Shown in pieces: positions 1 through 64,000 of a DNA stretch of 64,000 nt. The translations under genes were made by a program, and so were the position numbers. The stretch covers positions 124,001 through 188,000 of the forward strand of contig NZ_PIQJ01000001.1 in assembly GCF_004214835.1 (NCBI RefSeq), written 5' to 3'. Numbering within the stretch: the first letter of the stretch is position 1; every line of letters begins with the position of its first letter. This DNA is from Pseudidiomarina tainanensis. Lineage in GTDB: Bacteria; Pseudomonadota; Gammaproteobacteria; Enterobacterales; Alteromonadaceae. Under the pieces are notes generated by a model. That model had not been told where the DNA came from and searched no databases. It saw nothing but the letters and a program-made list of their open reading frames with translations.

Positions 1-1263
1 GTCATCATCCACCACACTCTCCATTTGCGCGAGTACTTTGCCTTTCACATCTGGATTTTCAACAACGGCCTCGACGACAATGTCGACGCCTTTCACGCCT
101 TCATCGAGTAACGTCGGGGTAATTGAAGACAATACTTTGGCCATTTTCTTATGGTCCATACGGCCGCGTTCGACCAATTTACCAAGAATTTTGCTGGCTT
201 CAGACATGCCCAAATCAAGTGCTTCTTGACGAATATCTTTCATCACTACCGGCACGCCTTTATAGGCTGATTGGTACGCTATGCCGCCGCCCATAATGCC
301 GGCGCCAAGCACTGCTGCGCGCTTAATTTCTTTAGTTGCTAACTTGCCAGCTTTCTTAGCTTTACCTTTCACTAATTGGTCAGCCATGAAGATGCCGACT
401 TGTGCACGGCAAGCGTCGGTTTGGGTTAAGCCAACAAATGCAGCGTTTTCTGCATTCAATGCTTCTTCACGACCATGCTTGGCACCGTCTTCAACCGCTT
501 TAATCGCTGCGTGTGGCGCTGGGTAGTGTTTACCAGCTTGTGCCGCTGCCATTGCTTTGGCGGTGACAAAGGTCATGGTAAGTTCAGTATCGTTCGCTTT
601 TAACGGCTCGAGTTTCGGCTGACGTTTTGCGCGCCAATCTAAGTCGCCGCTTACTGCCGCTTTTACCATGCTCAGGGCTGCATCACGCAGTTTTTCTGGC
701 ATCACAACGGCGTCAACGAGGCCAATTTTGAGCGCATCTTCAGGCTTGTTATTTTTACCTGTGGTAATTAATTCCAGCGCGTTGTCAGGGCCAATAATGC
801 GCGGTAAACGCATGGTGCCACCGAAGCCCGGAATCAAACCCAGTTTTACTTCTGGCAAGCCGATAACGGCGCTGGTGTCGACCACACGGTAATCACACGC
901 AAGCGTCGCTTCACAACCACCGCCCAAAGCAAACCCAGCAACAGCGGCAACTGTTGGTACTGGCAAGTCTTCGAGCTGATCAAAAACGCGAGATGCTTTG
1001 GCAACCCAAACTTTGGTTTGCTCTACATCGGCAAATAATGTGAGGAATTCTGTAATGTCAGCACCTACAATGAATGTAGGCTTCGCACTGGTGACAATCA
1101 CACCGCGCAGATCTTTGTCGTTGGCCAATTCAGTTAAAGCTTGGCTGAATTCTTCCAAGGTTTTCTGGTCAAACTTGTTCACAGAGCCTGCGGCTGCGAA
1201 TTGAAGCTCGGCAATGCCGTCTTCTACAAATTCAACCCGAATGCTATCACCCTGATAAATCAT
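1..1263 (-). CDS. fadB: Fatty-acid oxidation complex alpha subunit FadB, 3'-truncated by window edge
   Basis: The visible 421 codons are the N-terminal part of the multifunctional beta-oxidation enzyme; the gene continues beyond the left edge. Residues about 1-190 form an enoyl-CoA hydratase (crotonase) domain with [16 protein letters not shown] and [14 protein letters not shown]. Their glutamates fall at 118 and 138, next to the two catalytic Glu positions of E. coli FadB. A Rossmann fold for 3-hydroxyacyl-CoA dehydrogenase starts near residue 320 ([11 protein letters not shown]). In the family this subunit hydrates and dehydrogenates acyl-CoA intermediates and pairs with the thiolase FadA, which is probably downstream, outside the window. 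The ATG at 1261-1263 has an AAGGAGA ribosome site. The gene is divergent from slt. Confidence 0.95.
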
Positions 1264-1389
1264 ATTCGGTCTCCTTGAGCGTTTACTGATAATCAGATTG
1301 CTTTCGGTTAAAGTGGTTCTTATAGTCGCCCTAGAGTGTGGCCTTATTGGGGCAAATTTTCAATGATTTTTTAAACGTGCGTTTGAATT
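1264..1389. promoter_or_regulatory. Divergent fadB/slt control region with two inverted repeats
   Basis: This 126-bp gap must hold the promoters of fadB (minus) and slt (plus). Two small palindromes are visible: CTGAT-A-ATCAG at 1286-1296, and AAACG-TG-CGTTT at 1373-1384 with AT flanks. The second reads TAAAC-N4-GTTTG. This differs by one base from the PsrA box as I recall it, (G/C)AAAC-N2-4-GTTT(G/C), and PsrA represses fatty-acid degradation genes in many gammaproteobacteria. It sits only 5 nt before the slt start and about 110 bp from fadB, so its role is inference. No convincing -35/-10 pair was found. Confidence 0.35.
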
Positions 1390-3369
1390 ATGTCGAAGTG
1401 GTATCAACAATTTTGTACGGTTTTACTGTGTGCGAGTATTTTAGTTAGCGGTATTCACGCGAGTGAAGCGCAAACTGCTCAGGCTACTGCAAGCCCTATT
1501 GATGTGCGCGCACAACAACGCGAACTATTTTTAGAGGCGGAAGCGGCGTTAAAAAATCGTCAGTTAGACGACTATTCGCGCCTCATTGAAGCCTTAGGCG
1601 CATACCCTCTAGTACCTTATCTTGAAGCGGATTATATTCGTTTACTCGCCACTCCTAAAGATGATGCCCGGGTGAGTGAATTTCTCAATCAACACTACCT
1701 TTCGCCGTTAGGCTGGCAAGTTCGCTCGGTCTGGTTAGATAAACTCATGGACGACCATCATTACGAGCAGTTTCTGAGTTACTATGAGTATCCAGGAAGC
1801 ATTCGTCACCAGTGTTTCGCTGTTTACGCACAACTCGCCACAGGCACTGGCGATACCAAGCCAATCTTACGGTTGGTGAATGATATTTGGCTAACTGGCG
1901 AGTCATTGCCGAAAGACTGCGACCCAGTTTTAGAAGCTTGGACAAATGCCGGCATGCGCACTGCCGATATGATTTGGCAGCGTATAGTGCTTGCTGCAGA
2001 GGGTGGTCGACATACCCTGATTCCCTATTTACAGAAATTACTGCCAGAAAACATGCAGTATCTAGCCGAGCATTATCATCGGGTGCGCCGCAACCCTGCT
2101 AATTTAACTCAAAGAAAATATTTATCCAGCGACTTCCCCAAGCACGAAACACAAATTGTAACCTATGGCTTAGGGCGGCTGATTTGGCGTGACCCAGACG
2201 CAGCGCTAGCGCTTATGGATAACTTGCCTGCCCACATAAATTTTTCTGCTGAGCAGTATTTGCTGTTACGGCAAACGTTCGCAGTCGCTTTAAGCTTAAA
2301 AGACCATGACCAAGCGAGTCGTTGGCTCGCTCGATTGGATGCGACCGAACATACTGATGCGACGTTGCACTGGCAACTTGCAGAGTGGTTGCGGGAGGGC
2401 GCTTGGACACAGATCATGAGCCTTGTTCCACGTTTACCAGACACTCAGCGCGAATCAGATCAGTGGCAATATTGGTTTGCTCGGTCGCTTGAGGCTCAAG
2501 GTTTTGTGCCGGTATCTAAGCAAATTTTTGAACGTCTAGCGCAACAACGTAGCTATTATGGTTTCTTGGCAGCAGCAAAACTAAAACAGTCGTTGTCGCT
2601 CAGTCGCGAGGCGCTCGAACTGCCTCCAGAACAAATCAGCCGTGTACGGCAGCTGCCGGGTGTGCAGCGCGCATACGAGTTGCGGGCGTTGGACAGAGGG
2701 CTCGATGCGCGACGTGAATGGAATAGCTTACTTGAACATTTACCACCCGATGATCAGCGGGCTTTGGCTGTTATTGCCAGTGATTGGGGCTGGCATGATC
2801 AAGCGATTTATACGCTTGGCACATTGGGTGAGTACGATGCGATTGCACAGCGCTTTCCGACTGCCTATCTGGAAGAACATCAGCAGTTTTCCGATGCCGC
2901 GAATATTGATGTGAATTGGGCATTAGCAGTGTCGCGGCGTGAAAGTGCGTTCCGTGACGATGCACGATCACACGCCGGTGCCTACGGCCTCATGCAATTA
3001 CTCCCGAGCACCGCTAACTTAGTTGAACGTCGTGATGTTAGCGTGCACGAGCTATTTAATCCGTCGTACAATATCCGTCTTGGTACACGATACCTTGCAG
3101 ACTTGCAGCGCCGCCTAGGCGATAATTGGATCTTGGCAACAGCGGCGTATAATGCAGGCATTTATCGCGTTTATGATTGGCTTCCGGCACAACCTATGGA
3201 AGTTGACCGTTGGATTGAGCTGATTCCTTACGCAGAAACGCGAAATTATGTGAAGAATGTATTGGCCTATCAGCAAATTTACCGCACGTTACGTGAGAAC
3301 GAGCTGCAGCCCGAATTATTTGGTGAGTTAGTGCCGATGCAAATTAGTGGCGCACAGCTCAAACGTTAG
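1390..3369 (+). CDS. slt: Soluble lytic murein transglycosylase (Slt70 family)
   Basis: 659-residue periplasmic lytic transglycosylase that cleaves peptidoglycan glycan strands with formation of 1,6-anhydromuramyl ends. An N-terminal signal peptide ends around residue 26 (cleavage near ASEA). A long helical superhelix region (about 40-480) precedes the C-terminal SLT domain. The catalytic glutamate is E518 in SRRESAFRDDARSHAGAYG, followed by GLMQLLPSTA and the AYNAG motif that are diagnostic of family 1A enzymes. Length and architecture match E. coli Slt70. The next gene starts 7 bp after its stop, so slt and yigZ are probably cotranscribed with trkH. Confidence 0.95.
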   Translation: MSKWYQQFCTVLLCASILVSGIHASEAQTAQATASPIDVRAQQRELFLEAEAALKNRQLDDYSRLIEALGAYPLVPYLEADYIRLLATPKDDARVSEFLNQHYLSPLGWQVRSVWLDKLMDDHHYEQFLSYYEYPGSIRHQCFAVYAQLATGTGDTKPILRLVNDIWLTGESLPKDCDPVLEAWTNAGMRTADMIWQRIVLAAEGGRHTLIPYLQKLLPENMQYLAEHYHRVRRNPANLTQRKYLSSDFPKHETQIVTYGLGRLIWRDPDAALALMDNLPAHINFSAEQYLLLRQTFAVALSLKDHDQASRWLARLDATEHTDATLHWQLAEWLREGAWTQIMSLVPRLPDTQRESDQWQYWFARSLEAQGFVPVSKQIFERLAQQRSYYGFLAAAKLKQSLSLSREALELPPEQISRVRQLPGVQRAYELRALDRGLDARREWNSLLEHLPPDDQRALAVIASDWGWHDQAIYTLGTLGEYDAIAQRFPTAYLEEHQQFSDAANIDVNWALAVSRRESAFRDDARSHAGAYGLMQLLPSTANLVERRDVSVHELFNPSYNIRLGTRYLADLQRRLGDNWILATAAYNAGIYRVYDWLPAQPMEVDRWIELIPYAETRNYVKNVLAYQQIYRTLRENELQPELFGELVPMQISGAQLKR

Positions 3370-3376
3370 GAAAGCT

Positions 3377-3997
3377 ATGAGTGGATATCGGGTACCGAGC
3401 GCACCGGCAACCCATGAAGTGATTATCAAAAATAGTCGCTTTATTGCTTCGGCACGCCATGTGGAATCAGCCGCAGAACATCAGCAGCATATCCGCGACT
3501 GCCAGCAACAATGGCCTGGCGCAAGTCACTATTGCACCGCAGCGCTTTATGCAGCGCCAACTGATAGCCAAAAGTACGCGATGAGTGATGATGGTGAGCC
3601 TTCCGGTACCGCTGGGCGGCCGATGTTTCATGTATTGCAAAGTAGCGGCATTGGTGAAATTTCGGTGGTCGTCACACGATACTTCGGTGGTGTTAAGCTA
3701 GGTACGGGCGGTTTACAGCGAGCTTATAGTCAAGCGGTAAGCGACGTGCTTAAAGTTTTGACTTGTCATGAAAAAGTACTACGCAAAGCGGCTCAGATAA
3801 ACTACGATTATGCAGACCAAAGTGTGGTTTCGCATATGCTGCAACAATATGATGCAGAGATTACAGCGCAGCAATTTACAGCGCATGTTGAAGCGACGTT
3901 AGCGGTTGTGGCTGACACTGCACTTGAACTGCAATCCGACATAAAAAATGCTACGCAAGGGCGCGTAGTCATCACAATTATAAATGAGGACGGCTAG
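3377..3997 (+). CDS. yigZ: IMPACT/YigZ family protein
   Basis: 206-residue member of the YigZ/IMPACT family. The N-terminal UPF0029 domain carries the family signature MSDDGEPSGTAGRP followed by VVVTRYFGGVKLGTGGL, and a small alpha/beta domain (DUF1949-like) follows to the C terminus. The ATG at 3377 was chosen over an in-frame upstream codon inside slt because AGGAAAG lies at the right distance and the family N terminus aligns. In E. coli yigZ also precedes trkH. The biochemical role is not settled; eukaryotic IMPACT modulates the GCN pathway, which gives no direct bacterial function. Confidence 0.9.
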   Translation: MSGYRVPSAPATHEVIIKNSRFIASARHVESAAEHQQHIRDCQQQWPGASHYCTAALYAAPTDSQKYAMSDDGEPSGTAGRPMFHVLQSSGIGEISVVVTRYFGGVKLGTGGLQRAYSQAVSDVLKVLTCHEKVLRKAAQINYDYADQSVVSHMLQQYDAEITAQQFTAHVEATLAVVADTALELQSDIKNATQGRVVITIINEDG

Positions 3998-5448
3998 TGC
4001 GCTTTCGCGGCATACTTCGTATTCTAGGATTACTGATTTGTCTATTTAGTGCGACATTGATCCCACCTGGTATCGTCGCGCTAATTTACGAAGACGGTGG
4101 TGGCGTTGCCTTTTTGCTGGCGTTTATTGTCAGTATTATCGTCGGCTTTTTGGTCTGGTACCCCAATCGCAATGAACGTTCTGACCTTAAGGTTCGTGAT
4201 GGCTTTTTGCTCACCGTATTATTTTGGACGGTACTTGGCTCGGTAGGGATTCTGCCATTATGGTTTACCGCAGAAGTGCCGCTGTCGATTACCGATGCTG
4301 CGTTTGAGTCGTTTTCAGGTCTCACAACAACCGGCGCAACTATTCTCACTGGTATTGAACACCTCCCACACAGTATTCTTTTTTACCGCCAGCAGCTCCA
4401 GTGGTTGGGTGGTATGGGTATTATCGTCCTTGCGGTGGCAATACTGCCAATGCTCGGCATTGGCGGCATGCAGCTGTATCGGGCAGAAATTCCGGGGCCA
4501 CTAAAAGATGCGAAAATGACACCGCGTATTGCAGATACCGCGAAGCATCTTTGGTATATCTACGTTGCTTTAACCGCCGTTTGCGCGATTGCCTATAAAC
4601 TTGCTGGAATGGGGTGGTTCGATGCCATTGGCCACGCTTTTTCGACCATTGCTGTCGGCGGCTTCAGCACTTACGATGCCAGTATGGGGTATTTTGATAG
4701 CTCGCTGATTAACACCATTTGTGTGGTGTTTTTACTCCTGTCATCAATTAATTTCGCGGTGCACTATGCGGCAATCACCGGCCGTTCGCTGTGGGGCTAC
4801 TTTAAAGACCCGGAAGCGCGTGGGTTTATATTCATTCAAGTGGTTTTGATCATCGTCGTGTTCATGACGGTGCTGGTGCACAAAGTTTTTGATAATACCG
4901 AAATCGCCTTCAATCAAGCGATGTTTCAAGCCGTATCCATCAGTACTACGGCAGGCTTTGCAACGGCAGATTTTGCCAGTTGGCCGCTATTTCTTCCCAT
5001 TCTTTTAATCTTCGCGAGTTTCATAGGTGGTTGCGCAAGTTCAACAGCTGGTGGTTTAAAAGTAGTGCGCGTTTTGTTGCTTTTCCGCCAAGGGGTACGT
5101 GAACTGAACCGGTTGGTGCATCCGCAAGGCATGTACTCGGTAAAACTAGGGCAGCGTATTGTGCCGCCGCGGGTGGTAGAAGCGGTTTGGGGATTTTTCG
5201 CCGCTTATGCGTTGGTGTTTGTGGTGATTATGCTAGGGCTATTGGCAACGGGTCTTGACGATATTACTGCCTTTTCGGCAACAGCCGCCTGTCTCAATAA
5301 CTTAGGCCCCGGGCTTGGCGAAGTCGCTGCTAACTACGCGGGTATTTCGGATACCGCCAAATGGCTGCTCGTGGTCGCGATGTTGTTTGGACGCCTCGAA
5401 GTGTTCACTATCTTGGTGTTATTAACGCCGACCTTCTGGCGTAGTTAG
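3997..5448 (+). CDS. trkH: Trk potassium uptake channel subunit TrkH
   Basis: 483-residue inner-membrane K+ channel subunit with about ten membrane helices. The four pore-loop selectivity segments typical of TrkH/KtrB are visible: [25 protein letters not shown] and NNLGPGLG. It starts with GTG at 3997, overlapping the last base of the yigZ stop, so the two are translationally linked. It converges with trkA on the opposite strand; the two stop codons overlap by 4 bp. TrkH works with the cytoplasmic NAD/ATP-sensing ring TrkA, encoded head-to-head here rather than in one operon. Confidence 0.95.
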
Positions 5449-6821
5449 AAGAATAGGGCGCTTGGTTGGAACAGGCGCTCCACTTCGCGAATATACTTCT
5501 TATCAACCAAGAACAGAATAACGTGGTCATCGGCCTGTAATACCGTATCATCGTGAGCAATCAGTACTTCATTCCCACGCACAATTGCACCAATGGTTGT
5601 GCCTGGCGGCAGCTTGATTTCATCAATGGTTTTACCGATAACTTTTGAGGTCTTTTCGTCACCGTGCGCTATGGCCTCAATCGCCTCTGCAGCGCCCTTG
5701 CGAAGTGAGTAAGCGTTTACTATGTCGCCTTTTCGAATCAACGATAGCAGCGCTGAAACTGTTGCGCGTTGCGGCGAAATAGCAATGTCGATAACGTTGT
5801 CTTGCACAAGATCAACATAGGCCTGGCGCTGAATCAGCACCATGGTTTTCTTGGCCCCTAGTTTTTTTGCTAACATCGCGGACATGATGTTTGCTTCGTC
5901 ATCGTTGGTTACCGCAATAAACACATCCATATCTTCAATATGTTCTTCCGTGAGCAAGCGCTCATCAGACGCGTCACCTTGCAAAATCGTGGTGTTTTGT
6001 AAGCTTTCGTTGAGTGCTTCGGCGCGCTCTTTATTGTGTTCAATCAGTTTGACGCGATGGTTTTCTTCTAGCAATGCGGCCAGGCCAGCACCAACATTAC
6101 CGCCACCAGCAATCATTACGCGACGGTATTGATGCTCAAGCTTTTGCATTTCTTCCATCACCATCCGCACGTAACGGGTGTCGGCAATAAAGAAAATTTC
6201 ATCGCCGGCCTCAATAATGGTGGTCCCCATCGGTTTGATGGCTTGGCCCTGACGAAATATTGCCGCAACCCGCGTTTCCACATTCGGCATATGGCTTTTT
6301 AATGTTGATATCGCATGACCGACGAGTTTACCGCCATAATAGGCTCGCACGGCAACAAGGCTGGCGCGACCGCTAGCAAACTCCATCACTTGTAAGGCGC
6401 CTGGATAATCGACGAGACGTTTAATATAGTGAGTCACCTGTTGCTCAGGCGAAATCAGATGGTCGACGGGGATGTCGTCTTTGTGAAATAGCTTATCTTT
6501 GTAATCGCTGTATTCCTGTGACCGAATCCGAGCAATTCGTTTCGGTGTGCGATAAAGCGTGTAAGCAATTTGGCACGCTAACATGTTGGTTTCGTCACTT
6601 GGCGTAACCGCAATCAGCATGTCGGCGTCTTCGCATCCCGCTTGTCGCAGCACGCGTGGGTGCGAAGCATGGCCTTCTATGGTACGAATATCGTGAAGTT
6701 CAGACAGGGCTTCAAGGCGCCCCTTGTCGGTATCAACAACGGTAATATCGTTATCTTCGCCGACCAAGTTTTCTGCTAACGTGCCGCCAACTTGTCCACC
6801 GCCTAAAATCACTATTTTCAT
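5445..6821 (-). CDS. trkA: Trk system potassium uptake regulatory protein TrkA
   Basis: 458-residue cytoplasmic NAD-binding regulator of TrkH. It is an internal duplication: two Rossmann RCK-N domains ([13 protein letters not shown] at about residue 7 and [13 protein letters not shown] at about 238), each followed by a TrkA-C (RCK-C) domain. This is the standard full-length TrkA arrangement. Its start overlaps the rsmB stop by 4 bp (ATGA), making it the last gene of the def-fmt-rsmB-trkA operon, as in Pseudomonas and Shewanella. Confidence 0.96.
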
Positions 6822-8125
6822 TTGCGCTTTTCCAGTTTTGCGTAATAAAACCCGTCGCCATTATTGTCACCGGGTAACCATTGCCACTCTACTGCGCCAT
6901 CGGGTTTCGTTGCAACTGCTATTGCATCCGAATGTGCTTGTTTAAATGCTTCAATTTGCGATGTATTTTCTTCAGCTAGTATAGAACATGTCGCATAAAG
7001 TAGGGTGCCGCCCGGCTTCAGCGTTGGCCATAAAGCGTTAAGAATTTGCTGTTGAATATGCACTAGCTCAGCAATATCGCTATCGCGACGGAGCCATTTT
7101 ATATCTGGATGACGACGGATAACACCGGTAGCTGAACACGGTGCATCGAGTAAAATCCGGTCAAACAGCTGACCATTCCACCACTCGGTATTCGTCGCAT
7201 CGGCTTGGCGCACTTCAGCGTTAAGCTTTAATCGCTTTAAATTATCATGGACACGCTGCAATCGTGGCGCATCGGCATCAATCGCAAGTACTTGGGCCTC
7301 TGGTTGTTGCTCTAAAATATGAGCGGTTTTACCACCTGGCGCCGCACAGCAATCGAGAATGCGCTCGCCGGCTTGCGCGTTGAGCAACCAAGCGGCATGT
7401 TGCGCTGCAATATCTTGAACTGAAACCCAACCATCTTGAAAGTGCGGTAACTGTTGCACATCAACTGCCTGAACAAGCTGGATAGCGGTTTCGAGTGGTG
7501 CTTCGGTTATTGCTTCTATCCCGGCGTCGCTGAGTAATTGCAGGTATTCGGCACGATTCGTATAGCGTGAATTGATTCGCAACCACATCGGGGCTTGCCC
7601 GTTGTTAGCGGTAAAAATTGCTTCAGCCTGCGCAGGATAATGTTGTGTAATTAGGTCAGACAACCAACGCGGATGATTGTGCAGGAGCGCTGGTTTACGA
7701 GCGAGTTGTTGCTGTAACTCTGGCAGTTGACGTTGCAGGTTACGCAGCACACCATTGACTAAGCCTTTTTGTTTGCCGCGCTTAAGTAATACAGCAGCAT
7801 CAACGGTTGCCGATACCGCAGCGTGCTCAGCCGACCCCATGTAAACCAACTGATACGCACCAACGAGGAGCAAACTGTGCAGGATCTTGAGTTCGCCTTT
7901 CAACGGCTTGCTGATTAACGCACCGACCATGAAGTTGAGCGCTGGTAAATATCGCAGTGTGCCGTAGGCTAGCGCCTGCGCCATGCCTTTATCGCGTGGC
8001 TCCAAGTGTTTATTTAAACTGGGTAGTGCTTGGCTGAGTGAGCGCCCCTGTTCCACAACTTGAAACACGGCCTGCGCAGCAACAGCGCGACTCTCGGCTC
8101 CGGGGCGCACGTTACGGTGCGTCAT
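6818..8125 (-). CDS. rsmB: 16S rRNA (cytosine-967-C5)-methyltransferase RsmB
   Basis: 435-residue SAM-dependent methyltransferase that modifies C967 of 16S rRNA. An N-terminal NusB-like helical domain (about 15-140) precedes the methyltransferase domain with the SAM loop CCAAPGGKT and the two catalytic-cysteine motifs [10 protein letters not shown] and YATCSI. The ATG at 8125 is preferred over a codon 39 bp upstream because it forms a 4-bp ATGA overlap with the fmt stop and matches the usual N terminus and length (E. coli 429 residues). Both ends of the gene overlap neighbours by 4 bp. Confidence 0.95.
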
Positions 8126-9084
8126 GATTTTACCTGAGGGAGCGTCGTACCCGGCGTAAACCAATCACTGCGCCCATTGAGGAAGTCGGCGGCCGGCATT
8201 GGTTTCTTACCTGCTGGCTGTAATTCAAGTAGCCGCAAAGCCCTATCGGTGGTTTGTACCACGACACCATGTTTATCCGCTTGCAAGATTGTACCTGGCG
8301 CTGCGTTTGCGCCAGCGACGACATCGGTACGCCAGACTTTGACGATTTCACCGTTATCGCAAGCGAGCCAACAAATCGGCCAAGGATTAAAGGCTCGTAC
8401 CCAGCGTTCGAGCGCTGCAGCAGGTTGTTGCCAATCTAACTGCGCTTCCTCTTTGCTAAGTTTTTTGGCATAAGTGGCTTGAGCATCGTTTTGCGCAACC
8501 GCATTATGTTGCAACCGTTCTAAATCAAGCAGCGCTTCGCATAACGCCTGCGGGCCTAACTCAGCCAGTTTACTATAAAGCGTCGCTGACGTATCGGTGG
8601 GTAAAATAGGCAATCGGGCTTCGAGTAATACCGGACCAGTATCTAAACCTGCTTCCATCTGCATGACAGCCACGCCAGTTTCTTGATCACCAGCCCAAAG
8701 TGCCCGTTGTATCGGGGCGGCACCACGCCAGCGCGGCAGCAATGAACCGTGCACGTTGACGCACCCGAGTCTTGGCGTATCTAAAACGATTTGTGGCAAC
8801 AATAACCCGTAAGCCACCACCACCATCACATCGGCGCGATAATTGGCTAACGTTGCTTGCGCATCGGCTTGCTTGAACGACTCGGGCTGCTCAACCGGAA
8901 GCTCGTGTTGCAGCGCGAGTTGTTTTACTGGGCTGGCTTGAAGCTTTTTGCCGCGACCGGCGGGCCGGTCGGGCTGGGTGTATACGGCAACAACGTCAAT
9001 GTTGGCAGCGTCGATTAATGCCGCTAAGTGCTGCGCCGCAAAATCTGGCGTGCCAGCAAAAACGACTTTCAGCTTATTCGGCAT
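8122..9084 (-). CDS. fmt: Methionyl-tRNA formyltransferase Fmt
   Basis: 320-residue enzyme that formylates initiator Met-tRNA using 10-formyl-THF. The N-terminal catalytic domain shows [11 protein letters not shown] and the signature [17 protein letters not shown], with the catalytic Asn-His pair and the downstream Asp in MEAGLDTGP. The C-terminal beta-barrel tRNA-binding domain spans about 205-310. Its first 11 bp overlap the end of def. Fmt and Def act in sequence on the same N-terminal formyl group, which explains their pairing. Confidence 0.96.
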
Positions 9085-9580
9085 GCAGACGCGCTTCTTT
9101 TTCGAGTTTTTTACGAATACGGTCGCGTTTTAGCGGCGACAAGTAGTCAACGAACAGCTTACCATTGAGATGATCGAGTTCGTGTTGGATACAGATGGCC
9201 AGTAAACCCTCGGCGGTGAGTGAGAACTCTTCGCCGTTTTTATCAAGGGCTTTCACCGTGACTTTGCCGGCGCGCTCTACTTTTGCGTAAACGCCTGGGA
9301 ACGATAAACAGCCTTCTTCATTGGTGAAATGGCCGTCTTGTGCTGTAATCTCTGGGTTAATAAACACCAGTGGTTCGTTCTGATCTTCACTACAGTCAGC
9401 AACGAATAGGCGACGGTGAATATCGACCTGGGTAGCAGCAAGACCAACGCCGTTGGACTCGTACATGGTTTCAAACATGTTGTCGATGTCCGCTTTGAGG
9501 GCATCGTCAACTTGCTGAATTGGCTGTGCGACGGTGCGTAATCGCTCGTCTGGATATTTTAAAATTGTTAATTTACTCAT
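9074..9580 (-). CDS. def: Peptide deformylase
   Basis: 168-residue Fe2+/Zn2+ hydrolase removing the N-formyl group from nascent proteins. All three conserved boxes are present: [17 protein letters not shown] (metal-binding Cys) and QHELDHLNG (two metal-binding His and catalytic Glu). Length matches E. coli Def. It is the first gene of the def-fmt-rsmB-trkA operon; the start has AAAGG just upstream, and the promoter must lie in the 81-bp gap shared with the divergent lysM gene. Confidence 0.97.
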
Positions 9581-9661
9581 AACCTTTCATTCGCTAGTTT
9601 CATCTTGCGTGATTTTAACGTAATTTGGGGATGAACACACGGTTTTACAACGGAGCATAAG

Positions 9662-10750
9662 ATGACCAAATGGCAATTACCGGCGATTGCGCTAATCGGT
9701 TTTCTGCTAGGCACACCACTGCATGTTGCCGTGGCGCAGTCGACTACCGCAGAACAAACAAAAGGCGATGTGCTGTCGTTGCGTGAAGACGCGCCGCAGG
9801 AATATGTTGTCAAAAAGGGTGACACGCTGTGGGATATTTCCGAGTTGTATTTAAATGACCCGTGGTACTGGCCTGAACTCTGGCGCATTAACGAAGACGT
9901 CAAAAACCCGCATTTAATTTATCCAGGTGACCGGTTATTGCTGATTTGGGTTGATGGCAAGCCGCAACTGACTCGAAAAGAATACCGCGCGTTGTTGCCG
10001 CAGGGCGAGTTAAAAGATAAAGGCGAGCCGATTCCAACGTTTTCACGTGAGATGCTGGCGCCGTTATTGACCGAACATCGATTATTTAACGCTAGTAAGC
10101 TCAGTGATTTGCCACAAATACTGGGTGATAATCGCGGTGCGCCGCGCGTGAACGGTATGTTACCGGTGTTTATCAAAGGCGCCGTTGAGAAAACGACTTA
10201 TAGCGTGTTCACGCCAGTTGAGCGCATCGAACAGGGTGAGTTACTGCGCTATGTCGGCGACGTCGACATCACCTACAATAGTGGTGATATAGCCGAAGGT
10301 GAACTGAGCCGAATTCAGCGAGAAATACGTCGTGGTGACTACTTGTTAGAAACCAAACCGTTGAATCTGCCTGCTGTGATTACGCCAACCTCTGGTGCTA
10401 AAACTGATGGTCAAGTCATCGCTTCGCTCAACTCACGAAAAGAGCAAGGTAAATACGATGTTGTTGTGCTCAACAAAGGCGCCAATCATGGTGTTGCTGT
10501 GGGACAGATGTATCAAGCGATTCGTCCGGGCTCGACTATTTTTGTTGAGGGCGAAGAAATAAGCTTGGTGAATTACTATAAACCAGCAGATGATTTATCA
10601 CGTTTTTGGCGCAACACAGTGCAATTACCAGCGTCGGCAACGGCTGAGATGATGGTACTTGAAGTACAAGAAGAAACCAGCTTCGCGATAGTGTTGCGCT
10701 CACGTGAGTGGCTGTCGGTAGGTGATTACTATATTCCTAAGCAACTCTAA
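9662..10750 (+). CDS. Secreted LysM-domain peptidoglycan-binding protein
   Basis: 362-residue protein with a signal peptide (cleavage near residue 25, AVAQS) and a single LysM domain at about 47-95 (YVVKKGDTLWDISELYL, then WPELWRINEDVKNP and YPGDRL). The remaining ~260 residues have no domain I recognise. The same LysM gene sits between def and dprA in Pseudomonas and many gammaproteobacteria, so the family is conserved in position. It probably binds peptidoglycan in the periplasm; no catalytic motif is visible. Start supported by CGGAG 9 nt upstream. Confidence 0.9.
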   Translation: MTKWQLPAIALIGFLLGTPLHVAVAQSTTAEQTKGDVLSLREDAPQEYVVKKGDTLWDISELYLNDPWYWPELWRINEDVKNPHLIYPGDRLLLIWVDGKPQLTRKEYRALLPQGELKDKGEPIPTFSREMLAPLLTEHRLFNASKLSDLPQILGDNRGAPRVNGMLPVFIKGAVEKTTYSVFTPVERIEQGELLRYVGDVDITYNSGDIAEGELSRIQREIRRGDYLLETKPLNLPAVITPTSGAKTDGQVIASLNSRKEQGKYDVVVLNKGANHGVAVGQMYQAIRPGSTIFVEGEEISLVNYYKPADDLSRFWRNTVQLPASATAEMMVLEVQEETSFAIVLRSREWLSVGDYYIPKQL

Positions 10751-10789
10751 AACACGAGTCGTCTTAATCAACAATCGGAGGTTATCAGC

Positions 10790-11836
10790 ATGGATGCTGA
10801 AACCGCAACGACGTTACTGGCGCTTGCCAGTGCGCCGAGCAAACATCGGAAGTTTTTACGTAGCCTAAGTTCGTTTGAACAAATTTCAGCTCATGCGAAG
10901 TGGCCCGATGCGAATCTTGTTCCTGCTCGTATCGAGCGATTACGGCTATGGGCTGAGCAGCCCAATTGTTATGCTATTCATTTGCGTGACCCACGCTATC
11001 CAGAAACGTTACGACATATTCATGACCCACCGTTAGTGCTATTCGCGCAGGGTGACTTGAGTTGTTTGAATGCCATGAGTGTTGCCATTATTGGCAGTCG
11101 CAACGTGTCGCCAGTGGGGCAGCATACTGCGGATTATTTTGCGCGCGGTTTGGCGCGTTCAGGTTTGGTTGTCAGCAGTGGGCTTGCGCTGGGTATTGAT
11201 GGCGCTGCGCACCGTGGCGCTTTAGATGAAGGAAAAACTTTAGCGGTATTGGCAGCTGGCCCGGATGTTTACTACCCGTCGCGCAATCGGCAATTGCAGC
11301 AGCAAATCATGCAATCAGGATTAGTGGTGACTGAGTTTGCGCCAGGCACGCCGGCAAAACGTGATCATTTCCCCCGTCGAAATCGAATCTTAAGCGGACT
11401 TTCTCAATTAGTTCTCGTGATTGAGGCGAAACTTTATAGCGGTACGATGATCACGGCAGGGCTGGCGCAGGAGCAACAAAAAACAATTATGGCAGTACCC
11501 GGTTCAATCTGGGATGCGGCATTTACGGGGAGCTTTAAGTTATTGCAAGAAGGAGCCGGTATTGCAGTTTGTGTGAATGATATTCTCCATGAGTTGAATT
11601 TGCCAGAACTGCCCCCATCTCAATTGTCAGAAAAACATCATCAAATAAATTCGAAACGAAGCTTGGCAAACCGCCAATTGTTGGCTAATGTGGGATCAGA
11701 GGTCACTTCAATAGACACCATTGTGGCGCGCAGTGGACTGCCGGTTGCGATTGTTACAGAGCAGTTGGTGTTGTTAGAGCTTGAGGGCAGTGTGGTCTCA
11801 GTATCAGGCGGTTATATAAAAATGGGGAGGCGCTAA
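10790..11836 (+). CDS. dprA: DNA processing protein DprA (Smf)
   Basis: 348-residue DprA/Smf protein. The Rossmann-like core contains [31 protein letters not shown] and [12 protein letters not shown], the family signatures for single-stranded DNA binding and RecA loading during natural transformation. A C-terminal winged-helix-like region (about 285-348) follows. The start has CGGAGG 10 nt upstream. It is followed after 2 bp by smg. Whether the organism is competent cannot be judged from this gene alone, as dprA is also kept in non-transformable species. Confidence 0.95.
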
Positions 11837-11838
11837 CG

Positions 11839-12312
11839 ATGTTTGATATCCTCATGTACTTGTTCGAGAACTATATACATTCGGACATGGAGGTTGTAGT
11901 TAACCACGACGAGCTAACTGACGAACTCACCCGCGCTGGTTTCCATCGCCAAGAGATTCATAAGGCACTCGCTTGGTTAGAACGCTTGGCTGACTTACAA
12001 GACAGCCATGCCTCACCGTATGTCAATAAGTCCGAGAGCAAAAGTACACGGGTCTTTACGGCCGATGAAGTTGCGCGACTGGATTGTGCCAGCCGTGGTT
12101 TTTTAATGTACCTAGAGAGCCTTGGGGTATTGGACTTCACAACTCGCGAAATGGTTATTGACCGAGTGATGGAGCTCGACACCCAACAGTTTACGCTCGA
12201 CGATTTGAAATGGGTTGTGCTGATGGTGCTGTTTAATGTACCAGGCCACGAAGACGCCTATGATCAAATGGAAGGCTTACTGTTTGAGGAACCCGAGGGT
12301 TTATTGCATTAA
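11839..12312 (+). CDS. smg: Smg family protein (DUF494)
   Basis: 157-residue member of the Smg/DUF494 family, recognised from its N terminus ([16 protein letters not shown]) and the acidic helical body. It lies directly after dprA with only 2 bp between them, the conserved position in gammaproteobacteria. GGAGG precedes the ATG. Molecular function is not established. It abuts yrdD with no spacer (stop immediately followed by ATG). Confidence 0.92.
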
Positions 12313-12708
12313 ATGACCGATAACTTCTTGGAACCACAGTCGCTGGGCGTGCCTTGCCCCCGGTGTCAGCGCGATCTGCAACTTAAAAAGGGCCGTTATG
12401 GCTTGTTTGTTGGTTGTAGTGGTTATCCCGACTGCGATTATATGACGGCGGCTGATTTTGACCCTGGTACCGATGCACTTTGCCCAGTTTGCCAAACCGG
12501 TAAACTGGTGCAGAAAACGAGCCGTTTTGGTAACTCGTTTTACGCTTGTGACCATTTTCCTACATGCAAATACTCGGTGAACTTACCGCCCGTTTCCCAA
12601 CCTTGCCCAACCTGTCAATTTCCACTGCTATTGAAGAAGAAAACAGCAGCTGGCGAACGGCTGATTTGCGCAAATGATTCCTGTGATTACAAATCTTCGT
12701 TAAAATAG
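12313..12708 (+). CDS. yrdD: Topoisomerase-type C4 zinc-finger protein YrdD
   Basis: 131-residue protein built from three C4 zinc ribbons of the kind found at the C terminus of topoisomerase I: CPRC/C..C (about residues 15-38), CPVC/C..C (57-80) and CPTC/C..C (98-120). It starts at the base after the smg stop. E. coli has the equivalent YrdD in the smg-yrdD-tsaC cluster. Binding to single-stranded nucleic acid is likely by family; no catalytic domain is present. Confidence 0.9.
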   Translation: MTDNFLEPQSLGVPCPRCQRDLQLKKGRYGLFVGCSGYPDCDYMTAADFDPGTDALCPVCQTGKLVQKTSRFGNSFYACDHFPTCKYSVNLPPVSQPCPTCQFPLLLKKKTAAGERLICANDSCDYKSSLK

Positions 12709-12761
12709 CCCAACTTTCACGAATAATCCGGCATTTTGAAGTATTGGAAGAGACCACCGAC

Positions 12762-14650
<1,889 letters not shown>

Positions 14651-14652
<2 letters not shown>

Positions 14653-15475
14653 GGCGATATATACTGTCTTTGGGAATCCGATTGCGCATAGTTTATCACC
14701 CCAAATACACCAAGCCTTTGCTCAGCAGAGCGGGGTAGAACTGAATTACACGCGCAGTTTAACATCACAGGCTCGCTTTCGCCGAGCGGTTGCAGAGTTT
14801 TTTCGACATGGTGGTGCAGGCGCCAATGTCACCGTGCCATTTAAGCAACAAGCTTTTGAACTGGTCACTTATGTCACCGCGCGCGCACAACAAGCAGGTG
14901 CTGTGAACACTTTGGTGCCGTTAGGCTACGGCCAATTGCTTGGCGATAACACCGATGGAATTGGTCTGGTTCGTGATTTACAACGCAATTTAGGGCAGAC
15001 TCTTGCTCACCGCGATGTGGTTATTTTGGGAGCTGGCGGCGCGGCACGTGGCATCATTGCACCCTTGCTGGAGCAGGAGCCCAGTAGCTTAATCATTGCC
15101 AACCGCACTGAGGAAAAGGCCCAAATTTTGGTTGAACAGTTTGCCAACTCAAAACTTCAAGCGTGTCGCTTTTATGAATTAGCGATTCCAACCGGAGCGA
15201 TCGTGATTAATGCAACCAGCGCCAGTCTCGCTGGTGAGAAACTTCCCGTAGCACCCACCGAGTTAGCGCATGCTACCTGTGCTTACGACATGGTTTACGG
15301 CGCACAACCAACCGTATTTATGCAGCAAGCACAGCAAGCCGGCGTTTCAGTCATAAATGATGGATTAGGTATGCTGGTTGAACAAGCAGGCGCGGCATTT
15401 CAAATGTGGCATGAAGGCGCCGAACTAGATACGCAGAAAGTTATTCAGGAAATACGTGAAAGGCTCGTTGGTTGA
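14651..15475 (+). CDS. aroE: Shikimate dehydrogenase AroE
   Basis: 274-residue NADPH-dependent enzyme reducing 3-dehydroshikimate to shikimate. Seen: substrate-site motif FGNPIAHSLSPQIHQAF, the catalytic-Lys region VTVPFKQQAF, NADP fold GAGGAARGI with NRT, and the C-terminal NDGLGMLVEQA. The ATG at 14651 was chosen because GAAGGAAG precedes it by 6 nt and the N terminus matches the family. The ribosome site lies inside the opposing globin gene. hemF-aroE is the Pseudomonas order; here a globin gene is inserted between them. Confidence 0.95.
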
Positions 15476-15478
15476 CGT

Positions 15479-15814
15479 TTAGTCGCGCAAAACAATATCA
15501 GGACTGAGGTCGACGTCGCCCTCATGATTGACCGTGGCGAACTCACTGCCACGCCGAACTACCGCCGTTGGGCCGTCTTCGGTGTTACGAATAAAGGCTA
15601 AATCAAAGCCGAATTTTTGTAACTGATAAACCCCAAATTTTTGGTCCATCGACAATCGATCCCACCACTCCGACTGGTTCAGAGCAATGCGACGCCGCTC
15701 AAACTCCTCGAGTTGGCGCAGCTCATCTTTTGTCAACTTCATCGATTCTATTTCCATGGGGCCACGTTTGGTTAAGTATTCATCAGTAACAAGCATCATA
15801 TAGATAGTACTCAT
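15479..15814 (-). CDS. Hypothetical protein, 111 aa
   Basis: I do not recognise this family. It is a 111-residue soluble protein with a charged helical segment (KLTKDELRQLEEFERRRIAL) followed by WWDRLSMDQKFGVYQLQKFG and an acidic end (DVDLSPDIVLRD); there is no signal peptide, membrane segment or cysteine cluster. It converges with aroE, the stops being 3 bp apart. Several in-frame ATGs (at 15814, 15796 and 15757) lack a clear ribosome site, so the start is uncertain. Absence of frame breaks and protein-like composition support a real gene. Confidence 0.65.
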   Translation of the reverse strand: MSTIYMMLVTDEYLTKRGPMEIESMKLTKDELRQLEEFERRRIALNQSEWWDRLSMDQKFGVYQLQKFGFDLAFIRNTEDGPTAVVRRGSEFATVNHEGDVDLSPDIVLRD

Positions 15815-16299
15815 TCAACACTAGTTCAGATTGCTTTTGCAAGAACTATGACAAGCAGTATATAGAAAAAGTAAGACGATGTTGATTCCTTTTACGCATA
15901 TGGCTTTTTGATAACGCGCAAAAATTGTTCTAAGAAAATCGCATTTGGCACTAGCAATCGCCGATTAATGTGATAGTCTTCTATTTCGATTCAACGAGAA
16001 TTGACAGAGCACGCCGTTACCTTCCAAGTATGTGCTAAAAATCAGTTTCCACAACTGAACCAAAATAAAAATAAAACGCTGTCAGGGATTCAGACGTACT
16101 GCGAACCCCTTGTATTTCAAGACGTTTATCAAATCCAAGTCACCAGAGATCTAAGATCTTTCGCTGGTGGGTTTTGTCGTTTTCAACAGACTTATCCACA
16201 GCCTTTTCACAGTTTGCTCAACGGCGCCAAGTGGCGAAGATCGTGAACCTGTGGCATGCTACACAGCAATTCTTAGTCGCAAATTTTGAGATTGCATCC
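15815..16299. other. 485-bp intergenic region upstream of polA
   Basis: No convincing protein gene. A perfect -35-like TTGACA is at 16001-16006 but its -10 is weak. A GC-capped inverted repeat CACCAG...CTGGTG spans 16141-16169, with nested AGATC/GATCT, followed by a T-rich stretch (GGTTTTGTCGTTTT), which could be a transcript end. A perfect DnaA box is at 16192-16200. In-frame sequence upstream of polA could extend it by 42 codons, but those residues do not resemble known Pol I N termini. The polA promoter cannot be assigned with confidence. Confidence 0.5.
16192..16200 (+). promoter_or_regulatory. Perfect DnaA box (TTATCCACA)
   Basis: TTATCCACA matches the high-affinity DnaA consensus TTATNCACA exactly. 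Weaker similar stretches lie close by (CTTTTCACA at 16203-16211 and GTTTCCACA near 16045), so this may be a small cluster. It lies about 100 bp before polA. It may regulate polA or titrate DnaA; there is no AT-rich unwinding element or dnaA/rpmH context here, so it is not called an origin. Confidence 0.5.
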
Positions 16300-19077
16300 A
16301 TGGCAACAGCAACACCATCAGTACCCGAAAACCCGTTCATTCTCGTAGACGGTTCATCGTATTTATTTCGAGCATTTTATGCGCCCCCGCACTTGACCAA
16401 TTCGGCAGGTGAGCCGACGGGTGCAATATACGGTGTCGTCAACATGCTCAGAAGCCTTTTGAAAAAATATAAGCCGTCGCATATGGCGGTGGTGTTTGAT
16501 GCCAAGGGTACGACATTTCGCAATGAAATTTACGCTGAATACAAAGCTCATCGTCCGCCGATGCCTGACGATTTGCGTCAACAGATTGAACCGTTGCATC
16601 AAATCGTCAAAGCGCTCGGGCTTCCGCTACTGTGCATAGATGATGTTGAGGCCGATGATGTGATTGGCACTTTAGCCGAGCAAGCGGGAAAAGAGGGGCG
16701 ATTTACCCTAATTAGCACCGGCGATAAAGATATGGCGCAGTTAGTAAATGATCACGTCATGCTAATTAACACCATGACTGACACGTTATTGGATTATGAC
16801 GGTGTAGTGGCCAAGTATGGTGTGAAGCCAGAGCAGATGATTGATCTCCTGTCATTGATGGGAGACAGCTCAGATAATATTCCAGGATTGCCTAAAGTAG
16901 GCGAGAAGACAGCGTTAGCAATGTTACAAGGCATGGCGTCTATCGATGCGATGTTGGCGGACCCAGAGGCAATCGCTAAGTTGGATTTTCGTGGTGCGAA
17001 AACCATGCCTGATAAGCTTCGCGAAAATACGGATATTCTGTTGTTATCGCGCGAGTTGGCAACAATTAAACTCGATGTCCCGTTGGAATTGAGTCCTGAC
17101 CAGCTGACGATTCAGCCAGCGAATCGAGATGAGCTTATTCAGCTTTATAAACAGTGCGAATTCCGCCGTTGGCTAGCAGAAGTGATGGATGAAGGTGCGG
17201 TCACGGACCAAGTGTTGGGACACGAACAACCGACGGCGTCTAATAATGATACACCGGTGAGTCATGACGACTATGAAACGGTGACGACCGAAGCGCGTTT
17301 TAAGCACTGGTTGAAGGACCTAGAGCAAGCGGAATACTTCGCTTTTGACACTGAAACAACCAGCTTAAATTACATGGAAGCTGAACTTGTGGGTCTCTCG
17401 TTTGCTATCAAGCCTGGTCAAGCTTGTTACATTCCAGTCGCTCACGATTATCCTGGCGCGCCTGAGCAACTCGATCGTGCTTGGGTACTCGAACAATTGA
17501 AACCGCTACTTGAATCAAAGCAGCCGAAGTTAATTGGTCAAAACTTAAAATACGATAGCCATATACTGCGCCGTTACAACATTCGTGTGGGCGCCATTCA
17601 TAACGACACCATGCTGGCGTCGTATGTATTTAATAGTGTTGGCTCGCGTCACGATATGGACAGTTTGAGTTTGCAGTATTTAGGTCACAAAGCGATTTCG
17701 TTTGAAGACATTGCTGGCAAAGGCGCGAAGCAATTAACCTTTAATCAAATCGGCTTAGATCAAGCCGCCCCTTATGCGGCAGAAGATGCTGATGTCACTT
17801 TACAGCTGCATCACAAGCTTTGGCACGAAGTAAGCCAAGCGAAGTCGTTATTGAATGTTCTGCAAACCATTGAGCTGCCCTTATTACCGGTGCTGGTAGA
17901 TATGGAGCAGCGTGGGGTGCAAATTGACGCCCCGTTACTGGCAAAACAGAGTCATGAAATCGCAATGGAGCTGCAGCAGCTCGAGAAAAAAGCTTACGAC
18001 ATTGCTGGTGAGGAATTTAATCTGAGTTCAACCAAGCAATTACAGACGATTTTGTTCGACAAACTGCAATTACCAGTGCTGAAAAAAACGCCAAAGGGTG
18101 CACCTTCAACGGCCGAAGAGGTGTTACAAGAATTAGCACTCGATTATCCGCTACCGGATGTCATTATGCGTCATCGCGGATTGAGTAAACTGAAGTCAAC
18201 GTACACGGACAAGTTACCGAAAATGGTCAATCCGCGCACGCATCGCATCCATACCTCATATCACCAAGCAGTCACAGCGACCGGGCGGTTGTCATCGAGC
18301 GATCCGAACCTCCAGAACATTCCGATTCGTACTGAAGCGGGGCGCCGTGTTCGCCAGGCTTTTACTGCGCCGGCCGGTTATAAGATTATGGCGATTGACT
18401 ATAGCCAAATTGAGTTGCGCATTATGGCACATCTGTCGCAAGACCCAGCGCTGGTTGAAGCGTTCTCAAAAGGTAGAGACATTCACAAAGCGACAGCCTC
18501 AGAGGTGTTTGGTGTGGCATTAGAGCAGGTCACGAGTGAACAACGCCGCCGTGCCAAAGCGGTTAACTTTGGTCTGATTTACGGTATGTCTGCGTTTGGG
18601 CTTGCGCGTCAGCTCGATATTCCTCGCCAAGAAGCACAAGATTATATGGATAAATATTTTGACCGATTCCCGGGCGTATTGAAGTACATGGAAGACACCC
18701 GAGCGCAAGCGAAGCGTGACGGTTACGTTGAAACAATTTATGGGCGCCGTTTGCAACTTCCAGAGATTAAGTCGCAGAACGGGATGCGTCGTAAGGCGGC
18801 TGAGCGAGCGGCAATCAACGCACCTATGCAAGGAACAGCAGCTGATATTATTAAGCGCGCCATGATTGCTGTGGCGGACTACATTAATACACAGGTACCT
18901 AAAGAAGATGTGCATATGATCATGCAAGTGCACGATGAATTGGTTTTTGAAGTACGAGATGACAAAGTAACTGAATATCAGCAAAAGCTTGCCGAGATCA
19001 TGGAGCAAGCCGCGGAACTTAAAGTGCCGTTAATTGCCGAAGCAGGTGTTGGGAACAACTGGGACGAGGCGCACTAA
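16300..19077 (+). CDS. polA: DNA polymerase I
   Basis: 925-residue Pol I, essentially the length of E. coli PolA (928). Domains in order: 5'-3' exonuclease (about 1-300, [16 protein letters not shown] and [13 protein letters not shown]); an apparently active 3'-5' proofreading exonuclease (about 330-520, [26 protein letters not shown]); and the polymerase domain with motif [15 protein letters not shown], motif [15 protein letters not shown] and motif C VHDELVFE. The ATG at 16300 aligns with the E. coli start; the longer reading begins 126 bp earlier. The ribosome site is weak (TTGAG). polA followed by engB is conserved across gammaproteobacteria. Confidence 0.97.
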
Positions 19078-19149
19078 AAATAATTTCAGAAAAATGAAAA
19101 TTTTTTTGAACTATTTTTTGAACAGCCAGTCTGAATCAGTGAAAGGCGC

Positions 19150-19245
19150 ATTAAACGAATCGAGTTCGTTTGTCATTACCTTTCTGAGATGTTCTCTCCC
19201 TGGATTGTAAGAACTTTTGCCCGGCTTCATGCCGGGCTTTTTCTT
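19150..19245 (+). ncRNA. spf: Candidate Spot 42-like small RNA
   Basis: The 180-bp gap after polA ends in a strong intrinsic terminator and contains GAGATGTTCTCTCC at 19186-19199. This resembles the AAGATGTTCTATC segment of E. coli Spot 42 as I remember it. The site is the expected one: spf lies between polA and engB in many gammaproteobacteria, with the same orientation as polA. The GUAGGG-type 5' end of E. coli Spot 42 is not visible and the promoter is unclear, so the 5' boundary is a guess. The alternative is that this is only the polA 3' UTR. Confidence 0.35.
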
Positions 19246-19247
19246 TC
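19219..19247 (+). terminator. Rho-independent terminator after polA
   Basis: Perfect 7-bp GC-rich stem GCCCGGC (19219-19225), loop TTCAT, GCCGGGC (19231-19237), then TTTTTCTTTCT. It ends transcripts from polA or from the candidate small RNA. It is not a terminator for the minus-strand exporter gene, because the other side lacks a T tract. Confidence 0.9.
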
Positions 19248-19261
19248 TATAGCCCAAACGT

Positions 19262-20173
19262 TTATGCGGTCGGTGCAACGCGAGGTTTTCGAGCGCGGCG
19301 ATTCGCAATAAATACACCCGCTAAAATAGCCGCCATGCCAACAGCGTGCTCAACCAAGAACGGCTCACCATCAATGACCCCGAGTATTAATGCAACAATC
19401 GGAATGAGATAAGTAACAGAGCTTGTGAATGTGGTATCTGTCACTTTTACGACGGTATTAAAAATTACCAATGCCATTGCCGTGCCGACAACACCGAGGA
19501 TTAAAATGGCCGAGAGCGAGAAGTATGCGTCGGGCTGGGTTCCGAGTTGCTCAATAAACGGTGTAGCGAATAGCAAATAAACTAATGCCGGAGGAGCCAC
19601 GAGAAACAGACTAACCCCAGTAATCGTGAGCGCGCCTAAATCAGGTATATGATGCTTAATCAGGTTAAGATTTATGCCGTAGCAAATCGTTGCCACAACA
19701 ATTAGCAAAGCGTAAGTATTGAATTGAAATTCACCACTCGCATTAGCGGTGATTAAAATAACTGTGCCTGCCAAGCCTATCAAAACCCCAATCCATTGCT
19801 GTACCACGACGATTTGATGAAAAACGAGTACGCCTATCAACAACGTGGCCAACGGAGTAAAGGTGTTAAGCACACCAGTCACACCGCTCGGTAGCTCTGT
19901 TTGAGCAAAAGCAAATAAAAAAGCCGGGATAAAACTACCCACTAAACCCACGGAAATGAGCTTAGGCCAGTGGTGACGTTGAACGGTTTTAAAGCGTTGC
20001 ATTAAAAACGGTAACAGCACAAAGCCCGCTGAGGCAATGCGAATAGCCGCGAGTTGATCAGGCCGAAATGCAATCAGACCTTTTTTGATCAAAATAAACG
20101 AGCTGCCCCAAATCATAGCGAGCAGCAATAGTAATAACCAAGCTTTTAATGGTGGCGTTTCATTCTGCTGCAT
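19262..20173 (-). CDS. EamA/DMT-family transporter
   Basis: 303-residue inner-membrane protein with ten predicted helices in two EamA repeats (about 10-140 and 155-290). The first helix reads [21 protein letters not shown], typical of drug/metabolite transporters of the RhaT/YdcZ superfamily. Substrate is unknown; relatives export amino acids or other metabolites. The ATG at 20173 is preferred because the longer reading runs through engB; it overlaps the engB stop by 14 bp, so the two are cotranscribed. Confidence 0.88.
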
Positions 20174-20798
20174 CGGTGTTAACCGTTGCGTCTGCTGGCG
20201 TGTTGAGCCAGTTAGAGAGAATGACTTCAACTTGCGGAAGGCCGATTTTGTTGTGCGAGGAAAACATCTCTACTTGCACACCGTCACCAAACACCAGCGC
20301 TGCTTCGCGTGCTTGCAGTAACGTGCTTTTACGTTGGCTTGGCTTTAACTTGTCGGCTTTTGTCAGCAATACCAACACCGGAATACCGCAATCGGTTGCC
20401 CAATGCAGTAAATCCTGATCGGTATCACGGTACGGATGGCGGATATCCATCAATAATACGAGACCGCGCAGTGACTGACGTTTTTGTAAATATTCACTCA
20501 GAGCGAGGTTCCACTTTTCTTTCACCTCAAGTGGAACTTTGGCGTAGCCATAGCCTGGCAAATCGATTAAACGTTTATTCGGTTGCACCTCAAAAACGTT
20601 AATAAGCTGCGTTCGCCCCGGTGTTTTACTGGTGCGCGCGAGAGCTTTTTGGCGGGTGATGGTGTTTAATGCACTGGATTTCCCGGCATTCGAACGCCCC
20701 GCAAAAGCGATTTCGACCCCTGAATCTTCAGGCAATTGTCGAATATTTGCGGCACTCGTGATAAATTTTGTGGGCTGAAAGTTTAACGTGGTATTCAT
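20160..20798 (-). CDS. engB: Ribosome biogenesis GTP-binding protein EngB (YsxC/YihA)
   Basis: 212-residue TRAFAC GTPase needed for large-subunit assembly in the bacteria studied. Motifs: G1 [19 protein letters not shown] (G2), [10 protein letters not shown] (G3), TKADK (G4) and SSHNK near G5. The ATG at 20798 gives [16 protein letters not shown], aligning with E. coli YihA; the longer reading is rejected. It is divergent from cytochrome c4, the arrangement known from Pseudomonas. Confidence 0.95.
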
Positions 20799-20914
20799 AA
20801 ACGTATTAGGCGACCTCATTTGAAACCACATAGTAGCATGATTAGACGTTTAATCCTTACAACTTTTGTGTAAAATAGCGTCTGTTACAACTACCCAGAG
20901 CAGAGATATCGATC

Positions 20915-21541
20915 ATGAAAAAAATCGCAATGTTCGTAGGCCTGTACCTTGGCTTAACTGGTATTGCCATGGCAGCAACTGGCGATGCGGAAGCAGGACA
21001 ACAGAAATCCGCAGTATGTGCTGCGTGTCACGGGCCGGATGGTAATGCGGCATCTGATATGTATCCGAAAATTGCTGGTCAGCACGAAAGCTACCTGTTG
21101 AAGCAGCTGAAAGATTATAAACTCGCTGCAGATACTGGCGGTGAGCAAGGTCGTGCTAACGCGATCATGCAGGGCCAAGTGATGATGCTCAGTGAACAAG
21201 ATATGGCTGACTTAGCGGCATATTTTGCGTCACAAGAAATGGAAGGTGGTGCAGCACCAGAAGACGTGATTGCTGCAGGTAAGAAATTGTTTGCAGCAGG
21301 CGATGAGTCTCGCGGTATCGCCGCTTGTGCAGCATGTCACGGTCCGCGCGGCGACGGCATGGCGTTAGCTAACTTCCCAAATATTTCAGGTCAACACGCT
21401 GCATATACCAAGCAACAGCTTGAATTATTCCGTAGTGGCGAGCGCGCTAACGACATGAACAATATGATGCGTGATGTAGCGAGCAAGCTAACCGATAAAG
21501 ATATCGAAATTTTATCTCAATATATTCAAGGCTTGTATTAA
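20915..21541 (+). CDS. Di-heme cytochrome c4
   Basis: 208-residue periplasmic cytochrome with a signal peptide (cleavage after AMA, residue 20) and two homologous cytochrome c domains, each with one CAACH heme site: C35/C38/H39 and C138/C141/H142. This is the cytochrome c4 pattern; these proteins carry electrons from the bc1 complex to cbb3-type terminal oxidases. A possible -10 (TAAAAT, 20871-20876) lies 40 bp before the ATG, with a weak -35. A terminator follows 14 bp after the stop. Confidence 0.93.
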   Translation: MKKIAMFVGLYLGLTGIAMAATGDAEAGQQKSAVCAACHGPDGNAASDMYPKIAGQHESYLLKQLKDYKLAADTGGEQGRANAIMQGQVMMLSEQDMADLAAYFASQEMEGGAAPEDVIAAGKKLFAAGDESRGIAACAACHGPRGDGMALANFPNISGQHAAYTKQQLELFRSGERANDMNNMMRDVASKLTDKDIEILSQYIQGLY

Positions 21542-21554
21542 TCAAGCGATTAGA

Positions 21555-21580
21555 AAGGCAGCGAAAGCTGCCTTTTTTGT
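21555..21580 (+). terminator. Rho-independent terminator of cytochrome c4
   Basis: AAGGCAGC (21555-21562), tetraloop GAAA, GCTGCCTT (21567-21574), continuing into TTTTTTG. A classic intrinsic terminator, 14 bp after the cytochrome c4 stop. It isolates cytochrome c4 transcription from the small RNA candidate downstream. Confidence 0.92.
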
Positions 21581-21598
21581 TTTTTTGTTGCAAAAAAA

Positions 21599-21616
21599 TG
21601 TAAGAAAATCCTTTGA
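21599..21616 (+). promoter_or_regulatory. GacA/UvrY-like upstream activating sequence
   Basis: TGTAAG-AAAATC-CTTTGA matches the left half of the GacA-type box TGTAAG-N6-CTTACA exactly, and the right half at four of six bases, with exact spacing. Such boxes drive csrB/rsmY-type small RNA genes. It lies about 80 bp before the presumed 5' end of the RNA listed next. Confidence 0.5.
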
Positions 21617-21689
21617 AAATAGTGGGTTTGTCTAAAAAGTTATAAAGATTTTTGTTTTTAGAACATAATAATCATTGATAATTCGGCAC

Positions 21690-21984
21690 GAATCAGTACT
21701 CTGAATGCCATTGGATTTTCTGGAAGCCACATATTATAAGGCTTCGCCAGTAATCAGATTTAAAATCCAGGGAATAACAACACGGCCAGGAGGCCGACTT
21801 TTAACCAAGCAGAATAAAAATAATAGAGCTCGGTTAATGCGCATAGATAATAACAATAATAATAAAAGACTCACGGACGTTATAATTAAAAACATGGAAG
21901 ATAATGACAACCGTTCTCGAAATCGCACGTGCGCTGTGTGAAAGAATGAGAATAAATCAGGCGATGGCAACATCGCCTTTTTTA
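21690..21984 (+). ncRNA. Candidate Csr/Rsm-family (CsrA-sponge) small RNA
   Basis: No credible protein gene lies between cytochrome c4 and yihI, but the stretch ends in its own strong terminator. It contains six GGA trinucleotides (21713, 21722, 21771, 21789, 21875, 21896). One of these sits in a perfect hairpin CGGCC-AGGA-GGCCG (21783-21796), the ideal CsrA-binding loop. A GacA-like box lies upstream. In E. coli csrC occupies the corresponding place between yihA (engB) and yihI. GGA number alone is close to chance, so the case rests on the combination. The 5' end is estimated from a weak -10 (GATAAT, 21677-21682). Confidence 0.55.
21959..21984 (+). terminator. Rho-independent terminator of the small RNA candidate
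   Basis: AGGCGATG (21959-21966), loop GCAA, CATCGCCT (21971-21978) and a run of seven T. It has no protein gene directly upstream, which implies a non-coding transcript. yihI starts 92 bp further on. Confidence 0.9.
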
Positions 21985-22075
21985 TTGCCTGCTAGATCAG
22001 TTAAACTATACGAGACGTTTGCAAGCATAATAAGCTTAAGCCAACGTATTCAATTTAACTGTTCTGGAAACACAC

Positions 22076-22603
22076 ATGACACGCGTCAAGAAAACCCGCA
22101 AAACCGGCCCGCTCGCTCCAGCCAAAAAAGTTCAAAAGGATTGGGAGCAACCGAAGGTAAAATCAGCACCGCAGAAACCGACGCACAAAACCAAAGGGCG
22201 TAAGCCAGGTAGTCGTTTTAATCTGCCGTCAAATCAGACGAAAGGTCAGGGCGCAGGTGGTAAACAGCAACCACAAGACCCGCGTCATGGTAGTAAGAAG
22301 CCAATTACTCTCGTCGACCCAAATCAAGCAACACATTTTGTGCAGCAGCCTAGCTTTGATCGTAAAGCCGCGCTGGCTGAACTAGCCGCTATTGAGAACG
22401 ACGAGCGTCTCCAAGCACTACTAGAACGTGCAGAAGACGGCGAAACACTAAATGCCAGTGATACAAAGTACATGGAAGAGCGTACTGAGAGATTCGCACA
22501 GCTTGCCGAACAACTCGGTATTGAGCTGGATGACGGCGAAGATGACGATTTCGACGACTTAGACTTCGATGACGACTTTGAGGATGACGATGACAGAAGC
22601 TAA
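22076..22603 (+). CDS. yihI: Der GTPase-activating protein YihI
   Basis: 175-residue protein with a lysine-rich, disordered N-terminal half (MTRVKKTRKTG..., GRKPGSR), a central helical domain (about 100-150, LAAIENDERLQALLERAEDG, with YMEERTERFAQL) and a very acidic Asp-rich C terminus. This is the pattern of YihI, which in E. coli activates the ribosome-assembly GTPase Der (EngA). Position near engB is conserved. The downstream gene overlaps its end by 14 bp, so the two form an operon. Confidence 0.9.
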   Translation: MTRVKKTRKTGPLAPAKKVQKDWEQPKVKSAPQKPTHKTKGRKPGSRFNLPSNQTKGQGAGGKQQPQDPRHGSKKPITLVDPNQATHFVQQPSFDRKAALAELAAIENDERLQALLERAEDGETLNASDTKYMEERTERFAQLAEQLGIELDDGEDDDFDDLDFDDDFEDDDDRS

Positions 22604-23054
22604 CTTTCCAGTGTGGGTGTGGTTTGCCATTGCTTTAGGCAGTGTCATTATTGTTGGCCTAGCTTTTTATGCTGGGCGTTTGCTGGCGCAACTAAAGGCG
22701 CAAAACCAGCGTCGCGACCAAGCTTTGGCAAAGCGAAATGAAAACCTACACGAAAGTATTGTCACAATTGCAAAGGCGATGGAGCAGGGACAATGCCCTT
22801 TGTCCGAGGGCGCGTTGCGCTTGGTGGTATTGCTTGATTTACGCGTCGAGTCTACGCAAGCCGGTTATGCTAAAAAGTATCCGTCGTTACACGATATGTA
22901 TGAACGGATAAAGCACATGCCGACTCATGAGGCGCGCAAGCAGTATCCAAAAGCTGAAATTCGCAAAATGGACAATGAGCGAGAGGGCTACGAAAAAGAG
23001 CTGGAGAACGTCATTTTACAAGACGTCCGCCAGCTCTTGAAAGATTTCGCTTAG
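22590..23054 (+). CDS. DUF2489 single-pass membrane protein
   Basis: 154-residue protein with one N-terminal membrane helix (about 7-30, WVWFAIALGSVIIVGLAFYA), a coiled segment, then a cytoplasmic domain with CPLSEGALRLVVLLD and KKYPSLHDMYERI that I assign to the DUF2489 family, commonly found after yihI. The ATG at 22590 is chosen because GAGG lies 6 nt upstream; it overlaps the 3' end of yihI. Function unknown. Confidence 0.82.
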   Translation: MTEANFPVWVWFAIALGSVIIVGLAFYAGRLLAQLKAQNQRRDQALAKRNENLHESIVTIAKAMEQGQCPLSEGALRLVVLLDLRVESTQAGYAKKYPSLHDMYERIKHMPTHEARKQYPKAEIRKMDNEREGYEKELENVILQDVRQLLKDFA

Positions 23055-23055
23055 G

Positions 23056-24330
23056 TTATTGTTTGTAAACAGTACCGTCTTTCACTACCAAATTGATATT
23101 GCTAAGCAGGGAGATATCGTTCAACGGATTTCCCTGTACGGCAACCACATCGGCACGTTTACCCACTTCAATCGTACCTATATCCGTCACGCCAAGAAGT
23201 TTGGAAGCTTCTGCGGTTGCACTGCGAATAGCAACTAATGGCGGCATACCGGCTTCGACCATGTAAATAAACTCGCGATAGTTTTCGCCATGATCGTAGA
23301 CACCGGCATCAGTACCAAAGGCGATTTTAACACCAGCTTTGTAGGCTTCAGCGAACGTACTTTGAATCTTTGGACCAATTGCCGCAGCTTTTGGACGCAC
23401 TAACTCTGGGAAGAAGCCATCAATTTTGGCACGATCAGCAACCGAGCGTCCGGCCGTAATTGTTGGCACGTAATACACGCCCTTTTTCTTCATGGCACGC
23501 ATGACTTCTTCGTCCATATAAGTGCCGTGCTCAATGGAATCAACACCGGCTTCAATAGCGCGAAGCATGCCTTCTTTACCATGCGCGTGTACTGTGACCT
23601 TCATTTCATAATCTTTTGCAGTATCAACAACGGCCTTTAGCTCATCCATCATGAACTGCGGGTTATGACCACTTTTGGCAACGCTTAGAACACCACCAGT
23701 CACGGTTAGCTTGATCAAATCTGAGCCGTCTTGATAACGAGCGCGAACGGCTTGACGAGCTTCGTATGGGCCGTTAAGAACACCATCCGCTGGTGTTGGC
23801 GTTTCGTATAAACCAGCATGTGCGCCATTGGTTGGGTCAGCGTGACCACCGGTGGTTGCGAGCGATTTACCTGCAGTATAAATACGTGGGCCAATCACTT
23901 TACCGGCATTCACAGCGTTACGCAGCGCGATACTCGCATTGTATGAATCACCTAAATCACGAACTGTCGTGAACCCAGCCATCAAAGTTTTCCGAGCATA
24001 ATTAACGGCATCTAAAGTCACATCCGGCGCACCTTTGGTAAATTTATTCATATAGCTACCAGGGCCGAGCTGTGAGGTTAAATGCGTGTGCATATCAATG
24101 AAACCAGGCATCACCGTGCCGTCTCGACGGTCGATCACCACGTCGCCTTGCTGTGGTTGTTTAAAACCTTTTTCGATCGCTTTAATGGTGCCTGCATCAA
24201 TTACGACAGTCATCTCAGCTTTAGGATTCGCTTGAGTACCATCAATTAAGGTACCCGCATAAATAAGCGTGTCGGCATGAGCTGTTGAAGCCAAGCCTAA
24301 CGCCACAGATACTGCTAATAATTTCCGCAT
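23056..24330 (-). CDS. Secreted metal-dependent amidohydrolase (imidazolonepropionase/prolidase-like)
   Basis: 424-residue member of the amidohydrolase superfamily with a signal peptide (cleavage near AHA, residue 19). The metal-binding HxH is in GFIDMHTHL. Further ligands are in [10 protein letters not shown] and SIEHGTYMD, and the catalytic Asp is in [12 protein letters not shown] lysine in LIKLTVTGG is the likely bridging carbamylated Lys seen in Xaa-Pro dipeptidase-type relatives. Probable periplasmic hydrolase of a dipeptide or amide, which fits a proteolytic lifestyle; exact substrate unknown. It converges with the DUF2489 gene with one base between stops. Confidence 0.85.
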
Positions 24331-24454
24331 GTGATTTACCTCGTTTTATTTTTGCTATAGTCAACACAGTAGCGAGTAATTGCTGTATCGGCAACGAACC
24401 GGTGAGCATTTAACCGCTTAAACTGAGTGAACTGACGCAACGATGATTAAATCT

Positions 24455-24463
24455 TGGTATAAT
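24455..24463 (+). promoter_or_regulatory. Extended -10 promoter of cysE
   Basis: TTGGTATAAT: a perfect TATAAT at 24458-24463 preceded by TGG, an extended -10 element. No good -35 at 17 bp, which extended -10 promoters do not require. The start codon follows 36 bp downstream. Confidence 0.6.
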
Positions 24464-24499
24464 ACCGCTCTTAATGACACCGATTAGGCAGTACATTTC

Positions 24500-25315
24500 A
24501 TGTTCAAACGCGTTCGAGAAGATATCCAAAGTGTTTTTGCCCGCGATCCTGCGGCGCGAAATGCTTTTGAAGTGCTCACCACCTATCCAGGGCTGCATGC
24601 CATTTGGTGGCACCGCTTGAGTCATAAGCTGTGGACGTGGCGTTGGTATTGGCTGGCGCGTTTTGTATCGACGATTTCGCGTTGGCTCACCGGTGTCGAA
24701 ATTCATCCAGGTGCGAAAATCGGACGCCGTTTCTTCATCGACCACGGGATGGGTGTGGTGATTGGTGAAACCGCTGAAATTGGTGATGATGTCACCATCT
24801 ATCATGGCGTTACACTCGGCGGTACCAGTTGGAATCAGGGCAAACGCCATCCGACGCTTGGCAACGGCGTCGTCATTGGTGCCGGCGCTAAAGTACTTGG
24901 CCCGTTAGTGATTGGTGAAAACGCACGCATTGGCTCTAATGCCGTGGTGGTGAAGGATGTTCCCGCCGAAGTAACCGTGGTCGGCATACCGGCCCGTGTT
25001 GCGCGCAGTGCTGCCACATCAGAAACCTCAGAAGTAACGAAGCGTCGGCAAGAAATTGCGAAACAGTACGGTTTTGATGCATATGCCATTTCCGCAGACA
25101 ACCCCGATCCTGTCGCAACTGCGATCGGTCGGATGTTAGATCACGTACACTTGCTTGACCAAAAAGTGAGCGATTTATGTTGCGCGGTTAACAAGCTTGG
25201 CGGTAATGTATGTGAAGAAATACCGGATGTAGATTTAGACGATATGGACTTCCTTCAAGCAGAACAGGAAGCAGCTGAACGTCGTCAGCAAGAGAAGCAG
25301 CAGGAAAAACAGTAA
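24500..25315 (+). CDS. cysE: Serine O-acetyltransferase CysE
   Basis: 271-residue enzyme that acetylates serine with acetyl-CoA, the first step of cysteine synthesis. After a short helical N-terminal domain comes the left-handed parallel beta-helix of hexapeptide repeats (about 70-175), with [21 protein letters not shown] and [20 protein letters not shown], the active-site region. The N-terminal domain is shorter than in E. coli CysE, as in the EpsC/SrpH-like form. A Glu/Gln-rich tail (about 245-271) is unusual and probably disordered. Confidence 0.93.
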
Positions 25316-25391
25316 AAAAAGAGGGCAGCATCAGTCGAGCAGGTTATGGCGACTCACTCTTGACGATATCCAGTTGCTAGCGGAGGTAATC

Positions 25392-26588
25392 ATGAAGCTA
25401 GCAAAAACACTACTCACCGTTTTATCACTGTCAGTGCTGGCCGGTTGTAGCAGCCAAGCAGCAATGAATTCATTGATAGAACACCATCAAAACGCGCAAA
25501 TGCCGAGTTTGAATAGCGCGTTATTTGCGCCACAACAATCTGTTGTTTCGGCCCAGCAATTATTTGCTCTAACGGCTTCGCAACAGCATGACTTCTTGCT
25601 TGATTACAACGGGCGCCTGAGCGATTTACCAGAACATGAACGCATTAGTGCATATCTGCATGATTTAACCTTTGGGTTTAATTATAAAGAGCAAACCTAT
25701 ACCGCTAGCGAAGCCTTTGCACTAAGCGCCGGTAACTGTATGGCCTTGGCGATATTGACGAAGAGTTTGGCTGATTTAGTTGCAGTGGAAATAAAATTCC
25801 AGCGCGTCACTAATGCCCCAGTGTTTGATCGCAATAATAATGTGGTGTTGGTTTCTGATCATGTCCGTGCGCGCTTGTACAAGCCGTATGAAGCTAGCCA
25901 AGATAACGAAAACAATACTCTGTTGAAGCGCGCTTGGGTAGTGGTGGATTATTTTCCGTCTTCAGCATCACAAAATGCGGAGATGATTACCGACACCCAG
26001 TTTCTCGCGCTGTATTATCGTAATCGTGCCGCTGAATTGATGGTTGATGGTCGTATTGATGATGCCTACGCTTACGCTAGTGAAGCGTTAAAATACACGC
26101 CTAAAGATAGTGAAGTCATCAATATCTTGGGGCTGTTGCATGGCCGTAAACAGGATAGCCGGAGTGCCGAACAACTATTTAGCTATGCATTAAGTTTGGA
26201 TGCTGACAATCTTAACGTGTTGCACAATTACCAAGCGCTTGCAAAGCGTCAGCAGCGAACTGATTTAGTGGCTGAGCTTGAACAGCGCATCCAATCGATA
26301 CCAGAGGCGAATCCATACGTCTGGATTGCGTTAGGCGACGCAGCATTTGAGCAAAATCAGTTAGAAACTGCGATGATGATGTACCGGAAGGCGGCAAAAC
26401 AGGCACCTTATGTGCATGAAGCTTACTGGGGACAAGCACGCGTCTATGTCGCCCAAGGTGAGACACAACAAGCGCGTCGTATTCTTGACAAAGGTTTACG
26501 TGAAGCACGCATGTCAGCAACCAAAGGTCGGTTTAAAACCGGTTGGTACAGCTATCAAGAACAGGCACAAAAAAAGCCGCTCGATTGA
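25392..26588 (+). CDS. TPR-repeat lipoprotein with transglutaminase-like N-terminal region
   Basis: 398-residue lipoprotein: signal peptide with lipobox LAGC (Cys18), then a region with SAGNCMALAILTKSLADLV, resembling the Cys-containing helix of transglutaminase-like domains. At least four TPR-like helical repeats follow (about 210-370, e.g. DAYAYASEALKYTPKDSEVINILGLL, split across repeats). The ATG at 25392 has CGGAGG 6 nt upstream and yields the lipoprotein signal; a TTG 18 bp earlier is rejected. The stop codon lies inside the terminator hairpin. Probably outer-membrane anchored; function unknown. Confidence 0.8.
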   Translation: MKLAKTLLTVLSLSVLAGCSSQAAMNSLIEHHQNAQMPSLNSALFAPQQSVVSAQQLFALTASQQHDFLLDYNGRLSDLPEHERISAYLHDLTFGFNYKEQTYTASEAFALSAGNCMALAILTKSLADLVAVEIKFQRVTNAPVFDRNNNVVLVSDHVRARLYKPYEASQDNENNTLLKRAWVVVDYFPSSASQNAEMITDTQFLALYYRNRAAELMVDGRIDDAYAYASEALKYTPKDSEVINILGLLHGRKQDSRSAEQLFSYALSLDADNLNVLHNYQALAKRQQRTDLVAELEQRIQSIPEANPYVWIALGDAAFEQNQLETAMMMYRKAAKQAPYVHEAYWGQARVYVAQGETQQARRILDKGLREARMSATKGRFKTGWYSYQEQAQKKPLD

Positions 26589-26598
26589 GCGGCTTTTT
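26571..26598. terminator. Bidirectional terminator between the TPR lipoprotein and csp genes
   Basis: AAAAAGCCGCTC (26571-26582), loop GATT, GAGCGGCTTTTT (26587-26598). A 12-bp symmetric stem with A and T tracts at both ends can terminate both the lipoprotein gene (plus) and the cold-shock gene (minus). The lipoprotein TGA (26586-26588) is within the hairpin. Confidence 0.92.
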
Positions 26599-26624
26599 GG
26601 AATTCTTCGCTAGAAGAAACGTAA

Positions 26625-26831
26625 TTACATAGGAACTACGTTAGAAGCCTGTGGGCCTTTAGGACCTTGTTCGATAGTGAATTGAACAGTTTGGCCTTCA
26701 GCTAAGGTTTTGAAACCGTCTGATTGGATAGCAGAGAAATGTACGAATACGTCTGCGCCTTGCTCTTGCTCGATGAAACCGAAACCTTTAGCTTCGTTAA
26801 AGAATTTTACTTTACCAGTTACTGTAGACAT
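26625..26831 (-). CDS. Cold-shock domain protein (CspA family)
   Basis: 68-residue single cold-shock domain. RNP1 is KGFGFI and RNP2 is VFVHFSAI, flanked by [11 protein letters not shown] and a C terminus ([11 protein letters not shown]) typical of CspA/CspE. It binds single-stranded nucleic acid and acts as an RNA chaperone. A GAGGAA ribosome site precedes the ATG. It has a strong promoter and a leader of about 140 nt, reminiscent of cold-inducible csp genes, although cspC/E-type members are constitutive. Confidence 0.96.
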
Positions 26832-26976
26832 GCTGTGATTCCTCGTATTGCATGTGAAAATCTAGGGTATTGCTAATAAAAATTACGTGTATTACTTGGG
26901 GACTTACAAAACGAGGTACAGCAATTGACTTCGTAACAGGCCACAATTAGACAGCCGAATTTTTCTAGCGACGGTC

Positions 26977-27004
26977 AGTATACGCTGATCCTACCCCCTG
27001 TCAA
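26977..27004 (-). promoter_or_regulatory. Strong sigma-70 promoter of the cold-shock gene
   Basis: On the minus strand: TTGACA (27004-26999), 16-bp spacer, TATACT (26982-26977). Near consensus. Transcription would start near 26970, leaving a 5' leader of about 140 nt before the cold-shock start codon. Confidence 0.8.
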
Positions 27005-27033
27005 TTAAAGATTTATTAACGCTTATAAGGGGT

Positions 27034-27582
27034 TTAGCCGCGTATCCAGTTCTTGGTGATGTGCCGGAACTGGTCAGTTCCTGAACGATATAACCATTCG
27101 TAGGCCGCCATTTCTGATGAAATAATCACCACGCCTTCTTGGCGCATACGTTTTAATGCCGTTTGTTTGTCGCTATCTCGGCGCGAACCAACAGCATCTT
27201 CCACCACGAATACCTGGTAGTCATCGGCAATTAAATCGAGCGCAGTTTGCAAAATGCAGACGTGCGTTTCCATACCCATCAATATGACTTGTGAGCGATT
27301 AATTTCGTTAATCGCATTTACAAAATTAGGCTCTTGCACGGCGCTGAAATGCAATTTCTCAATAACTTGCGCATTCTCAATCACACCAGAGAGGTCATCA
27401 ACACTAATGCCGAGTCCCTTCGGATATTGTTCCGTTACCAGCACAGGAACATCTAATTCGTTCGCTATTTCACCAAGCCACCGCATACGCGCAATCAGTT
27501 GGTCGCGTTGGTGGATAACCGGTGCCAGTTTTTCTTGTGCATCAACAATAACAAGTACGCTTTGGTCTGCTTTCATCAGCAT
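27034..27582 (-). CDS. Isochorismatase-family cysteine hydrolase
   Basis: 182-residue cysteine hydrolase. The catalytic triad is visible as Asp in VIVDAQEKL, Lys in VIEKLHFSA and Cys in METHVCILQTALDL. The family includes isochorismatases, nicotinamidases and YcaC-like hydrolases; the short compact form resembles the YcaC/ribonuclease-like group of unknown substrate. The promoter must be in the 44-bp gap divergent to the GGDEF genes or just upstream. Start supported by CGGAG. Confidence 0.87.
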   Translation of the reverse strand: MLMKADQSVLVIVDAQEKLAPVIHQRDQLIARMRWLGEIANELDVPVLVTEQYPKGLGISVDDLSGVIENAQVIEKLHFSAVQEPNFVNAINEINRSQVILMGMETHVCILQTALDLIADDYQVFVVEDAVGSRRDSDKQTALKRMRQEGVVIISSEMAAYEWLYRSGTDQFRHITKNWIRG

Positions 27583-27704
27583 GGTGAAAACTCCGTTGAA
27601 TCAAATTAAATGAATTATGCCGCAAAGTGATTGCTATTCCTAATGCTTGGCGATACTTTGACCACACAGGCAACGTAACAGGGAAAGTCAGAAGGACGCT
27701 GGCC

Positions 27705-28718
27705 ATGCCGAATCAATCCGCCGATGCTCTACTGCAGAGCTTTCGTAACAAAGTCACCCGCAACATCGTGTGGGCAGGTGCTATTACGCAATTATTATTA
27801 GCCGGCGCGCAGCTCTGGCTAGCACATTATCTACAAGCGGTAATCATGTTTGCTGCCGCCGCAGTTCTCGGTGTTATTGCTTATTCTTATCGTCGCCAGC
27901 GCATTCCCGATTTTTGGCGCGTAATTTTCATGGCGTTACTTACCGCTATCTGTGTTGTTTCGATTCGAAATAATGGCACATTAGGTGTGTACTGGGCCTA
28001 CCCATTGTTAGTCGCTAGCTTTTTTATGTTTCGTGATGGTTATGCCATTGCCTTAGCATCTGCTGTAACCATAGTGATGAGTATGGCGGCTGTACTTTAC
28101 ATGCCGAGCGGCGACGCCTGGCGTATTGCGGCCTCGCTGCTCGTTATTCTGGTTCTCGGTGGTGTGTTTGTGGTGATGCTTGGGCGTATGCAGAAACTTC
28201 TACACCAATTGGTGGTTACCGACACGCTTACTGGGTTACAGAATCGCCATCGCGTCAATAACGTCTTGAGTCAGTTAATTCATAACTTCCGCCGATATCA
28301 TCGACCAGCAAGTTTAATCATGCTGGACTTAGATCATTTTAAACTTCTCAACGACAAACATGGCCATCTCTTTGGTGACCAAATGTTGAAGCAGTTAGCG
28401 GCGCGGTTGAAGAAAACGTTACGCATTAACGATCAGTTATTTCGCGTCGGTGGTGAGGAGTTTTTGGTGGTTATGCCCGAAACTGAACTTGAAGAAGCTG
28501 TAAAAGTTGCGGAAAAGTTGCGCTTAAATGTTGCCAACAACCCGTTTGATGGAAAAGATGCGCAAGCACACCTCACGGTCAGTATAGGGGTTGCGCAGTT
28601 ACGCGCGGAACAAACTTGGGCAGAATGGATAAATACGGCAGATACTGCTTTACTTGAAGCGAAGCGCAAAGGTCGCAATCAAGTGTGTAAAGCAGAAAGT
28701 TACACCCCAACGGCTTAA
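27705..28718 (+). CDS. Membrane-bound diguanylate cyclase (GGEEF)
   Basis: 337-residue protein with about six N-terminal membrane helices (about 20-165) and a C-terminal GGDEF domain (about 170-330). The active site is GGEEF at residues 249-253, and the substrate/metal motif LDLDHFKLLNDKHGH is intact, so it should make cyclic-di-GMP. The ATG at 27705 is preferred over an upstream GTG (27627) because GAAGGA precedes it and the length then matches the paralogue that follows after 16 bp. No RxxD inhibitory site is obvious upstream of the GGEEF. Confidence 0.88.
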   Translation: MPNQSADALLQSFRNKVTRNIVWAGAITQLLLAGAQLWLAHYLQAVIMFAAAAVLGVIAYSYRRQRIPDFWRVIFMALLTAICVVSIRNNGTLGVYWAYPLLVASFFMFRDGYAIALASAVTIVMSMAAVLYMPSGDAWRIAASLLVILVLGGVFVVMLGRMQKLLHQLVVTDTLTGLQNRHRVNNVLSQLIHNFRRYHRPASLIMLDLDHFKLLNDKHGHLFGDQMLKQLAARLKKTLRINDQLFRVGGEEFLVVMPETELEEAVKVAEKLRLNVANNPFDGKDAQAHLTVSIGVAQLRAEQTWAEWINTADTALLEAKRKGRNQVCKAESYTPTA

Positions 28719-28734
28719 TTGAGAACGGATATTC

Positions 28735-29745
28735 ATGAACTCGACGGCAGCAGCTCCCTCATTATCATTGAACTTATGGCAACAATTTCGCTTGGTAGCA
28801 ATGCGTACCATCTATTTTGGTGTTGGCATTGTGATTGCTGTCCTCGCGGGGGTATTGGCAACGGAATCGCGCTGGTTGGAGTCTGGTGCTTTAGTAAGCG
28901 TGGCTTTAGCATTTATTCTCACGGGGGTGATTTACCGCAATGAATTAGCCCCGCAGTGGATTAACTTCCTCTTTATCTGCGCACTCGGTACGTTAGTTAG
29001 CGTATCAATGAAATCATCGGGCATGATGGGTGTGTATTGGATGTATCCAGTACTTGCCATGGTATTTTTCATGTTTGATCGCACCATCTTTGTGCTCGTG
29101 ATTATGCTTATTTACGCGTTATTTGCGGCGGTGATGTACCAATTTTTACCGTTTGAATACGCATGGCGAATTGCGCTTTCTATGCTCGTTTTGATTGGCG
29201 TCGGCGCCGTCTTTTTAGTCATGATGAGCTACATGCAGCGCAACTTATCGAAACTGTATGCGACGGACCCATTAACCGGATTTTATCGCCGTGATTATGT
29301 GGCTGAAATGATGCAAACCGAGTTAGAGCGTGCAAAGCGCAATCAACAACCCGTTAGCGCCATGCTGCTTGATCTCGATTCGTTCAAAAACGTGAATGAC
29401 AAATTTGGCTATATGTTTGGCGATGCCGTATTGAAAGAAACGGCCGCTCGGTTGGCTCGGTTTTGCCGCAAAAGTGATGTGATGATACGGCACGGTGGCG
29501 CTGAATTTTTAGTTATTTTCCCGAATACCCCTTTAAAGCAAGCCGCTGAAATAACGGGTGAAATGCTAGACAGCCTACGGCACGAACCATTCTCAGTAAA
29601 AAGCATGATGACCACCGTGACGGCAAGTGCTGGTGTGGCGGAATGGCGTAAAGGACAAGACTGGGGGCAATGGCTGGAACAAGCCGATGCTGCTATGGAT
29701 AAAGCCAAGAGTCAGGGGCGAAATCGCTTGAGAATTGCGCAATAA
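28735..29745 (+). CDS. Membrane GGDEF-domain protein with degenerate GGAEF site
   Basis: 336-residue paralogue of the preceding gene with the same layout: N-terminal membrane helices sharing the GVYWxYPxL..FFMF pattern, and a C-terminal GGDEF domain with LDLDSFKNVNDKFGYMFGD. Its signature reads GGAEF (residues 254-258): the third position, Asp or Glu in active cyclases, is Ala. Since that residue coordinates metal and is needed for catalysis, the protein is probably inactive as a cyclase. It may instead bind GTP/c-di-GMP or partner with its neighbour. Confidence 0.85.
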   Translation: MNSTAAAPSLSLNLWQQFRLVAMRTIYFGVGIVIAVLAGVLATESRWLESGALVSVALAFILTGVIYRNELAPQWINFLFICALGTLVSVSMKSSGMMGVYWMYPVLAMVFFMFDRTIFVLVIMLIYALFAAVMYQFLPFEYAWRIALSMLVLIGVGAVFLVMMSYMQRNLSKLYATDPLTGFYRRDYVAEMMQTELERAKRNQQPVSAMLLDLDSFKNVNDKFGYMFGDAVLKETAARLARFCRKSDVMIRHGGAEFLVIFPNTPLKQAAEITGEMLDSLRHEPFSVKSMMTTVTASAGVAEWRKGQDWGQWLEQADAAMDKAKSQGRNRLRIAQ

Positions 29746-29747
29746 AT

Positions 29748-29776
29748 TTGCACCAATCGCTTGGTCTAGCTACAAT
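29748..29776 (+). promoter_or_regulatory. Promoter of purEK
   Basis: TTGCAC (29748-29753), 17-bp spacer, TACAAT (29771-29776). It begins directly after the stop of the GGDEF gene and ends 27 bp before purE. Close to consensus in both boxes and spacing. Confidence 0.7.
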
Positions 29777-29803
29777 TCGCTCCTTTGAAAAACGGAGCAC
29801 CAC

Positions 29804-30298
29804 ATGGCACCTGTCTTGATCTTAATGGGTTCGCAGTCTGATTGGCCCGTCATGCAACATGCAGCACAAATGCTGAAAGACCTCGGCGTGGAATGGCGCG
29901 CTGAAGTTGTGTCTGCACATCGCACCCCGGATTTACTAAAAACCACCATGGAACAAGCCGAGCAAGACGGCGTTCCTGTGGTAATTGCTGGTGCTGGCGG
30001 CGCGGCTCACTTACCAGGAATGCTGGCCGCATTTACAGCTATTCCAGTGCTCGGCGTGCCGGTTCCAAGTAAACAGTTGAAAGGCTTAGATAGCCTATTG
30101 TCGATTGTGCAAATGCCAAAAGGCGTGGCTGTAGGTACGTTGGCAGTTGGCCCAGCTGGCGCTGCGAATGCTGGCTTGTTAGCGGCGCAAATTATTGGTT
30201 CGTTTGACGCAAACGTGCGTCAGCGTGTGCATGCGTTTCGCGAACAGCAGCGTGAAAAAGTGATGAATGGCCCGAAATTGGAGCTACCTGAATCATGA
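29804..30298 (+). CDS. purE: N5-carboxyaminoimidazole ribonucleotide mutase PurE
   Basis: 164-residue class I PurE, converting N5-CAIR to CAIR in purine synthesis. Motifs: [18 protein letters not shown] (active-site His) and [12 protein letters not shown], with [22 protein letters not shown]. It overlaps purK by 4 bp (ATGA), so the two sequential enzymes are translationally coupled. Confidence 0.97.
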
Positions 30299-31383
30299 AA
30301 ATTTTGTTTATCGGTGATGGCCAATTAGGACAAATGCTCGGTGCCAGTGCAATTAGCCACGGTCACGAGTGTCTACTCTTTAGTACCCGTAGCAACACCG
30401 TTAAACCACTCTCGGCGCAAATTGATTTGCAGTTGTCACTTGCCGACGCCATTGAATGGGCCGACGTCGTAAGCTGGGAACACGAAGATATTCCCGCAGA
30501 TATTCTGGCGGCAGCTCATGATAAGTTTTTGATGGACCCGGCACGCATTAAAAGTCTGACGGATCGCCGTGCCGAAAAGAAGCTATTCGACGATTGCCGC
30601 GTGCCAACTTCACCGTGGCAAACTTATAACACCGCAGATGAACTTGAGAAGATTTTGAGTCAGGCCGAACAACCCTTAGTGCTGAAAGCTGCGCGCGGTG
30701 GTTACGATGGTAAAGGCCAGTGGCGTTTTCGTATGGCTGATGACCCAACTGCGTTGGCGCAGCAGGCGGGGCAAGCGCCAGGCATCGCTGAACATATGAT
30801 TCCGTTTCAGCGCGAAGTCTCATTGGTTGGCGCACGCAGTAAAGACGGTAGCATTTGTTGTTATCCATTGATTACGAACGTGCATGATCGTGGCATTTTA
30901 AGTTACAGCCTGGGTGCGATTGATATCGTTGACGAACGCTTGCAAAGTCTAGCGGAAGACTGTTTCCGTAAACTTACTGATGCGTTGCACTATGTCGGTG
31001 TTTTAGCAATCGAGTTCTTCGTGGTCGGTGAAGGCGACGGTGCTCAGCTACTGGTTAATGAAATTGCGCCACGCGTTCACAACTCAGGTCACTGGACGAT
31101 GACTGGCGCCAATAGTAGCCAGTTTGATTTACATATCCGAGCATTAACAGGCATGCCATTGCCACTACTGCGCTTAGAACCAACGTTGATGATCAACGTG
31201 ATTGGAGCTGATCAAATACCCGCCGGCTTGTGGCACCATGCGGATACCGATTGTCATTGGTATAACAAAGAAGCACGCCCAGGTCGTAAGGTTGGTCACG
31301 TCAACATTCGCACCGCGAATCGTGACACGGCGCTAACGTGGGTTTCACAATGGGCAGAAAAATTGCAGATTCTCGCTGATTAA
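30295..31383 (+). CDS. purK: 5-(carboxyamino)imidazole ribonucleotide synthase PurK
   Basis: 362-residue ATP-grasp enzyme making N5-CAIR from AIR, bicarbonate and ATP. Seen: N-terminal [13 protein letters not shown], the ATP-grasp lysine region [14 protein letters not shown], and the metal/phosphate segment [17 protein letters not shown]. Length and order purE-purK are standard. It converges with the esterase gene, with 4-bp overlapping stops. Confidence 0.97.
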
Positions 31384-32033
31384 GCGAGAACTTTCTGTAG
31401 CCAGTTGTTGATGGCTTGTACCTGTTCACCACATACCTGATGTTGCATGGCAAAGCTCTGATACTCGGCATGATAACCATGTTCTTTCAACCATTGAAAG
31501 GCATGTTGCCCTAAGGCTTCAGGAACGACAGGGTCTTGCGAACCATGCTGTACTAAAATCGGCAAATCGTTATTCGCCGCATGTGGCGTGATGCTCTGGT
31601 GTGTTGCTAAATAAGTCGACAATGCTAACAGCCCGCATAACCGTTTCGGATAAGTCAAAGCCGCTTCATAAGCAACCGCACCCCCTTGCGAAAACCCTGC
31701 TAATAAAATGTTCTCTGCCGGAATACCGCGTTCAATTTCGCGTTCAATTAACTGATGTACAGCTGCCGCAGAATCACGTAATTGCTGTTCATCAACTTCA
31801 CGGCCCAACGACATGCTCAAAATATCGTACCAAGCTGGCATACGCATGCCGCCGTTAATGGTGACCGGTATTTGTGGTGCATGCGGGAACACAAATCGAA
31901 CCGCTACTGGAAGGGTTAAATGCGGCACTAATGGGGCAAAATCGTTACCATCCGCACCAAGGCCATGCAACCAAATAATCGCATGGGTTGCTGGTTGATT
32001 CGGTTCGATTTCTACGCAAGGAAGGTAAGACAT
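31380..32033 (-). CDS. Carboxylesterase/phospholipase (alpha/beta hydrolase, YpfH/EstB type)
   Basis: 217-residue alpha/beta hydrolase of the carboxylesterase/lysophospholipase group. The oxyanion region is WLHGLGADGNDF, the nucleophile elbow GFSQGGAVAYEAAL, the acid in HGSQDPVVP, and the catalytic His probably in MQHQVCGEQ. The usual Gly before that His is replaced, but the position fits. The ATG at 32033 begins MSYLPCVEIEP and is preferred; a longer reading would overlap the DUF502 gene. Substrate unknown, likely a short ester. Confidence 0.87.
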   Translation of the reverse strand: MSYLPCVEIEPNQPATHAIIWLHGLGADGNDFAPLVPHLTLPVAVRFVFPHAPQIPVTINGGMRMPAWYDILSMSLGREVDEQQLRDSAAAVHQLIEREIERGIPAENILLAGFSQGGAVAYEAALTYPKRLCGLLALSTYLATHQSITPHAANNDLPILVQHGSQDPVVPEALGQHAFQWLKEHGYHAEYQSFAMQHQVCGEQVQAINNWLQKVLA

Positions 32034-32043
32034 GGGTACTCCA

Positions 32044-32655
32044 CTAATTGTTGTCTTCAGAATTCTGTCGGTTTTTACCGAGCCCGCCACTAATGGTGAG
32101 TTGCATGGCATCTGCCGGCGACATATCTAATGCTTCGACACTATCACGCGGCACAATAATCATATAACCGCCAACGTTATAGCTCATGGGCAGAAATACA
32201 GCGATATGGTTTTCATCAAGCATCGCCGAGAGACGATCTTCTTTTTGACCTGGCTTTTTCGTCACAATGCCGATTAACTTTACATCCACCCCGGGTAAAG
32301 TGACCAAGACGACCGATTCATCAGAAAAACTTTTTCCCGACATTAAATCGAACACATCGGTAATGGTGCCGTATAAGCTTCGCAGCACCGGCATCCGTTG
32401 CATGATGTTGCCCGGTAACTCCCACAGCTTGTTGATGAATCGCCAGCGCGCGCTAAAGCCAATAATAATGGCGAGTACCAGGAAACTTAAGAAGGCTAAA
32501 CCCGGGAAATAATATTTGGTTCCCAGAATGGATTCCCAAATTGGCCGTAGCCAAGATTCAATAGTCACTAAGAACCAATGAACCAAAGCAATTGTAACCA
32601 CTAACGGCAGCAAAATTGTCAGGCCTTTGAGTAAATACTGTATTCCACGTTTCAT
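32044..32655 (-). CDS. DUF502 family membrane protein
   Basis: 203-residue protein with two N-terminal membrane helices (about 10-30 and 52-68) followed by a soluble beta-rich domain with LPGNIMQRMPVLRSLYGTITDV and FLPMSYNVGGYMIIVP, the DUF502 signature. Function is unknown. It lies 10 bp upstream of the esterase gene on the same strand, so both are probably one operon. Confidence 0.88.
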   Translation of the reverse strand: MKRGIQYLLKGLTILLPLVVTIALVHWFLVTIESWLRPIWESILGTKYYFPGLAFLSFLVLAIIIGFSARWRFINKLWELPGNIMQRMPVLRSLYGTITDVFDLMSGKSFSDESVVLVTLPGVDVKLIGIVTKKPGQKEDRLSAMLDENHIAVFLPMSYNVGGYMIIVPRDSVEALDMSPADAMQLTISGGLGKNRQNSEDNN

Positions 32656-32709
32656 TTTGGTAATCTCAAGCAGATTGAACGCATAGCTTAACGTCTTTTA
32701 GGGGGCATT

Positions 32710-33270
32710 ATGAAGTTATTTGGTAGTTATACCTCACCGTATGTGCGTCATTGCCGTATTGTGCTGGCTCAGAACAACGACACCTTTGAATTTATACCAA
32801 CGGATTATTCGCAAAGTGCACAGCAGTCGCCAACCCAGCGAGTTCCTTTTCTTCACGACGGTGACGTTCAGTTAACTGACTCAGCGGCGATTCTTCGTTA
32901 TTTGCGCGAACGTCATCAACAACCATTTTGCGATAATGTTGCCGATTTTGATTTATTTTGTCTCGCAAATACAGCACTTGATGCCACGGTAAATTTATTT
33001 TTATTAGAGCGTGATAATATTACCACCAAAGATAGCCCTTACTTGCAGCGTCAGTACGATCGTATTCACACCATTTTGAAAGAATTAAATGAACGCGATT
33101 GGCCAGAAACGAATCAATACAGTGACGGGCAATTGCGCTTGGCGTGCTTTTTAAGTTGGGCCCAATTTCGTGAGCGAATTCAGCTTGCAGAATATCCGAA
33201 TCTACAACAGTTTTTATTAGGTATGAATAATCAGCCATGGTTTGCAAATACGCATCCCGCGCTGAGTTAA
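32710..33270 (+). CDS. Glutathione S-transferase family protein
   Basis: 186-residue protein with a thioredoxin-fold N-terminal domain (about 1-75) showing [13 protein letters not shown], cis-Pro region [10 protein letters not shown] and [11 protein letters not shown], the GSH-binding elements. A helical C-terminal domain follows. It is on the short side for a GST. Relatives include SspA-like and YibF-like proteins; enzymatic activity is unproven. Start has AGGGGG upstream. The next gene starts 29 bp downstream. Confidence 0.85.
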
Positions 33271-33299
33271 TAACAATAAAGAGGGGAGTTAATACACAC

Positions 33300-35438
33300 A
33301 TGAAATATTTAGCAGCTGTGGCTGGCGTAGCGTTATTAAGCGCCTGTTCGCCACAACAAGAAACACATACGGAGACCGCGGTGGATGCAAAACTGACGTA
33401 TCCAATGACGGTTCGCGGCAATGTCACCGATGAATATTTTGGTACTGTTGTTGCTGACCCGTATCGTTGGTTAGAAGATGACCGCTCAGCAGAAACAGAA
33501 GCTTGGGTGAAAGCGCAGAATGAAGTGACATTCGAGTATCTTGAGCAGATCCCATATCGCGACAAAATCAAAGACCGTTTAGCCGAGCTGTGGAACTACG
33601 AAAAAGTCGGTGCGCCATTTAAAGAAGGCAACTATACCTATTTTTATAAAAACGATGGTTTGCAGAACCAATACGTGGTGTATCGCACCGATGCAGAAGG
33701 CAACACTGAAGTATTCTTAGATCCAAATACCTTCAGTGAAGACGGCACCACTTCGCTCGCAACCTTGAGCTTTTCAAAAGATGGTTCGCTAGCAGCTTAC
33801 GCTATTTCTGAAGGCGGTAGCGACTGGCGTAAAATCATCGTCATTGACGTAGAAACCAAAGAGCAACTTGAGCCAACCTTGGTTGATGTGAAGTTCAGTG
33901 GTATTTCTTGGTACGGTAACGAAGGTTTCTATTACTCAAGCTATGACAAACCTGAAGGCAGTGAGCTTTCGGCTAAAACCGACCAGCACAAACTTTACTA
34001 TCACAAACTTGGTACGGCGCAAGCTGAAGACCAAGTGGTATTTGGCGGCACTGACGCTGAAAAACATCGTTATGTGGGTGGCCAAGTCACTGAAGATGAT
34101 CGTTATTTGATTATCACGGCGGCCGTTTCAACTTCGGGCAACAAGTTGTTTATGAAAGACTTGTCGAAGCCTGACAGTGAACTAGTCACCGTACTGGATC
34201 ATACAGATTCAGATACCTACGTGTTAGATAACGTGGGTAGCAAGCTGTATTTAGTGACCGATTTGGATGCTCCGAACAAGCGCGTTGTAACCGTCGATGC
34301 GGCGAATCCGCAACCAGAAAACTGGCAAGATTTTATTGCTGAATCTGAGCACGTATTGAGCCCATCAACCGGTGCTGGCTATATCTTTGCCGAGTACATG
34401 GTGGATGCGATTGCAAAGGTCGAGCAGTACAACTACGACGGCGAACGCGTGCGTGAAATCGAACTGCCAGGCGTTGGTAGCGTGGGTGGTTTCAGTGCCA
34501 AGCGCGAAGCCGACGTGGTGTATTACACCTTCACCAACTACAACACGCCAGGCACCATCTACGCTTATGAACCAGATGCTGGTGAATCAAGCGTTTATGC
34601 CGAATCAAAAGCGCAGTTCGACAGCAACGCGTACGAGTCGAAGCAGGTATTCTACACTTCGAAAGACGGTACCAAAGTGCCGATGATTATCACCTACAAA
34701 AAAGGTATGGAGCTTGATGGCACCAACCCAACTATTTTGTACGGTTATGGCGGCTTCAACATCAGCCTGACACCAAGCTTCAGTATGACTAATGCAATGT
34801 GGCTTGAGCTTGGTGGTGTGTATGCGGTTGCTAACCTGCGCGGTGGTGGTGAGTACGGTAAAGCATGGCACAATGCGGGTACGCAAATGCAGAAGCAAAA
34901 TGTATTTGATGACTTCATTGCAGCAGCAGAATATCTGATTGCGGAAAACTACACTTCAAGCGGCAAACTTGCTGTGCGTGGTGGTTCAAATGGTGGCTTG
35001 TTGGTGGGTGCTGTGATGACTCAGCGTCCTGACTTGATGCAAGTTGCACTGCCTGCGGTCGGCGTACTCGACATGTTGCGTTATCACACGTTCACGGCTG
35101 GCGCTGGTTGGGCATATGACTACGGCACCGCTGAAGACAGCAAAGAAATGTTCGAATACCTTTACGGCTATTCACCAGTACATAATGTTGAGTCAGGTGT
35201 TCATTATCCTGCGACAATGATTACTACCGGCGACCATGATGACCGTGTGGTTCCAGCGCATTCATTTAAGTTTGCTGCTGAGCTTCAAGCGAAAGACGCT
35301 GGCGCTAACCCGCAGTTGATTCGTATTGAGACCAACGCAGGTCATGGTGCTGGTACCCCAGTATCGAAAACTATTGAACAGTATGCTGATATCTACGGTT
35401 TTACACTGTGGAATATGGGTGTTAAAGAATTGAATTAA
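33300..35438 (+). CDS. Prolyl oligopeptidase lipoprotein (family S9A)
   Basis: 712-residue periplasmic lipoprotein protease. The signal peptide ends at lipobox LLSAC (Cys at residue 17). A seven-bladed propeller (about 80-430) precedes the catalytic alpha/beta-hydrolase domain. The nucleophile Ser is in [13 protein letters not shown], the acid in [14 protein letters not shown] and the His in NAGHGAGTP, matching prolyl endopeptidases that cleave short proline-containing peptides. The ATG at 33300 has GAGGGGAG upstream. A strong terminator follows. Confidence 0.93.
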
Positions 35439-35456
35439 TTTTAGTTCAGGTGAGAG

Positions 35457-35492
35457 CCCCGAATGTTTTGCGACACTCGGGGCTTTTTTTAT
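35457..35492 (+). terminator. Rho-independent terminator of the prolyl oligopeptidase gene
   Basis: AGCCCCGA (35457-35464), 14-nt loop, TCGGGGCT (35479-35486), then seven T. It overlaps the stop codon of the convergent GGDEF gene (35489-35491). There is no T tract on the other side, so it serves only the plus strand. Confidence 0.9.
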
Positions 35493-37525
35493 GCGTCTTT
35501 TGCTTGCTCAGGGCCGTGAATAATTTCCACGCTAATCGCATCTTGTTCAATAGCACCAGGGAGGTCAGTTTCAAGAAGGTTTTGAACTTCAGCAAACGGC
35601 TTGTTGAGCGCCATGACGCCCCACGCTTGATTACGACCATGAACCTTTCCGGCGTATAACACCATATCCGCCAATTGCAGGGTGTCTTCCCAGCCCATTT
35701 GATTTTCTTGTAGATCAGCGAATGGATAGCTGATAAAGCCGGCTGTGGCGGTAATCCAAATCTCACGATCGCCCGATTTGATTGGGGTCGAACCAATCAC
35801 ATCCAGCATGCGCTTCGCCATACCTGGCAGTTTGCTTTGCTCAGTATTGGTCAGGTAAATCAAGAACTCTTCACCCCCCCAACGCACGACCAAATCTGAA
35901 TCGCGAGAAACCTGTAGCAGTCGCTTTGACACTTCAATCAAAACGTCATCGCCGGCTGCGTGACCTAAATTATCATTGATGCGTTTGAAGTGGTCTACAT
36001 CGAGTAGCAACATGGCATCATGGGCTACTTTGTGCGGTGCTCGCAGTTTATCTTGCAAGGCGCGGCGATTTAAAAGTCCGGTTAGTGGGTCGCGCACTGA
36101 CTGTTCAGCGAGCATGCTGTTGGCTACCTTAAGTTCGCGATTACTGCGTCGTGCAGCACGGTATAACAACACCACTAAAATCATGGCAAACAGGGCAACT
36201 ACAACAAATAGAGTTAAAATTGTGCGCTTCTGACTCTCGTTTTCGATGAGTTGCTGGTTAAGTTCATTCTTTTGCGACAGCAACTCAATCTGCATTGCTT
36301 TGTCTTTGCTGTCGTAGAGGTTTTGCAGTTCAGCAATACTTTTTTGTTGGTCGCCTTTGTAAGCCGTTTCGCGTAAGCGACGTTGCTCGAGCAACACATC
36401 GATCGCCTGATTCAAACGATTGACGTGAATCAATGCTTCAGCGTACTCCCCCAATAACCGCTCGAACTCGGAAGGAGGCCAAGCCTCGCGAGCATTTTTA
36501 ACAACAGTCTGCATTTCAGCAAGGCCTTGCTCGACATCCCCCAAATACACGTCGACATAGCCAAGATTAAAGTGGATAACGTCTGGGTTGTATTGCTGTG
36601 GATTTAACTTCGCAATCGAGTAAGCTTCTTGTAATACGGTTTTTGCTTCTTCATAACGGCCGATACGAATATCGACATCGCCCATGTTGTTCAACACGGT
36701 CAAGTAATTATTAATTTGGTCCGGATTGTCTTTTAAGCGTTGCTTTAATTGTTCGTAAATGCCGAGCGCCGTATCAAAATTCTCTTGAGCGCTCTCAACA
36801 TAAGCTCGTTGCATCATGATTTCAGTACCTAGCTGCGCCATGAGGCCGTTATCTGTCGCAAGCTGTTCGGCGTCATCCAATTGTTCTATGGCTAACGCAT
36901 AATTCTTTTGCTGAGCATATAAATTAGCGATCTGTAACTTGGTTGAAATCAACCGGATTAGCGTACGCGAATCGTCGGTTTCGGCGACGGCGTCGGCAGC
37001 ATAAATGAGATGTTCAAGAGCCCGGTCAAATTGACTGCGCTGCTGATACAAGTAGGCCGCAAGATTATTGACAAAGTACTTCACACGCGGGATTTGCGCT
37101 TTCTCAAGAGGAATTAACGCGTCATTTAGGTTCGCCATGGCGGCGGAAATTTTGCCTTGCATCGCAACAATTAACAGTGCTGTTGCTTCGACTTCTGCTT
37201 GCGCATCTGCAAGATTGCTTTGCATGGCGATACGACGGACTTCTTCAATCTGTTCAAAGGCTTTGTCGTAATTCCCTAGGTACGCATGATCGAGCGCAAT
37301 ATAACTTAGCGTACGCACGCGTGTCATGATCGGCGTATCGGCTGTTAAGTCATTGCGGATATCGGTTAACTGCTGGAGTGAGGTTTCTGTATTTGCAGCG
37401 TTCAGCACGGCATCCAAACGATCTTCGATGGTTTGGTCAACAGCCGGCGTTGCGAGTTCTTGGCCATCCACAGGGGTGACCTGAAAGCTAAACAGTAGCA
37501 CAATGAGCAATAAGAACTTAGGCAT
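35489..37525 (-). CDS. TPR-GGDEF diguanylate cyclase, periplasmic sensor type
   Basis: 678-residue sensor: signal peptide (about 1-21), a long periplasmic region of about ten TPR-like helical repeats (about 30-415), a coiled segment, one membrane helix (about 435-455, LFVVVALFAMILVVLLY) and a cytoplasmic GGDEF domain. The domain has DPLTGLLNRRAL, LLDVDHFKRINDNLGH and an intact GGEEF. It should make c-di-GMP in response to a periplasmic ligand or protein recognised by the TPR array; such proteins are common in Alteromonadales. It lies between two peptidase genes. Confidence 0.9.
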   Translation of the reverse strand: MPKFLLLIVLLFSFQVTPVDGQELATPAVDQTIEDRLDAVLNAANTETSLQQLTDIRNDLTADTPIMTRVRTLSYIALDHAYLGNYDKAFEQIEEVRRIAMQSNLADAQAEVEATALLIVAMQGKISAAMANLNDALIPLEKAQIPRVKYFVNNLAAYLYQQRSQFDRALEHLIYAADAVAETDDSRTLIRLISTKLQIANLYAQQKNYALAIEQLDDAEQLATDNGLMAQLGTEIMMQRAYVESAQENFDTALGIYEQLKQRLKDNPDQINNYLTVLNNMGDVDIRIGRYEEAKTVLQEAYSIAKLNPQQYNPDVIHFNLGYVDVYLGDVEQGLAEMQTVVKNAREAWPPSEFERLLGEYAEALIHVNRLNQAIDVLLEQRRLRETAYKGDQQKSIAELQNLYDSKDKAMQIELLSQKNELNQQLIENESQKRTILTLFVVVALFAMILVVLLYRAARRSNRELKVANSMLAEQSVRDPLTGLLNRRALQDKLRAPHKVAHDAMLLLDVDHFKRINDNLGHAAGDDVLIEVSKRLLQVSRDSDLVVRWGGEEFLIYLTNTEQSKLPGMAKRMLDVIGSTPIKSGDREIWITATAGFISYPFADLQENQMGWEDTLQLADMVLYAGKVHGRNQAWGVMALNKPFAEVQNLLETDLPGAIEQDAISVEIIHGPEQAKDA

Positions 37526-37713
37526 CCGCCCTCCCAGAACAAGTTAACTTTGCCTAAAACATCGTCAGTTTGTCACGACTGGTCGGACGTGTATGCGCAA
37601 TTGCGGCGAGTGTGCGCTATGAACGTTTGTAAGATGGCTTGTTAATCTTATGTGTTATACGCTCGATGATACCTCATTTTTTGAGCAAACGTAATAACTT
37701 GTAACACTGTTTT

Positions 37714-37742
37714 TTGGCGCATTTGAAAATGTGCCGTATAGT
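37714..37742 (+). promoter_or_regulatory. Promoter of the oligopeptidase B gene
   Basis: TTGGCG (37714-37719), 17-bp spacer, TATAGT (37737-37742), 29 bp before the start codon. Four and five of six consensus bases with ideal spacing. Confidence 0.6.
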
Positions 37743-37771
37743 TAAATTTCCATCAAAATCGGAATAACAAT

Positions 37772-39910
37772 ATGGCTTTAAAAAACCGTTTATATCCCAC
37801 TAGTTTAATCCTTTCAGCGCTTTGGTTAGCGGCATGTAGCCCAGCATCTCAACAAACGACGACTGAATCGACTGTCAATCCACCGATTGCTGAACAACGT
37901 CCTTTCGTAGTCGAGTCGCCGCAGGGTAATCGTCAAGACTCGTATTACTGGCTCCGAGATGATACGCGTACGGATGCCGATGTGTTGGCGTACTTAGAGG
38001 CTGAAAATGCATATTATGATGATTATCGTGCTGACTATGCGGAGTTAACGGCAACGCTCGAACAGGAAATCATTAGTCGCATTAAGCAAGACGATACCTC
38101 GGTGCCGTATCAAAAGGGCGACTATTTGTACTCAGTAAAGTATGAAGCGGGTAAAGAATATCCAATTTATATTCGCGCTGACAAAGACGGTAATGAGCAA
38201 GTCATGTTAGACGTGAACAAGCTTGCTGACGGGCAAAGCTATATGAACGTCGGTAATATCGCCGTGAGCCCTAACCAACAGTTAATGGCCTATATGGTTG
38301 ATAATACCGGTCGCCGTCAGTACGAATTGCGTATTCGCGACTTAAGTACCGGTCAAGACAACGGCCAAGTGCTAACTGGACTTTCGCCAGCAATTGCTTG
38401 GGCGAAAGATAATAAAACACTGTTTGTGATTGAAAATGATCCGCAAACATTGCTTTCAACTCGGGTGATGAAATATCGCATTGGCGAACCGGCCAACACC
38501 GCTGAACTCGTCTATGAAGAAAAGGACAACACCTTTTATATGTGGGTGAATAACACCACCGACGGCGAATATATTCAAATTAACCTCGACCAAACGGTGT
38601 CGACCGAAGTGCATGTACTAGACGCCGATGAGCCAAATGGCGAATTCAAGGCTTTAGCGCCGCGCGAGCGCGATTTTCAGTACAGTGCGGATCACTTGAA
38701 TGGCCGTTGGATTATTCGTACCGATCTCAATGCGCCAAATTTCCAGATGATGCAAGTCGCGCATGAAAATATTGGCGATAAATCAAAATGGCAGCCTCTA
38801 GTTGAACATCGTGATGACGTATTTATTCAAGACTTTGCGGTGTTCAGTAATTACCTTGCCATTAATGAGCGCAGTGATGGCTTGCGTCGCATTCGCATCA
38901 TGCCTTGGAATGCTCCTGAAGAAGCGAAGTTTATTGCCTCCGACGAAGAAGCCTATGTCACTGTGTTTGAACGCAACGTGCAACAAGATACCGACACCTT
39001 GCGCTATACATACAGCTCATTAACCACACCTTCGACGATATATGCCTACAATATGGCGACCGGCGAGCAAGAGTTATTAAAGCAAAACGAAGTACCGAAC
39101 TTCGATGCAAGTCTTTATGAAACCGCACGCACCTGGGCGACCGCAGATGATGGCACAAAAATTCCAGTGTCACTCTTGTATAAAAAGGGGTTCAAACAAG
39201 ATGGTACGGCGCCGCTTTATCAATATGCCTACGGCTCTTACGGGAGCAGCTCGGACCCATACTTCCGTTCCACAATTTTCAGTCTGGTTGACCGTGGGTT
39301 TGTGTATGCCATTGCCCATATTCGCGGTGGTCAAGAGATGGGACGTCAATGGTACGAAGACGGCAAGCTGTTGAAGAAAATCAATACGTTTACTGATTAC
39401 ATCGACGTGACGGAACATTTGGTGGCAGAGAAGTACGCTCATCCGGATAAAGTGTTTGGCATGGGCGGCAGTGCTGGTGGATTGCTCATGGGTGCAGTTG
39501 CCAATATGGCACCTGAACATTATCGCGGCTTGATGGCACACGTGCCGTTTGTTGATGTGGTTACCACCATGTTGGATGAAACCATTCCGCTAACGACCAA
39601 TGAATTTGACGAGTGGGGTAATCCAAAGTACCAACCGTACTATGATTACATGTTGTCGTATTCGCCGTATGACCAAGTGAAGAAGCAAGATTACCCAGCC
39701 ATTTTAGTCACCACGGGCTTACATGATTCGCAGGTACAGTATTTTGAACCAGCAAAATGGGTCGCAAAATTACGGACTCATAAAACGGATGCGAATCCGC
39801 TGATGTTTAAAACAAATATGAGTGCCGGACACGGCGGGAGTAGTGGTCGGTTTGCACGAATGAAGGAAATTGCGGAAGAGTACGCCTTCATCTTAAACCT
39901 ACTGAAGTAA
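37772..39910 (+). CDS. Oligopeptidase B-like lipoprotein (protease II, family S9A)
   Basis: 712-residue lipoprotein with lipobox LAAC (Cys at residue 22), an N-terminal propeller domain and a C-terminal catalytic domain. Nucleophile Ser is in GMGGSAGGLLMGAV, acid in TTGLHDSQVQYFEP and His in MSAGHGGSSGR. The core AYGSYGSSSDPYF and HIRGGQEMGRQWYEDGK are typical of PtrB, which cleaves after Arg/Lys in short peptides. E. coli PtrB is cytoplasmic; this copy carries a lipoprotein signal and should act in the periplasm. Confidence 0.92.
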   Translation: MALKNRLYPTSLILSALWLAACSPASQQTTTESTVNPPIAEQRPFVVESPQGNRQDSYYWLRDDTRTDADVLAYLEAENAYYDDYRADYAELTATLEQEIISRIKQDDTSVPYQKGDYLYSVKYEAGKEYPIYIRADKDGNEQVMLDVNKLADGQSYMNVGNIAVSPNQQLMAYMVDNTGRRQYELRIRDLSTGQDNGQVLTGLSPAIAWAKDNKTLFVIENDPQTLLSTRVMKYRIGEPANTAELVYEEKDNTFYMWVNNTTDGEYIQINLDQTVSTEVHVLDADEPNGEFKALAPRERDFQYSADHLNGRWIIRTDLNAPNFQMMQVAHENIGDKSKWQPLVEHRDDVFIQDFAVFSNYLAINERSDGLRRIRIMPWNAPEEAKFIASDEEAYVTVFERNVQQDTDTLRYTYSSLTTPSTIYAYNMATGEQELLKQNEVPNFDASLYETARTWATADDGTKIPVSLLYKKGFKQDGTAPLYQYAYGSYGSSSDPYFRSTIFSLVDRGFVYAIAHIRGGQEMGRQWYEDGKLLKKINTFTDYIDVTEHLVAEKYAHPDKVFGMGGSAGGLLMGAVANMAPEHYRGLMAHVPFVDVVTTMLDETIPLTTNEFDEWGNPKYQPYYDYMLSYSPYDQVKKQDYPAILVTTGLHDSQVQYFEPAKWVAKLRTHKTDANPLMFKTNMSAGHGGSSGRFARMKEIAEEYAFILNLLK

Positions 39911-39950
39911 CGAAAAGCGTTCTTCGTTGTTCGTTATTAGTAATTCGTAG

Positions 39951-39978
39951 CCCGGCGTTTTACGCCGGGTTATTTTTT
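39951..39978 (+). terminator. Rho-independent terminator of the oligopeptidase B gene
   Basis: CCCGGCG (39951-39957), loop TTTTA, CGCCGGG (39963-39969), then TTATTTTTT. It sits between an inverted copy of the heptanucleotide unit (39923-39938) and the tandem array (39981-40040). Confidence 0.9.
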
Positions 39979-39980
39979 CA

Positions 39981-40040
39981 CGAACAACGAACAACGAACA
40001 ACGAACAACGAACAACGAACAACGAACAACGAATAACGAA
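39981..40040. repeat. Heptanucleotide tandem repeat (CGAACAA)7 plus variants
   Basis: Seven perfect CGAACAA units (39981-40029), one CGAATAA variant (40030-40036) and a partial CGAA end one base before the stop codon of the YeeN-like gene. An inverted related stretch, TTCGTTGTTCGTTATT, lies at 39923-39938 on the other side of the terminator and could pair with several registers of the array. Such arrays change length by slippage. It is not a CRISPR: the units are short and without spacers. Confidence 0.95.
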
Positions 40041-40041
40041 A

Positions 40042-40761
40042 CTACCACTGGGCGTTGTGGTAGACGTTTTGTACGTCGTCACAATCATTCAGCATATCGA
40101 GCAACTTCTCCATTTGCGCAATATCTTCATCGCTCGTTAAGTCAGTCATGATTTGCGGTAGATACTGAACTTCGTCCACTTCAAACTCGATGCCCTCAAA
40201 GGCTTCCTGTAATGCAACTTTTGCTTTATGCGATTCGGTGTGCGGTGCAAATACGGTAATGAAGCCCTCATCGGTTTCAATGTCGGTTACGTCAACATCG
40301 GCCATCATCAACGCCTCCAGTGCGGCTTCCTCGTCATCACCAGCAAAACGCAAAATAGCGCAATGGTCAAACATGTGTGAGACGCTGCCTGGTGCGCCGA
40401 GCTTGCACTTGGTTTTGGTGAAGCAGTTACGTACTTCACCAATGGTGCGGTTCGGGTTATCTGTAAGCGCGTCAACCATAACCATACAATTGCCTGGACC
40501 AAAGCCTTCATACATGGCTGGCGAGTAATCTTCGCCAGCACCGCCTTTGGCTTTATCAATCGCTTTTTCGATAACGTGCGCGGGAACTTGGTCCTTCTTG
40601 GCGTTATCAATCAAGCTACGTAACTGCAAGTTCGCATCGGGGTCGACTCCGCCTTGCTTTGCCACGACATAAATTTGACGACCGTACTTGCTGTAAACTT
40701 TGCTTTTTGCAGCGGCCGTTTTGGCTATCGAATCTTTTCGGTTTTGATACGCGCGACCCAT
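40042..40761 (-). CDS. YebC/PmpR family regulator, YeeN-like
   Basis: 239-residue member of the YebC/TACO1 family. The N terminus ([31 protein letters not shown]) and the absence of the GHSKW start of YebC place it with E. coli YeeN. Family motifs: [41 protein letters not shown] and [11 protein letters not shown]. YebC proteins assist translation of difficult motifs or bind DNA; the YeeN branch is poorly characterised. Its stop directly follows the heptanucleotide repeat. Confidence 0.9.
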
Positions 40762-40815
40762 AAATTGCTCTCAATCATGTTTGGTTATAAATGAAGTTGG
40801 CAATTTTATACCCAG

Positions 40816-42816
40816 TTACAGGTGATAATCCAGCTTAAACCAGAAAGTACGACCTGGTTCGTTGACCTGTGTGGTTTGTTCGAACCCGGCAACCATGGCA
40901 CCGGCAGTGCTTAAGTGCTCGGCATAAAGCTTATCCAGTGCGTTATCAACACCAAAGCTAATCCGCCAACTGTTCGAAATGCGCCAGTGGGCATTGAGTG
41001 CTAAAGTGCCAAAGCCCGCTGTTTCTTTGAAGTCATTGCCAACAATATTGCCCTGGCCAATGGCAACTCGGTGTTGATTATCAACCACGCGCCACAAGCC
41101 AGCAAATGTCCAATCGTGGTATTTGTATTCTGCGCCAAGCTTTAGTTCTAGCGGTGGCTGCTGTGCCAACGGGCGTTCATCAGTTAAATTGCTACCGTGA
41201 GTGTATGCAAAGCTTGCATCCAGTAACCAACTTGCTGACGGCCGGTAAGTGATCATGGCTTCACCGCCCCAGCTTTCGGCGTTAATTGCCCGAACCAAAT
41301 CAGGGTTCATCATCATGCCGTTTTCAATCAGAATAAAATCATCGACGCGGTTATAGAAGCCACTGAGAATCCATTCAACTTCACTCTGGCGGTAGTGGTA
41401 ACCCACGTCGAGCTGATGGGTAAGCTCCGAGCTAGTATGAAAAGAGCTGGCGCTCGTGGTGCTCATGTTTTGATTACCGATCAGCTCCCAGAAGTCAGGA
41501 AACCGCTCGGCACGACCAATACCGGCATACCACTGATGCGCGTCAACGGTATATTCATAGCGAACAAAGGCACTGATTAAGTCATCATCGCGACGTTCGT
41601 CCATGGTCGGATTCGGACGTGGTGCATGCATCATGCCTAAAAACTGGCGTTGATCTTGTGCCTTCCAATTATCTAAGCGCACGCCACCAAACAACTTGCT
41701 ACGGACGGTTGGCGCAAAACTTGCTTCGGCAAACAGCCCGGTTTGCTCAATAACGGCATCGGCAAGGCGCGAACGTTCTTCATAAGGTTTAACTGGTTGA
41801 TTCATAGTCATGCGTTCGCGATGACTATGATATTGGTGGTCGATACCAAGTTGAAGCTTCGACCAAAAATCGCTGTCAATAGTAGCCACCATGCGACCGC
41901 CGCGGGTATAGCGGTCTGGGTTTTTCACGCTTGGATTAAGCATTGCCATAGTTGGCGTAAAGGTTCGTAAACTGTAGTTATCCATTACATGGTCGACATA
42001 ACCAAAGTACACGTGCGTATCGAGTTCGGCGAGCCAGCTCACAGGGTAACTTTCGCGCCAACGCAAACTGGCGCTGGTGCGGTCGAATAGCGCACCATCC
42101 ATAGCACGGTCCGCGTAGGCGGCTTCTGCGCCGCTTTGGCCAAGGGTCAGCAAAACCACTGTATCATCATCCGGTGTCCAACCAACTTGCGTATCAACGC
42201 CCCAACGTTGATAAGCGCTATTGACTTCAACACCAGCACCATCTTCGTAGTTGTCGGCTTCACTGTAACTGGCGTTGAGGCGCCAAAAACCATTGTCATT
42301 GCCGGCGGTATAGTCGGCAGTGCCTTCGAGTCGCCCCCAAGAACCACCGACAACACTGACTTGCCCTGGGCTCTGGTTAGGTTCAAATTGATAGCTGGTG
42401 CGTTCAAATAACACTGTGCCTGCCGCAGGACCATACAGCACGGTTTGCGGCCCTTTAATGATGCGGATCTGATCATAGTTTTGTGGATTGATATAGGCTG
42501 TTGGCGGGTCCATACGACCAGAGCAGCCACCAAGTACCATTTGGTCATCGCTATTAATGGTTAAGCGTGAACCGGCCGCGCCCCGAAAAACCGGGTCGCC
42601 ACTAGTTCCGCCTTTGCGAATCAGCGAAAAGCCAGGAATGGCCTTTAAATAGTCTCCGCCATCATGCGCAGGTAAAGGCTGCTGCGGCGCTTTCGGATCT
42701 TTTACCAATTCAGTTGAGCTTAACGGGCGAGCGCCGGTAACAACAATGCGCTCTAGTTCGGTTTGGTCAACGTCTTGTTGGCTGAGTAACAGCATTAAAT
42801 AGAGTGTGGTGAGCAT
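40816..42816 (-). CDS. TonB-dependent copper receptor (OprC/NosA type)
   Basis: 666-residue outer-membrane receptor. The plug domain shows IVVTGARP (TonB-box-like), IPGFSLIRKGGTSGDPVFRG, GGCSGRMDPPTAY and IKGPQTVLYGP, followed by the 22-strand barrel and a C-terminal Phe/Leu end. The CxxxM pattern C98-M102 corresponds to the copper-binding CxxxM of Pseudomonas OprC as I recall it. Likely role: copper import across the outer membrane. It is divergent from the RegBA-like pair. No Fur- or CueR-like site was recognised upstream. Confidence 0.9.
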   Translation of the reverse strand: MLTTLYLMLLLSQQDVDQTELERIVVTGARPLSSTELVKDPKAPQQPLPAHDGGDYLKAIPGFSLIRKGGTSGDPVFRGAAGSRLTINSDDQMVLGGCSGRMDPPTAYINPQNYDQIRIIKGPQTVLYGPAAGTVLFERTSYQFEPNQSPGQVSVVGGSWGRLEGTADYTAGNDNGFWRLNASYSEADNYEDGAGVEVNSAYQRWGVDTQVGWTPDDDTVVLLTLGQSGAEAAYADRAMDGALFDRTSASLRWRESYPVSWLAELDTHVYFGYVDHVMDNYSLRTFTPTMAMLNPSVKNPDRYTRGGRMVATIDSDFWSKLQLGIDHQYHSHRERMTMNQPVKPYEERSRLADAVIEQTGLFAEASFAPTVRSKLFGGVRLDNWKAQDQRQFLGMMHAPRPNPTMDERRDDDLISAFVRYEYTVDAHQWYAGIGRAERFPDFWELIGNQNMSTTSASSFHTSSELTHQLDVGYHYRQSEVEWILSGFYNRVDDFILIENGMMMNPDLVRAINAESWGGEAMITYRPSASWLLDASFAYTHGSNLTDERPLAQQPPLELKLGAEYKYHDWTFAGLWRVVDNQHRVAIGQGNIVGNDFKETAGFGTLALNAHWRISNSWRISFGVDNALDKLYAEHLSTAGAMVAGFEQTTQVNEPGRTFWFKLDYHL

Positions 42817-42919
42817 AACGGCATTCCTTGTAAATAGTGAATGCGCGAATTATCAACTGATTGATTTCAAAAAGGATGTGGCAAAGTGTCGCAGCTGGAA
42901 TTCTCGTCAATCTGATGCA

Positions 42920-42939
42920 TACTTAAGAGGTACTTAAGA
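42920..42939 (+). repeat. Tandem direct repeat TACTTAAGA x2 upstream of the sensor kinase
   Basis: TACTTAAGA at 42920-42928 and 42931-42939, 11 bp apart centre to centre (one helical turn), each containing the palindrome CTTAAG. The second copy touches the ribosome site (GAAGGAG) of the kinase gene. The arrangement suits a dimeric regulator, possibly autoregulation by the downstream response regulator; this is inference. Confidence 0.5.
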
Positions 42940-42953
42940 AGGAGCTAAAACAT

Positions 42954-43973
42954 TTGACCATCCGGGATATTTTAACGGCAATCATACTACTGCTCATTAC
43001 GGTGCTCGCTAACAGCTTCATTTGGCTAAACGGCGCGGCAACGAACCCTTATGCCGTGTTGATTCTGGTCCCGATGGCGGCAGCCATGTTGCTCTTACCA
43101 TTTCGTTTAGCATGGTTGGTCATTGTTGTGGGTGTCGCAGGGCAACTGATGCAGCTACAGGCGCCACTACCCACTAATCATCAGATGGATACCCACTATA
43201 GGGCAATGGTGTATGGTCAAATTTTCGCTGGCTTGCTCCTTGGGGTGACCTTACATATCTTGCGTGTGCGCATTGTGCGTCAGCAACAAGCCTTACGAGC
43301 CTTGCATCAGCGCCAACATCGCGACGAACAATTGGTAACTATTGGTACCGCTGCGGCGCAATTCAGTCATGAGGTTGCCACGCCCATCCAGACCATACAG
43401 TTTATGCTTGAAGATGTGCGGCAACGCTATCCAAACGATGAAGACTTGCAGCGAGCAGAGCAGCAAATTAAGCGTATTCACAACTTGCTATTAGATTGGC
43501 GGCAAGTGGCCGAAGATGTTCGGACTCACCGTGTACTTGAGCTGCAAGTAAACGAACTCGTTGAGCAGGTTCGCGATGCATTGCTGATTGCCCGTCCCGA
43601 TATTCGTGTGCATTGGCATGACGATGAACAGCCTGGCTGTGTTATTCAAGCAGATCGAACATTAATCCCAGCCATTTTAAGCTTGTTGCACAACGCTGCC
43701 GATGCAGCGCCGCTCGATTCGAAAATCGACGTTAAAACGCAAGTTGTTGAGAACACTTGGCAGATGATTATTCGTAATGAGGGCGAGCCACTTGATGCTC
43801 CTCGAAAGCGTGGGTTAGGGCGAGAGCTGCTGCCAAGTAGCCGTGGTGTTGGCGCTGGCGCGATGCTGAGTTATGCAACCTTTGAGCGGTTCGGCGGTAC
43901 TGTAAGTTGGCATGTTGAGTCGGGGCACACCGTGACTGAGATTTGTATGCCAGTGGAGGCTCGTCATGGCTGA
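42954..43973 (+). CDS. RegB/PrrB-like redox sensor histidine kinase
   Basis: 339-residue membrane kinase starting at TTG (42954), supported by GAAGGAG 9 nt upstream. About four membrane helices occupy residues 5-105; the loop GAATNPY resembles the quinone-binding GGxxNPF of RegB. The H-box is FSHEVATPIQTI with H139, very close to the RegB/PrrB H-box HELATP. The N-box is HNAADAA. The ATP-binding part is unusual: where a D-x-G-x-G motif is expected it reads RNEGEPLDAP. Its stop overlaps the start of the response regulator by 8 bp. Confidence 0.83.
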   Translation: MTIRDILTAIILLLITVLANSFIWLNGAATNPYAVLILVPMAAAMLLLPFRLAWLVIVVGVAGQLMQLQAPLPTNHQMDTHYRAMVYGQIFAGLLLGVTLHILRVRIVRQQQALRALHQRQHRDEQLVTIGTAAAQFSHEVATPIQTIQFMLEDVRQRYPNDEDLQRAEQQIKRIHNLLLDWRQVAEDVRTHRVLELQVNELVEQVRDALLIARPDIRVHWHDDEQPGCVIQADRTLIPAILSLLHNAADAAPLDSKIDVKTQVVENTWQMIIRNEGEPLDAPRKRGLGRELLPSSRGVGAGAMLSYATFERFGGTVSWHVESGHTVTEICMPVEARHG

Positions 43974-44493
43974 CACCGTGCTGATTATTGATGATGACAT
44001 TAACCTGCTGCAGGCGCTGAGTAGTCGGCTGGAACGTGCGGGCTATCAAGTGGTGACAGCAGCGACGAAAGCCGAGCTCGATATGCAGCCTTGTGCGCAA
44101 GTCGATCATATTCTTTTAGATTTAAAGTTCGGTGAAACGAACGGTTTAGAGCTAATCAAACCATTGAAAATGCGGTTTAATCCTAAGAATCTAGTGATTT
44201 TAACTGGCTATGCGAGCATTGCCACATCAGTAGCAGCGATTAAGGCTGGAGCGACCGATTATCTTGCCAAGCCAATACAAACGCAGGTTTTACTGCAAAC
44301 CCTGGCAACAGACGAGGAATTGCCGCCTGAGTTGAGTGACCAGCCACTGACCCCAGCCCAATTAGAGTGGGAACACATTCAACGTGTTATGCAAGAACAC
44401 CAAGGTAATATTTCTGCCACCGCAAGGGCGCTCGGTATGCACCGCCGCACTTTGCAACGCAAATTAAGCAAGCATTCACCCCTAAAGCAGTGA
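43966..44493 (+). CDS. RegA/PrrA/ActR-like response regulator
   Basis: 175-residue two-domain regulator. The receiver (about 1-115) has acidic residues DDD at 10-12, phospho-acceptor D52 (LLDLK), the TGYAS Thr and AKPI Lys. A short linker leads to a Fis-type helix-turn-helix with ATARALGMHRRTLQRKL, nearly identical to the RegA DNA-binding motif. In proteobacteria the pair controls respiration, carbon and nitrogen fixation genes according to redox state. Here the likely targets are neighbouring redox genes and its own operon. Confidence 0.9.
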   Translation: MADTVLIIDDDINLLQALSSRLERAGYQVVTAATKAELDMQPCAQVDHILLDLKFGETNGLELIKPLKMRFNPKNLVILTGYASIATSVAAIKAGATDYLAKPIQTQVLLQTLATDEELPPELSDQPLTPAQLEWEHIQRVMQEHQGNISATARALGMHRRTLQRKLSKHSPLKQ

Positions 44494-44503
44494 GGTACCG
44501 ATT

Positions 44504-45046
44504 ATGAAACGAAAAATCTTAGCATTAGCCGTTAGTTTATTGAGCACCACCGTGCTTGCCGATGATCGTCAAACGATTGAAAAGTCGCGTCAATTATCAC
44601 AAGCATTGCAGCAACAACTTGGCGCTGAGCTAATGGCAGCTATGAAAGCACAAGGGCCTGTTCATGCCATTCAAGTTTGTAATGAAAAAGCACCTCAAAT
44701 TGCTCAATCACTAAGTACTGAAAGTGTTATTGTTGCTCGTACTGCATTGCGTGTGAGAAACCCAAAAAACGCGCCAACCGGGGAACAAAAAGCCGTGATG
44801 AAGTACTTTGCTGAGCGACTAGCTAAAGAGCCAAGCCAAGTACCAGAAGTGCTTTACACCACAAGCAACGGTGAACAACAGTACATGCGTGCAATCGTTA
44901 TGCAACCCCAGTGTGCCGCGTGCCATGGCAGCGCAGTTAATCCTGAGGTGAAACAAGCGGTGCTTGAGAACTATCCGAACGATGCGGCAACAGGTTTTGA
45001 AGTTGGTGATCTGCGCGGCTCGTTCGTCGTAACTTGGCTTGAGTAG
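44504..45046 (+). CDS. Periplasmic DUF3365 heme protein (Tll0287-like)
   Basis: 180-residue secreted protein with signal peptide (cleavage after VLA, residue 19), a DUF3365 domain and one covalent heme site, CAACH (C137, C140, H141). It follows the response regulator by 10 bp and is probably in the same operon. DUF3365 proteins resemble PAS-like heme sensors; a link to redox sensing by the kinase is plausible but inferred. Near-identical spacing and strand support cotranscription. Confidence 0.85.
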   Translation: MKRKILALAVSLLSTTVLADDRQTIEKSRQLSQALQQQLGAELMAAMKAQGPVHAIQVCNEKAPQIAQSLSTESVIVARTALRVRNPKNAPTGEQKAVMKYFAERLAKEPSQVPEVLYTTSNGEQQYMRAIVMQPQCAACHGSAVNPEVKQAVLENYPNDAATGFEVGDLRGSFVVTWLE

Positions 45047-45084
45047 TATCTGAACCAAACGGGTTTAACCCGCGCAAAAAGTAG

Positions 45085-45100
45085 TTTAGTATTTACTAAA
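45085..45100. promoter_or_regulatory. Inverted repeat TTTAGTA-TT-TACTAAA (candidate operator)
   Basis: Perfect 7-bp palindrome arms, 29 bp before the start of the first metallo-beta-lactamase gene. Closely similar palindromes occur at 53806-53821, 52853-52869 and 47821-47837, upstream of functionally related genes. This suggests binding by a shared homodimeric repressor. An ArsR-family persulfide sensor (BigR/SqrR type) is a reasonable guess; no such gene is in the window. Confidence 0.55.
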
Positions 45101-45129
45101 TTAATCAATTTTCTTGATGAGGTTGAGTG

Positions 45130-45996
45130 ATGTCAGCAGTACAAGTGAAAGCATTTTTGGACGATGACAGCGAAACGTTTAGCTATGTGGTTTACCGTGA
45201 GGATGAACGAAAAGCCGTTGTTATTGATCCGGTCTTAGATTTTGACTACAAGTCGGGTCGTACGAGCACACGCGGCGCTCAACGCTTAGTTGATTTTGTC
45301 AAAGCTGAAAAATTGCAAGTAGAATGGGTGTTGGAAACGCATGCGCATGCCGATCACTTATCTGCAGCTCCGTTTGTGAAAGAGCAGGTTGGTGGTCAAA
45401 TTGGCATTGGCGAGCACATCAAAGATGTGCAGAAAATTTTCAAAGATGTGTTTAACCTCGAAAAAGAATTCCTACCGAATGGTCATCAGTTTGATCATCT
45501 ATTCAAGGATGGTGAAACGTTTAAAGTCGGCTCGATGACGTTTCGTGTCATGCATACTCCAGGGCATACCCCAGCAGATTTGTGTTACATCGTCGATGAA
45601 GAGAAAATTTTTGTGGGCGATACGTTATTTATGCCTGATGTTGGTACCGCGCGTTGCGATTTCCCTGGCGGAAGCGCAAGCACACTGTATCAATCGATTC
45701 AGAAAATTTTGGCATTACCTGAAACAACGGAAATTTATATTTGCCATGATTATCCGACACAAGGGCGCGAGCATGAGTTTAAGACTACCGTGGCGCAGCA
45801 ACGTCAACACAGCAAGCACGTTCACGATGGCGTGACGGAAGCTGAATTTGTGAAAATGCGTGAGGAACGCGATGCGACCTTAGAGATGCCGCGGCTGATT
45901 TTGCCGTCAATTCAGGTTAATATTCGGGCGGGACACATGCCGCCAGCAGACGCAGACGGCAAAGTGTATTTAAAATTGCCGATTGACCAACTCTAA
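45130..45996 (+). CDS. Persulfide dioxygenase-like metallo-beta-lactamase protein (ETHE1/BLH type)
   Basis: 288-residue MBL-fold hydrolase. Metal motif THAHADH, further ligands in MHTPGHT and VGDTLFMPDVGTARCDFPGG, then CHDYP; the last two are characteristic of ETHE1/Blh persulfide dioxygenases, which oxidise glutathione persulfide to sulfite with one Fe(II). There is no fused rhodanese domain. The ATG at 45130 follows GAGG by 7 nt and is preferred over GTG 45127. Its neighbour YeiH (32 bp downstream) is probably in the same operon. Confidence 0.88.
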   Translation: MSAVQVKAFLDDDSETFSYVVYREDERKAVVIDPVLDFDYKSGRTSTRGAQRLVDFVKAEKLQVEWVLETHAHADHLSAAPFVKEQVGGQIGIGEHIKDVQKIFKDVFNLEKEFLPNGHQFDHLFKDGETFKVGSMTFRVMHTPGHTPADLCYIVDEEKIFVGDTLFMPDVGTARCDFPGGSASTLYQSIQKILALPETTEIYICHDYPTQGREHEFKTTVAQQRQHSKHVHDGVTEAEFVKMREERDATLEMPRLILPSIQVNIRAGHMPPADADGKVYLKLPIDQL

Positions 45997-46028
45997 GCAA
46001 GCGTCAATCTCCACCGCAAAGGTGAGTT

Positions 46029-46970
46029 GTGACTCATATTAAACCGGCATTGTTTTGGCTTGTCGGCATTCTAACGTTGACGCCTTGGATCAGTGCGCCG
46101 GTTGCTTTAATTCTCGGCGCGCTGATGGCCCACTTCAGTGCCATTCCGCCGTATATTCAACCAAGTATATTGGTGAAAAAGCTACTCGCAATTGCGATTG
46201 TGGCGTTGGGCTTTGGTGTGCAACTCAATGTGGCTTGGCAGGTGACCAGTGATTATTTTGCATTGATGGTCACTAGCATTGTGGTGACTTTGCTGTTGGC
46301 GCTGGGGCTCGGTCGACTATTTAAAATGGACACCACCACGAGTCACCTGTTGGGTTCAGGCACGGCCATTTGTGGTGGTAGTGCGATTGCGACAGTGGCC
46401 CCAGCCATTCATGCCAGAAACGATCAAATGGCTCTAGCGCTGGCCAGTGTATTTACTCTCAACGCTGTTGCCTTGTTAGTTTTCCCAATCATTGGCACCG
46501 CTTTGGGTCTCAACGAACAAACATTTGGTGTGTGGGCGGCCATTGCCATTCATGATACCAGTTCGGTGGTCGGCGCGGCACAAGCATACGGCGACCACGC
46601 ATTACAAGTGGCGACAACGTTAAAACTGGCGCGAGCTCTTTGGATCATTCCATTGGCACTCATTTCGGCGCTTGTCTACCAGCGCATGACGAAAACCGAA
46701 GGACAACGCAACATCACTGTTCCGTGGTTTATTCCAGGCTATATCGCCGCCATGTTGTTTGCGTCATCGCTGCCGCAATTCGATACTCTATACGCTGCTA
46801 CGTTTAGCGTTGGTAAGCAGTTACTGGTTTTCTGTTTGTATTTGGTGGGGGCGAGCATTACCGTCGAACGGCTTAAAGCAGCTGGCTGGCGTCCGCTGCT
46901 TTTGGCCGTTGTGTTATGGTTAGTTATTGCGACGCTATCGTTAGTGTGGCTTACAGTACTGACTGGCTGA
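46029..46970 (+). CDS. yeiH: YeiH/UPF0324 family putative sulfate exporter
   Basis: 313-residue inner-membrane protein with about ten helices. Signatures: LAIAIVALGFGVQLN, GSGTAICGGSAIATVAPAI and AIHDTSSVVGAA. The family (PSE, putative sulfate exporter) frequently accompanies cysteine, taurine or persulfide metabolism. Exporting sulfite or sulfate from the upstream enzyme would fit, as inference. Start is GTG with AAAGGTGA upstream. Its 3' end overlaps the convergent TauE/SafE gene by 20 bp. Confidence 0.87.
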   Translation: MTHIKPALFWLVGILTLTPWISAPVALILGALMAHFSAIPPYIQPSILVKKLLAIAIVALGFGVQLNVAWQVTSDYFALMVTSIVVTLLLALGLGRLFKMDTTTSHLLGSGTAICGGSAIATVAPAIHARNDQMALALASVFTLNAVALLVFPIIGTALGLNEQTFGVWAAIAIHDTSSVVGAAQAYGDHALQVATTLKLARALWIIPLALISALVYQRMTKTEGQRNITVPWFIPGYIAAMLFASSLPQFDTLYAATFSVGKQLLVFCLYLVGASITVERLKAAGWRPLLLAVVLWLVIATLSLVWLTVLTG

Positions 46971-47700
46971 GTACAAAAATAGCCATTAAAATCAGAAACA
47001 CAGCAAATGCCTTTTGCAGTTTCTGTCGCGGTAAACGAGCGCCAATCCACGCACCCGCATAGCTTCCGACAATGCCGGCGATGGAAATAATCGCAATAAT
47101 GACCCAATCGAATTCATAGCCTTGTGCACTAAGAGCCGCATAGTATTTGGCAAAGCCAACAAAGGATTTCAGCGCGATAATCATCAAACTGGTACCAATA
47201 GCGAGAATCATCGGTACGCCACCTAACAGTACCAACGCGGGCACAATTAAAAAGCCGCCGCCAACACCAACAAATCCGGTTATTGCTCCCACCACGAGAC
47301 CGTCAATAATCACGCGAACAACTTTCACATCATTTGGTGTATCGGTCGTGCTGCGACCGCGCCACATCATCACCGAGGCAATAGCCATCAGCACAACGAA
47401 TACTAAGAGCTGAATGCGGCTATCAACCGCCGCACCGCCCCATGCGCCAGCGTAGGCACCAATCATGCCCGGTATACCGAACAACCAAACGTGTGGCCAT
47501 GAGACGATCTTCTTGCGAGCACTTAATAACCCGCCAAACAAACTGATGAATGCAACAATCAACAAAGACGATGCAATGGCGAGATTGGCAGGCATGTTCA
47601 CAAGATAGAGTAAGACAGGAACCGTAAGGATCGAGCCACCCGATCCAAAAATGCCGAGGCTTAAGCCGATTAGTATCGCGCCAATAATCGCTTGAATCAT
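46951..47700 (-). CDS. TauE/SafE family sulfite/organosulfur permease-like protein
   Basis: 249-residue membrane protein with about eight helices in two repeats. Seen: GIFGSGGSILTVPVLLYL and the second-repeat VGVGGGFLIVPALVLLGGV, typical TauE/SafE signatures. The family exports sulfite, sulfoacetate or related anions. TauE/SafE genes accompany persulfide dioxygenase genes in bigR-type operons, in line with the flanking MBL genes here. It is transcribed away from the second MBL gene, sharing a 150-bp control region. Confidence 0.87.
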   Translation of the reverse strand: MIQAIIGAILIGLSLGIFGSGGSILTVPVLLYLVNMPANLAIASSLLIVAFISLFGGLLSARKKIVSWPHVWLFGIPGMIGAYAGAWGGAAVDSRIQLLVFVVLMAIASVMMWRGRSTTDTPNDVKVVRVIIDGLVVGAITGFVGVGGGFLIVPALVLLGGVPMILAIGTSLMIIALKSFVGFAKYYAALSAQGYEFDWVIIAIISIAGIVGSYAGAWIGARLPRQKLQKAFAVFLILMAIFVLSQSVL

Positions 47701-47820
47701 GAAGCCTTCTCCTACTTGTTATGTCGACTATGAGACACTAAAAACAACAATCTTTCAATCGAGTGAGCCGATTACGAAAATCGACCATTGCAACTTGCGA
47801 AATATCATCATAGCACTTAC

Positions 47821-47837
47821 TTTAGGGATATACGAAA
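47821..47837. promoter_or_regulatory. Candidate operator TTTAG-N7-CGAAA before the second MBL gene
   Basis: TTTAGGGATATACGAAA is the same length and mostly identical to the 52853-52869 palindrome (TTTAGTATAATACGAAA), though its own symmetry is weaker in the centre. It lies 13 bp before the start codon. A further half-site ACTAAA is at 47737-47742 on the TauE side. Confidence 0.4.
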
Positions 47838-47850
47838 TAAGGAGGGTGTT

Positions 47851-48747
47851 ATGAAAAACATGATCCGTTTTAGCCCATCAACTGGCTCTAACTCACCAGA
47901 TGTCTGGGGTGTTTATGAAGCCGACACTGGTTCAATTCAATATGTTGTTGCTGATCCAGCAACGCGCAAAGCTGCTTTAATCGATGTGGTACAGAATTTT
48001 GATCCGCGCTCAGCGCGAACCGACTTTTCAAGCGCAAATCAGGTGCTTGAGTTAGTGAATGAAAACAATCTCGAAGTGCAATGGGTACTGGACACACATC
48101 CGCATGCTGACCATATGATGGCATCGTACTACTTGAAAGAGAAAACTGGCGCACCGAATGCCATCGGCGAAAAAGTTAACGAAATTGCGAAGCTTTGGAG
48201 CGACTACTATAACTTACCTAACCAATTTTCACCCCGTGATGACTTTGATTATCTCCTCAATGAAGGAGACACATTCAAAATCGGTGAACTCGATGTGCAA
48301 GTTTGGCTATCTCCGGGACACACTTTAGGCTCAATTACTTATATTGTTGGTGACGCAGCGTTTGTGCATGACACGTTCATGTATCCAGATAGCGGTACCT
48401 CGCGAGCAGATTTTCCTGGAGGCACGTCCAAAGATCTGTGGGCAACCTTGCAACGAATTTTGTCGTTACCAGAGAACACGCGCTTATTTGTCGGGCATGA
48501 CTATGGCAAAGATGGTCGTGAGCCACAATGGGAAGCCACAGTCAAACAGCATAAGTTAGAAAATATTCATCTTGCAGGGAATGTAACCGAAGCGCAGTAT
48601 CGTGAACAACGTGATGCGCGGGATGCCACGTTGGCTTTGCCAGACCGCATGTTACACGCGCTGCAAGTGAACTTACGCGCCGGTAAACTGCCTAAGCCAG
48701 AGGCTGACGGTGCATCGTACTTTAAAATACCAGCGAATAAGTTTTGA
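47851..48747 (+). CDS. Second persulfide dioxygenase-like metallo-beta-lactamase protein
   Basis: 298-residue paralogue of the protein at 45130. Metal site THPHADHM, then LSPGHT, VHDTFMYPDSGTSRADFPGG and VGHDYG; both end in a similar tail (QVNLRAGKLPKPEADG here, QVNIRAGHMPPADADG there). The ATG at 47851 with GGAGG 5 nt upstream is clearly the start. It is followed after 30 bp by a peroxiredoxin. Having two diverged copies within 3 kb suggests different persulfide substrates or expression conditions. Confidence 0.88.
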   Translation: MKNMIRFSPSTGSNSPDVWGVYEADTGSIQYVVADPATRKAALIDVVQNFDPRSARTDFSSANQVLELVNENNLEVQWVLDTHPHADHMMASYYLKEKTGAPNAIGEKVNEIAKLWSDYYNLPNQFSPRDDFDYLLNEGDTFKIGELDVQVWLSPGHTLGSITYIVGDAAFVHDTFMYPDSGTSRADFPGGTSKDLWATLQRILSLPENTRLFVGHDYGKDGREPQWEATVKQHKLENIHLAGNVTEAQYREQRDARDATLALPDRMLHALQVNLRAGKLPKPEADGASYFKIPANKF

Positions 48748-48777
48748 TTGGTACTTAACAGAATAGAGGAAATGAAA

Positions 48778-49410
48778 ATGGGATTACGTATTGGCGATAT
48801 CGCACCTAATTTTAAAATTGAAACCACCAAAGGTGAAATTGATTTTCATGAGTGGTCAAAAGGTTCTTGGGTATTCTTTTTTAGTCATCCTGCCGACTAT
48901 ACGCCGGTGTGTACCACAGAAATGGGACGTACATCGCAACTTGCAGGTGAGTTTGAGAAGCGTGGTGTGAAACCTTTGGGTCTTTCAACGGATACCGTTG
49001 AAGAACACTTAGGTTGGATTAACGACGTAAATGAAACACAAAACACCAACCTGCAGTTTCCAATTGTCGCAGACAAAGACAAGAAAGTAGCCGCGCTGTA
49101 TGAAATGATTCATCCAGGCGAAAGTGAGACCGCGGCGGTGCGTTCGGTGTTTATCATTGATCCGAACCACAAAATTCGTCTAACCATGACCTACCCAATG
49201 AGCGTTGGTCGTAACTTCACCGAGATTCTACGTGTGATTGACGCATTGCAAACCGGCGACCAATTCGGCGTGGCGTGTCCGGCTGATTGGCAAGTGGGCG
49301 GTGATGTGATCATTCCACCTAGCGTATCGATGGAAGACGCAAAGAAAAAATTCCCACAAGGTTTTAAAACCGTGAAGCCTTATTTGCGTTACACTAGCGT
49401 AAACAAATAA
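48778..49410 (+). CDS. Peroxiredoxin, 1-Cys Prx6-like
   Basis: 210-residue AhpC/TSA-fold peroxidase. The active-site motif PADYTPVCTTEMG carries the peroxidatic Cys45 with P38/T42 in canonical spacing. The long C-terminal domain (about 165-210, DWQVGGDVIIPP) is typical of the Prx6 group. A second cysteine, in FGVACPADW, could act as resolving Cys. The ATG at 48778 is chosen because GAGGA lies 7 nt upstream; an ATG 6 bp earlier has only 1 nt spacing. It is probably cotranscribed with the MBL gene. Confidence 0.92.
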   Translation: MGLRIGDIAPNFKIETTKGEIDFHEWSKGSWVFFFSHPADYTPVCTTEMGRTSQLAGEFEKRGVKPLGLSTDTVEEHLGWINDVNETQNTNLQFPIVADKDKKVAALYEMIHPGESETAAVRSVFIIDPNHKIRLTMTYPMSVGRNFTEILRVIDALQTGDQFGVACPADWQVGGDVIIPPSVSMEDAKKKFPQGFKTVKPYLRYTSVNK

Positions 49411-49424
49411 CCTTCAATTGATGA

Positions 49425-50027
49425 ATGATTGCGACCGCCTACTCAACAAATTTTGATACGTTACTCCCCGCGCTTGAGGCATGGGTAACTGAAGCTGAGC
49501 GCGAGGCGGCGCAAGCTTATCGACAAGAGCCACGTCAACAGCAATTTCTTGCTGGGCGTGGCTTATTACGTTGGCTTGTCTGCACTACTTGGCATTGTGC
49601 TGCCGGCGCTGTATCGATAACCCGCCAAGAAAACGGTGCGCCGTTACTCTCTGTTGGGGGGCAAACATGGCAGTGCTCGATTAGTCATACCAAGGGTGCC
49701 GTTTTAGTTGCCGCAAGCCCTGAATATGTGGTTGGTGTTGATGTTGAACGCATTAAACCTCGCAAGCGTTTAGCTGAACTTGTCGCGAATTACCAAGATG
49801 GTTTTTTTGCCGATTTGTCTGCTGAGCATTGGCAACGATTTTTTGAACGGTGGACTCTTGCTGAGGCGGTGACAAAGGCTGAGCAGGGGCTGCTGTTACA
49901 AATACTCAAACGACCAGTTGCGAACTACCAAACTGATGCGACACATGAACACCACGATGATTTTATGTTGTGTTGTTACACGCCGAAATTTACCGACTCA
50001 GTCACTTTTCAACGCTTTCCCAGCTAA
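49425..50027 (+). CDS. Sfp-type 4'-phosphopantetheinyl transferase
   Basis: 200-residue enzyme transferring phosphopantetheine from CoA to carrier proteins. Magnesium-binding residues are in VVGVDVERI and the second motif is WTLAEAVTKAEQG (W-x-x-x-E-A-x-x-K). The CoA-binding SISHTKGAV is also present. It is a single-copy-like Sfp/HetI form, and no NRPS or PKS genes are in the window, so its carrier protein is elsewhere. It starts 14 bp after the peroxiredoxin stop, as the last gene of that operon. Confidence 0.88.
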   Translation: MIATAYSTNFDTLLPALEAWVTEAEREAAQAYRQEPRQQQFLAGRGLLRWLVCTTWHCAAGAVSITRQENGAPLLSVGGQTWQCSISHTKGAVLVAASPEYVVGVDVERIKPRKRLAELVANYQDGFFADLSAEHWQRFFERWTLAEAVTKAEQGLLLQILKRPVANYQTDATHEHHDDFMLCCYTPKFTDSVTFQRFPS

Positions 50028-50088
50028 GCCTTCAATGGTAATCTTGCTTTCATAATCCTTTATACGATCTACCATTAACGAGAGCGCC

Positions 50089-50769
50089 ATGACTCCAGAA
50101 CAAGCAAAGCAATTGGTTGAAATGCAAATTGCATTTAACCAAGTCATCGATCCGTCTTATCCGGAAAATCCGCAAGTAAAACGCGACGACGTGAAAGCAA
50201 TATTGGTCGAACTCGGCGAGTATTTTGAGCATACAGCGTACAAATGGTGGAAGAAGCAATCAGCCGATTGGGCGCAAGCCAATATGGAGCTCATCGATAT
50301 CCTGCATTTCGCCATATCTGATGCGGTCGAAAATGCCTGTGCGCGAGGCTTGAATCATGAACAGGCGGCAGAAGAAGTTGCTGCACTGGTTCTTCAAGGC
50401 GCCACTGGCGGGGCAACCATTAACGATGGTAAAGAAATCGTCGTCGCCCTTGCGAAAGATGGCGATGCGACCAAAGCGTTACAGTGCGGAAGTGCTTTTT
50501 TCGCGACGTTATTTGCCGCGCTCATTGATGCTTATGGTGATGCGAACACAGTTTACCTGACCTATATTGGTAAAAATGCCCTGAATAACTTACGTCAACA
50601 ACGCGGATATAAGCAGGGTACTTACATTAAAATGTGGCAAGGTCGTGAAGATAACGAAGTGATGATGGAGTTGCTTGAGGCGCACGAAGAAGCAATTATT
50701 AATGCGCCTCAACCATTACAACAAGCTCAGCAGTTGCTTCTTAGTCACTATGACGAGCAAGTCGCTTAA
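50089..50769 (+). CDS. Dimeric all-alpha dUTPase-like NTP pyrophosphatase
   Basis: 226-residue helical protein of the MazG/dUTPase-2 superfamily. The metal motif is split as ELGEYFEH and MELIDILHF (E-x-x-E ... E-x-x-D), with the Trp-rich YKWWKKQ between them. The second half (GYKQGTYIKMWQGREDNEVMMELLE) matches dimeric dUTPases of phages and kinetoplastids rather than the trimeric Dut. It probably hydrolyses dUTP to dUMP. The start follows a 61-bp gap. The stop overlaps the convergent lipoprotein gene by 4 bp. Confidence 0.85.
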   Translation: MTPEQAKQLVEMQIAFNQVIDPSYPENPQVKRDDVKAILVELGEYFEHTAYKWWKKQSADWAQANMELIDILHFAISDAVENACARGLNHEQAAEEVAALVLQGATGGATINDGKEIVVALAKDGDATKALQCGSAFFATLFAALIDAYGDANTVYLTYIGKNALNNLRQQRGYKQGTYIKMWQGREDNEVMMELLEAHEEAIINAPQPLQQAQQLLLSHYDEQVA

Positions 50770-51683
50770 GATGCTTTAACGAAGCGCAGCAACGTTTCAT
50801 TGTTGTTGCGCAATTGCAACGTGTTGCCATTGTCACCCACTTCGAAACCGGTCACTTGATCAAGCGCTTCAAATAGCGCTTGCTCGGCTGACATCTGTTC
50901 CTGAGAGCACATCATTTTCGTAGCGGCTAACGGATTAAAGCTGAGCCCCTCACCACTTAATTGAAAGTTACCTTGAAAACGATTGCAGCCACTGTAACCA
51001 AATACCGAATTGTCACTCATAAACTGAATGGTCGGCGGCTTATCGAGCTCACTAGCGTGTAACTGCCACGATGCCCCCGAAAGGAGTCGTTGTGGCTCAC
51101 CCGCACAGCCACTGAACGATGTATCATCACGGGTTAATTTTGCTGTGTATGGATAAGGCATGCCGGACATGGAGTCGCGACAGATAGCGTCTGAAATTTG
51201 CAGTACTTCGTCAGTACGTAGTTTTATTTCCCAAGTATTTCGAGAGGTATCGTTCAGTCGAGACGTTTCTATTTTCGGGTAATCACGATCCCCAGTAGGC
51301 TGACGTAGCGATGCGCTACCATTATTGACGTGCACAAGCCAGAAGGGCTCGTTGCCGCGCGCACTAAATTGTTGCGGAAGGCTTGCTTTGTCGATACACA
51401 GCGGATAAGGCTGCCCAGCGATGGTTAACTGTGCTTGTGAGCCTTTATTCCAAAACTCAAGCTCTTGTTGTTGGTTAACGTATAGCGCGCCAGATGCACT
51501 CGTTTTGGCATCGAGCGCAACACGTTGATCGCCAAACCGAAGTTCGACGTTTTGATTTGAAAAGGTTGCTTCTACGTCAAGTGCACCGCAACCGTACTCA
51601 ACTGTGGTCGATTGCGGTGCGTTATCACAACCTGTTAAAACAATGATGCTACCAAGCGCTGATAATGCATAAATCAAACGCAT
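50766..51683 (-). CDS. MliC-META domain lipoprotein
   Basis: 305-residue lipoprotein (lipobox LTGC, Cys at residue 19). Three regions are visible. A MliC-like C-type lysozyme inhibitor domain covers about 28-100 (YGCG..., EFWNKGSQAQL). A COG3650-like middle covers about 105-200 (FSARGNEPFWLVHV). A META/HslJ domain at the C terminus covers about 200-300 (SVFGYSGCNRFQGNF, with AATKMMCS). The ATG at 51683 has AAGGA 7 nt upstream. Likely envelope protection against host or predator lysozyme and heat or novobiocin-type stress, by family analogy. Confidence 0.83.
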   Translation of the reverse strand: MRLIYALSALGSIIVLTGCDNAPQSTTVEYGCGALDVEATFSNQNVELRFGDQRVALDAKTSASGALYVNQQQELEFWNKGSQAQLTIAGQPYPLCIDKASLPQQFSARGNEPFWLVHVNNGSASLRQPTGDRDYPKIETSRLNDTSRNTWEIKLRTDEVLQISDAICRDSMSGMPYPYTAKLTRDDTSFSGCAGEPQRLLSGASWQLHASELDKPPTIQFMSDNSVFGYSGCNRFQGNFQLSGEGLSFNPLAATKMMCSQEQMSAEQALFEALDQVTGFEVGDNGNTLQLRNNNETLLRFVKAS

Positions 51684-51827
51684 CTTAGAATCCTTCACCT
51701 AACTGACGCCCATGTTATCTGTTATGACCGTGTTTCAAGTGAATGATTCCATTTTTTAATAATCGCTATTCTGCTTATGGCATGTTCATTAAAGTCACAA
51801 GACCAAAAATTATTAAATTCAAAAATT

Positions 51828-52829
51828 TTACTGGAACGGGTTCGGCCGCGGTGTATTCTCGCCAGAAGGTGGCAACAGGGGCAATGATATTTTTGGGCGC
51901 TCACCTGTGAGAGATTCCATAAATGCAACTAAATTTGCCAATTCATCTTTGGTAAAATTGCGACCTAATTGAAGTTGCCCCATAATTTGAGTTGCTTCTT
52001 CCAGAGTGTTTGCGGCGCCATCGTGAAAGTATGGGTAAGTGATAGCAACATTCCTTAAAGTCGGCACTTTAAACATAAAGCGATCTATTTCTTTGCCGGT
52101 CACGTCATAACGACCTTGCGAGGGGGAATCTGACTCATAAGGTTGTACTAATCCCATTTTCATAAATGATTTACCGCCTAGAGCTTCGCCATAGTGGCAT
52201 GCAACACATCCCGCTTGTTTGAATAGCTGGTAACCCGCAAGTTGCTGCTCAGTAATGGCGTTATCGTCACCTTGGAGCCATCGATCAAATGGTGCATTTG
52301 GCGTAACTAGCGTCTTTTCAAATTCAGCTATGGCATCTGTAATATGATCAAGCGTCACTTGGTTTGTACCATAGACAGCCTCCACTTGTGAGCGATAGCC
52401 GGGAATCGACTGAATAACATCAACGGCTAGCGTATGCGGCATCGCCATTTCAACATTTGCAGCAATTGGCCCTGCAGCTTGCTCTTTCAAATCTAATGCA
52501 CGCCCATCCCAAAACTGCGCGATTTGTAGGCTGGAGTTAAAAACTGTTGGGGAGTTGACCGGGCCGGCTTGCCACTTGTGACCAATCGAGGTCTTTAAAT
52601 TATCTGTTCCACTATATGAAAGATTATGACAAGTATTGCAAGAAATAATGCCAGACATGGATAAACGTGGGTCAAAAAATAGTTGTTTACCCAACTCGAC
52701 TTTTTCTGGTGACTCACTTACATATGGTTCAATCACCTTAATCGGTTCATTTCGAACCTCTGCTTGCGCATGCGTTGCGGTTAAACAAATAGTAGAAAAA
52801 ACTATTACAGATGCTGTTAAGGCTTTCAT
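51828..52829 (-). CDS. Di-heme cytochrome c peroxidase (CcpA/MauG family)
   Basis: 333-residue periplasmic enzyme reducing H2O2 with electrons from small cytochromes. Signal peptide cleaved after AQA (residue 23). Two heme sites: C64-N-T-C67-H68 (peroxidatic) and C208-V-A-C211-H212 (electron transferring). Conserved LGKQLFFDPRLS and KVPTLRNVAITYPYFHDG are typical. The promoter region carries a candidate operator (52853-52869). Fits the peroxide-defence theme of the neighbourhood. Confidence 0.93.
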   Translation of the reverse strand: MKALTASVIVFSTICLTATHAQAEVRNEPIKVIEPYVSESPEKVELGKQLFFDPRLSMSGIISCNTCHNLSYSGTDNLKTSIGHKWQAGPVNSPTVFNSSLQIAQFWDGRALDLKEQAAGPIAANVEMAMPHTLAVDVIQSIPGYRSQVEAVYGTNQVTLDHITDAIAEFEKTLVTPNAPFDRWLQGDDNAITEQQLAGYQLFKQAGCVACHYGEALGGKSFMKMGLVQPYESDSPSQGRYDVTGKEIDRFMFKVPTLRNVAITYPYFHDGAANTLEEATQIMGQLQLGRNFTKDELANLVAFMESLTGERPKISLPLLPPSGENTPRPNPFQ

Positions 52830-52852
52830 CAGGAATCTCCGTGTTGTTTTAT

Positions 52853-52869
52853 TTTAGTATAATACGAAA
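52853..52869. promoter_or_regulatory. Near-perfect palindrome TTTAGTAT-A-ATACGAAA before the peroxidase gene
   Basis: Seven of eight base pairs are symmetric around one central A. It starts 24 bp upstream of the cytochrome c peroxidase start codon and overlaps the only -10-like sequences there (TATTAT/TATACT on the minus strand). It is a relative of the TTTAGT-N4-ACTAAA sites. Confidence 0.5.
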
Positions 52870-52912
52870 TATAAAAATTACATGGAGATTAATCAAATTT
52901 TCATCAATTAAT

Positions 52913-53692
52913 TTACTGATTTTCCCATGAGAACGAATTCTCAAATTGGGGTAATTGAGCTGTGTTACCAGTGCGTAATGCGTCACCCACTGCCTTCGCT
53001 ACGGCATTGCGATATTTTGCGAGTTCAATCCACACTTCTGTGAATTTTTTTGACGCAGGCTGTCCACTTTCTTTGTAAGCTTTTAATAACTCTCCAGCTA
53101 CAATATAACCAGCATTGATGCGCTGTGCATGAAGCGTTTCGTATATTTCAATTTCTTTCTTTACTTCAAGTGACAAAGAGAGTTGTTCGGTTTTAGGATA
53201 CTTCTGTTGCAGGAAGTAGCTATGGAAATCTTCTTGTGATTTTGAACGCGCATTCATCCATTCGTAAAAGTCGATGCGATTTGTAATAGTGCTACTGCTG
53301 GGTTCTACTATTAATACCGTGGGCGTTCCATAATAGGTTGGTAGTCCAAAGAAGCGAGCAATATCATAACCGCTCTCTAGGTAACCCACGTTTACTGTCA
53401 CTACTTCGTAGTGCTGGCTAATTTGCTCATAGAAATCAGGTTGCGAGAATTGATCAGCGATTACTTTGCTATCACTGCACCACGTAGCACCAAGAATCAC
53501 CAGCAAATACTTATTTTCTTCGACAGCTTTTCTTTGGGCTATTTTTATATACTGTAAGTCAGAAGCTTGTTCTTCAAATTGAAACATCGGGAGAATTGTT
53601 GTTGATTCCGTGGGGGCAGTCGCAAAACTCACCGGGGTATAAAGATAAAAAGCAAAGGATAAACAGGCTGCTAATAAGACTAAAAAACGCAT
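52913..53692 (-). CDS. Thioredoxin-like periplasmic protein with single active-site Cys
   Basis: 259-residue secreted protein (signal peptide about 1-24). The thioredoxin-like domain (about 45-160) has ILGATWCSDSKVI, so the CxxC is reduced to CxxS. The rest is helical with no domain I recognise. It lies 83 bp upstream of the peroxidase gene on the same strand, so the two may be cotranscribed. Role unknown; a monothiol site suggests thiol binding or isomerase-type rather than classical disulfide reductase activity. Confidence 0.75.
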   Translation of the reverse strand: MRFLVLLAACLSFAFYLYTPVSFATAPTESTTILPMFQFEEQASDLQYIKIAQRKAVEENKYLLVILGATWCSDSKVIADQFSQPDFYEQISQHYEVVTVNVGYLESGYDIARFFGLPTYYGTPTVLIVEPSSSTITNRIDFYEWMNARSKSQEDFHSYFLQQKYPKTEQLSLSLEVKKEIEIYETLHAQRINAGYIVAGELLKAYKESGQPASKKFTEVWIELAKYRNAVAKAVGDALRTGNTAQLPQFENSFSWENQ

Positions 53693-53805
53693 TTTTGTAT
53701 TCCCAGTAGTGAAAGTACCTTGTTTAATTAGCTTGATTCTGCCATTTCTGGTACAGGGTTGCTATTCACATTTTCTTTCATTTGAGCGATCTATTGACTA
53801 CTTTC

Positions 53806-53821
53806 TTTAGTAATAACTAAA
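53806..53821. promoter_or_regulatory. Inverted repeat TTTAGT-AATA-ACTAAA (candidate operator)
   Basis: Perfect 6-bp arms, 16 bp before the DUF2892 start and just downstream of a TTGACT -35-like sequence (53794-53799). Same half-sites and length as the 45085-45100 repeat; only the central four bases differ (AATA against ATTT). Confidence 0.55.
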
Positions 53822-53837
53822 AAACATCGGAGGCTTT

Positions 53838-54020
53838 ATGGTCAACGTCGGAACACCGGATCGGATTATTCGAATTATCATTGGAATTGCACTGATTGCA
53901 TGGAGCGTTTCTGCGGGAAATCTGTGGTGGATTCTTGGTGCAGTCGTACTTGCAACGGGTATCTTTCGTTTTTGTGGATTGTACAAAGTATTGGGTATCA
54001 ATACCTGTTCAGTAAAATAA
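53838..54020 (+). CDS. DUF2892 inner-membrane protein (YgaP C-terminal-like)
   Basis: 60-residue protein with two membrane helices and the signature GTPDRIIRIIIGIALI, ending in IFRFCGLYKVLGINTC, the DUF2892 pattern. The same module is the membrane anchor of YgaP sulfurtransferase and often accompanies rhodanese or persulfide dioxygenase genes. CGGAGG precedes the ATG. The cupin gene follows after 25 bp, so they form a unit under the candidate operator. Confidence 0.88.
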   Translation: MVNVGTPDRIIRIIIGIALIAWSVSAGNLWWILGAVVLATGIFRFCGLYKVLGINTCSVK

Positions 54021-54045
54021 GCTGTTTCAAGGAGAAAGTAGTTCC

Positions 54046-54705
54046 ATGTTTAATATGGATTTCTCACAACGTGTTGTGATTCGAAGCGCTGAGCTTGATT
54101 GGGTCAAAAGCCCAGCTGGAGGTGTATTGCGCAAGCCACTTGAACGCGAAGAAGCAGAACGTGGCCGCGCAACCAGTATTGTAAAGTATGAGCCCGGCGC
54201 TTCCTTTCAAACCCATCAACATCCGTTGGGCGAAGAGATTTTTGTACTCGATGGCGTCTTTTCCGATGAGCATGGCGACTACCCAGCCGGTACCTATATT
54301 CGCAACCCACCGGGCTCATCGCATGCCCCATTTAGTGAGCAAGGTTGTACATTATTCGTCAAGCTCCACCAATTTTCTGATACTGACCGTAATGTGGTGC
54401 GTATTGATACCAAAAATACGCCTTGGCTACCTGGTCAGGGAAATTTAGAGGTGATGCCACTACATAGTCATGAAACTGAACATTGCGCGTTGGTGAAATG
54501 GCCAGCCGGCGAAGTATTCAAACCACATCGGCATTTCGGCGGCGAGGAAATCTTGGTGCTAAGCGGCGAGTTTATTGATGAGAACGGGCGCTACCCAACT
54601 GGAACATGGATACGCAGTCCACACCTAAGTATGCATACGCCATTCGTTGAGCAGGAAACAATCATCTACGTAAAAACCGGTCACTTACCGTTATCACCAA
54701 CCTAA
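54046..54705 (+). CDS. Double-cupin protein (ChrR-like cupin domains)
   Basis: 219-residue protein made of two homologous cupin domains (about 15-105 and 120-215). Each has the metal motif: HQHPLGEEIFVLDGVF with GTYIRNPPGSSHAPF, and HRHFGGEEILVLSGEF with GTWIRSPHLSMHTPF. This ChrR-type cupin occurs in anti-sigma factors and in stand-alone proteins near redox genes; there is no zinc anti-sigma domain here. Function unknown. It overlaps the convergent lyase gene by 12 bp. Confidence 0.84.
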   Translation: MFNMDFSQRVVIRSAELDWVKSPAGGVLRKPLEREEAERGRATSIVKYEPGASFQTHQHPLGEEIFVLDGVFSDEHGDYPAGTYIRNPPGSSHAPFSEQGCTLFVKLHQFSDTDRNVVRIDTKNTPWLPGQGNLEVMPLHSHETEHCALVKWPAGEVFKPHRHFGGEEILVLSGEFIDENGRYPTGTWIRSPHLSMHTPFVEQETIIYVKTGHLPLSPT

Positions 54706-55830
54706 AATGCGCGGCCAAATTTCGCGTTGATGTTGCGTGGTTTCCACCACGTAATGTTGGTGCATGGCTGCAGTCGCACACGCGTGGTTTGGCAATACAC
54801 GTAGCTGGGTACCAATAGGGAAGTCTTGCACGGTGCGACTATCTGGTAGCGCAATAACCCCATGTTCTTGATTAACTTTGGTGACGCAAACATTGTCTAG
54901 CGGAACGCCGTTGCTGTCGCAGACAAGGCCGTAACCAAAATCTTGGTTTTGCGATGCCGTGCCACGGTCGCGTGACAGAGCCATCCAACCGGCATCGACC
55001 AATACCCAGTTTTTTTCTGCGTTATGGCCAATGATCGTCGTTACAACCGACATGGCGATATCGCTGAGAGTGCAGACGCCGAGGTTATACATAACCAAAT
55101 CAAATGTGGTATACACCCCAGCGCGAACTTCGGTGATGTTGCTTAGATCTTCGGCAAAATGCGCTGTTGGTGTCGAACCGACGCTGAGAATCGGGCAATC
55201 AATGCCAAGCTCATGAATTTGTTCTGCTGCTAGACGAATTGCCGCGCATTCTTGTGCTGCGGCTTGCGCAATCTCTGCCGTTGTTGTTGCAGAATACGAG
55301 CCGCCCGAATGCGACATAACACCGGTAACAATCATGCCATTATCGTGAAGTAATTGGGCTATACGACCGATGAGTGCGCTGTGCGGAGGCAACCCACCGC
55401 GATGGTCGTCGCAATCAATTTCAATGAACACAGAAAATGAAACACCATGGTTTCGACCGTAATCGACGACCGCTTCGGCTTGCGTAATGCTATCAAGCAA
55501 TATATGTAACTGAACGCCACGTTCAAGCAGCGCTCGAACTCGGCTGAGTTTATTCGCACTGATACCTACGGCGTATAGTAAGTTGCTATAACCCGCATCG
55601 GCAAAAGCCTCGGCTTCTGCTAAGGTCGATACCGTTGCCGGTGAGGATAAATCTGGTAATAAATAGCCCGCTGCATCTATCGAGCGTAAGGTTTTGAGAT
55701 GCGGCCGTAGCTGACACTCAAGCGCCGAAATACGTTGTTGTAATCGCTCAGCATTACGAAGGAAACGTTGCTGGTCGATCAATAAAAAGGGCGTTTGTTC
55801 AGTTTCAAGCCACGGCACAACATCAGTCAT
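54694..55830 (-). CDS. PLP-dependent D-threonine aldolase/D-serine dehydratase-like enzyme
   Basis: 378-residue fold-III (alanine-racemase-like) enzyme. The PLP lysine is in LRPHLKT, and SVGSTPTAHF and EVRAGVYTTFD belong to the phosphate and substrate site. A C-terminal beta domain has the metal ligands of this family in PNHACATAAMHQHY (His...Cys). It belongs to the DSD1/D-threonine aldolase group, cleaving or dehydrating D-hydroxy-amino acids; which one is not determined. Confidence 0.86.
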   Translation of the reverse strand: MTDVVPWLETEQTPFLLIDQQRFLRNAERLQQRISALECQLRPHLKTLRSIDAAGYLLPDLSSPATVSTLAEAEAFADAGYSNLLYAVGISANKLSRVRALLERGVQLHILLDSITQAEAVVDYGRNHGVSFSVFIEIDCDDHRGGLPPHSALIGRIAQLLHDNGMIVTGVMSHSGGSYSATTTAEIAQAAAQECAAIRLAAEQIHELGIDCPILSVGSTPTAHFAEDLSNITEVRAGVYTTFDLVMYNLGVCTLSDIAMSVVTTIIGHNAEKNWVLVDAGWMALSRDRGTASQNQDFGYGLVCDSNGVPLDNVCVTKVNQEHGVIALPDSRTVQDFPIGTQLRVLPNHACATAAMHQHYVVETTQHQREIWPRILGW

Positions 55831-55859
55831 GGATACAACCTATAGGTAATCAAAATTGG

Positions 55860-56309
55860 TTACGAAGATAACTCCGATGTACAAGCAGGGCAGCGTTTTG
55901 CCGCTAACGGAATGCTTGTTGCACAAAATTCACAGGTTTTTGTAGTGACCGGCGCAGCCTCTTCTTTCGTGCGTAGCGTGTTCATGCCTTTCACAAGGAA
56001 GAACACAGCAAATGCTACTATCAAAAAGCTAATGGTGTTGGTAATAAATAAACCATAATTTATTGTTACCGCACCGGCAGCTTGGGCATCAGCAAGCGCC
56101 ACATAAGGGCCCGCATTCTCGACACCTTCGCGTAAGACAACAAACATATCGGTGAAGTCGACACCACCGAGCAACAAGCCAATCGGTGGCATAATAATGT
56201 CTGAAACAAAGCTTTTCACGATTGTACTAAAAGCTCCGCCAATAATAATACCTACAGCCATATCGACAACATTACCTTTCATGGCAAATTTTTTGAATTC
56301 ATTCAACAT
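55860..56309 (-). CDS. mscL: Large-conductance mechanosensitive channel MscL with C-terminal zinc ribbon
   Basis: 149-residue channel releasing solutes on hypo-osmotic shock. TM1 is in [22 protein letters not shown]2 about residues 78-98. The C-terminal bundle is followed by a four-cysteine zinc ribbon, CEFC ... CPAC (about residues 125-145), seen in some MscL subfamilies. The ATG at 56309 fits the family N terminus (MLNEFKKF); an in-frame ATG 9 bp upstream cannot be excluded. Monocistronic, after a 29-bp gap from the lyase gene. Confidence 0.93.
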
Positions 56310-56405
56310 AAGCGTCATCTCACTGTAAATAGCCGTAACCCATTGTTGCGGCAGTGTTATATGTTATAGGCGATATTTGGGATAAAAGATATGTTCAGAG
56401 CCAGA

Positions 56406-57437
56406 TTACACACTACGGCGAAACACTAACTTTTTCTGAAAGCGATAACTCAGCAGAAAAACAATGATTTCTGCAACAGGTTTCCCAATAAATGGGGATA
56501 ATCCAACAGCGTAAAGGGTTTTCGTAAATAGATAATTTGCGAAGACAAGCACAATAGCGAGTGTGGTGTATTTCAACGCATCAGTGGCGAGCGAACGGCC
56601 TTTACCAAATACCCATTGTCGGTTGAGTGTGAAGTTAAAAATGCCGGAAACAAGTCTTGCGGAGGCAATTGCGAATAGAATTTCTCCAGTCAATCCATAA
56701 ACGAGAGCGAATAAACCATAATCTAGTGCTGCCGATGCAATACCGACACCAGAAAACTTCAGGAATTTTTTATAAATAAGGATGGAGTCTTGCAATGGGC
56801 GAAAGTGACTGCTGGCGTTACCTTGTTCATAAACGGTCGTGATCTCAATCGAGCGAAATGGAACCTCTTCCTGCTTAGCTAAAATCAGCATATCAAGTTC
56901 AAACTCATAGTGATCGCTTGGCGTGTGAACCAATGCATTGAGCAACTTGATTGGAATGCCACGTAATCCGGTTTGGGTGTCAGGGATATGAATACGCAAG
57001 CCCAGACGAAAGGTGTAACGAGCAAACGTATTGCCAAGCCATGAACGAAACGGAATACCTCGGCGTTTGAAATTTCGGCTACCAAGCCAGAGTTCCTGAG
57101 GGTTCTGGCGAAATTGATCCAGAACCCGAATAATATCTGTCGGTAAATGCTGGCCATCTGCATCGGCAGTTATCGCGCCGAGACTGTTGGGTTTATTATC
57201 GAGTATCCACTGAAAACCAGATTTCAGCGCGGCACCTTTGCCACGATTATCGTCATGGGTGAGTACATGCAAATTATCAATTTGCGGTAATCGGGAAAAA
57301 ACATCAGCGCTGGCGCTACCGTCATTGATGACGACAATACTGTCATAGTGTTGGCGAAATTCCTGCAACGCTTCAATTAAGTGCAGTAGTTCGTTATTTG
57401 GATTGTATGCAGGTATTACAATGACTGGCTTTGACAC
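56406..57437 (-). CDS. GT2 glycosyltransferase-GtrA fusion
   Basis: 343-residue fusion. The N-terminal family-2 glycosyltransferase (about 1-215) has VIVIPAYNPNNEL, VVINDGSA and the DxD site TADADGQH, resembling dolichol/polyprenyl-phosphate mannose or glucose synthases. The C-terminal GtrA domain (about 230-340) has four helices (FSGVGIASAALDYGLFALVY). The GTG at 57437 is chosen because AAGGATGAGGA precedes it and the domain begins at once; a TTG at 57518 is possible but has no ribosome site. Role: flipping or supplying lipid-linked sugar for surface glycan modification. Confidence 0.83.
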   Translation of the reverse strand: MSKPVIVIPAYNPNNELLHLIEALQEFRQHYDSIVVINDGSASADVFSRLPQIDNLHVLTHDDNRGKGAALKSGFQWILDNKPNSLGAITADADGQHLPTDIIRVLDQFRQNPQELWLGSRNFKRRGIPFRSWLGNTFARYTFRLGLRIHIPDTQTGLRGIPIKLLNALVHTPSDHYEFELDMLILAKQEEVPFRSIEITTVYEQGNASSHFRPLQDSILIYKKFLKFSGVGIASAALDYGLFALVYGLTGEILFAIASARLVSGIFNFTLNRQWVFGKGRSLATDALKYTTLAIVLVFANYLFTKTLYAVGLSPFIGKPVAEIIVFLLSYRFQKKLVFRRSV

Positions 57438-57522
57438 AAAGTCCTCATCCTTTGGTTTGTGGTTATTAAGATAATGACCACAAACCGGGATGAGCGCAAT
57501 ATAAGAGTCGTTTGCCAAAGGC

Positions 57523-58170
57523 CTATTCAGCTGAACTTAAGTAGCGATCAATCACCTCAGTGATACGTTTATCCATGGGTTCTACTTTGCTTGGAAAACT
57601 CGTTACCTGTTTTCCATCTGCCGAAACAATGTATTTATGGAAGTTCCAGCCAGGGGCTTGCTCGGTAGCTTGAGTCAGTGCTTTGAAAATTGTATTTGCT
57701 TCGTCGCCTTTTACCGATGTTGTTGCCATCATTGGAAACGTGACGCCAAAATTAACGAAACAAACCGTTGCTGTCTCTTCCTCTTCGTTATGCTCTTGGC
57801 GAAATGAGTCGGAAGGGAAACCTAAAATAACGAAGTCTTCGTCTTTGTAGGCTTGATAGAGCTCCTCAAGCCCTTCGAACTGGCCTGTGTAGCCGCATTT
57901 GCTTGCCGTATTTACCACCATCACGACGCGATTCTTTGTTAGCTCGCATAAGTTGTGATTATCTTTCGAGTGTAACGCTCGCATACTGTGGTCGAACGTT
58001 GCTAAACATTCTTTATCCGTTGTAGCAAAGCTCTGTGCCGCACGCTGCGCTGTTGTCACCTCTTTTTGCGTGCCACCGGCAACAGCTGAAAATAAGGTAA
58101 CACCAGCAATGCCTGCTGCCGCAATTAGCGCAATGCGCTTGCCAATTTTAGTTTGAACCGGTTGCTTCAT
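57523..58170 (-). CDS. Atypical membrane-anchored glutathione peroxidase
   Basis: 215-residue thioredoxin-fold peroxidase with an N-terminal hydrophobic anchor or signal (about 11-32, IALIAAAGIAGVTLFSAVAGG). The peroxidatic Cys92 is in NTASKCGYTGQ and the WNFHKY motif is kept. The usual FPCNQF segment reads FPSDSF, so the catalytic Gln is missing. Extra cysteines (C55, C75, and one in ATVCFVN) may resolve the sulfenic acid. The ATG at 58170 is preferred (GGAG upstream) to a GTG 15 bp earlier. Likely a thioredoxin-dependent or lipid peroxidase variant. Confidence 0.82.
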   Translation of the reverse strand: MKQPVQTKIGKRIALIAAAGIAGVTLFSAVAGGTQKEVTTAQRAAQSFATTDKECLATFDHSMRALHSKDNHNLCELTKNRVVMVVNTASKCGYTGQFEGLEELYQAYKDEDFVILGFPSDSFRQEHNEEEETATVCFVNFGVTFPMMATTSVKGDEANTIFKALTQATEQAPGWNFHKYIVSADGKQVTSFPSKVEPMDKRITEVIDRYLSSAE

Positions 58171-58248
58171 TGTAAAAAGCTCCACAACAATTTGATGAAA
58201 GATGAACTACAACATACGACGATCACCAAGTAATAGCGATATCGTGAT

Positions 58249-58268
58249 AAAAACGATCACTTTGATCG
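58249..58268 (-). terminator. Rho-independent terminator of the zinc-ribbon gene
   Basis: On the minus strand: CGATCA-AAG-TGATCG followed by five T. Six-base-pair stem of moderate GC, 25 bp after the stop of the zinc-ribbon gene. It separates that gene from the glutathione peroxidase gene. Confidence 0.55.
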
Positions 58269-58292
58269 CGATGACATATGAGCCATATCAAG

Positions 58293-58775
58293 TTAGCGCC
58301 GCCACGAGGCTTCACAGTAATCTTCGTTATAGCTAATTTCAAACTTTCCATCATAGGCTTGTTCTAGCGCATGACCAATTCGCTTTGGATGGTGACCATC
58401 CGTGAAAGTAAGCACTGTTTCATCAGCATCAGAGTGCAGATCAATAAGTCGGTTCAGAGGGTGTTGTTTGGTTTCGACTTCGATGACGTGTCGAACAAGC
58501 CCGAGCACTTCATCTCGGTGCGCTTGAAAAAAATCACCGGCAAGCTTCAAGCGACCGTTTGACTGCCCATTTTGAATTAATTCGCATGCCGGGCAGATTA
58601 CCTCTGCGGCATCAGGTTCTGGCCGCTCGAGCCACTGCCAACGAGAGTTTTGATACACCACACCACACTGTGAACAAACCGACGGACTCTTTAATTTGTG
58701 TGGCGATAATTTGGGTTGCCAAACGCCTCGTTGACCAAGCGTTTTTTGCGGATCTTTGGGAAAGTGAGAGCTCAT
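58293..58775 (-). CDS. Zinc-ribbon protein of unknown function (BCAM0308-like)
   Basis: 160-residue soluble protein. A zinc ribbon is formed by CSQCGVVY (about 34-41) and CPACELIQ (about 61-68), followed by a mixed domain with GDFFQAHRDEVLGLVRHVIEVE and HPLNRLIDL. The overall pattern resembles BCAM0308-type conserved proteins. The ATG at 58775 has GGAGG upstream; a longer in-frame start is rejected. No partner genes nearby suggest a role. Confidence 0.72.
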   Translation of the reverse strand: MSSHFPKDPQKTLGQRGVWQPKLSPHKLKSPSVCSQCGVVYQNSRWQWLERPEPDAAEVICPACELIQNGQSNGRLKLAGDFFQAHRDEVLGLVRHVIEVETKQHPLNRLIDLHSDADETVLTFTDGHHPKRIGHALEQAYDGKFEISYNEDYCEASWRR

Positions 58776-58982
58776 GATTGACCTCCTCGATACAACTCGC
58801 TGTACCAATAGTGAACGAAGTATAGTTAGTGATTGTGAGACTGTCGAACTTCCCTCTCGAAAACAAAATTAGTTAGTAATAATGCGTTGAATCACATGAT
58901 GTTTGCGTTCGAGGAAAACGGCCAGTTGTAAAATTGTGTTAACTTGATAACAACAACTAAAGACAACAAAAAGGCATTGTTT

Positions 58983-61412
58983 ATGAACAAACCTTCCGCA
59001 TTGAATGCATTGGTATTAGCGCTGGGGCTTGGCTCGTTTTTGTTAAGCTCAGCACCGATTAATGCTAATCCAGTTAAAATTGATTACCAGCAGCCAAGTC
59101 AGGGGCTAATTGATATTGTTGATGCTGCTCCGTCACCTGGCGGTAGTTTGAGTCCAAATGGTGATTTGCTGATGGTGATGAACTATCCGTCGCTGCCAAC
59201 TATTGCGGACGTTGCCGCTGACGAGCTGAAACTGGCCGGACGTCGCATCAATCCGGCCAACTATACAGTTAGCCAAGCTCGATACATAAGCTCGTTAGGG
59301 TTCGTTGATGTCGATTCAGGCGAGAGTCTGCGCATTAAAGGGTTACCTGAAGAATTGAAAATTATTGGCGCCAGTTGGGCGCCTAATGGCGACTATGTCG
59401 CGTTTGCACAAATGACAGCTGAAAACGTTGAACTTTGGCTTGTCGATATTGAAAAAACTCGAGCGAAGCGTTTAACCAAGCAGTCCTTGAATGCCGTTTG
59501 GGGGCCGATGCTAGAGTGGCGCCATGATAGTGCAGGATTGTATACCTACACCGTAGCAAGTGGGATGAAGAAACCAGCGCTGAAGACAGTACCGACCGGC
59601 CCAGTCATCACTGAGAGTATGGGGCGTAACGCTCCTGGTCGTACCTATCAAGATTTGCTGCAGAATAAACAAGATGAGTTGCTCTTTGATTATTATTTCA
59701 CCAGCCAAATCAGTTTTGTTGGCGTGAATGGTCGTACGAAAGAAGTCGGTGAGCCGGCTATTTATCGTAGCGTAAGCACCTCGCCAAACGACGAGTTCTT
59801 GCTAGTTGCGAATATTGAACGCCCATACTCTTATGCCGTGCCTTGGTACCGCTTCCCAGTCACAACAAAAGTCTGGAATACGAGTGGCAAAGCGGTTTAT
59901 ACCGTTGCTGAGCAACCGTTGGCCGATAACTTACCGATCGCTTTTGACGCGGTTGAACAAGGACGCCGCTCGATTAGCTGGCGTAACGACGCGGATGCCA
60001 CCTTAGTTTGGGCAGAAGCCGCCGACCAAGGCGACCCAGCTGTTAAAACTGAAATTCGTGACCGCGTGTATCAACAAGCAGCGCCGTTTAACGAAGAGCC
60101 GCAAAAACTACTCGATTTAAGCAAGCGATACTCGCGTTTATTGGCTGCTGATGCTGACACCATGTTGGTGTGGGAACGTTGGTGGGCGGACCGCGATGAG
60201 AAGCTCTGGTTGGTGGATGGTACAGGCGCAGCCGAGCCGAAACTTGTTTGGGAACGCTCGTGGGAAGATCGCTATAACGATCCAGGTCAACCGTTCACCG
60301 TGCAACAAGATGGTCGAACGTTACTGTATGTTGATGGCGACAATATGTTGCTAAGAGGTGCTGGCGCTTCCGACGAAGGCGACCGTCCATTTGTGGACAG
60401 CTACAGCCTTGCGACCGGCGAGAGCGAGCGTTTGTGGCGCAGTGAAGCACCATATTTTGAGCAGCCGCGTGACATCATTGATGCCGAAGAGCTTACCTTC
60501 TTGACGCAACGTGAAGGTGTCGATGATCCTGCAGACTTCTATGTTCGCGATCTCGATGACAACAAACTTCGCGCTTTGACAGAAACGCCGCACCCTATGC
60601 CACATACATTAGGCATTACGCGCGAACTGATTACTTATAAGCGTGAAGATGGCTTGCCAATGTCTGCGGAGCTGTATTTACCCGCTGGTTATGACAAAGA
60701 CCGCGATGGTCCATTGCCGACTATGGTTTGGGCTTATCCACGCGAATACAAGAGTTCAGCTGCCGCAGCGCAAGTTTCGGGTTCGCCATATGAATTCGTT
60801 CGCATTAGTTATTGGGGTCCGCAATACCTCGCGACGCAAGGCTATGCGGTGCTTGATAGCGCCACCATGCCAATTGTTGGGGAGGGTGATAAACAACCGA
60901 ATGACACCTTCATTGAGCAATTGGTGATGAACGGTAAAGCGGCGATTCAAGCGGGTGTTGAGCGCGGTGTGACCGATCCAGAACGTGTAGCACTTGGCGG
61001 GCACTCCTACGGCGCCTTTATGACAGCAAACATGCTGGCGCACAGTGATTTGTTCACCACCGGTATCGCTCGAAGTGGCGCGTACAACCGCAGTTTGACG
61101 CCATTTGGCTTCCAGCGTGAAGAACGTACTGTTTGGGATGACCCTGATTTGTACATTCGCATGTCACCGTTTTTCCATGCGCATAAAATCAACGAGCCAT
61201 TGTTGATGATTCATGGTTCTAACGATAACAACTCAGGTACTTTCCCGATGCAGTCTGAGCGTCTGTATCAAGCCATTAAAGGCTTAGGTGGCAGTTCGCG
61301 CTTGGTCATGTTACCGCATGAGTCTCATGGTTATCGTGCACGTGAATCAATTCTGCACATGTTGTGGGAGCAAACACGCTGGCTCGATACCTACTTAAAA
61401 GAAGAGAAGTAA
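58983..61412 (+). CDS. Secreted S9-family serine peptidase (glutamyl endopeptidase-like)
   Basis: 809-residue periplasmic peptidase. Signal peptide about 1-27 (cleavage near NANP). A propeller domain covers about 40-540 and a C-terminal alpha/beta hydrolase covers about 550-809. The nucleophile Ser is in ALGGHSYGAFMTANML (GxSxG), the acid in MIHGSNDNNSG and the His in LPHESHGYRA. This matches the dipeptidyl aminopeptidase/plant glutamyl endopeptidase branch, not S9A. The ATG at 58983 gives the signal peptide and has AAGG upstream. A strong terminator follows. Confidence 0.9.
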   Translation: MNKPSALNALVLALGLGSFLLSSAPINANPVKIDYQQPSQGLIDIVDAAPSPGGSLSPNGDLLMVMNYPSLPTIADVAADELKLAGRRINPANYTVSQARYISSLGFVDVDSGESLRIKGLPEELKIIGASWAPNGDYVAFAQMTAENVELWLVDIEKTRAKRLTKQSLNAVWGPMLEWRHDSAGLYTYTVASGMKKPALKTVPTGPVITESMGRNAPGRTYQDLLQNKQDELLFDYYFTSQISFVGVNGRTKEVGEPAIYRSVSTSPNDEFLLVANIERPYSYAVPWYRFPVTTKVWNTSGKAVYTVAEQPLADNLPIAFDAVEQGRRSISWRNDADATLVWAEAADQGDPAVKTEIRDRVYQQAAPFNEEPQKLLDLSKRYSRLLAADADTMLVWERWWADRDEKLWLVDGTGAAEPKLVWERSWEDRYNDPGQPFTVQQDGRTLLYVDGDNMLLRGAGASDEGDRPFVDSYSLATGESERLWRSEAPYFEQPRDIIDAEELTFLTQREGVDDPADFYVRDLDDNKLRALTETPHPMPHTLGITRELITYKREDGLPMSAELYLPAGYDKDRDGPLPTMVWAYPREYKSSAAAAQVSGSPYEFVRISYWGPQYLATQGYAVLDSATMPIVGEGDKQPNDTFIEQLVMNGKAAIQAGVERGVTDPERVALGGHSYGAFMTANMLAHSDLFTTGIARSGAYNRSLTPFGFQREERTVWDDPDLYIRMSPFFHAHKINEPLLMIHGSNDNNSGTFPMQSERLYQAIKGLGGSSRLVMLPHESHGYRARESILHMLWEQTRWLDTYLKEEK

Positions 61413-61432
61413 ATTTTATTTTCGGTGACTTT

Positions 61433-61468
61433 AAAACCCCAATAATTGCAAAGTTATTGGGGTTTTTT
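61433..61468. terminator. Terminator between the S9 peptidase gene and benE
   Basis: AAAACCCCAATAA (61433-61445), loop TTGCAAAG, TTATTGGGGTTTTTT (61454-61468). A 13-bp stem with T6 on the plus strand and TTTT on the minus, so it may serve both the peptidase gene and benE. Confidence 0.9.
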
Positions 61469-61474
61469 GATGGT

Positions 61475-62643
61475 CTATTTTCCCGCCTGCTTCGATTTAA
61501 AGTGCTGCGCAAGGTAGTACGCCACAATGCCAATCAGTAACCCCCAGAATGAACTATTAATTCCGAAAAAATGTGTCCCGGATGCGGTGGTTAAGAAAGC
61601 CAAAATGGGCGGAAGTTGATTATTAGCGTCGCTAAAAGCTTTAAACATGTTCGTACTTAGCACCGGTAATAACGCTAGGCCGGCGATGGTGGCAGTAACG
61701 GCGGCAGGTAACATTAGAAACAACCCAACAATTGCCGAACTTGCTAAACCAGCAAGGAGATAAAATATACCGCCGGCTACGGCTGCTTTGTAACGCTGAG
61801 AGCTATCTGGATCAGCGTCTGACGATTGGCAAATAGCGGCTGTAATTGCTGCGAGGTTTATTGCAAAAGCTCCCAACGGCGCAAGAATTAAACCAGCTAA
61901 ACCGGTTGTTGTAAGAAGTGGCGACATGGGGGTGTATAACCATTGCTACGCAGCATCATTATGCCTGGTAGGTTCTGCGACACCATTGTCACAACAAATA
62001 ATGGAATACCAACCCCAATCATTAATGACAAATCAAACTCAGGCCAAACCCAAACCCATGCCGGCATTGAAAATGTTAATTGGGAGAAATTAAGATCTTG
62101 CATGAAGGCTGGTAAACCGATCGCCAGCAAGAGAACCCAGAAAAATACAAACTGTGGGGTGAAATAACGCAACACAAAGAATGCAATCACAAGCGAACCA
62201 GCGATAATCGGTTGCTCATAAACTGCCGGCATGACCGCCAATACAAATTTCAACAAAATACCGGCGAGAATCGCCGCGGCTACCGATACCGGAATGTACT
62301 TTATCAGGCGATCTGAAATGCCGATTAAACCAAACAGAACAATAAGCGCAGACGAGAAAATAAAAATACCAACAGCCTGAGATAGTGATACGCCCTCGAG
62401 TGCCACAATGAGTAACGCAACGCCGGGTGTTGACCAAGCCGTAAATATGGGAGCTTTATAACGCAACGACAAAACAATACTGGTCATGCCCATAGCGAGA
62501 CCAAGTGCAAGTAGCCACGAACTTTGCACCGCAGGCGAACCATTGAGCGTTTTCACCGCTTCAAGTATCAGTACCACGGCACTGCTATAACCAACAAATA
62601 CGGCCGTAGCGCCGGCAGAAATGTGTGATAGAGAAAATTTCAT
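61475..62643 (-). pseudogene. benE: Benzoate/H+ symporter family protein BenE, frameshifted
   Basis: Two overlapping minus-strand frames encode consecutive parts of one BenE-type permease. The N-terminal part (62643 to about 61930) starts MKFSLSHISAGATAVFVGYSS and runs to QNLPGIMMLRSNGYTPP. The C-terminal part (from 61927) continues MSPLLTTTGLAGLILAPLGAFAINLAAITAAI and ends at 61475. The break falls at a run of five C (GGGGG on the plus strand at 61928-61932); six C would join the frames. Together they give about 390 residues and 11-12 helices, the normal BenE length. This is a real frameshift mutation, a slippage-variable gene or a sequencing error. Start at 62643 has GGAAA upstream. Confidence 0.85.
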
Positions 62644-62723
62644 GCATTTGTTTCCAAAACGGGACATCGATGAACTATTGTCATATTAAGCATATTGCCG
62701 TTTTTAGGGAACGACAAAACCGA

Positions 62724-63386
62724 ATGAAGTTACCATTTAAAAATCGTCGAGAAGCCGGAGAACAACTGGCAAGCGAATTAGCATCGATGACCAGTCTCAC
62801 CAATGTTCTTGTCTTGGCACTGCCGCGCGGCGGTGTTCCAGTGGCAGAGCCAATTGCGCAGCGGCTCGGCGTGCCGCTTTCCGTTTTACTTGTTCGAAAA
62901 TTGGGTGTTCCTGGTCAACCCGAGGTAGCGATGGGCGCAATTTCAGAGAACGGTGTTCGTGTACTTAACAATGAGATAGTGGAAACTTTGGCGATTGATA
63001 CGCGCGAGATCGCCCGTATCGAACAACGTGAGCGCCAAGAACTAGAGCGCCGTCAACAACTCTATCGCTCGGGAACTCCATTACCCAAAGTTACGGGAAA
63101 AACTGTCATTTTAGTTGATGATGGGCTGGCGACAGGAGCAACAATGAAGGCAGCGATTAAAGTGCTTAAACGAGATGAAGCCGGCACTATCGTGGTGGCA
63201 GTTCCCGTTGCCGCCCGCGAAACCGCGCTGGAAATACGAAGCGATATTGATAGGTTGGTCTGTTTGGCGAAACCGTATCCGTTTGCTGCTATCGGTTATT
63301 GGTATCAGGATTTCTCGCAAGTAAGAGACGATGAGGTGCTAGAAATTATTCAGCGACATTCATCTAAATTCGGAAACGCAGTATAA
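62724..63386 (+). CDS. Phosphoribosyltransferase-domain protein
   Basis: 220-residue type I phosphoribosyltransferase fold. N-terminal NRREAGEQLASEL, then LALPRGGVPVAEPIAQRLG, and the PRPP loop ILVDDGLATGATMKAAI with two acidic residues. The family (annotated predicted phosphoribosyltransferase, often beside dienelactone-hydrolase domains) has no firm substrate. The ATG at 62724 matches the family start; a longer in-frame reading extends into the benE start region and is rejected. Confidence 0.85.
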   Translation: MKLPFKNRREAGEQLASELASMTSLTNVLVLALPRGGVPVAEPIAQRLGVPLSVLLVRKLGVPGQPEVAMGAISENGVRVLNNEIVETLAIDTREIARIEQRERQELERRQQLYRSGTPLPKVTGKTVILVDDGLATGATMKAAIKVLKRDEAGTIVVAVPVAARETALEIRSDIDRLVCLAKPYPFAAIGYWYQDFSQVRDDEVLEIIQRHSSKFGNAV

Positions 63387-63481
63387 GCGCTAATTTTATT
63401 TGCTGAAACCGCAAACTTCCTTTGTGTTTTTCGTCCAAACCACGTAGATTACGCGCCTATTTTTTGTTCGGGTGTTTAAAC

Positions 63482-64000
63482 GTGATTTCTGCTGCAAATA
63501 TCACCATGCAATTTGGTGCAAAACCTCTTTTTGAAAACATTTCTGTTAAGTTTGGCGAAGGTAATCGCTATGGTTTGATTGGCGCAAACGGCTGCGGCAA
63601 GTCAACGTTCATGCGTATCCTTAGTGGCGAGCAAGAGCCATCAGCCGGAAACGTTTCTATTGAACCAAATATGCGCGTGGGTAAATTGCGCCAAGATCAG
63701 TTTGCCTACGAGCAATACAGTGTCATTGATACGGTGATTATGGGCCATGAAGAATTATGGCAAGTAAAAGCCGAACGCGATCGCATTTATGGCATGGCCG
63801 AAATGAGCGAAGAAGACGGCATGCGGGTGGCTGACCTTGAGGTTGCCTTTGCTGAAATGGATGGTTACACCGCTGAGTCACGTGCAGGTGAACTTTTATT
63901 AGGCGTTGGCATTCCGTTGGAATCTCACTTCGGATTAATGAGCGAGATTGCGCCGGGCTTAAAGTTACGTGTGCTATTGGCGCAAGTGTTGTTCTCTGAC
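63482..64000 (+). CDS. ybiT: ABC-F family ATPase YbiT, 3'-truncated by window edge
   Basis: The first 173 codons of an ABC-F translation factor; the gene leaves the right edge in frame. Start is GTG at 63482 ([25 protein letters not shown], shown in parts), closely matching E. coli YbiT. Walker A is [10 protein letters not shown], and the segment [12 protein letters not shown] with [11 protein letters not shown] is diagnostic. ABC-F proteins bind the ribosomal E site with two ATPase domains and no membrane part. Only part of the first ABC domain is visible; a Cys replaces the common Ser in the Walker A loop. Confidence 0.94.

Follow-up and report, generated by a model that had tools for sequence, protein, structure and literature searches.

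According to the cited reports, SqrR of Rhodobacter capsulatus is a persulfide sensor (PMC10509353) with the deduced site ATTC-N8-GAAT (quoted in PMC9774250), and BigR of Xylella and Acinetobacter is an ArsR protein that represses persulfide dioxygenase genes (PMC5823870, PMC7315123). In E. coli, the ygaVP pair combines a two-cysteine ArsR protein with a partner carrying the YgaP membrane domain, under a self-regulated promoter; YgaV leaves a footprint near its own start site, holds its two cysteines in the peptides ILC31ML and KNVYC98P, and reportedly controls genes of anaerobic respiration (PMC9774250). NolR of rhizobia, which is without cysteines, reads (A/T)TTAG within the published motif (A/T)TTAG-N9-A(T/A) (PMC8960804). 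The accessible text of PMC5823870 and PMC7315123 contains no operator letters for BigR, that of PMC9995734 and PMC12423496 contains no operator letters either, and the words BigR, YgaV, SqrR and HlyU are absent from the main text of a large regulon reconstruction (PMC5343134). Titles and the beginnings of abstracts, subscription literature aside, gave no report of a two-form operator or of an Idiomarina sulfide regulon.

We analysed a 64-kb stretch of DNA from the marine bacterium Pseudidiomarina tainanensis (the window), in which a first-pass annotation had placed four palindromes and proposed one regulon of the BigR/SqrR class of ArsR proteins. All four are present exactly where it placed them, each 5' of the gene it named (Table 1), and the regulon proposal is supported by the sites, their conservation, the group to which the ArsR protein belongs and its cysteines. 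We infer, with a probability of roughly 0.87, that the palindromes are operators of one BigR/SqrR/YgaV-like ArsR repressor that persulfide would release, turning on genes for the detoxification of sulfide. The two-spelling operator described below is the new part; the regulon is otherwise ordinary in kind. Its two putative dioxygenases differ from Blh in matching only the dioxygenase half: PDO1 scores 372 bits against NF040641 (residues 141-423 of 423) and PDO2 424 bits, both under the full-length cut-off of 625. The YeiH-type transporter that follows PDO1 scores 114 bits against TIGR00698, under the cut-off of 232.6.

Table 1. Genes, palindromes, operators and promoter-like pair (positions of the whole 64-kb stretch; operator scores out of 14).
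Feature	Position	Strand	Family or context
PDO1, metallo-beta-lactamase (MBL) fold, Blh dioxygenase-half-like (persulfide dioxygenase)	45127..45996	+	Pfam Lactamase_B
YeiH-type transporter, after PDO1	46029..46970	+	PF03601
TauE/SafE sulfite-exporter family protein, divergent from PDO2	46951..47700	-	PF01925
PDO2, second MBL-fold protein, Blh dioxygenase-half-like	47851..48747	+	MBL fold
1-Cys-type peroxiredoxin (Prx)	48778..49410	+	PF00578, PF10417
Di-heme cytochrome c peroxidase / MauG family protein (CCP)	51828..52829	-	PF03150
YgaP-like transmembrane protein (DUF2892)	53838..54020	+	PF11127
Two-cupin (ChrR cupin-like) protein	54046..54705	+	PF12973
Palindrome TTTAGTATTTACTAAA	45085-45100		inside operator 45082..45103
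Predicted operator TAGTTTAGTATTTACTAAATTA, TAG/TAG, 14/14	45082..45103	.	5' of PDO1
Palindrome TTTAGGGATATACGAAA	47821-47837		inside operator 47818..47839
Predicted operator TACTTTAGGGATATACGAAATA, TAG/CG, 14/14	47818..47839	.	5' of PDO2-Prx
Palindrome TTTAGTATAATACGAAA	52853-52869		inside operator 52850..52871
Predicted operator TATTTTAGTATAATACGAAATA, TAG/CG, 14/14	52850..52871	.	5' of di-heme peroxidase
Palindrome TTTAGTAATAACTAAA	53806-53821		inside operator 53803..53824
Predicted operator TTCTTTAGTAATAACTAAAAAA, TAG/TAG, 12/14	53803..53824	.	5' of DUF2892-cupin
Promoter-like pair TTGCGA, 17 bp, TACTTT	47795..47823	+	before PDO2

The gene for the candidate repressor lies elsewhere in the same genome, at G000:C3:6635-6979, after that of a DUF2892 membrane protein, and this operon carries the operator in its own promoter. 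The protein is a winged helix protein (PF01022, 52.8 bits, cut-off 22); the only other PF01022 match in the genome reads, by translation, like a response regulator. The best 8 of its 27 solved-structure matches include HlyU (4k2e and 3jth), the 6o8k-o entries, YgaV (3cuo), BigR (3pqj), NolR and an unnamed activator (5znx). Entries 6o8k-6o8o, whose label reads 'ArsR family', we take to be SqrR. Cys44 and Cys110, one in the ILC of helix 2 and one near the C-terminus, are kept in 51/51 aligned loci (26 from the genus and the best 25 of other genera). Against the BigR equivalog NF040642 the protein reaches 65.4 bits, below the cut-off of 155, so we rejected the BigR label and count this score as a difference from BigR. 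Judged by sequence alone, the protein belongs to the HlyU/SqrR/YgaV/BigR persulfide-sensing group, on the same ArsR branch as HlyU of Vibrio cholerae and NolR, and the operator stands both in the promoter of its own operon and before genes of sulfide oxidation. A difference from SqrR is the site: by reading, ATTC-N8-GAAT is absent from all four window sites, and it was rejected as the operator.

The palindromes had been described as a 16-bp and a 17-bp form, a distinction that our analysis corrects. They are copies of one operator with a fixed 22-bp frame, TAnTT(TAG/CGn)nnn-nnn(CTA/nCG)AAnTA. Either half can read TTTAG or TTTCGn, and the apparent 16-bp (N6) and 17-bp (N7) forms therefore have the same length. 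The window sites were themselves part of the genus data from which we derived the frame, and the species are not independent. Among 108 upstreams searched with spacers N3-N11, TTTAG..CTAAA occurred with N6 in 24 cases and with N11 in one, TTTAG..CGAAA with N7 only (33), TTTCG..CTAAA with N7 only (8) and TTTCG..CGAAA with N8 only (1). The RND adaptor set and one Prx locus (L209) had been found by the N7 pattern itself, which would make their inclusion circular, and they were therefore removed from this count; an earlier spelling and spacing tally still includes them. By length, 70 distinct sites fell at 22 bp, whereas no other length in the range 17-28 had more than 3, and the opposite halves, counted by strand (98), were 51 CGn, 36 TAG, 8 AAG, 2 CAG and 1 CAA. 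Because spelling is coupled to spacing and the outer letters hold one frame, a variable spacer (N6 or N7) was rejected.

The two forms do resemble different spacings, and each stands at two window promoters, as would be expected if the TTTAG/TTTAG sites belonged to ArsR and the TTTAG/TTTCG sites to a different dimeric repressor. We consider such a division of labour unlikely. Both forms share the outer frame; the TAG and CG spellings swap at the same promoter position between species, upstream of both SQR and ArsR; the lone TTTCG/TTTCG site is spaced by N8, as expected from one frame; and both forms are found upstream of ArsR in other genera. We lean instead towards a single ArsR repressor that would use two alternative half-sites in a rigid 22-bp frame, with CG use perhaps tracking a recognition helix of the form S[AP]SAFSQHL. 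The tie to the helix is tentative: sites scoring at least 13 near SQSALSQHL homologues, of which there are few loci (L271-L273), are of the TAG type only, but CG-type matches do occur at two SQSSLSQHL loci (L275, L277), with a score of 12, near the chance level. E. coli YgaV, which differs from the present protein in its SASATSQHL helix, also differs in having only TAG/TAG sites.

The operator is strongly conserved in the genus at some genes and patchily at others, so that the expectation of conservation before orthologues was borne out for ArsR, SQR and PDO2, but not throughout for PDO1, Prx and the cupin gene. Sites scoring at least 13 were found in 21/22 upstreams of the ArsR-DUF2892 operon, 15/15 of SQR-like genes (two of these rows, L238 and L239, being gene fragments), 10/11 of PDO2 and 5/7 of the peroxidase orthologues. 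PDO1 is looser, with at least 12 in 13/25 upstreams and less in 12/25. For DUF2892-cupin, 5/5 upstreams reached 12 and 1/5 reached 13; scores below 12 were seen in 11/15 cupin upstreams (3/15 with DUF2892 in between) and 6/9 Prx upstreams. Of 26 genomes only G159 lacks ArsR, and neither of the two upstreams tested there had a site scoring 12 or more. The sets of upstreams were reduced from the loci entered, ArsR from 26 to 22, PDO1 from 39 to 25, PDO2 from 11 to 11, Prx from 19 to 9, CCP from 7 to 7, DUF2892-cupin from 17 to 5, cupin from 16 to 15, SQR from 19 to 15 and the RND adaptor from 11 to 9; a row was removed if it had no match, low identity, a query start >12, <100 bases or an exact duplicate, and weaker relatives (L105-L108 for ArsR, L146-L151 for CCP) were left out.

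Regulators of peroxide or nitrosative stress would also suit this gene set, and ArsR binding is a prediction; a regulator of another family, of the Rrf2, PerR/Fur, MarR or CsoR type for example, might bind the sites with ArsR as a bystander. This seems very unlikely, given that the operator recurs so consistently in the promoter of the ArsR operon itself and that the frame reappears with described members of the branch. The E. coli ygaV promoter contains two matches to the 22-bp frame (13/14 and 12/14), the hlyO operator of HlyU scores 12/14, and the NolR motif published in PMC8960804 fits the same register in our alignment. The CG half-site spelling is a difference from HlyU and NolR, for neither of which the accessible literature reports it.

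Genome-wide, raw counts of the short motifs gave no enrichment: WTTAG-N6-CTAAW occurred at 12 sites versus 25 for the reversed pattern, and TTTAG-N7-CGAAA at 12 versus 20 for its reversed control. Such counting alone would oppose the finding and was rejected as a test; the outer TA letters were needed. The motif scan proposed in the first-pass annotation fails on raw counts, but of 24 strict N6/N7 sites, the 8 with all four outer TA letters all lie outside coding ORFs. Two are in the gap between the ArsR operon and cdd, one each belongs to PDO1, PDO2, the peroxidase, the SQR-like gene and the RND adaptor gene, and the eighth lies in a gap without a clear sulfur gene. The predicted regulon extends beyond the window block. 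Within the window, 14/14 matches to the frame occur only at 45082, 47818 and 52850, with none at 13, and 0/60 shuffles had any 14/14 match. The site at 45082..45103 is unchanged in a P. marina genome (L011). The 53806 site scores 12, as do four other window positions; its support is conservation. Like one RND adaptor site, it is without some outer TA letters. The string TTTAGTANNNACTAAA, with <=2 mismatches, gave 5 strand-matches in the window versus 1.57 expected, a number reached in 3/100 shuffles.

Six other genera yielded 18 sites at 14/14 in 116,212 bases (0 in 60 shuffles). Within about 1.5 kb of ArsR, just 1/15 loci (L256-L270) had a site scoring at least 12, a result that counted against the regulon; because the DUF2892-ArsR pair, by reading, closely follows the end of another gene in most of them, the stretch further upstream was examined (13/15 genomes, without G023 and G067; L294, of the same genus, was not in the scan), and sites are present there. 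Outside the genus, PDO1 upstreams of 300 bases carried a site of at least 12 in only 9/36 (11 + 25 loci, some of the same genome), even though the scoring was relaxed to accept either A or T at one position, and the support that they lend the regulon is weak. Control loci L070-L072 gave 2 matches at 12, 1 at 13 and 0 at 14 in 37,003 bases, a control that is not clean because they had been fetched for motif matches. That the palindromes are mere AT-rich -10 elements or chance inverted repeats, as the overlap of some sites with -10 hexamers and the unenriched raw counts might suggest, is practically negligible, since the conserved letters span 22 bp in one frame, spelling is tied to spacing and the six other genera share the pattern.

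A -35/-10 pair adjoining the operator is clear at PDO2, where the -10 element runs into the operator; a TTG hexamer separated by 17 bp from TA-TTT recurs at that place in 8/9 scored PDO2 upstreams, and the promoter scan's best pair in the L110 upstream is a different one. In many SQR, cupin and other upstreams, the scan found no such pair beside the operator or placed it elsewhere. In the mechanism that we propose for the single ArsR repressor, a dimer would occupy the 22-bp site over or beside the -10 element and block RNA polymerase. A rise in persulfide would lead to a sulfur bridge between Cys44 and Cys110, and the bridged protein would release the operator, turning on the SQR-like gene, both dioxygenases, the peroxiredoxin, the peroxidase and DUF2892-cupin, together with the RND efflux adaptor and the ArsR operon itself.

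In summary, an apparent 1-bp difference in spacer can mask a fixed frame whose half-sites have two spellings, and a motif search that relies on a single matrix or spacer length could separate such an operator into two motifs. Our analysis yields a concrete operator that can be searched for and that belongs to a widespread class of sulfide and persulfide repressors, whose predicted targets in other bacteria could then be identified by sequence.

The four palindromes that the first-pass annotation had assigned to one dimeric repressor are present in the window, each 5' of the gene named for it (table below). Family scans agree with those gene names: two metallo-beta-lactamase-fold proteins match the dioxygenase half of Blh, and the other families are TauE/SafE, YeiH-type transporter, peroxiredoxin, di-heme peroxidase, YgaP-like membrane protein and ChrR-type cupin. 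PDO1, one of the two persulfide dioxygenase-like proteins, is 100% identical to its counterpart in Pseudidiomarina marina PIM1.

Coordinates of operator sites and neighbouring features (G000, own genome; window, G000:C1:124001-188000; C, contig; L, fetched locus; scores are matches out of 14 to the 22-bp operator)
Position	Feature	Context	Remark
Window 42954-44493	Sensor-kinase-like ORF (by reading); response regulator with Fis-type HTH (family scan)	Directly 5' of Tll0287-like protein and PDO1	
Window 45085-45100	16-bp form	5' of PDO1	
Window 47821-47837	17-bp form	5' of PDO2-peroxiredoxin	
Window 52853-52869	17-bp form	5' of di-heme peroxidase	
Window 53806-53821	16-bp form	5' of DUF2892-cupin	
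G000:C1:371202-371218 (L184 1501-1517, L299)	Full 22-bp operator, 14/14	Between PAS-type-sensor-like ORF and NMT1-like substrate-binding protein gene	Possible further regulon member
G000:C5:78506	Strict site	5' of SQR-like gene	
G000:C5:209751, 209813 (L192, L193, L253)	Two operators 62 bp apart	5' of RND efflux periplasmic adaptor gene	One without two outer letters
G000:C5:311811-311826 (L008)	ATTAGTAATTACTAAA	Between Vgb-lyase-like gene and LysE-family gene	Clean-looking palindrome, yet only one of four outer TA letters
G164:C6:81510; L197 (G150); L300 (G131)	Same N7 match in three close species	In G150, 5' of lipoprotein with BLH_phosphatase-like domain	One of four outer TA letters different in L197 and L300

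The shared site proposed in the first-pass annotation stands as a single operator, but its 16-bp and 17-bp forms do not stand as separate types. Across 108 upstream regions scanned with spacers of 3-11, TTTAG..CTAAA occurred with spacer 6 in 24 cases and spacer 11 in one, TTTAG..CGAAA with spacer 7 only (33), TTTCG..CTAAA with spacer 7 only (8) and TTTCG..CGAAA with spacer 8 only (1). Spelling and spacer are coupled because an outer TA keeps a constant distance from the centre on each side, whichever half-site is used. Measured from TAnTTTAG to AAnTA, 70 distinct sites span 22 bp, and no other length between 17 and 28 has more than three; the operator can therefore be written TAnTT(TAG/CGn)nnn-nnn(CTA/nCG)AAnTA. 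Rarer halves are AAG (8), CAG (2) and CAA (1) among 98 strand-counted halves, and upstream of SQR-like and ArsR genes the TAG spelling of one species is replaced by CG at the same position in another. On sequence grounds, the two palindrome lengths are one object.

The motif had also been expected to cluster on sulfur genes genome-wide. Raw counts over the 2.37 Mb (five contigs) of this genome, assigned to Pseudidiomarina from its relatives, gave 12 matches to WTTAG-N6-CTAAW against 25 for the reversed control, and 12 to TTTAG-N7-CGAAA against 20, and do not settle the question. By position, 13 of these 24 strict sites are noncoding and the other 11 are in, or probably in, coding ORFs. Four of the noncoding sites are those of the window; two fall between a DUF2892-ArsR operon and cdd on C3, one stands 5' of the SQR-like gene and two 5' of the RND adaptor gene, and the remaining four (L004, L008, L077 and L184) have no evident sulfur gene. 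The four outer TA letters, which were not part of the search patterns, are complete in eight of the 24 sites, all noncoding, and in 0 of the 11 coding sites. The SQR-like protein matches Pyr_redox_2; its name is tentative, since the NCBIfam model that it matches best, for sulfide quinone reductase, gives 74.8 bits, far under the cut-off of 525.

Orthologues within the genus were gathered by protein search, blind to the motif, except for the RND adaptor set and two peroxiredoxin loci, which were found by the N7 pattern itself. Strict sites occurred in 69/118 of the 150-bp upstream regions (shuffle mean 0.17, maximum 2), and in 59/108 after removal of the pattern-found rows; as the species are related, these are not independent events. 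At 13 or more of 14, conservation was firm for ArsR (21/22; the remaining ArsR gene, in G160, seems to sit inside an operon and to have no promoter of its own), SQR (15/15) and PDO2 (10/11), and reached 5/7 for the peroxidase, but was patchy for PDO1 (8/25; 13/25 at 12 or more), peroxiredoxin (3/9) and cupin (3/15; 4/15 at 12 or more). DUF2892-cupin upstream regions gave 1/5 at 13 or more and 5/5 at 12 or more; the putative operator at 53806 is supported by conservation rather than by its own score. Six siteless PDO1 genes (L013-L016, L024, L027) lie closely behind another gene by reading, and may lack their own promoter. In P. marina (L011), the nearest named species, a PDO2 orthologue was not found, the best match (41%) being PDO1 itself; the peroxiredoxin is kept, without an operator at 12 or more.

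The frame was derived from data that include the window sites; 13 stretches 5' of ArsR in six other genera (116,212 bases), outside that derivation, provide an independent test. They contain 18 perfect (14/14) sites and 14 at 13/14, where 60 shuffles average 0.0 and 0.05, and a frame length of 22 gives 47 strand-hits, 26 gives four and the remaining ten lengths (17 to 28) none. One locus (L282) reads, from translations, ArsR, DUF2892, outer-membrane protein, LolA-like protein, RND-type permease, two operators 51 bp apart, rhodanese and TauE-like protein, with a 13/14 operator between the last and a dioxygenase. Operator pairs with a separation of 50-51 bp, about five helical turns, are present in L100-L102 and in ten of the 13 loci L281-L293 (sites at 12 or more). 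An independent set of PDO1 upstream regions from outside the genus was far less convincing (sites in 9/36). Around more distant homologues (L271-L280), sites at 13 or more are TAG-type; those at 12 include, besides TAG-type sites, three CG-type matches (L275 and L277) that may be chance. Readable helices there are SQSALSQHL or SQSSLSQHL; in the genus, S[AP]SAFSQHL.

The suspicion of an ArsR-class regulator is supported at the level of sequence. PF01022 is hit twice in the genome: one protein reads like a response regulator, and the other, an ArsR protein of 115 aa, is encoded behind a YgaP-like DUF2892 gene in an operon whose promoter holds the palindrome. The best solved relatives of this ArsR include HlyU, R. 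capsulatus ArsR entries (presumably SqrR), YgaV, NolR and BigR, and it scores below the NCBIfam BigR equivalog cut-off. Cys44 and Cys110 are kept in 51/51 aligned loci, the best loci only of a family search that matched 132/147 genomes. Among the 26 genomes of the genus, 25 encode the ArsR. The one without it, G159, has no site at 12 or more 5' of its PDO1 or cupin, in a single genome and with cupin sites patchy generally; its four matches, from a search with the N7 pattern only, lack full outer letters.

The E. coli K-12 ygaV promoter shares the frame, with TAATTTAGAAAATACTTAAATA (13/14) and TAGTTTAGAGTTTACTTAATTT (12/14), whose first bases lie 25 and 41 bp 5' of the start codon, and HlyU's hlyO operator scores 12/14. 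YgaV is reported to repress its own operon, whose transcription begins 28 bp 5' of the start codon, and to leave a footprint near that point, in an area likened to ATTC-N8-GAAT (PMC9774250). As quoted in PMC8960804, the NolR site, (A/T)TTAG-N9-A(T/A), and the RexT site, ATTCG-N15-CGAAT, show that the wider family uses both half-site kinds, in separate proteins.

Upstream of PDO2, a TTG-type -35, 17 bp and a TA-TTT -10 run straight into the operator in eight of nine scored cases, and TATATT or TATCAT stands just 5' of it in many ArsR upstream regions; in many SQR and cupin rows that scan gave no pair of this kind. From the predicted binding, a bound dimer would cover the -10 and the start site. 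Persulfide formation would then release the repressor, as suggested by the cysteine pair and by studies of SqrR, BigR, HlyU and YgaV (PMC9774250, PMC10509353). Judged from sequence, these genes are most likely regulated through ArsR binding at the operators.
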